A stretch of DNA of 22,675 nt from a virus. Made by a program: the position numbers and the translations under genes. The stretch is taken from positions 1 to 22,675 of IMG/VR virus record IMGVR_UViG_3300010354_000717. One strand, 5' to 3'. Numbering within the stretch: position 1 is the stretch's first letter; each line of letters starts with the position of its first letter. This document shows positions 1 through 22,675 of the stretch, one piece after another. The notes under the pieces were generated by a model. The model saw nothing but the letters and a program-made list of their open reading frames with translations. It was not told the DNA's origin and did no database searches.

Positions 1-1683
1 AGTTGGCTTGGCAGCTTCTGCCATCTGTTTATTCACTGCTGCAATTGCTTTTGGAATATCAGAACCAAGAATTTTTTGTGTTTCAGTCATACTGCTGGCC
101 ATATTCTGTGCCACATCAGTGAATGAACCCAGTGCATTTGCTGCTTTACCAATAGTACCAGAAAGATTAATGGCTTGATCCATTTCTTCCTTACCATACT
201 TTTGTCTAGTGGCAAGAGCCTGTTTCTCACTGGCCTGTCCGGTTCTTAACGCATGATCATTTTCTTTTACAATTTTTCTAAAGCCGCTGTTGGTGGCCAT
301 TTGTATGGCCAAGTTTTTGTCTACCACTGTGCCATAGAACTGCATTTGATATGCAGCTTTCTGTTGCTGTTCAGTCATGCCCAACAGTTGTTTCTGAAAT
401 GCCTTGTATTTTTCTGGCTCATCTCTGGCCATCTTGGCCATTTGACCCTTGATAAAAAATTCCTGCTGCTGTGCTTGAATGGCTTTCTTTTTTTCTGCTA
501 GATCAATCCCTGACACTTCAGCAACCACACGCATGCTCTTGGCCATTTCTACAGTGGCTTGAGCTACTTCTTTTTCGTTGGTTTTTCTTCCGCCTAAAGA
601 CAACATGGACGCAGTTTCTGCTGCCAGTTCAGCTTGCTCTTGATAGCTAAATCCCAATGCCAACAGTTGCCGGTCCATTTTGGCAAACTGTCCTGTGGTA
701 GCAGCAAAACGTTTGACCACACCTCCAATGAGATCTGTTGCTTGGCTCATGCCCATGCCCATTTCAGCAAAACTGTCTCTGTTTTTGGCGATCACTGCGC
801 TCATTTCTTCCAATCGCAGTTTTGTTCCAGCAGTGGCGTTTATCAATCCCTTCATGCCATTGGCATAGATCACACCAGTGTTGGTTAATTCATGATGCGT
901 CTTGATCAGCTTGTCACCTTCAGCTGCCATGATTCTGATCTGAGCCATGGCCAAGGTTCTCTGCGCATCAGCAGCAGCCTGTGCGGCATGGCCCAGTGCA
1001 GTGAGTGCCATGCCAGCCAGTGGAGCAAATTTGCCGCCTAGCTGCCCAAGACTTTGTCCTGCACTCTGTGCAATGCTGGCCATGGTGCTCTGCATGGCAT
1101 GCATCTGATTGACTGCATTTTCCATTGCAGCCGCTGCCATTTGAAATCCACTGCCACCTTGTTGCACAATACCCAACAGATTGGCCTGATACTCAGCCTG
1201 CATTTTACCAAGCTGCAGGAATGTGTGAAATATCTGCGAAGCACTATTGCTGATGATCTGTGCACCAGTGCTCTGCGCATTGTACATGCGCTCCTGGCTT
1301 TGCAGCACCTTGAGATCTGCTTGTACTTTTTTGTATTGTGAGCTTGAAGCGGTATGACCTTGTGCAGTGAGTTCGTCAAGAGCTCGCTCGTGCTGTGCAA
1401 TAGCACTGCGCAGTTGACCCATGTTACGAGCAGCCGCTTCGGTGTTTTTGCCAAACAGATTGGCTACAAAACTGCCTGCTTGCTGACGCTTGGTGTATTC
1501 TTTTTGTACACTGAGATAATTTTTGAGGCTGCTGTCAGTTTGCTCTAGAGTTTCGTTAAGTCTATCACCAGCGTTAGCAGCGCCTGCCGCACCCCCGCGA
1601 CGAGAACCCCCACTTCCTCCTCCTTCGCCAAAATAGCGACGGAAAAGATCTTCCATCTGTTGTGCAGTTAAGTTATCAGCCAT
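1..1683 (-). CDS. Large virion protein, probable tail tape measure (partial, 3' end off window)
   Basis: The frame is open for all 561 codons from an ATG at 1683 down to base 1, so the C-terminus lies outside the window. The N-terminus is a short charged helix followed by a Gly/Ser/Arg-rich linker (about residues 20-36). The rest is almost wholly predicted helix, rich in Ala, Gln, Met and Lys, with a hydrophobic Ala/Gly/Leu stretch near residues 215-240. That composition is usual for phage tail tape-measure proteins, which set tail length and are ejected with the DNA. I see no catalytic motif. It is transcribed away from the gp26-like gene across a 47-base gap holding a minus-strand late-promoter match. 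No clear Shine-Dalgarno sequence precedes the ATG. The family assignment rests on size, composition and tail-gene context only; another large structural protein is possible. Confidence 0.5.
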   Translation of the reverse strand, partial: MADNLTAQQMEDLFRRYFGEGGGSGGSRRGGAAGAANAGDRLNETLEQTDSSLKNYLSVQKEYTKRQQAGSFVANLFGKNTEAAARNMGQLRSAIAQHERALDELTAQGHTASSSQYKKVQADLKVLQSQERMYNAQSTGAQIISNSASQIFHTFLQLGKMQAEYQANLLGIVQQGGSGFQMAAAAMENAVNQMHAMQSTMASIAQSAGQSLGQLGGKFAPLAGMALTALGHAAQAAADAQRTLAMAQIRIMAAEGDKLIKTHHELTNTGVIYANGMKGLINATAGTKLRLEEMSAVIAKNRDSFAEMGMGMSQATDLIGGVVKRFAATTGQFAKMDRQLLALGFSYQEQAELAAETASMLSLGGRKTNEKEVAQATVEMAKSMRVVAEVSGIDLAEKKKAIQAQQQEFFIKGQMAKMARDEPEKYKAFQKQLLGMTEQQQKAAYQMQFYGTVVDKNLAIQMATNSGFRKIVKENDHALRTGQASEKQALATRQKYGKEEMDQAINLSGTIGKAANALGSFTDVAQNMASSMTETQKILGSDIPKAIAAVNKQMAEAAKPT

Positions 1684-1692
1684 ATGTGCGCT

Positions 1693-1700
1693 TATAAATA
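1693..1700 (+). promoter_or_regulatory. T4-type late promoter -10 (TATAAATA) for gp26/gp51
   Basis: This is a perfect match to the T4 late-promoter octamer TATAAATA, recognised by gp55-containing RNA polymerase. With the octamer at -13 to -6, transcription would begin near 1706 and give a leader of about 25 bases before the ATG at 1731. It lies within the predicted leader of the divergent minus-strand gene. Confidence 0.75.
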
Positions 1701-1713
1701 TTCATAGTTCAAT

Positions 1714-1721
1714 TATTTATG
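1714..1721 (-). promoter_or_regulatory. Late promoter -10 (CATAAATA) for the tape-measure-like gene
   Basis: Read on the minus strand this is CATAAATA, one base from the T4 late consensus. The predicted start point is near 1708, giving a leader of about 25 bases before the ATG at 1683. The octamer lies inside the predicted leader of the plus-strand gp26 transcript. Confidence 0.6.
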
Positions 1722-1730
1722 GGGATCAAA

Positions 1731-2600
1731 ATGCAGCATTTTCCACAGCAACAACCGGCTAACGCCAATCCATTGGCCAAAATGTTTAGACAGCCAGCTA
1801 TCTATATACCACTGCCCAGCGGCGGTGCATATTGGCCACAAGGGGCCTTACAACTGCCTGAAACCGGCGAAATTCCAGTGTTTCCTATGACCAGTAGAGA
1901 TGAAATACTGCTACGTACACCTGATGCCATGATCAACGGGCAGGGCATGGTTGATGTGATGCAGAGTTGCTGTCCTAATATCAAAAATGCCTGGCAGATG
2001 CCGGCCACTGATGTGGACACTGTGCTGATTGCCATACGCATTGCCAGTTACGGTCATAACATGGATTTTGAAAGCAAGTGTCCGCACTGCGAAGAAACCC
2101 ATACCTATTCCATGGATCTACGCAGCATGCTGGAAAAGGTCAGCGCACCAGACTTTGAACAAGTACAAAACATTGAACGCTTGATTATCAAGTTTAGACC
2201 ACAGGCCTATTTTGGAGTTAACAAAAACAGCAAGATCAGTTTTGAAATTGCCAAACTAGGACAGGCCATTGAAAATCTAGAGGACGACGAAGCAAGAACA
2301 CAGGAAGCAGTTTCGCAGATGAATCGTTTGGTTGATCTTAATCTGGAAGTGCTGACAGAAGCCACAGACTACATAGCTCTTGAAGAAGATCCTGACATGA
2401 AGGTATTTGACAAGAATTACATAATTGAATTCTACAAAAATGTAGACAGCAAGACCATTACCAAGATTCAAGAAGCCTACGGAGAAATAGCAGCCAAAGG
2501 TGCTGTGCCACCACAAGAAACAGTGTGTGCTGGCTGTAACGAGCCCTTGATCATTTCCGTCACGTTTGACTACGCAAATTTTTTCGCTCCCGGCTCTTGA
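1731..2600 (+). CDS. 26: Baseplate hub protein, gp26-like (T4_baseplate family)
   Basis: This 289-residue protein resembles the gp26-like baseplate proteins of marine T4-type phages, which act in building the central hub. The N-terminal third carries a Pro/Gly-rich stretch (about 24-40) and a conserved-looking segment around ILLRTPDAMING. There are two CxxC pairs, CPHC at 117-120 and CAGC at 266-269, suggesting one structural zinc site closing the C-terminal half. T4 gp26 itself is smaller (208 residues). An upstream in-frame ATG at 1719 exists, but I prefer 1731 because GGGGA at 1721-1725 gives a six-base Shine-Dalgarno spacing to it. The late promoter is at 1693. The stop codon overlaps the next gene's TTG start. 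Family call is from recognised sequence pattern; the zinc site is inferred from the cysteines. Confidence 0.8.
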   Translation: MQHFPQQQPANANPLAKMFRQPAIYIPLPSGGAYWPQGALQLPETGEIPVFPMTSRDEILLRTPDAMINGQGMVDVMQSCCPNIKNAWQMPATDVDTVLIAIRIASYGHNMDFESKCPHCEETHTYSMDLRSMLEKVSAPDFEQVQNIERLIIKFRPQAYFGVNKNSKISFEIAKLGQAIENLEDDEARTQEAVSQMNRLVDLNLEVLTEATDYIALEEDPDMKVFDKNYIIEFYKNVDSKTITKIQEAYGEIAAKGAVPPQETVCAGCNEPLIISVTFDYANFFAPGS

Positions 2601-2815
2601 ATCTTGATCTAGCCGGAATTGAAAAACTGCTAGAGGGCATGGACAAAGAGGCAAGAGCCATAAAAGATGAAGCACTAAGAATGGTATGGTGGATGCGTGG
2701 TGGACTCAGCTACGAAGATGCCATGCTGCTAAGTGGAACAGAAAAAGAACTCATAGGTGAAATTATCAAAGACAATATGAAAGCCACCAAGGATTCAGGC
2801 TTGCCATTTTTCTAA
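2597..2815 (+). CDS. 51: Small baseplate hub assembly protein, gp51-like
   Basis: This 72-residue acidic helical protein has the core MVWWMRGGLSYEDAMLLS (about residues 29-46) and ends in a short KDSGLPFF tail. Small proteins of this pattern follow gp26 in marine T4-like phages and are often labelled gp51, the hub assembly factor; T4 gp51 is much longer (249 residues), so orthology is tentative. The start is a TTG at 2597 overlapping the gp26 stop (TTGA), which implies translational coupling. An internal ATG at 2639 would remove 14 residues of what looks like a well-formed N-terminal helix, and its AGAGGG lies too close to serve well as a ribosome site. It could instead be a tail-assembly chaperone-like protein. 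Confidence 0.6.
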   Translation: MNLDLAGIEKLLEGMDKEARAIKDEALRMVWWMRGGLSYEDAMLLSGTEKELIGEIIKDNMKATKDSGLPFF

Positions 2816-2884
2816 AGCGAAAAAGTCGTTAGCTCAAACAATTTTAGTAGATGGCATGGCATAAATTGTAAATTATCACCTTCA

Positions 2885-2903
2885 AGATTAGCTTCGCTAA
2901 TCT
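2885..2903. repeat. Perfect 8-bp-stem hairpin
   Basis: AGATTAGC and GCTAATCT pair perfectly around a TTC loop. No T-run follows on either strand, so it is not a classical intrinsic terminator. A second imperfect hairpin (outer stem TATTGAT/ATCAATA, inner CGC/GCG) abuts it at 2903-2929. Confidence 0.7.
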
Positions 2904-2965
2904 ATTGATTTCGCTTGCGCTCATCAATATTGTTTTGAAGATTTCATCCAGATTCAATGGTCACT

Positions 2966-2986
2966 CTTTGCCCAGGGCGGGCAAAG
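2966..2986. repeat. Perfect 8-bp-stem GC-rich hairpin
   Basis: CTTTGCCC and GGGCAAAG pair around the five-base loop AGGGC. Eight bases on, 2994-3007 forms another hairpin (ATCCGA, loop GT, TCGGAT; the 2-base loop would open the last pair). Neither is followed by a T-run. Confidence 0.7.
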
Positions 2987-3113
2987 TCGCTTCATCCGAG
3001 TTCGGATAGTCACTGATATTAACGCATTACAGAGGCGGTTGTCCGGTACCTCGAGCGCAGTCTTTATTACAACGGCGGCCTGTTTGATGTATATCAGCAC
3101 AACAAACAAACGT

Positions 3114-3137
3114 GTAGCATCGCTGCTACGTCTTTTT
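3114..3137 (+). terminator. Probable intrinsic terminator for gp26/gp51
   Basis: GTAGCA and TGCTAC form a six-pair stem with loop TCGC at 3114-3129, followed by GTCTTTTT. This suits rho-independent termination of plus-strand transcription. On the minus strand the same stem is followed by a weaker, interrupted T-rich run, so it may also slow transcripts coming from the endonuclease gene. Confidence 0.5.
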
Positions 3138-3290
3138 AGCCTTTATGAATCCTGTTCAAACAATCAAATGGCGGCAATTTGCCATCTTCATCCTTACGGG
3201 TAGTGATTGAGTGCTTGCTGTAGCGGCAAGGCTTCCATCCCTGTGATCCTGGATCCAGGTATAGGGCACACGTGATTGGCCTGTGCGAGC

Positions 3291-3731
3291 CTAACTACTT
3301 AATTTGCCTTTGATGTGAGAGCCATGGACGCGGACCTGAATGTGACCATTGTAATAGTCCGCTGATTCTAATACTTTGCGTGTGAATTGTTCTCGTGCCT
3401 CAATGTAACTACATTCTGCCTTGGAATAACAATAATAAAGGATCTCTCTGCTAAAGTTGTCTTGCCCTAGAGCTGCAACATCTTGATTCAGTTGATCATT
3501 GGAGCCATAATATGTTTGCCAGTCGCTGTCAATTTTGTTGCGTATTTTCTTGCGTTTTTTGATTCCGTTTTTCAGTTTAACAGTACGATAGGTTGTTCGT
3601 GCAAACTTTGCTAGTTTTTTGCCAATGTATTTTTTGCCAGAGAGTAGATTGGTAATTTCATAGACGAACCCTACACAGTCTTCTGGTAAGGTTTCCACAA
3701 TGTTGCCTTGGTGTGTCCATGTCATATGCAA
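3291..3731 (-). CDS. Free-standing GIY-YIG endonuclease, SegE-like
   Basis: This 146-residue protein has the GIY-YIG nuclease layout: GFVYEI (21-26, a divergent GIY), KYIG (34-37), then a basic stretch, DWQTYYGSN (70-78), NFSREIL (92-98) and the acidic YIEAREQ (109-115), whose glutamate (E111 or E114) would be the metal-binding catalytic residue. T4 carries several such free-standing genes (segA-segE), which cut DNA and promote their own spread. It lies downstream of gp46 across a 37-base gap, next to the structured spacer. The TTG start at 3731 sits nine bases after AGGAGA (3741-3746); an in-frame ATG follows at 3725. An out-of-frame ATG at 3735 is even closer to that Shine-Dalgarno sequence and opens only a short frame. 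A strand-specific nicking or repair role is also possible. Confidence 0.75.
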   Translation of the reverse strand: MHMTWTHQGNIVETLPEDCVGFVYEITNLLSGKKYIGKKLAKFARTTYRTVKLKNGIKKRKKIRNKIDSDWQTYYGSNDQLNQDVAALGQDNFSREILYYCYSKAECSYIEAREQFTRKVLESADYYNGHIQVRVHGSHIKGKLSS

Positions 3732-3768
3732 ACATAATTATCTCCTGCTGTGCCATGATAAAATTTAA

Positions 3769-5541
3769 TTATTTAGAATCCACATCTGTGCCATATTCTG
3801 TAAAGCCATTGCTCTTGGTAACTGTGAGCACGTTGTTTACCCTGCTGACCAGTTCATCTTTGTGACTTACCAGCCAAACTGATTTGTTACGATCTCTGCT
3901 CATTTTCTTTAGGATAGCCAAGCTGGCTTCTACACCTGAACTGTCCATGCCTGTGTCTATAACTTCGTCCACAAACAAGAGATTTATAGGCTGATACAGG
4001 CTTTCCCAAACGTCTCTAAATGCCCAACTCAGGCTCAAAATCAAGCGATTTCGCTCGCCTCTAGACAGATTATCAAAGTCTAATTCGCGCCCTAGCTCTG
4101 TGATATTCACGTTTAAATCGTTCAAAAACGTCACAGTATGCGGCAAGCCGATCCTGTCCAAGTACTCCGATAGTCGTGTGTTGAGGTAGGTTAAATTCTG
4201 GTCTATGATGCGTTTGCGCACAAAACTGTCCTTGCTGGTAAGCAATTTCAACAGAAAATCCTGGTGATCGCGCAGTCTAATCAACTGGTTCATCACGGTG
4301 TAATCCACTTCAGCCAGTGCTTGTGCTTGCATTTCTGTGATTTGATCTGCGTAAGGATCTGCTTCATCCTGCTTGGCTGTGAGCTGACTCAGCACATGTG
4401 CCATGCTGGCTCGGTGCTCAAATGCATCGCTTTCCTGCTTGTAAAAGGTAACAGGAGCAGGACCAGGCAGACCCAGCTGTTCTAGCACATGCTCGTATTT
4501 CACAATGTCTGCACCAACTGTATCGTACTCTGTGGCAGCAGCATCCTGCTCGTCACGCTTGGCAGCGAGTATTTGTTCATGTTTGCTATCATGCAGTTCT
4601 TGCCCGCAGGCATGACACCGGTGTTCTAGCAGCGCATCTATGTCTGCTTGCAGTTTGTCTGCAGACTTCTTGTGTCGTGCTTGATCTGTTCTAGCTCGTG
4701 CTAGAGCTTTCTCTATGTCCACACGATCCTTGAGCAGTTGAGCATGGGCGGTCAGCGCCTGGTGAGCCTCAAGTTCGGCTTCAATATCCAGTTTGGCCAA
4801 CTCGTCGTAGGCTGTTTGAAATCCAGCAATGTCTTCGTCATGCTTTTTCTGCCACAAGCCCTGTCTGCGTTTGAGATTTTCTATCTGATCCAGCATGCGC
4901 TGATTGGCATCCTGCTCGGCCTTGATGCGAAACTCTTCCTGCGTGATTGCATCCTTGGTGGCCTTGATCTGTTCTTTGAGATTCTCAGATTTTTCACTCA
5001 GTTGAGTAATACCCAGCAGTTGTTCAATCATGATGCGCTGATCAGCTGCTTTCAGGCTCAGGAAAGGTTCTGTGTAGGTGTTGAGTGCCACAATGTGCTT
5101 GAACATGTCGTGACTCATGCCCAACATGCGTTCAATCTCTGCTTGTGTTTCGCGACTGTCGCCTTGACTTTCGTCTTCTTTGTTTTCCTGCTCTACATCG
5201 CCCACAAAGAATTTTGTAACATTGGGTTTGCGACCACGTTCAATCTTGTAGCCCTGCCCGTCCTTTTCAAACTCAATGGTAACCAACATGTTCTTGCCAT
5301 TGGTCTTGTTGATTAGATTTTCTTTGCGTATGCGAGTAAGTGCTTCGCCATAGAGTGCATAGCTCAAGGCATTGATAATAGTGGTCTTGCCTGTGCCATT
5401 ACGTGCGCCAGTATCATCCCCACCCAGGTCTAGGTTTTGTCCTAGAACCAGGGTGAGGTCTTGGCGGTCAAATTTTACAGCTTGTGTGGCGTTACCCACA
5501 CTCATGAAATTCTTAACGGTGAGTGTTTTGACTTTGAACAT
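3769..5541 (-). CDS. 46: Recombination endonuclease subunit gp46 (Rad50/SbcC-like ATPase)
   Basis: gp46 with gp47 forms the phage Mre11-Rad50 complex, which resects DNA ends for recombination-dependent replication and helps degrade host DNA. In this 590-residue protein I see Walker A GARNGTGKT (45-53), a Q-loop region near residue 150, long coiled-coil arms flanking a zinc-hook CHAC (309-312), the ABC signature LSRGE (about 492-496), Walker B LLFVDE ending near 526 with D-loop residues just after, and the switch histidine in WLVSHKDE near 560. Length matches T4 gp46 (560) closely. The ATG overlaps the gp47 stop by one base (TGATG), so the two subunits are translationally coupled. Every catalytic element appears intact. 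Confidence 0.95.
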   Translation of the reverse strand: MFKVKTLTVKNFMSVGNATQAVKFDRQDLTLVLGQNLDLGGDDTGARNGTGKTTIINALSYALYGEALTRIRKENLINKTNGKNMLVTIEFEKDGQGYKIERGRKPNVTKFFVGDVEQENKEDESQGDSRETQAEIERMLGMSHDMFKHIVALNTYTEPFLSLKAADQRIMIEQLLGITQLSEKSENLKEQIKATKDAITQEEFRIKAEQDANQRMLDQIENLKRRQGLWQKKHDEDIAGFQTAYDELAKLDIEAELEAHQALTAHAQLLKDRVDIEKALARARTDQARHKKSADKLQADIDALLEHRCHACGQELHDSKHEQILAAKRDEQDAAATEYDTVGADIVKYEHVLEQLGLPGPAPVTFYKQESDAFEHRASMAHVLSQLTAKQDEADPYADQITEMQAQALAEVDYTVMNQLIRLRDHQDFLLKLLTSKDSFVRKRIIDQNLTYLNTRLSEYLDRIGLPHTVTFLNDLNVNITELGRELDFDNLSRGERNRLILSLSWAFRDVWESLYQPINLLFVDEVIDTGMDSSGVEASLAILKKMSRDRNKSVWLVSHKDELVSRVNNVLTVTKSNGFTEYGTDVDSK

Positions 5542-6554
5542 CAGCAGTTTCTATATATATCCAGCAGTAGTGTAGGATCAAAATGATCACTTTCAATAGC
5601 ATTGATCTGATTTTGCACGATTGTGTCAATGCTTTCAAATATGATTTCGCCAGTTGCTGCTTCATTTACGCTCACTTCCTTGCGAGGAATAAGACTGAGC
5701 TCACGCAACTGATAGGTGTCCATAAAGGTTTCTTTGATAAAGTTGGCTTCTTCGTAGGAAAGATCGATGTCAATGTTCACACGAGCATGCATCCGAGGTT
5801 TGAAAACATCAGCTGCATGGTCTACAATCTCGCTGAGTCCTAGCACACGATAAGTGGGCTGATCCGGCCAAGCATGATACTCTGGTTCTTTACCCCATTC
5901 CAGGATCATCATGCCACGGGAGTCATCGCCTGCGTCTGCATAGTTGTGCGGAAAGCAGTTGCCTATATAGGTCACATTGCCTGCTGTTTGACGCTTGTGA
6001 AAGTGTCCGGTGAACACATGTTCAAAGCCAGTGAGATCTTCACGCTTGGCTTCGCCGGTATCAGGCATGAGCACCATGGCATTCATGTAGTAGCCAGGTA
6101 ACTCAAAGTGTCCAAAGCAGTATTTGGCACGCTTCTTGGCTAGCCGCTTATGATCATCCCCAACAAGCCAAGGAGCGATAACCACATCCCCACTTTGAAA
6201 CCAATCGTTGCAAATTTGTACTTTAGGAAGGTGCCGCGCCCATTCAACAGACTGAACATCACGCTTGTCGCGATAATAAAGATCGTGATTCCCAGGTATA
6301 AAGTATACAGCATCAAAGTTATCATTCATGTGCTCCAGCGCCCGAAGACTATAGTTAAGAGTGAGTATGTTCAGTGCTGCACGATTGTTGTGCCAATCAC
6401 CAAGAAAGAAACAGGTGTCACAGCCTTCCTCTTTGGCCTTGGCTGTGGCCCACTTCACAAACGACAAACAGTCTTCGTTGTGAATCACACTGTTTGACTT
6501 GAGCCCAAAATGAATATCAGTGAATACTGCTGCTTTTTTAAATAGGTTACTCAT
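5541..6554 (-). CDS. 47: Recombination endonuclease subunit gp47 (Mre11/SbcD-like nuclease)
   Basis: gp47 is the metallophosphatase-type nuclease partner of gp46. The five phosphoesterase motifs are in order in this 337-residue protein: DIHFG (13-17), GDWHNN (52-57), GNHD (88-91), GHF (148-150) and GHFHKRQ (183-189), giving the Asp, His and Asn ligands for two Mn ions. Length is the same as T4 gp47 (339). The C-terminal third would hold the gp46-binding capping domain. It is transcribed after gp55 across a 49-base gap and ends inside the gp46 start codon. No clear Shine-Dalgarno sequence precedes the ATG. A weak sigma70-like promoter lies just upstream. Confidence 0.95.
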   Translation of the reverse strand: MSNLFKKAAVFTDIHFGLKSNSVIHNEDCLSFVKWATAKAKEEGCDTCFFLGDWHNNRAALNILTLNYSLRALEHMNDNFDAVYFIPGNHDLYYRDKRDVQSVEWARHLPKVQICNDWFQSGDVVIAPWLVGDDHKRLAKKRAKYCFGHFELPGYYMNAMVLMPDTGEAKREDLTGFEHVFTGHFHKRQTAGNVTYIGNCFPHNYADAGDDSRGMMILEWGKEPEYHAWPDQPTYRVLGLSEIVDHAADVFKPRMHARVNIDIDLSYEEANFIKETFMDTYQLRELSLIPRKEVSVNEAATGEIIFESIDTIVQNQINAIESDHFDPTLLLDIYRNC

Positions 6555-6562
6555 AGTCTAGC

Positions 6563-6591
6563 AGTATAGACAAGTGCATGCAAATCTGCAA
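6563..6591 (-). promoter_or_regulatory. Weak sigma70-like promoter candidate before gp47
   Basis: On the minus strand TTGCAG (6591-6586, three of six matches to the -35) is separated by exactly 17 bases from TATACT (6568-6563, five of six matches to the -10). The predicted start would fall only a few bases before the gp47 ATG at 6554. It could supply early or middle gp47/gp46 expression independent of gp55 readthrough, but the -35 is poor. Confidence 0.3.
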
Positions 6592-6603
6592 TGATTTTGA
6601 CAA

Positions 6604-7488
6604 TCATTCCTCATAGCTTGTACTACCACCTGCTCCCCAACTGCTGTTTTGATTCTGGCGAGTGTAACTGGGATTGAGATTGTTCATTTCAAGAATATCG
6701 TCTCGTAGATTCTGGTTGCGCTTTTCAATGTTAAGCACTCGAGTAAAGGAATTAGTGATAGCAGCAGTATAATAAGCAAAAGGATTTTGTGATTTGCTTT
6801 CATCAAATTGTAGTCCTATCTGTGACAGTTGTAGTAGAGCCTGGCTGCGCATTTCGTCGTTGTAGGTGTAACCACGCCAGTTTGAACGAGTGGCATAGCG
6901 TTCGCACAGCTTCATAAACATCAGGGCCAGCTTTTTGGTCATGGTTCCGTGATCTTTGCTGAATTTGCCAGTTTCTAAATCACCTTGCCAGTGACTCATG
7001 CCTACCACATGATATTCATCATTCTCGTTGATTTTCCAGTGTTGAAACGGAGGAAAATTTACCTTTACATATTTTGTAGGCAATTTTAGCAGTTCTTCAA
7101 CACCAGCATCGTATTCTGTTTCCACAGCAGTGTCCTCTTCTTCTAACAACTGCTTTTTGCTCTTGCTTTCGTCTACAGGCACATGACTCCAGGTCATGAC
7201 TCTAAATATCACGTCTGTTTCTGGAATTTTAGTGTGCTTGATTTCAAACTCTTCTAATTTACGTTTGGTGCCATCTGCCGTGGCAGCTTCGTGCGCCAGT
7301 TTGGCCAATCGCTCTGCACGATTTTTACGTCCTTGCAAAACATCTTTTTTTGCTATGGTTCCCTTGTTGTTCAATGACACTATGATATCATAGTCTGCAT
7401 TTTCAGGTACAGCATACCAGCAGTAGGTGTTTTTGCTTTTGTGTATCTCCTTTAGTATGTCTTTGTTGTTGAGGTAATTGTGCTTCAT
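6604..7488 (-). CDS. 55: Late-transcription sigma factor, gp55-like, with large insertion
   Basis: gp55 is the small sigma-family factor that lets host RNA polymerase recognise TATAAATA late promoters. The N-terminus (HNYLNNKDIL, 3-12) matches T4 gp55's YNYVNNKELL. Residues 181-263 match its sigma core, including RSNWRGYTYNDEMRSQA, FDESKSQNPFAYY and IEKRNQNLRDDIL, the polymerase- and -10-binding part. Between them lie about 160 residues absent from T4 gp55, including VNFPPFQHW (143-151). The protein is therefore 294 residues against 185. The C-terminus ends in a Gly/Ser/Asn-rich tail without the hydrophobic-acidic clamp-binding motif of T4 gp55. It is first in the 55-47-46 cluster, as in T4. 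AAGGA (7499-7503) lies ten bases before the ATG. Sure of the family, less of how the extra region works. Confidence 0.85.
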   Translation of the reverse strand: MKHNYLNNKDILKEIHKSKNTYCWYAVPENADYDIIVSLNNKGTIAKKDVLQGRKNRAERLAKLAHEAATADGTKRKLEEFEIKHTKIPETDVIFRVMTWSHVPVDESKSKKQLLEEEDTAVETEYDAGVEELLKLPTKYVKVNFPPFQHWKINENDEYHVVGMSHWQGDLETGKFSKDHGTMTKKLALMFMKLCERYATRSNWRGYTYNDEMRSQALLQLSQIGLQFDESKSQNPFAYYTAAITNSFTRVLNIEKRNQNLRDDILEMNNLNPSYTRQNQNSSWGAGGSTSYEE

Positions 7489-7528
7489 GGGTTAGTGTTC
7501 CTTTATAAAACTACCACTTATTTTAACG

Positions 7529-7536
7529 AATAAATA
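7529..7536 (+). promoter_or_regulatory. Late promoter -10 (AATAAATA) for the gp48 baseplate operon
   Basis: AATAAATA differs from the T4 late octamer by one base. The predicted start point near 7542 gives a 23-base leader holding the ribosome site GAGAGGA (7549-7555), nine bases before the gp48 ATG. It heads the run gp48, gp53, hub-like protein, gp5 and lysozyme-like protein, in which no other octamer is seen between genes. Confidence 0.7.
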
Positions 7537-7564
7537 ATAAAAAAGCAAGAGAGGACTAGTACTT

Positions 7565-8539
7565 ATGCCAGCAGTAACTCCAGGAGGTTACGGAAGATTT
7601 TACGATCAAAATGCGTCAAGCAGCAGTGCTCCTGCGCTGCCAGGTATCGTAGGAGGGCAAGGTGCATTGGCACCAAATGACGGTCCAGCACGGCCCGCAC
7701 CAGATATAAAACAAAATTTCAATGACAGCAGTAGTTATACTGGCACCGGCAATCAAAACAAGAGATTGTATCCATCAGTTGATTTTTCTAACATGAGGAT
7801 GGAAAATGCAGGACTAAACAAAGGCGGCGCAAATTCTCCAAAGTCAAGATCACTGAATCCCACAGTTAACAGTGGACAAACATCAACGTCTTTGATACCA
7901 GCTGAGGATGATTGGCGCATAAGAATCAGTTTGCCAACCAACTCATCAATTTTTTATCAAAATGCAGGTGCGAGCCAAGTTACCATGCAGCCCATAATTG
8001 AAAGTGGGGTAAATGGTGTGATTTTTCCATACACTCCGTCAATCTCTGTGGCACACAATGCTAGATACCAGGAACAGTCGCTTACTCACAGCAACTATAA
8101 AAATTATTTTTATGAAGGCAGTGATGTGGCAGCTATCACCATTTCTGGCGACTTTACTGCACAAAATGAAAAAGAAGCTGCGTATGTTTTGGCCTGCGTG
8201 TACTTTTTACGAGCTACCACAAGAATGTGGTTTGGTCAAACTGCTTCACTGCCAGTGGGTACTCCGCCAACCATTGTGTTTTTAGATGGTTATGGACAAT
8301 TTTATTTTCCACACGTGAGCTGTGTGGTCACAAACTTTACTCATACTTTACCTAACGATGTTGATTACATACCGTTGAAAACTTCATTTCAAAACACAAG
8401 GATTCCTACTTTTAGTCAAATCAGTGTGACCTTGCAACCGGTGCTCAGTCGCAAGCGCATGCATGAAGATTTCAACTTGGATTATGTGGCTCAGGGTCTG
8501 TTGTTAGGAAACAAAAAAGGCGTGGGAGGATTCCTATAA
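7565..8539 (+). CDS. 48: Baseplate tail-tube cap/initiator, gp48-like
   Basis: gp48 caps the baseplate hub and starts polymerisation of the tail tube. This 324-residue protein has a disordered, Ser/Asn/Pro-rich N-terminal third (1-115) followed by a compact domain beginning DWRIRISLP and containing VIFPYTPSISVAHNARY, LTHSNYKNYFYEGSDV, ITISGDFTAQNEKEAAY, a run with MWFGQT, and FTHTLPNDVDYIP. This pattern is that of gp48 proteins of marine T4-like phages, with the tube-protein-like fold expected of gp48/gp54. T4 gp48 is 364 residues. No separate gp54 is seen in the window, so this protein might do both jobs. The TAA overlaps the next ATG by one base (TAATG). Confidence 0.8.
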   Translation: MPAVTPGGYGRFYDQNASSSSAPALPGIVGGQGALAPNDGPARPAPDIKQNFNDSSSYTGTGNQNKRLYPSVDFSNMRMENAGLNKGGANSPKSRSLNPTVNSGQTSTSLIPAEDDWRIRISLPTNSSIFYQNAGASQVTMQPIIESGVNGVIFPYTPSISVAHNARYQEQSLTHSNYKNYFYEGSDVAAITISGDFTAQNEKEAAYVLACVYFLRATTRMWFGQTASLPVGTPPTIVFLDGYGQFYFPHVSCVVTNFTHTLPNDVDYIPLKTSFQNTRIPTFSQISVTLQPVLSRKRMHEDFNLDYVAQGLLLGNKKGVGGFL

Positions 8540-8850
8540 TGGCCACCAAGCGTGTTGAATACTCTAGGAACAGTGCTTATGCAACCACTGGTCGTTTTGG
8601 TGCATTCTTGGACGTTATGGAATATAGAAGTATTCCGCCGAAAGCTGACGATGTGCAATACATCATTGATCGAGTATACAAAAACCGTCCTGATCTTTTG
8701 GCCTACGATCTTTATGGTGATGCCAACCTGTGGTGGGTTTTTGCAATTCGCAATCCCAATGTCTTAAAAAATCCTCTTGGCGATTTCTTACCAGGAGTTC
8801 TTATCAGTATTCCAAAAAAAGAAACAATCAACGCAGCCTTAGGATTATAA
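8539..8850 (+). CDS. 53: Baseplate wedge subunit gp53
   Basis: gp53 joins neighbouring wedges around the hub late in baseplate assembly. This 103-residue protein shows the family pattern: an N-terminal YSRNSAYATT, then PPKADDVQYIID, RPDLLAYDLYGDANLWWVFAIRN (about 51-73), and a C-terminal PLGDFLPGVLISIP typical of the LysM-like fold reported for gp53. T4 gp53 is 196 residues, so this is the short form. A good ribosome site, GGGAGGA at 8524-8530, lies inside the gp48 end, and the start overlaps the gp48 stop by one base. The next gene begins one base after the stop, so the three are tightly coupled. Confidence 0.85.
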   Translation: MATKRVEYSRNSAYATTGRFGAFLDVMEYRSIPPKADDVQYIIDRVYKNRPDLLAYDLYGDANLWWVFAIRNPNVLKNPLGDFLPGVLISIPKKETINAALGL

Positions 8851-8851
8851 C

Positions 8852-11551
8852 ATGGCAGAAACAGCTCTTGTAGGGATCCAAGCCCAAGGCAGTTACCAAG
8901 AACAACCTTTAGACGCCAATCAAGCACAGCGATTACAACAGAATCGAACAAATGCTTTACAAGAAGCAGACACTGACCCAGGCGACGGATTTGGAGCCAC
9001 TAGAAAACCTTCTTTTTCCACCGCAGTATCAGATGCGCAAGCAGCCAGTAGAACCGACAGCAGAAATTTCACCGGTCCAGACACACAGAATAAAAAGAAA
9101 TTAGAAGTAGGTACAGATCAGACTCCGGTACCCACAGTGGGGAAAAATCCCTTGCATGATTATGCTTCGCATACCTATAGCATAAGTTTACACATGTTGA
9201 GCAAGGCAGATTTCAATCAAATGGGAGCTGACCCAGACAGCAACTGGGTACCAAGCAAAACCATCATTGGTGGCGCAGGCAAATGGGGAGTTGAAGGATT
9301 TACAAGAGACCAGAACTTTCTAGATGATTTTTATTTTGATAATCTTAAGGTCACAACAATCATAGGCAGCACTGCGGGCAATCAAGGCACTAATTCAGTC
9401 GAGCTAGGCTTTACTGTGATTGAGCCCTATGGTGTGACCTTGATTGATCGATTGATTGATGCCTGTCTTGATCCAGCAGTGGATGGCAAAAACTATATTG
9501 AAATACCTTATTTGATTCAAATTGATTTTTATGGATTTGATGACGAAGGCATTTCTAAACCTCTAACCAAGCAAAGAAAATTCATTCCAATTAATATCTT
9601 AAGTATGAATATCAAAGCAGGCATCAAAGGTGCTGAATATCAAATGAGTGCAGTGCCATATGCACATTCTGGATTCCAAGAATCAATTGCTGCTACGCCA
9701 GCCAACTTTGAAGTCATTGCCAGTACCTTGCAAGAATATTTTGCTGACGTCAGTGATGCCAATGATTTAAAACTGGCTGAAAAGTTCAATCAAAGAGCAG
9801 AAGCAGAAAAAGCAGCAGCAGCCAAAGAAGAAAAAACATCACCAGCTGCTCAATCAAATGCAAGAAAAACCACCAAGTCTGAAAGCAGTGCCAGCGGAAC
9901 TGACGATAGTGATCCAAGTTACACAGTAAAAAGTTATGTTAGTGCCTATAATGCATGGGGCAAAGCGGCTGTGGCAAACAAGAATGCTACAGATTACAAC
10001 AGTATTAAAGTGGTGTTTGATGACAAAATTCTAAAAGCGGCCAATGGCAATGGTGGCAAGATTGTGAATGCGCAGGCACAACCCGCCAGTCAGGTGCCAA
10101 CTGTGAATCCAAAAAGAAACAAACAAGCATCTCAGTCGGTTAGAAGCAACTATGGCAAACCTGATGCTAGACCTAATTTTAATCAAAGCAAGTTCACAAT
10201 CAACGGGCAAACCAGTGTGATTTCAGTGATCAACAATATCATGTTGAGCAGTGAATACATCAGATCGCAGGTGATTGATCCTACCAAGGATGCAGCACAA
10301 AATTCAGCAGACAAAAAGGCGCCAGTGAACTGGTGGAAAGTGATTCCAGAAGTGAAATTGCGTTCCTATTGTCCGCGAAACAGCAAGTGGTATCTAGATG
10401 TCACTTATTATGTAAAATCTTACACTGTTTATAATAGAACACATCCTAATGCACCCAAGGACATGCCCAAAGGTTGGCACAGAGAGTACAACTATATCTA
10501 CACAGGACAAAACAATGACATCATTGATTTCAGCATTGAATTTGACACTGCTTTTTATACTGCTGTGACCATTGATAGAAATCGTGTGGCATCCACACTG
10601 GTACAGGCCAGTCCTGATCTTGAAGACACCAGATATCTGGCACAAAAAGATGAGACACCAGCAGACACTGCTAAAAGAAAAGCTCTAAGCGGTGGAATTC
10701 AACCCACTACCATAGTGCCAGTTGCAGATAATGTGAGTTCAGCTTCGCAGGCCAGCAACAGACAAAACAGTGTGAGCATGGCCACAGCTTCACTGGATGA
10801 GCATGTGAGCAGCGGGCAGTCAGCTGACCAACTGAACATACGACTTAAAATTATTGGAGATCCACAGTTTATCAAACAGGATGAAATATATTATTCTCCT
10901 TCAGCACGTAGGTACAACGAAGAAGCAGCAGCCGCAAATAACTATGTAACAGATCCTAGTAGCAGTATAGCCATGGACAACGGCGAAGTACATGTGAAAC
11001 TGAGTTGGAAAACGCCAGTGGACATTGATGAGGAAACTGGTGCACTGCGTATAAATGGCAATTACTTTCAATCTGCCTTTAGCGGAATATTTCAGGTGCT
11101 CACTGTGGAAAGCACGTTTGCACAAGGAAAATTTGAACAGACCTTGGACTGCATAAGATTACCAGATCAGCCCACAGATGCGCCTGGTGAAGCCAATCAA
11201 ACCAATGACATAAGAAAAGACAATTTACCAAAAGCCAAAAAAGATGGCGAAGGCATTGGTTATCAGAAACAAGACAGTGCATCAGTAGAAGCACTAAAAA
11301 CCAGTACGCTAACTGCTCTGCTGGAAAACAAATCAACCAACAAGGTACCAAACACAGCAGGCAGCACAGATGATACTTATTTTAGATCTGGCGGCAGTCT
11401 AGGTGGATATGCACAATCAAATGTAGACACCTCACCAGAGCAGGATCAAACCGGCTACGGCGAAGAATATCAAAGCAGTCAGGCACGAGCATTATCCAAT
11501 ATCAACAGAACAGCACCAACAGAAACAGCCAACGAATTTTTTGGTATTTAA
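8852..11551 (+). CDS. Large baseplate hub-like structural protein (gp27 position)
   Basis: This 899-residue protein sits between gp53 and gp5. Ordered blocks alternate with disordered linkers: disorder at 1-100; a globular block at about 105-300 with VELGFTVIEPYGVTLIDRL and IPYLIQIDFYGFDDEG; an Ala/Lys/Glu/Ser-rich linker at about 310-350; a block at about 440-590 with YYVKSYTVYNRTHP and a YIYTGQNNDIIDFSIEFD strand; a block at about 660-770 ending GKFEQTLDCIRLP; and a disordered tail rich in Gln, Ser and Asn. The short-loop FxQxLxxxR ending is common in gp27/VgrG-type hub proteins. I infer that it forms the trimeric hub ring carrying gp5, replacing T4 gp27 (391 residues). AGGA at 8841-8844 serves as ribosome site. 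It is certainly a virion protein by context; the hub role is inference. Confidence 0.6.
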   Translation: MAETALVGIQAQGSYQEQPLDANQAQRLQQNRTNALQEADTDPGDGFGATRKPSFSTAVSDAQAASRTDSRNFTGPDTQNKKKLEVGTDQTPVPTVGKNPLHDYASHTYSISLHMLSKADFNQMGADPDSNWVPSKTIIGGAGKWGVEGFTRDQNFLDDFYFDNLKVTTIIGSTAGNQGTNSVELGFTVIEPYGVTLIDRLIDACLDPAVDGKNYIEIPYLIQIDFYGFDDEGISKPLTKQRKFIPINILSMNIKAGIKGAEYQMSAVPYAHSGFQESIAATPANFEVIASTLQEYFADVSDANDLKLAEKFNQRAEAEKAAAAKEEKTSPAAQSNARKTTKSESSASGTDDSDPSYTVKSYVSAYNAWGKAAVANKNATDYNSIKVVFDDKILKAANGNGGKIVNAQAQPASQVPTVNPKRNKQASQSVRSNYGKPDARPNFNQSKFTINGQTSVISVINNIMLSSEYIRSQVIDPTKDAAQNSADKKAPVNWWKVIPEVKLRSYCPRNSKWYLDVTYYVKSYTVYNRTHPNAPKDMPKGWHREYNYIYTGQNNDIIDFSIEFDTAFYTAVTIDRNRVASTLVQASPDLEDTRYLAQKDETPADTAKRKALSGGIQPTTIVPVADNVSSASQASNRQNSVSMATASLDEHVSSGQSADQLNIRLKIIGDPQFIKQDEIYYSPSARRYNEEAAAANNYVTDPSSSIAMDNGEVHVKLSWKTPVDIDEETGALRINGNYFQSAFSGIFQVLTVESTFAQGKFEQTLDCIRLPDQPTDAPGEANQTNDIRKDNLPKAKKDGEGIGYQKQDSASVEALKTSTLTALLENKSTNKVPNTAGSTDDTYFRSGGSLGGYAQSNVDTSPEQDQTGYGEEYQSSQARALSNINRTAPTETANEFFGI

Positions 11552-11571
11552 TTTCAATTACGGACTAAACC

Positions 11572-13032
11572 ATGGGCAGCAGTGATAAAATTTATGGAAA
11601 CAAAATACCCAAGCGAGCAGATCCTTCGCAAGCTTCGGGCACAGTTCTAAATCCGGGTCCTTACGAAGCAGTGATCAAGAACGTGCTTGACAACACCAGA
11701 TCTGGTAGACTACAGGTATGGATTCCGGAACTAGGCTCGGGAGATCAAGACAACGACAACTATTGGTACACAGTGAGTTATGCAAGTCCTTTTGCAGGCA
11801 CAACTTCACAACCTGATGGATTTGAAAACATAACTTCAAATTTCTATGGTTATACAAAGCATACCTATGGATTTTTTGCGGTACCGCCAGATGTTGGTAA
11901 TGTGGTGTTGGTGACTTTCATAAATGGTGATCCCAGCCGCGGCTATTGGTTTGCCTGCGTGGTAAACAAACTGGGCAAAAACATGATTCCCGCCATAGGT
12001 GGCGGCGACAAATCAAAATTTGACGAAGCAGCTATTGGCGACGAAAAGGTAAAAAAAGCACTCACTGCTGAAAGTGTTTGGCCCTTGGCCGAAACACAAG
12101 AAAATGATGGTAAAAATGTACAAAGTGATTTTTTAGATATCAAAAAGCCTCCTCACGAATGGCAGGTACGCAGATACATTCAACAGGGTCTTGATCGCGA
12201 TGCTCAAAGAGGAGCGGTCAACAGTTCTTCGCAGCGAAACATACCTAGTGCCACATTTGGATGGAGCACACCTGGAAGAAATTTATTTGGGGATCCTGCA
12301 GAAAATCCTGAATTAAAAGCCAAAGCAGACCGAGGCGAAATCACGCAAAGTGATTTGTTTGCACTGGCCAGAAAAGGTGGTCATAGCATTGTGATGGACG
12401 ATGGCGATTTTGAAGCCAAGAATCAGTTTCTACGATTGCGTACCAGTTATGGGCATCAACTGCTCATGGATGATACTAATGGCATGACTTATCTTATCAA
12501 CAGTGAAGGTACCTGTTGGATTGAGCTGGCAAAAAACGGGCAGATGCACATTTTTACCAGCGGTGGATTCAATGTGCGCAGTCAAGGTGACATAAACTTT
12601 CATAGCGATACCAATATCAAAATGCATGCAGAAGACAAAATTAAAATATTTGCAGGCAATCAAATTGATATCAATACCAAAACATTCATACAGATGAGCA
12701 CAGATCTTAGCAAGATATATGCTAGCCAAGTGCAGATTGGCGGCAGTAGCACGGTTAATATCAGTGCAGGAGGGATTGGCAGTTTCAAGGCAGGGGAGCT
12801 TTTACAGTACACTGGAGGCAAAATTCATCTTAATACCAGTCCTGCTCCAGTGGTGCAAAAACCTGAACCTATACCAAAATTCTTACACAGTGATACCTTG
12901 CTCAACAGCGGTAATGGACTGTGGGAAATCACACCAAACAAATTGAACAGCATCGTGAATATTGCACCAACTCACGAACCGTGGTCAAGAACCACAGGCA
13001 ATAACCAAGCAGACAGTGCTAGTGGAGGTTAA
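11572..13032 (+). CDS. 5: Central spike protein gp5 (OB fold plus beta-helix, no lysozyme domain)
   Basis: gp5 trimers form the membrane-piercing spike under the hub. In this 486-residue protein residues 28-132 form the OB-fold domain (YEAVIKNVLDNTRSGRLQVWIPE ... PPDVGNVVLVTFINGDPSRGYW). Residues 225-325 carry a second beta-rich part (FGWSTPGRN, ARKGGHSIVMDDGD, RLRTSYGHQLLMDD, WIEL). Residues 340-420 form a beta-helix with clear eight-residue spacing of Ile or Val (INFHSDTN, IKMHAEDK, IKIFAGNQ, IDINTKTF, IQMSTDLS). T4 gp5 (575 residues) has a lysozyme domain between OB fold and beta-helix; here that place (133-225) is linker without lysozyme motifs, and a separate lysozyme-like gene follows. 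The ribosome site is weak. Confidence 0.88.
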   Translation: MGSSDKIYGNKIPKRADPSQASGTVLNPGPYEAVIKNVLDNTRSGRLQVWIPELGSGDQDNDNYWYTVSYASPFAGTTSQPDGFENITSNFYGYTKHTYGFFAVPPDVGNVVLVTFINGDPSRGYWFACVVNKLGKNMIPAIGGGDKSKFDEAAIGDEKVKKALTAESVWPLAETQENDGKNVQSDFLDIKKPPHEWQVRRYIQQGLDRDAQRGAVNSSSQRNIPSATFGWSTPGRNLFGDPAENPELKAKADRGEITQSDLFALARKGGHSIVMDDGDFEAKNQFLRLRTSYGHQLLMDDTNGMTYLINSEGTCWIELAKNGQMHIFTSGGFNVRSQGDINFHSDTNIKMHAEDKIKIFAGNQIDINTKTFIQMSTDLSKIYASQVQIGGSSTVNISAGGIGSFKAGELLQYTGGKIHLNTSPAPVVQKPEPIPKFLHSDTLLNSGNGLWEITPNKLNSIVNIAPTHEPWSRTTGNNQADSASGG

Positions 13033-13033
13033 T

Positions 13034-13813
13034 ATGGCAGAAGTGAGCGCATTATCAGCCACAGTGATTATTAAAACCGAAGATGAATGCATACCTAATA
13101 ACGTGGTTAGAGATGCAGCAGGAAATCCTATCCGACTGGCCAATGGATCATTTTTGACTTCAGGTGAAGAAAAACTAGATTCTGGTCCTCAAACAGCCAA
13201 GAATCAAACTTTACCTTTGAATTTTCAAGTGCAAAAAAGTGTGCTTGTAAATTTATCTACACCCGAGCCGCCAGGAGGCATAGGACGTCTTACTAGACTA
13301 CATGTGAAAGCTGTGATGATCATGATAGCGAGAGCAGCCAGCGGAAATCTATACAATCTAATTACACCATCAGATTTCGTAGGCAAATATCAATTGTCAG
13401 CTATAACCTTGAGTGAACTAGGATATATAAAACCAGAGTATGTGGTCACATACGGATTGTCAACTGTAAAACGTAGAGAAGCCTGGACAGGAAAAGACAG
13501 AATAAACAGTTTAGAAACATGGTTTCTCAGTCCTGGAGTACAGGAAGCAGCAATGTTCAACTTCTTGGAAAAAAATTACATCAGCATGCAAAACAACGGT
13601 GCTATCAAAGACGAAGACAATCTGTGTACGATTGCAGGTATGTTGTGTGTTGCACATATCTTAGGACCCGACAGTGGCACTGAACTGGCGCCAGGAGCCA
13701 AACGTTGGCGCACCACCGGAGGCGGAAAGGATGTCAACGGTAACTATGCTTCAACCTATTTTTTACTTGGCAGATATGCCATTGATGTGCTTGCAGCACC
13801 TAGAACACAATAA
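13034..13813 (+). CDS. Lysozyme/transglycosylase-like baseplate protein with altered active site
   Basis: This 259-residue protein has an N-terminal beta-rich or disordered part (1-85) and a helical domain (about 88-255) resembling phage and bacterial lysozyme-like proteins: IARAASGNLYNLITPSDFVGKYQ (98-120), LGYIKP (129-134), WTGKDRINS (151-159), FLSPGVQEAAM (164-174), and a closing GRYAIDVL. Members I know have glutamate in the ESG turn; here the place is Ala102 (GCC at 13337-13339), so hydrolysis of peptidoglycan is uncertain. It follows gp5 by one base, with the best ribosome site of the window (GGAGG at 13024-13028, five bases before ATG 13034). An upstream in-frame start at 12962 lies inside gp5 and is unlikely. 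I infer that it supplies, or once supplied, the cell-wall function held in T4 gp5. Confidence 0.6.
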   Translation: MAEVSALSATVIIKTEDECIPNNVVRDAAGNPIRLANGSFLTSGEEKLDSGPQTAKNQTLPLNFQVQKSVLVNLSTPEPPGGIGRLTRLHVKAVMIMIARAASGNLYNLITPSDFVGKYQLSAITLSELGYIKPEYVVTYGLSTVKRREAWTGKDRINSLETWFLSPGVQEAAMFNFLEKNYISMQNNGAIKDEDNLCTIAGMLCVAHILGPDSGTELAPGAKRWRTTGGGKDVNGNYASTYFLLGRYAIDVLAAPRTQ

Positions 13814-13816
13814 ATA
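13809..13816 (+). promoter_or_regulatory. Late promoter -10 (AATAAATA) across the upstream stop codon
   Basis: The octamer AATAAATA contains the TAA stop of the lysozyme-like gene (13811-13813). With T4 spacing, the start point would be base 13822, the A of the gp25 ATG. The motif is as good a match as the others, but its closeness to the start codon is exceptional. Confidence 0.55.
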
Positions 13817-13821
13817 CTCTT

Positions 13822-14217
13822 ATGGCACTCTACAACGGATTTAGCACTTACAACAGATACAAAAAGTACAAAGTCACAGATTTTGAACTGGTAAAACAGG
13901 ATCTGTTTAATCATTTTAACATTCGCAAGGGCGAAAAACTCATGAACCCTGAATTTGGTACCATTATCTGGGGCATGCTGTTTGAACCTTTCACTGATGA
14001 TGTACGCAAGGCAATCACAGACGATGTAAAACGCATTGTGACCTATGATCCAAGAATAGCTGTGGACAGTATTCAAATTGACGAGTATCAACAGGGCATA
14101 CAGATACTGATCACAGTTACCTATCTTGTGGAAAACTATACCAGCACCATACTCTTCAACTTTGATCGTGACAGTCGTACACTGAGCACTGGTACCTACG
14201 GTAACGACGCCATTTAA
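13822..14217 (+). CDS. 25: Baseplate wedge subunit gp25
   Basis: gp25 is a small wedge protein related to type VI secretion TssE that links the wedge to the first sheath ring. At 131 residues it equals T4 gp25 (132) in length. Family features seen are IRKGEKLMNPEFGT (34-47), matching T4's TRKGSRPFDPEFG, MLFEPFTDD, ITDDVKRIVTYDPRI (66-80), matching T4's YEPRI, and a final beta-strand pair. No Shine-Dalgarno sequence lies in the eight bases between genes; only the late-promoter octamer and ACTCTT are there. It is thus translated either by coupling from the upstream gene or from a leaderless late transcript. Confidence 0.9.
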   Translation: MALYNGFSTYNRYKKYKVTDFELVKQDLFNHFNIRKGEKLMNPEFGTIIWGMLFEPFTDDVRKAITDDVKRIVTYDPRIAVDSIQIDEYQQGIQILITVTYLVENYTSTILFNFDRDSRTLSTGTYGNDAI

Positions 14218-14236
14218 AGTAGCATATTTTATTGTG

Positions 14237-14244
14237 AATAAATA
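14237..14244 (+). promoter_or_regulatory. Late promoter -10 (AATAAATA) for gp6
   Basis: AATAAATA lies in the 46-base gap between gp25 and gp6. The predicted start near 14250 leaves a 14-base leader to the ATG at 14264, without an evident Shine-Dalgarno sequence. Confidence 0.65.
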
Positions 14245-14263
14245 CTAGAAATGGGTTATTCAC

Positions 14264-17200
14264 ATGGCAGCTACCACAAGACAAACTAATCTACTGATCC
14301 AGCAGGACTGGAAAAAGATCTATCAGAGTTTTCAAAATGCAGACTTTCAAAGCTATGACTTTGAAACTCTACGCAAGAGCATGATAGATTATCTGCGTAC
14401 CTACTATCCAGAAGATTTCAATGACTTTCTAGAAAGCAGTGAATATATTGCTTTAATAGATCTTATTGCTTTTCTTGGACAAAGTCTAGCATTCCGCACA
14501 GATCTTAACGCAAGAGAAAACTTCCTAGACACAGCAGAACGTCGTGACAGTGTGCTCAAACTAGCTCGCTTGATCAGTTACAATCCCAAGCGAAACACTC
14601 CGGCCAGTGGCCTACTCAAAGTTGATTCAGTTTCAAGTTCTGAAAATATCTTTGACAGTGCTGGTATTAATCTCAGTAACCTTCCAATTCTGTGGAATGA
14701 TTCTGGCAATGACAACTGGCAAGAACAATTTGCTATTGTGATAAATTCTGCATTTATAAACAGTCAAGTGGTTGGTAAACCCGGAAACACCACTTCTATC
14801 AGCGGAGTAAGAACTGAAGAATACAGTGTAAATCTATTACCTGGCATCGTTCCTGCATTTAAATTTGACAACATTGTTGAAGCAACCACCATGCCGTTTG
14901 AAGCTATCAGTGCTACCACTGTGGGACAAAACTATGTTTATGAGCAGGATCCAAATCCTCAAAGAATATTTAACTTGCTGTATAGAAATGACAACCTTGG
15001 CAACAACAGTGAAAGCACCGGCTGGTTTGTGTTTTTCAAACAAGGTGACATTGGAGAACTAGATTTCACGCTGTCGGACAGTTTGCCCAATCGCACAGTG
15101 AGTATAAATGTTGACAATATAAACAACACTGATATTTGGTTATTCAAACTGGACACAAACAGTAATCCTACTGAAAAATGGACGCAGGTTCCAAATGTGG
15201 CAGGATTTAATGTGATCTATAACAGCAGTTTGGAAAGAAATATCTATCAAGTCAATACCAGAGCCAACGATCAAATTGACATAGTGTTTGGTGATGGTGC
15301 ATTTGCCAATATCCCCACAGGTACTTTTAGAATTTACTACAGAGTAAGCAATGGGTTGAACTACAAGATTACACCTGAAGAAATGCAAAACATAGTGATT
15401 CCTATCACCTATGCCAGCAGATCAGGCCGTGCTGAAACTCTTACTATTCGTGCCAGCCTGCAATACACAGTGAACAATGCCAGCTCTCGCGAAACCATTG
15501 ATGATATCAAGGCCAAGGCACCTCAGCAGTATTATACTCAGAACAGAATGATCACCGGCGAAGATTATAATATTCTGCCTTTTACTCTTTTTAGTAACAT
15601 ACTGAAAATTAAATCCACCAATCGCAGCAGCAGTGGTGTGAGTAGATATCTTGATACCATTGACGTTACAGGAAAATATAGTTCAACCAATGTGTTTGGC
15701 GAAGATGGATGTTTATATAGAGAAGAAACAGTTGACACTCAAGATTACACAGTGCCAACCAATGGTGATATTGTTGGCAGTTTGAATCAAATTATAAACA
15801 ATGAACTGTTTGTAAACAACTATGTGCCTTTCGCGCAGTTCATCTATGAAAAGTTTCCACGTTACGATACCAGAGACACCGCAATCAATAGAACACTGTT
15901 TGACACACAATGGGTAAGAATGACAGTGGGCACCAATCAAAGCACAGGGTACTTTACAACTGGTACAGCTTATTCTGACGCACTACTCAATGACACTTTT
16001 GCGACGCCGGTCAAGATCGGTTCGGCCAGCTCCACTGCACTCAAATATATCACCAAAGGTTCAATTATTAAATTTAGAGCTGCTATCTCAGACACAGCTC
16101 ATTTTGATAAAACCAATGATATTAAAACAGGGACTCCTAGTGTCACTGGGGATAGAACTTTTATCTATGCCACCGTGGTTAAAGTGAACAACGATGGAAC
16201 CAATGGGGGTATCATAAATGTAGGTGACGAAGGTGCAGTGATTTTAAGTACCTTTGTGCCAAGTGGTGCAGTGGTAGAAGAAATTATTCCACAAATTTAC
16301 AATGTGATTCCAAGTGATATTCTACGATCAGCTGCTACCCTTGTAAACAGCAAGAAAAACTTTGGCTTGAGATTTGATCAGTTGAATCAGACTTGGGCGG
16401 TGATTCAACCACAGGATTTAAAACTTACTCAAACCAATAGTTCTTTAGTGAATTCTTCTGGAATCAATGCAGAATTCAACCTGGTTAATTCAGGCAGCAC
16501 AGCGGCCAGCAGTCTTGACAGCACCTGGTTGATTGCGTTTGCCAGCACATCTCTGGGATACAAAGTTTACTATAGACAAATAAATTATGTATTTGAGAGC
16601 AAAAGAGAAACCAAATTTTATTTTGACCCCAAGGTTAGAGTGTATGATCCTAAGAGTGCGCAGGTGATCAATGATCAAATCAAGGTACTACGCAGCAACT
16701 CAGCACCTGATCAAACCGGATCCTTTTATGACGATAAAATTTATTTTATCTACAAGATGATCATAGATCCAGACGGCTTTGAAAATACCAACAAAATCTA
16801 TGTAAAATTTGCTGATAGCAATCGTGATGGAGTGCCAGACAACCCAGATCTGTTTACTGAAGTAGTTGATCCTAACATTAACACTCAAGAAAAAAACATA
16901 TTCTTTAAAAAAGTTTACAATTTTAGTAACTATATTAACTTCGAAATCATTGACGAAGGCCTAGTGGAAACTTCATTTATCTCGCAGGCTGATATTGTTG
17001 ATGTTATTGATCAATACAATGATGGACAAATATTCTATGCCAGTGGCGAAAATGTTTTTTATCAACTGACAATAAACACCATAGAAGGAGTTGAAAGCAA
17101 AACTCTGACATTGTCGCAGAACGGAGAAAATTACATTCTCAAAAAAGGCAGACAAAGTTTATTTTTTCAATATCGGCATACCAGTCCAGCCAACAGGAGA

Positions 17201-17767
17201 ATTGATCCAAGTCCCAACAACATTATTGATTTATATGTGTTAACCAAACAATATGCCACTGATTATCAAGCCTGGGCACAAGATACCACAGGCCGAGTGG
17301 CAGCACCTGAAGTGCCTACCACTGAAGAACTGCAATTGCAATATGGTGTACTAGACAACTACAAAGCCATCAGTGATACCTTGATTTTTGCCAGTGCTAG
17401 ATTTAAACCATTGTTTGGAGCCAAGGCCGATTCCGCGCTCAGAGCCACTTTCAAGGTAGTAAAAAATCCCAACGTGGTTGTCAGCGACAATGATGTTAAA
17501 GTAGCCGTCATCTCAGCAATCAACAACTATTTTGATGTAACCAACTGGGACTTTGGAGAAAGCTTCTTCTTTAGCGAACTCAGTGCCTATCTACATCAGG
17601 TGCTTACACCTAAAATTTCCAGTGTGGTAATTGTGCCCACAAATAATAGTTTGAGTTTTGGTAATCTTTATCAAATCAATGCTGAGCCAGATGAAATAAT
17701 GATCAGTTGTGCCACTGTTGAAAATGTTGAAATAATTTCAGCTATTACAGCGGCAAGTTTGGTGTAA
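14264..17767 (+). CDS. 6: Baseplate wedge subunit gp6, enlarged
   Basis: gp6 dimers form the inner ring of the baseplate and clamp the wedges together; it is the J-protein/TssF-type component. The N-terminal 120 residues are typical: NLLIQQDWKKIYQSF, YDFETLRKSMIDYLRTYYPEDFNDFLESSEYIALIDLIAFLGQSLAFRTDLNARENFLDTAERRDS with helices in the expected order. Residues 300-420 contain DQIDIVFGDGAFANIPTGT and the RSGRAETL/TIDDIKAKAPQQYYTQNRMITGEDY segment common to baseplate J proteins. The C-terminal domain (about 1050-1167) includes NWDFGESFFFSELSAYLHQVL. It has 1167 residues against 660 in T4, the extra length lying mainly in beta-rich middle segments (about 480-980). No frame break is seen. Confidence 0.9.
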   Translation: MAATTRQTNLLIQQDWKKIYQSFQNADFQSYDFETLRKSMIDYLRTYYPEDFNDFLESSEYIALIDLIAFLGQSLAFRTDLNARENFLDTAERRDSVLKLARLISYNPKRNTPASGLLKVDSVSSSENIFDSAGINLSNLPILWNDSGNDNWQEQFAIVINSAFINSQVVGKPGNTTSISGVRTEEYSVNLLPGIVPAFKFDNIVEATTMPFEAISATTVGQNYVYEQDPNPQRIFNLLYRNDNLGNNSESTGWFVFFKQGDIGELDFTLSDSLPNRTVSINVDNINNTDIWLFKLDTNSNPTEKWTQVPNVAGFNVIYNSSLERNIYQVNTRANDQIDIVFGDGAFANIPTGTFRIYYRVSNGLNYKITPEEMQNIVIPITYASRSGRAETLTIRASLQYTVNNASSRETIDDIKAKAPQQYYTQNRMITGEDYNILPFTLFSNILKIKSTNRSSSGVSRYLDTIDVTGKYSSTNVFGEDGCLYREETVDTQDYTVPTNGDIVGSLNQIINNELFVNNYVPFAQFIYEKFPRYDTRDTAINRTLFDTQWVRMTVGTNQSTGYFTTGTAYSDALLNDTFATPVKIGSASSTALKYITKGSIIKFRAAISDTAHFDKTNDIKTGTPSVTGDRTFIYATVVKVNNDGTNGGIINVGDEGAVILSTFVPSGAVVEEIIPQIYNVIPSDILRSAATLVNSKKNFGLRFDQLNQTWAVIQPQDLKLTQTNSSLVNSSGINAEFNLVNSGSTAASSLDSTWLIAFASTSLGYKVYYRQINYVFESKRETKFYFDPKVRVYDPKSAQVINDQIKVLRSNSAPDQTGSFYDDKIYFIYKMIIDPDGFENTNKIYVKFADSNRDGVPDNPDLFTEVVDPNINTQEKNIFFKKVYNFSNYINFEIIDEGLVETSFISQADIVDVIDQYNDGQIFYASGENVFYQLTINTIEGVESKTLTLSQNGENYILKKGRQSLFFQYRHTSPANRRIDPSPNNIIDLYVLTKQYATDYQAWAQDTTGRVAAPEVPTTEELQLQYGVLDNYKAISDTLIFASARFKPLFGAKADSALRATFKVVKNPNVVVSDNDVKVAVISAINNYFDVTNWDFGESFFFSELSAYLHQVLTPKISSVVIVPTNNSLSFGNLYQINAEPDEIMISCATVENVEIISAITAASLV

Positions 17768-17810
17768 TTTACATTGGTTAAATAATAAAATAGATTGGCG
17801 AGAATAAGAT

Positions 17811-20800
17811 ATGGCTTCAATAAAAAGTATCAACCTGCTTCCAGAAGTTTTTAGAACAGATACAAATAAAAAGTTTTTGGCGGCCACAGTTGATCAACTG
17901 ATCTCTGAACCTGATTTCAAAAGAATTGATAATTTTGTTGGTAGAACTTTTGCCAGCACGTTCAAGTACGGTGATTCATATATTGAAGAACCTAGCAAAG
18001 AAAGACAAAATTATCAATTAGAGCCTAGCTTTGTTGCACAAGATCAAAATAATAATGTCACATTCTATTCTAGCTATATTGATCTAATTCAAAAGATTTC
18101 CTACTATGGAGGCCTTACAAATAATCATAGTAGATTGTTTGAAAATGAAAGTTATAATTTCAATGGTCTGTTTGATTTTGACAAGTTTGTTAACTTCAGT
18201 CAGTATTTTTGGGCACCAGATGGCCCTCCTGAAGTAGCAGTCAGCGCCAATGTAAATAACGATATTTTGGAATTTAATGTAGTAAGAGATAGCACTCAAA
18301 CTGCCTATACTTTTTCAGGAACCAACACAGATCCAAATCCTATTCTGACCTTGGTAAAAGGCAATGTGTATCGTTTTGATTTGAACCAACCAGGAAAAAA
18401 GTTTTGGATCCAAACCGCAGCAGGCAAGACTGGAACTAGGTCAACTGAAGCAGAAGCTCTAATTAGAGATGTGCTTGGGGTAACAAACAACGGTTCTGAC
18501 ACAGGCACATTGATTTTTAATGTACCACCAACAGATGCTCAAGATCCTCTGCGCTTTGCCAATCGCGTGGCCACGGTAAATTTTGCAACTTCTTTAACCT
18601 ATTCGCAATTGCAAAATCATCTGCTCACAGCAATCAAAAATAATGGTGGAGTTGACGGCGCCTTTTCAAGATCTTTAAACGGATGTACATTAATTTTCCT
18701 AAGATCCACAGAAGATCAAGAGGATTGGACCGATAGAGGCAGTTTTGATTTTGATAGATTTGATCAGGATCTTCCATATCCTGTTTCAGGGTTTGAACAA
18801 GGCGATGTAGTTCCTGCAGACAAACGCTATGACATTTTTAGATGTAGAATAACAAACGTTGCATCAACCAACGGATTGTTACAACTTGAGCATGTGCAGT
18901 CTGTAGACATTGGTGATAAGGTGTATATCAGTGGGGGCAATGCCAATGCTGGTGTAGAGTTTATTAAGAACATTGAAGGCTATTGGGAAAAAGTTGGAAA
19001 TATCACATCGCCTCTTACAGAAATGTATTATCAGGATGATACTGATGATAGATATTCTGGCATAATAAAATTAATAGAACCTGATCAGGCAATAATTGAT
19101 GTAAATCAGGATATCATAGGCAAAAAAAATTATACCAGTCCAAATGGTGTAAAATTTACCAATGGTTTAAAAATAAGATTTGACGGAACTGCTTCACCGG
19201 TTGCCTATGTTGACAGTGTTTATATTGTTGAAGGCGTAGGAAAAAGCATACGCTTAATAAATGTTGGCAGTCTATCTGTTCCGGAAGAATATGCTCTTAC
19301 TGATCAGCTGGCCACACCTGACTATATCACTGTGTCAAGAGGCAGTCGCGATCTTAACGCCTGGAGTAGAAGCAATCGTTGGTTCCATAGTGAACTTTTT
19401 AAACTTGCCGCCGAGTATAATAGAGATCCAAGTTTAATTGAAACCACTGCCTTTAGAGCCACTAGACCTATTATTGAGTTTGAGTCTGATTTATATTTGT
19501 ACAATTACGGTCAAACAGCCAAGGCTCCTGTGGATGTGCTTGACTACACAGTTACAGACGCATTTAAAGAAGTGGAAGGTAAAGAAAGTTATACTATAAC
19601 TTTACCAAACAATATATCTCGTCCTCTTACAGCAGGCACTAGAGTGATTTTTGCAGCGGATAAAAATCCTGAAGTGCGTAATCGTATCTATCGCATAGAT
19701 TTTATTACCACAGCCGAAGGCACCAAGATTCATTTGATCAGCGAAAACACAGAAATATTACCAACCTATAAAGTTCAATCTGCTGCCATTGTTGAAGACA
19801 CTAATGTCAGTTTTATTGGAGGTAGCCCTGATTTTCCAGCCGAAGCCACGATTGACATTGACCCTATCTCCGGCGAAATTCAAGATATCTTCTTTGCTAA
19901 TCTTGGAGTGAACTATAGAGACATTCCAGAAATAGCATTTGTAGGTGGCGGAATTGGTACCGGTGCTGAAATAGAAATTTCTATAATCAATGGATCTATT
20001 GGTAACTATGACATAGTGTCTAGGGGATCTGGATACAATGTAGCACCTGTATACAACTTTATTCCTAGTGTGACTTTTAGTGCTCCTGTACCAAGCCTAG
20101 GTGCGGTTCAAGCCAAAGGCACTGCTATCATGACACCAACAACACTTGCAAATGTGATTGTTGACTATCGTGGTTTGAACTTTGTTGCTGATCCATTTGT
20201 AAAAATTAACACAAGCAAGACTGCTGATGCACAAATTGATCCTGTATACTCTTCATTTAGATATGTTGACCATATTAGAATCACAAACACAGGGTCTGGA
20301 GTTGGATCAAGCAGTCTAGCAACTATTGCTAGTCCTAACGCACTTGAAAAAACCGCAGTTTATGCAAACGCTGCGGTGTTTACAAGCAACATATTAGATA
20401 TCACTAATACCACTGGACTATCAGTTGGGCAGTTTGTATACGGTGAAGGAATCACAGGTGGAACCACTATTGCAGATTTAATAAGCAGCAGTAAAATTTT
20501 ACTTTCAAGTCCAGCTGCTATCAAAGATGATAGAAAGTATGTGTTCAAATCTGCTGCTGCTACTGCGGTTTCCTTGCGAGCGGTATATGCAAATACCTCA
20601 GTGTTTAGCAGTGATTTAGTCAGTTTTAATTCAGTATCAGGTCTTACTGTTAATGACAGAGTGTTTGGCGAAGGTGTACCAGTTGGTACTGTGATAGAAG
20701 ATGTGTTTGGAAATCTTGTGGTAAAAATGTCCAAGATTGTTCAGGTGCGCAATGATAGAAATTACATTTTTAAACCACCTTCAGTGACAACTGCCACAGT

Positions 20801-22675
20801 GATCACCACCACACGTAATTCAGATTTGATTTATGTTGACAGCAGTGCTGTGGCAGGTGTAGACATGTTTGTTACAGGCGGCTCCTTGCCTGTAACAATC
20901 ACAAACATTCAGATTGATAATCCTGTGGTAATAACCACGAGCGACGCACATAATCTTCTTGATGGGGATAGCATAGTGGTTAGAGGAGTGCTTGGCACCA
21001 CTGAACTCAACAACAACACCTATCGTGTGGAAGTGATTGATATTTTTAATGTAAGATTGTATGCAGACGATGCACGTCAGGTTACACTTGATGGGCGCAA
21101 CTACACCACCTATGTGAGTGGAGGAGTTGTTGCTGCATACACAATAGAACATGGCATTAAAGTCAAAGCACTGTTAGGCGAAAATCTAGTACAGTTAGAC
21201 ACTCCGGTGAGTGTAAGATTGGGCACTGTGTTGTCATTTGTAGGACGCACGGCCACAGCCACGGTTGCCACAGACGGCAACGAAGTATATGCAATCACAA
21301 TTACTGATTCTGGATCAGGCTATACATCAGTTCCGTCAGTGTCATTGACCTATGCTGGAGCAGTTGCGCCTACTGCTACTGCTGTGCTCAATAGTAATAT
21401 TTTAGAATATTTTAAAGTTGTTAGCGGTGGTGGCGGATACGAAATAAACCAAGCATTATCAACTGAAATCATAACCAATGTTGAACTTGAAACGCTGTAT
21501 TCAACTGCTTACGGTACAAGAGTGCTTACATTCAGCGCCTCTGATGATGTTGGTTATATTAAAGAGGACTGGTTAGCCTTTTTGGTAGTTGAAGACAACC
21601 GTACAGTAACCTATACTGATTTTTCATTGGTTCCATATGTGACCAATGATACTACTGGTCCAAATCCAGAAAACTACAAAAATTACATGGATGTGGCACT
21701 GACTCAGGCCAATATTTTAAAGGTGGTTGGAGTTGTAGAAATATTAAATGAAAACAATGAAATTGAGTATGAGATTACACTTGACAACGATATTTTGAGT
21801 GTGGACTCAGACGGCGAACAAATAGATTTATTAGCCGGAACAAAAATATACTTCACCGCAAAAAATAGATTCTTTACTGATGGTCCTTTTGCTAATGATA
21901 ATCCAATTGGCGACACAAAAAGCACATTCGAAGTTAAACAACCAGTTACAAATTCATTTGATATATCTTTATTTGATGTAACTGGAATTCAGAAAAACAT
22001 GCGAGTGCAAGATTTGTCAAACAGCATTGGAGATGATGTAAGAGTAGAAACAGTGAACGTGGTTACAAATAGTATAACTGTAAACAAAAGAATCAATGCA
22101 GAAGCAGGGTTAACACTGCAATTTAGTTCTGCTCCGTTAGCCACATCCAGTTTAAGATCTACAAAAATTAAAAGTATTCGCATTGATGATCCTGGCGCGG
22201 AATATACATCAGCACCTATTGTTTTTATTGAACCAGCTGTGCCTGCTGTGGTAAAGATTACCTCAAGTTCTGGCACCAATGAATTACTGGTATCAGATCT
22301 AGACGGTATTATCATCGGCATGGAAGTACGAGGAGAATACAATGTAGATGGTAATGGTGTGACCACCGGAGCTGTGATTCCAAAGGTGATAAGCACAAGA
22401 ACAGTACAAACTGGTACAGCAACCTTTGAATATTATGTGGTATTGAATCAAACACAGCCTGTGTTTGAAGGTCTATTAGCTACATTCAGCTATGCGACCA
22501 AAGCCATTGCCAACATAAACAGTGCCGGAGAAACCGAAGTGTTCACGGGTGATGTTACACCAGACACTTACGAAACTGACGACACCGTGGTAATTGCCCT
22601 GCCTACCACTGGACAAAATGCTATCAAACAAAGACAGGTGGGAGTGAATACTTTCAATCAATATTGGTATGATGG
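17811..22675 (+). CDS. Giant baseplate wedge/virion structural protein at the gp7 position (partial)
   Basis: The frame is open from ATG 17811 to the window end, at least 1621 codons, so the C-terminus is missing. The N-terminus (LLPEVFRTDTNKKFLAATVDQL, then RQNYQLEPS, YIDLIQKISYYGG and FDFDKFVNFSQYFW) and SRGSRDLNAWSRSNRWFH (about residues 509-526) are patterns I associate with very large baseplate proteins of marine T4-like phages. In T4, gene 7 follows gene 6 and encodes the wedge initiator (1032 residues); the position supports a gp7-type role, but I see no residue-level match to T4 gp7. The second half is made of beta-rich modules, including a tandem 75-residue duplication and several GxGYxxxP motifs. 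A weak GGCGAG precedes the start, and no full late octamer is in the 43-base gap. Confidence 0.65.
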   Translation, partial: MASIKSINLLPEVFRTDTNKKFLAATVDQLISEPDFKRIDNFVGRTFASTFKYGDSYIEEPSKERQNYQLEPSFVAQDQNNNVTFYSSYIDLIQKISYYGGLTNNHSRLFENESYNFNGLFDFDKFVNFSQYFWAPDGPPEVAVSANVNNDILEFNVVRDSTQTAYTFSGTNTDPNPILTLVKGNVYRFDLNQPGKKFWIQTAAGKTGTRSTEAEALIRDVLGVTNNGSDTGTLIFNVPPTDAQDPLRFANRVATVNFATSLTYSQLQNHLLTAIKNNGGVDGAFSRSLNGCTLIFLRSTEDQEDWTDRGSFDFDRFDQDLPYPVSGFEQGDVVPADKRYDIFRCRITNVASTNGLLQLEHVQSVDIGDKVYISGGNANAGVEFIKNIEGYWEKVGNITSPLTEMYYQDDTDDRYSGIIKLIEPDQAIIDVNQDIIGKKNYTSPNGVKFTNGLKIRFDGTASPVAYVDSVYIVEGVGKSIRLINVGSLSVPEEYALTDQLATPDYITVSRGSRDLNAWSRSNRWFHSELFKLAAEYNRDPSLIETTAFRATRPIIEFESDLYLYNYGQTAKAPVDVLDYTVTDAFKEVEGKESYTITLPNNISRPLTAGTRVIFAADKNPEVRNRIYRIDFITTAEGTKIHLISENTEILPTYKVQSAAIVEDTNVSFIGGSPDFPAEATIDIDPISGEIQDIFFANLGVNYRDIPEIAFVGGGIGTGAEIEISIINGSIGNYDIVSRGSGYNVAPVYNFIPSVTFSAPVPSLGAVQAKGTAIMTPTTLANVIVDYRGLNFVADPFVKINTSKTADAQIDPVYSSFRYVDHIRITNTGSGVGSSSLATIASPNALEKTAVYANAAVFTSNILDITNTTGLSVGQFVYGEGITGGTTIADLISSSKILLSSPAAIKDDRKYVFKSAAATAVSLRAVYANTSVFSSDLVSFNSVSGLTVNDRVFGEGVPVGTVIEDVFGNLVVKMSKIVQVRNDRNYIFKPPSVTTATVITTTRNSDLIYVDSSAVAGVDMFVTGGSLPVTITNIQIDNPVVITTSDAHNLLDGDSIVVRGVLGTTELNNNTYRVEVIDIFNVRLYADDARQVTLDGRNYTTYVSGGVVAAYTIEHGIKVKALLGENLVQLDTPVSVRLGTVLSFVGRTATATVATDGNEVYAITITDSGSGYTSVPSVSLTYAGAVAPTATAVLNSNILEYFKVVSGGGGYEINQALSTEIITNVELETLYSTAYGTRVLTFSASDDVGYIKEDWLAFLVVEDNRTVTYTDFSLVPYVTNDTTGPNPENYKNYMDVALTQANILKVVGVVEILNENNEIEYEITLDNDILSVDSDGEQIDLLAGTKIYFTAKNRFFTDGPFANDNPIGDTKSTFEVKQPVTNSFDISLFDVTGIQKNMRVQDLSNSIGDDVRVETVNVVTNSITVNKRINAEAGLTLQFSSAPLATSSLRSTKIKSIRIDDPGAEYTSAPIVFIEPAVPAVVKITSSSGTNELLVSDLDGIIIGMEVRGEYNVDGNGVTTGAVIPKVISTRTVQTGTATFEYYVVLNQTQPVFEGLLATFSYATKAIANINSAGETEVFTGDVTPDTYETDDTVVIALPTTGQNAIKQRQVGVNTFNQYWYD
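20355..20804 (+). repeat. Tandem 75-codon duplication inside the giant structural gene
   Basis: Two copies, 20355-20579 and 20580-20804, align without gaps over 75 residues at a 225-base period. By hand 26 of 75 residues are identical. Shared landmarks are AVYAN at the start, GL(S/T)V..., (Y/F)GEG(I/V), GT.I and DR.Y.FK near the end. A shorter, degenerate third copy (DLIYVDSSAVAGVDMFVTGG) may follow from about 20820. Confidence 0.8.
20919..21110 (+). other. Encoded module resembling the FCCH-like phage domain
   Basis: The protein segment from PVVITTSDAHNLLDGDSIVV through GTTELNNNTYRVEVID to VRLYADD has the H-L-GD-V-G-ELNN-Y-V order of small beta-barrels found in many phage tail proteins and usually named for resemblance to the E1 FCCH domain. 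It is a structural module and implies no ubiquitin chemistry. Identification is from pattern memory only. Confidence 0.45.

Follow-up and report, generated by a model that had tools for sequence, protein, structure and literature searches.

How can a gap of 47 bp serve two diverging late genes, and does the placement of their promoters tie the expression of one gene to that of the other? The question is raised by a 22,675-base IMG/VR virus record of a T4-like giant phage (the window, i.e. the whole stretch of DNA analysed) with T4-type genes: gp26-, gp46/47-, gp55-, gp53- and gp25-like. Its divergent structural gene (start 1683, minus strand) and gp26 (start 1731, plus strand) are separated by a gap that contains two late-promoter octamers. 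The initial annotation read them as interlocked divergent late promoters, and both octamers are indeed found at 1693–1700 (+) and 1714–1721 (−). All features discussed are collected in Table 1.

Table 1 Coordinates of the features in the window and of the crossed octamers in T4.
Feature	Position	Strand	Remark
Late-promoter octamer TATAAATA	1693–1700	+	Serves gp26-like gene; crossed position kept in 49/52 distinct gaps
Late-promoter octamer CATAAATA	1714–1721	−	Serves tape-measure-like gene; adjoins gp26 Shine-Dalgarno
Predicted gp26 mRNA 5' leader	1706–1730	+	Start 1706 from the −13/−6 rule
Predicted tape-measure-like mRNA 5' leader	1684–1708	−	Start 1708 from the −13/−6 rule
Shine-Dalgarno-like GGGGA	1721–1725	+	5 nt upstream of ATG 1731
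gp26-like baseplate hub gene	1731–2600	+	PF12322 1.3e-16; phrog_150 3.6e-21
Virion structural, tape-measure-like gene	1–1683	−	Extends beyond window; profile homology to structural protein beside portal gene in RaK2, CBB and others
gp55-type late sigma factor	6604–7488	−	phrog_12791 9.5e-76; phrog_234 3e-23
Lone late octamer, divergent gap gp55 / 7565 gene	7529–7536	+	No minus octamer there
Late octamer upstream of gp25	13809–13816	+	13 nt upstream of ATG 13822; predicted leaderless
Late octamer upstream of ATG 14264	14237–14244	+	27 nt upstream; gene gp6-like by position
T4 gene 4/53 crossed octamers	77338–77384		Gap 47 bp; box-to-start distances 36/34
T4 inh/segE crossed octamers	112008–112056		Gap 49 bp

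In T4, the late octamer occupies positions −13 to −6 relative to the transcript start (excerpted text of PMC1524935). This rule predicts +1 at 1706 on the plus strand and at 1708 on the minus strand, the values proposed initially. The gp26 frame is open from ATG 1719, yet the Shine-Dalgarno GGGGA suits ATG 1731, so that both octamer-to-start distances amount to 38 nt and both leaders to about 25 nt. The genes diverge and the promoters face each other, an order that we call crossed (plus octamer left of minus octamer): the octamers are 13 bp apart, the predicted 5' ends share 3 nt (1706–1708) and the starts cross by 2 bp. The coordinates bear out that each octamer lies in the other transcript's predicted leader. 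Read from left to right, the gap would consist of ATG, leader, plus octamer, 13 bp, minus octamer, Shine-Dalgarno and ATG, each −10 box doubling as leader sequence of the opposite gene. With initiation presumably at 1706 and 1708, two polymerases would be unable to occupy both promoters simultaneously; judged by geometry, this part of the initial annotation, exclusion at any instant, probably holds.

The arrangement is widely kept. We searched 61 viral loci with a gp26 relative, plus 15 cultured-phage records fetched of the 63 that matched. A homologous divergent gap was present in 71 loci (the window, 58 environmental loci and 12 cultured jumbo phages), corresponding to 52 distinct gaps; eight gaps were set by hand (L009, L016, L017, L031, L049, L067, L068, L072). 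Dropped before this count were three loci whose sequence lacks the gap (L007, L060, L061), Atu_ph07 (L064; different neighbour, one octamer), Vibrio 2.275 (L074; co-directional neighbour, one octamer) and LR756511 (L075; without annotated neighbour, and with no octamer in 150 bases). The crossed order is found in 49 of the 52 distinct gaps. With exact 6-mer cores the count is 48, against a mean of 0.99 and a maximum of 5 in shuffled gaps, which rules out a chance origin of the pair; in the forty-ninth, L051, the plus core differs at a single base. Alignment of the octamer pair across relatives, a check set beforehand, thus came out in favour of its preservation, and apart from the mismatch in L051 no relative among the 52 distinct gaps lacks one octamer while keeping the gene pair.

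The 49 crossed gaps are 47–80 bp long, with an octamer span of 25–42 bp. Despite gap growth, the minus octamer stays 9–22 bp from the gp26 start (mean 11.7, sd 2.2). The distance from the minus box to its own gene start tracks gap length (rho 0.97), and the length changes sit in the minus leader; in effect, the pair shifts rather as a single unit would. The minus octamers are the more canonical: 47 of 49 have NATAAATA, and ATAAATA is present in 30 of 49 plus boxes. The helical phase of the octamer span is non-uniform (R 0.45, n = 49).

The left-hand gene was initially called tape-measure-like. Here we built a homology profile from 37 such proteins, the window's own included and entered twice, and ran it on the called ORFs of RaK2, CBB, PBECO4, T4, G001 and G004, together with 11 distinct cultured neighbours. 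It matched positional homologues only, among them 9 of the 11 cultured neighbours (E from 1e-18 to 5e-8), with no match for the PA5oct and SCTP-2 neighbours. In cultured records the gene adjoins an annotated portal gene. The label is plausible but not established: Pfam and PHROGs give no family match for the window protein, and its positional counterpart in cultured jumbo phages carries the annotation virion structural protein. The name gp51 given to 2597–2815 finds no support in Pfam or PHROGs. A terminator-like hairpin at 1638–1657, on the minus strand within the beginning of the tape-like gene, is probably due to chance.

Are both octamers promoters? The word ATAAATA occurs 5 times in the window, compared with 3.8 ± 2.1 expected; this count is by itself ordinary, and significance therefore rests on the position of the octamers, not on their number. 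Both focal sites carry an octamer close to TATAAATA, and their distances of 38 and 38 nt to the gene starts compare with co-directional late-gene medians of 29–43 in six genomes (G001 29, G004 29.5, T4 34, RaK2 41.5, CBB and PBECO4 43). The focal distances thus resemble those of ordinary late genes, although the window's 38 exceeds the G001 median. The same genome encodes a gp55-like sigma factor (6604–7488, phrog_12791). Finally, a scan of the window found no sigma-70 type −35/−10 pair in 1600–1850, the region of the focal gap.

Antisense boxes are scarce where genes are co-directional. TATTTA was found in the leader of 0 of 54 co-directional TAAATA sites in the relatives' loci, a count that excludes the focal gap (before exclusion, 6 of 60 sites had an antisense box), and at 4 of 135 co-directional ATAAATA sites an antisense box was present (six genomes). 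Gene starts for the co-directional sites, for the listing of divergent gaps and for the box-to-start distance classes came from a simple home-made caller. The antisense box is thus a feature of divergence, not of leaders in general; together with the conserved crossed order, this makes it very probable that the octamers are two genuine late promoters.

These counts also weigh on the idea that only one octamer is a promoter, with the TATTTAT upstream of the gp26 Shine-Dalgarno acting in translation as an AU-rich element. Its near-fixed distance to the Shine-Dalgarno that it adjoins would agree with such a role, but the scarcity of antisense boxes in co-directional late leaders, the retention of NATAAATA on the minus strand in 47 of 49 gaps and the symmetry of the layout leave it a distinctly unlikely explanation. 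We give still less credence to a single dyad, acting as operator of a dimeric protein or as RNA hairpin. Any two facing octamers make an inverted repeat, read-through plus-strand RNA could fold at −7.4 kcal/mol, and the helical phase preference (R 0.45) also counts in its favour. However, the span ranges over 25–42 bp where an operator would have fixed half-site spacing, only one arm is present in each predicted mRNA, and the fold is ordinary: z is −1.36 (+) and 0.50 (−), with 21 and 130 of 200 shuffles folding as well.

What, then, produces the crossed order of the two promoters? Three distinct gaps are uncrossed, those of Phosso (93 bp), PBECO4 (130 bp) and SCTP-2 (154 bp), with box-to-start distances of 31–56; all three are longer than any crossed gap. 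PBECO4 retains both homologous genes and both octamers around its 130-bp gap, which shows that crossing is dispensable. The gp26 tree pairs it with RaK2 as sister (100/99 support) within a clade of crossed phages, which places a loss of crossing on its lineage. Since the span equals the sum of the plus and minus box-to-start distances minus the gap, crossing amounts to a gap below the sum of those two distances.

Crossed octamers also occur at other gene pairs. Like the focal gap, T4 4/53 and inh/segE have divergent genes, short gaps (47 and 49 bp) and the plus octamer left of the minus one; unlike it, 4/53 is an unrelated gene pair, whose predicted starts do not overlap. We surveyed the gp53 gap in 7 records, fetched of 30 listed (1,433 in all). 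It is crossed in 5 of these 7 other phages, namely JS98, CHI14, AB-Navy, RB49 and Roth79; Aeromonas phage 25 has a different neighbour and an uncrossed gap of 74, and PMBT1 keeps the pair with the minus core missing. A second, non-homologous crossed pair lies in the gap that separates a small gene from a structural one, just upstream of gp61/gp41, in RaK2 (L115), CBB (L116), PBECO4 (L117) and XaC1 (L118). In Munch and BF, pattern matches at a similar distance from gp26 suggest a candidate second crossed pair as well. Genome-wide, there is no enrichment of crossed pairs over 12 contigs: 24 pairs were crossed and 27 had the control orientation, and the focal locus accounts for 12 of the 24 crossed ones. 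Among 12 cultured records, the control orientation was commoner than the crossed one in 10. The RaK2 focal gap, near the end of a sequence piece, is missing from the separate listing of divergent gaps.

In the open-licence literature we recognised no description of crossed late promoters in T4-like phages, and the known systems resemble the focal gap in part. Overlapping late promoters of T4 genes 26 and 51 were reportedly the title subject of a 1989 article by Scarlato et al. in Virology. That locus likewise involves baseplate gene 26 and divergent late transcription, across a gap of 50 bp. Its octamers, however, overlap within the palindrome TATTTATAAATA and stand back to back; the focal ones are separate and crossed, without overlap of the 26/51 type. 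Beck and Warren are said to have set out a class of face-to-face divergent promoters in 1988. The focal pair has their crossed layout and overlapping 5' ends, but both its promoters are of the phage late type, without −35 elements. The bidirectional promoters of E. coli, as excerpted from Warman et al. 2026 (PMC12825309), similarly place two orientations on one short DNA stretch with steric exclusion. They are pseudo-symmetric, however, with diverging starts mostly 18 (also 10 and 23) bp apart; the focal gap has two separate boxes with crossing starts, and no pseudo-symmetric shared element.

We consider it likely that the gap is a compact, inherited bidirectional late control region that lets two late genes with leaders stand back to back, with exclusion probably a by-product. 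Where late genes with ordinary distances of about 25–55 nt diverge across a gap shorter than their sum, the crossed order would arise, and it would then be inherited. T4 4/53, crossed at a gap of 47 bp with distances of 36 and 34 close to those of ordinary late genes, supports such packing. Promoter exclusion would probably have a small effect and not be the reason for the layout. Some observations count against packing pure and simple: 19 distinct environmental gaps of 61–80 bp are still crossed, though two 29-nt distances would fit them uncrossed; the distance of the minus box to gp26 is held; and the helical phase is non-uniform. The crossing of long gaps, the minus distance that follows gap length and the helical phase could be explained by inheritance, and also by selection on the pair.

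The initial annotation proposed that the layout makes expression mutually exclusive per DNA molecule and could balance the amounts of the two products. If the crossing were selected because polymerase exclusion couples or balances the tape-measure-like gene and gp26, one would understand the deep conservation of the crossed order, the persistence of crossing in the 19 gaps long enough to uncross, and the joint shift of the two boxes. The two products belong to the tail, where few copies of each are required. Late promoters are activated by the clamp gp45 (PMC2988020, excerpt), and the excerpted E. coli work reports that strong activation of one side represses the other and that interference can reduce noise (PMC12825309). 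The same excerpt, though, describes basal activity as insufficient for the two sides to compete, strong activation of one of them being the exception. PBECO4, SCTP-2 and Phosso are uncrossed, PBECO4 with the gene pair and octamers intact, and the same layout recurs at unrelated pairs (4/53, inh/segE, the small and structural genes before gp61–gp41), each of which would need separate reasons. Mutually exclusive expression per DNA molecule and balancing are thus unsupported as proposed, and we regard selection for balancing as unlikely. Equally doubtful is its extension to the T4 superfamily, by which crossed late promoters would be a selected, recurrent see-saw module: strong clamp-activated initiation in one orientation would block the other on each replicating DNA molecule, tie the output of virion-gene pairs (tape-measure-like/gp26, 4/53, the structural gene before gp61) and lower noise.

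The window has further late octamers. The divergent gap 7489–7564, between gp55 and a structural gene, has a plus octamer only, which one would expect were gp55 not itself a late gene. The gene at ATG 14264 we take to be gp6-like from the T4 gene order. Next to gp46 lies a GIY-YIG SegE-like gene (3291–3731, PF19835), whose best PHROG is labelled NAD synthetase, by the look of it a mislabel.

In G001 and G004 (L079–L114), the distance from NATAAATA to the gene start falls into two classes, 12–16 nt (8 and 13 sites, respectively) and at least 24 nt. A Shine-Dalgarno is present at 0 of 8 (G001) and 1 of 13 (G004) sites of the short class, as opposed to 21 of 28 and 28 of 30 in the 24–45 nt class. 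The caller favours starts with a Shine-Dalgarno, so a preference for starts lacking one does not account for this contrast. With the octamer 13 nt from the start codon, transcription is predicted to begin at the A of ATG, by which short-class mRNAs would be leaderless; from sequence, late mRNAs of this class in the window's clade apparently are. Window gp25 (13809–13822) is an example. RaK2, CBB and T4 have no site in the 12–16 nt class; in PBECO4 a single site lies at 10 nt. At 10398–10426 of L112 (G004), two apparently leaderless genes diverge from uncrossed octamers in a 29-bp gap.

The crossed late-promoter pair is thus not a curiosity of one fragment: the layout persists at homologous genes in a range of jumbo phages, and it recurs at other pairs, including in T4. 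Crossed RaK2 and uncrossed PBECO4 form a clean comparative set for promoter interference under a clamp-activated polymerase.
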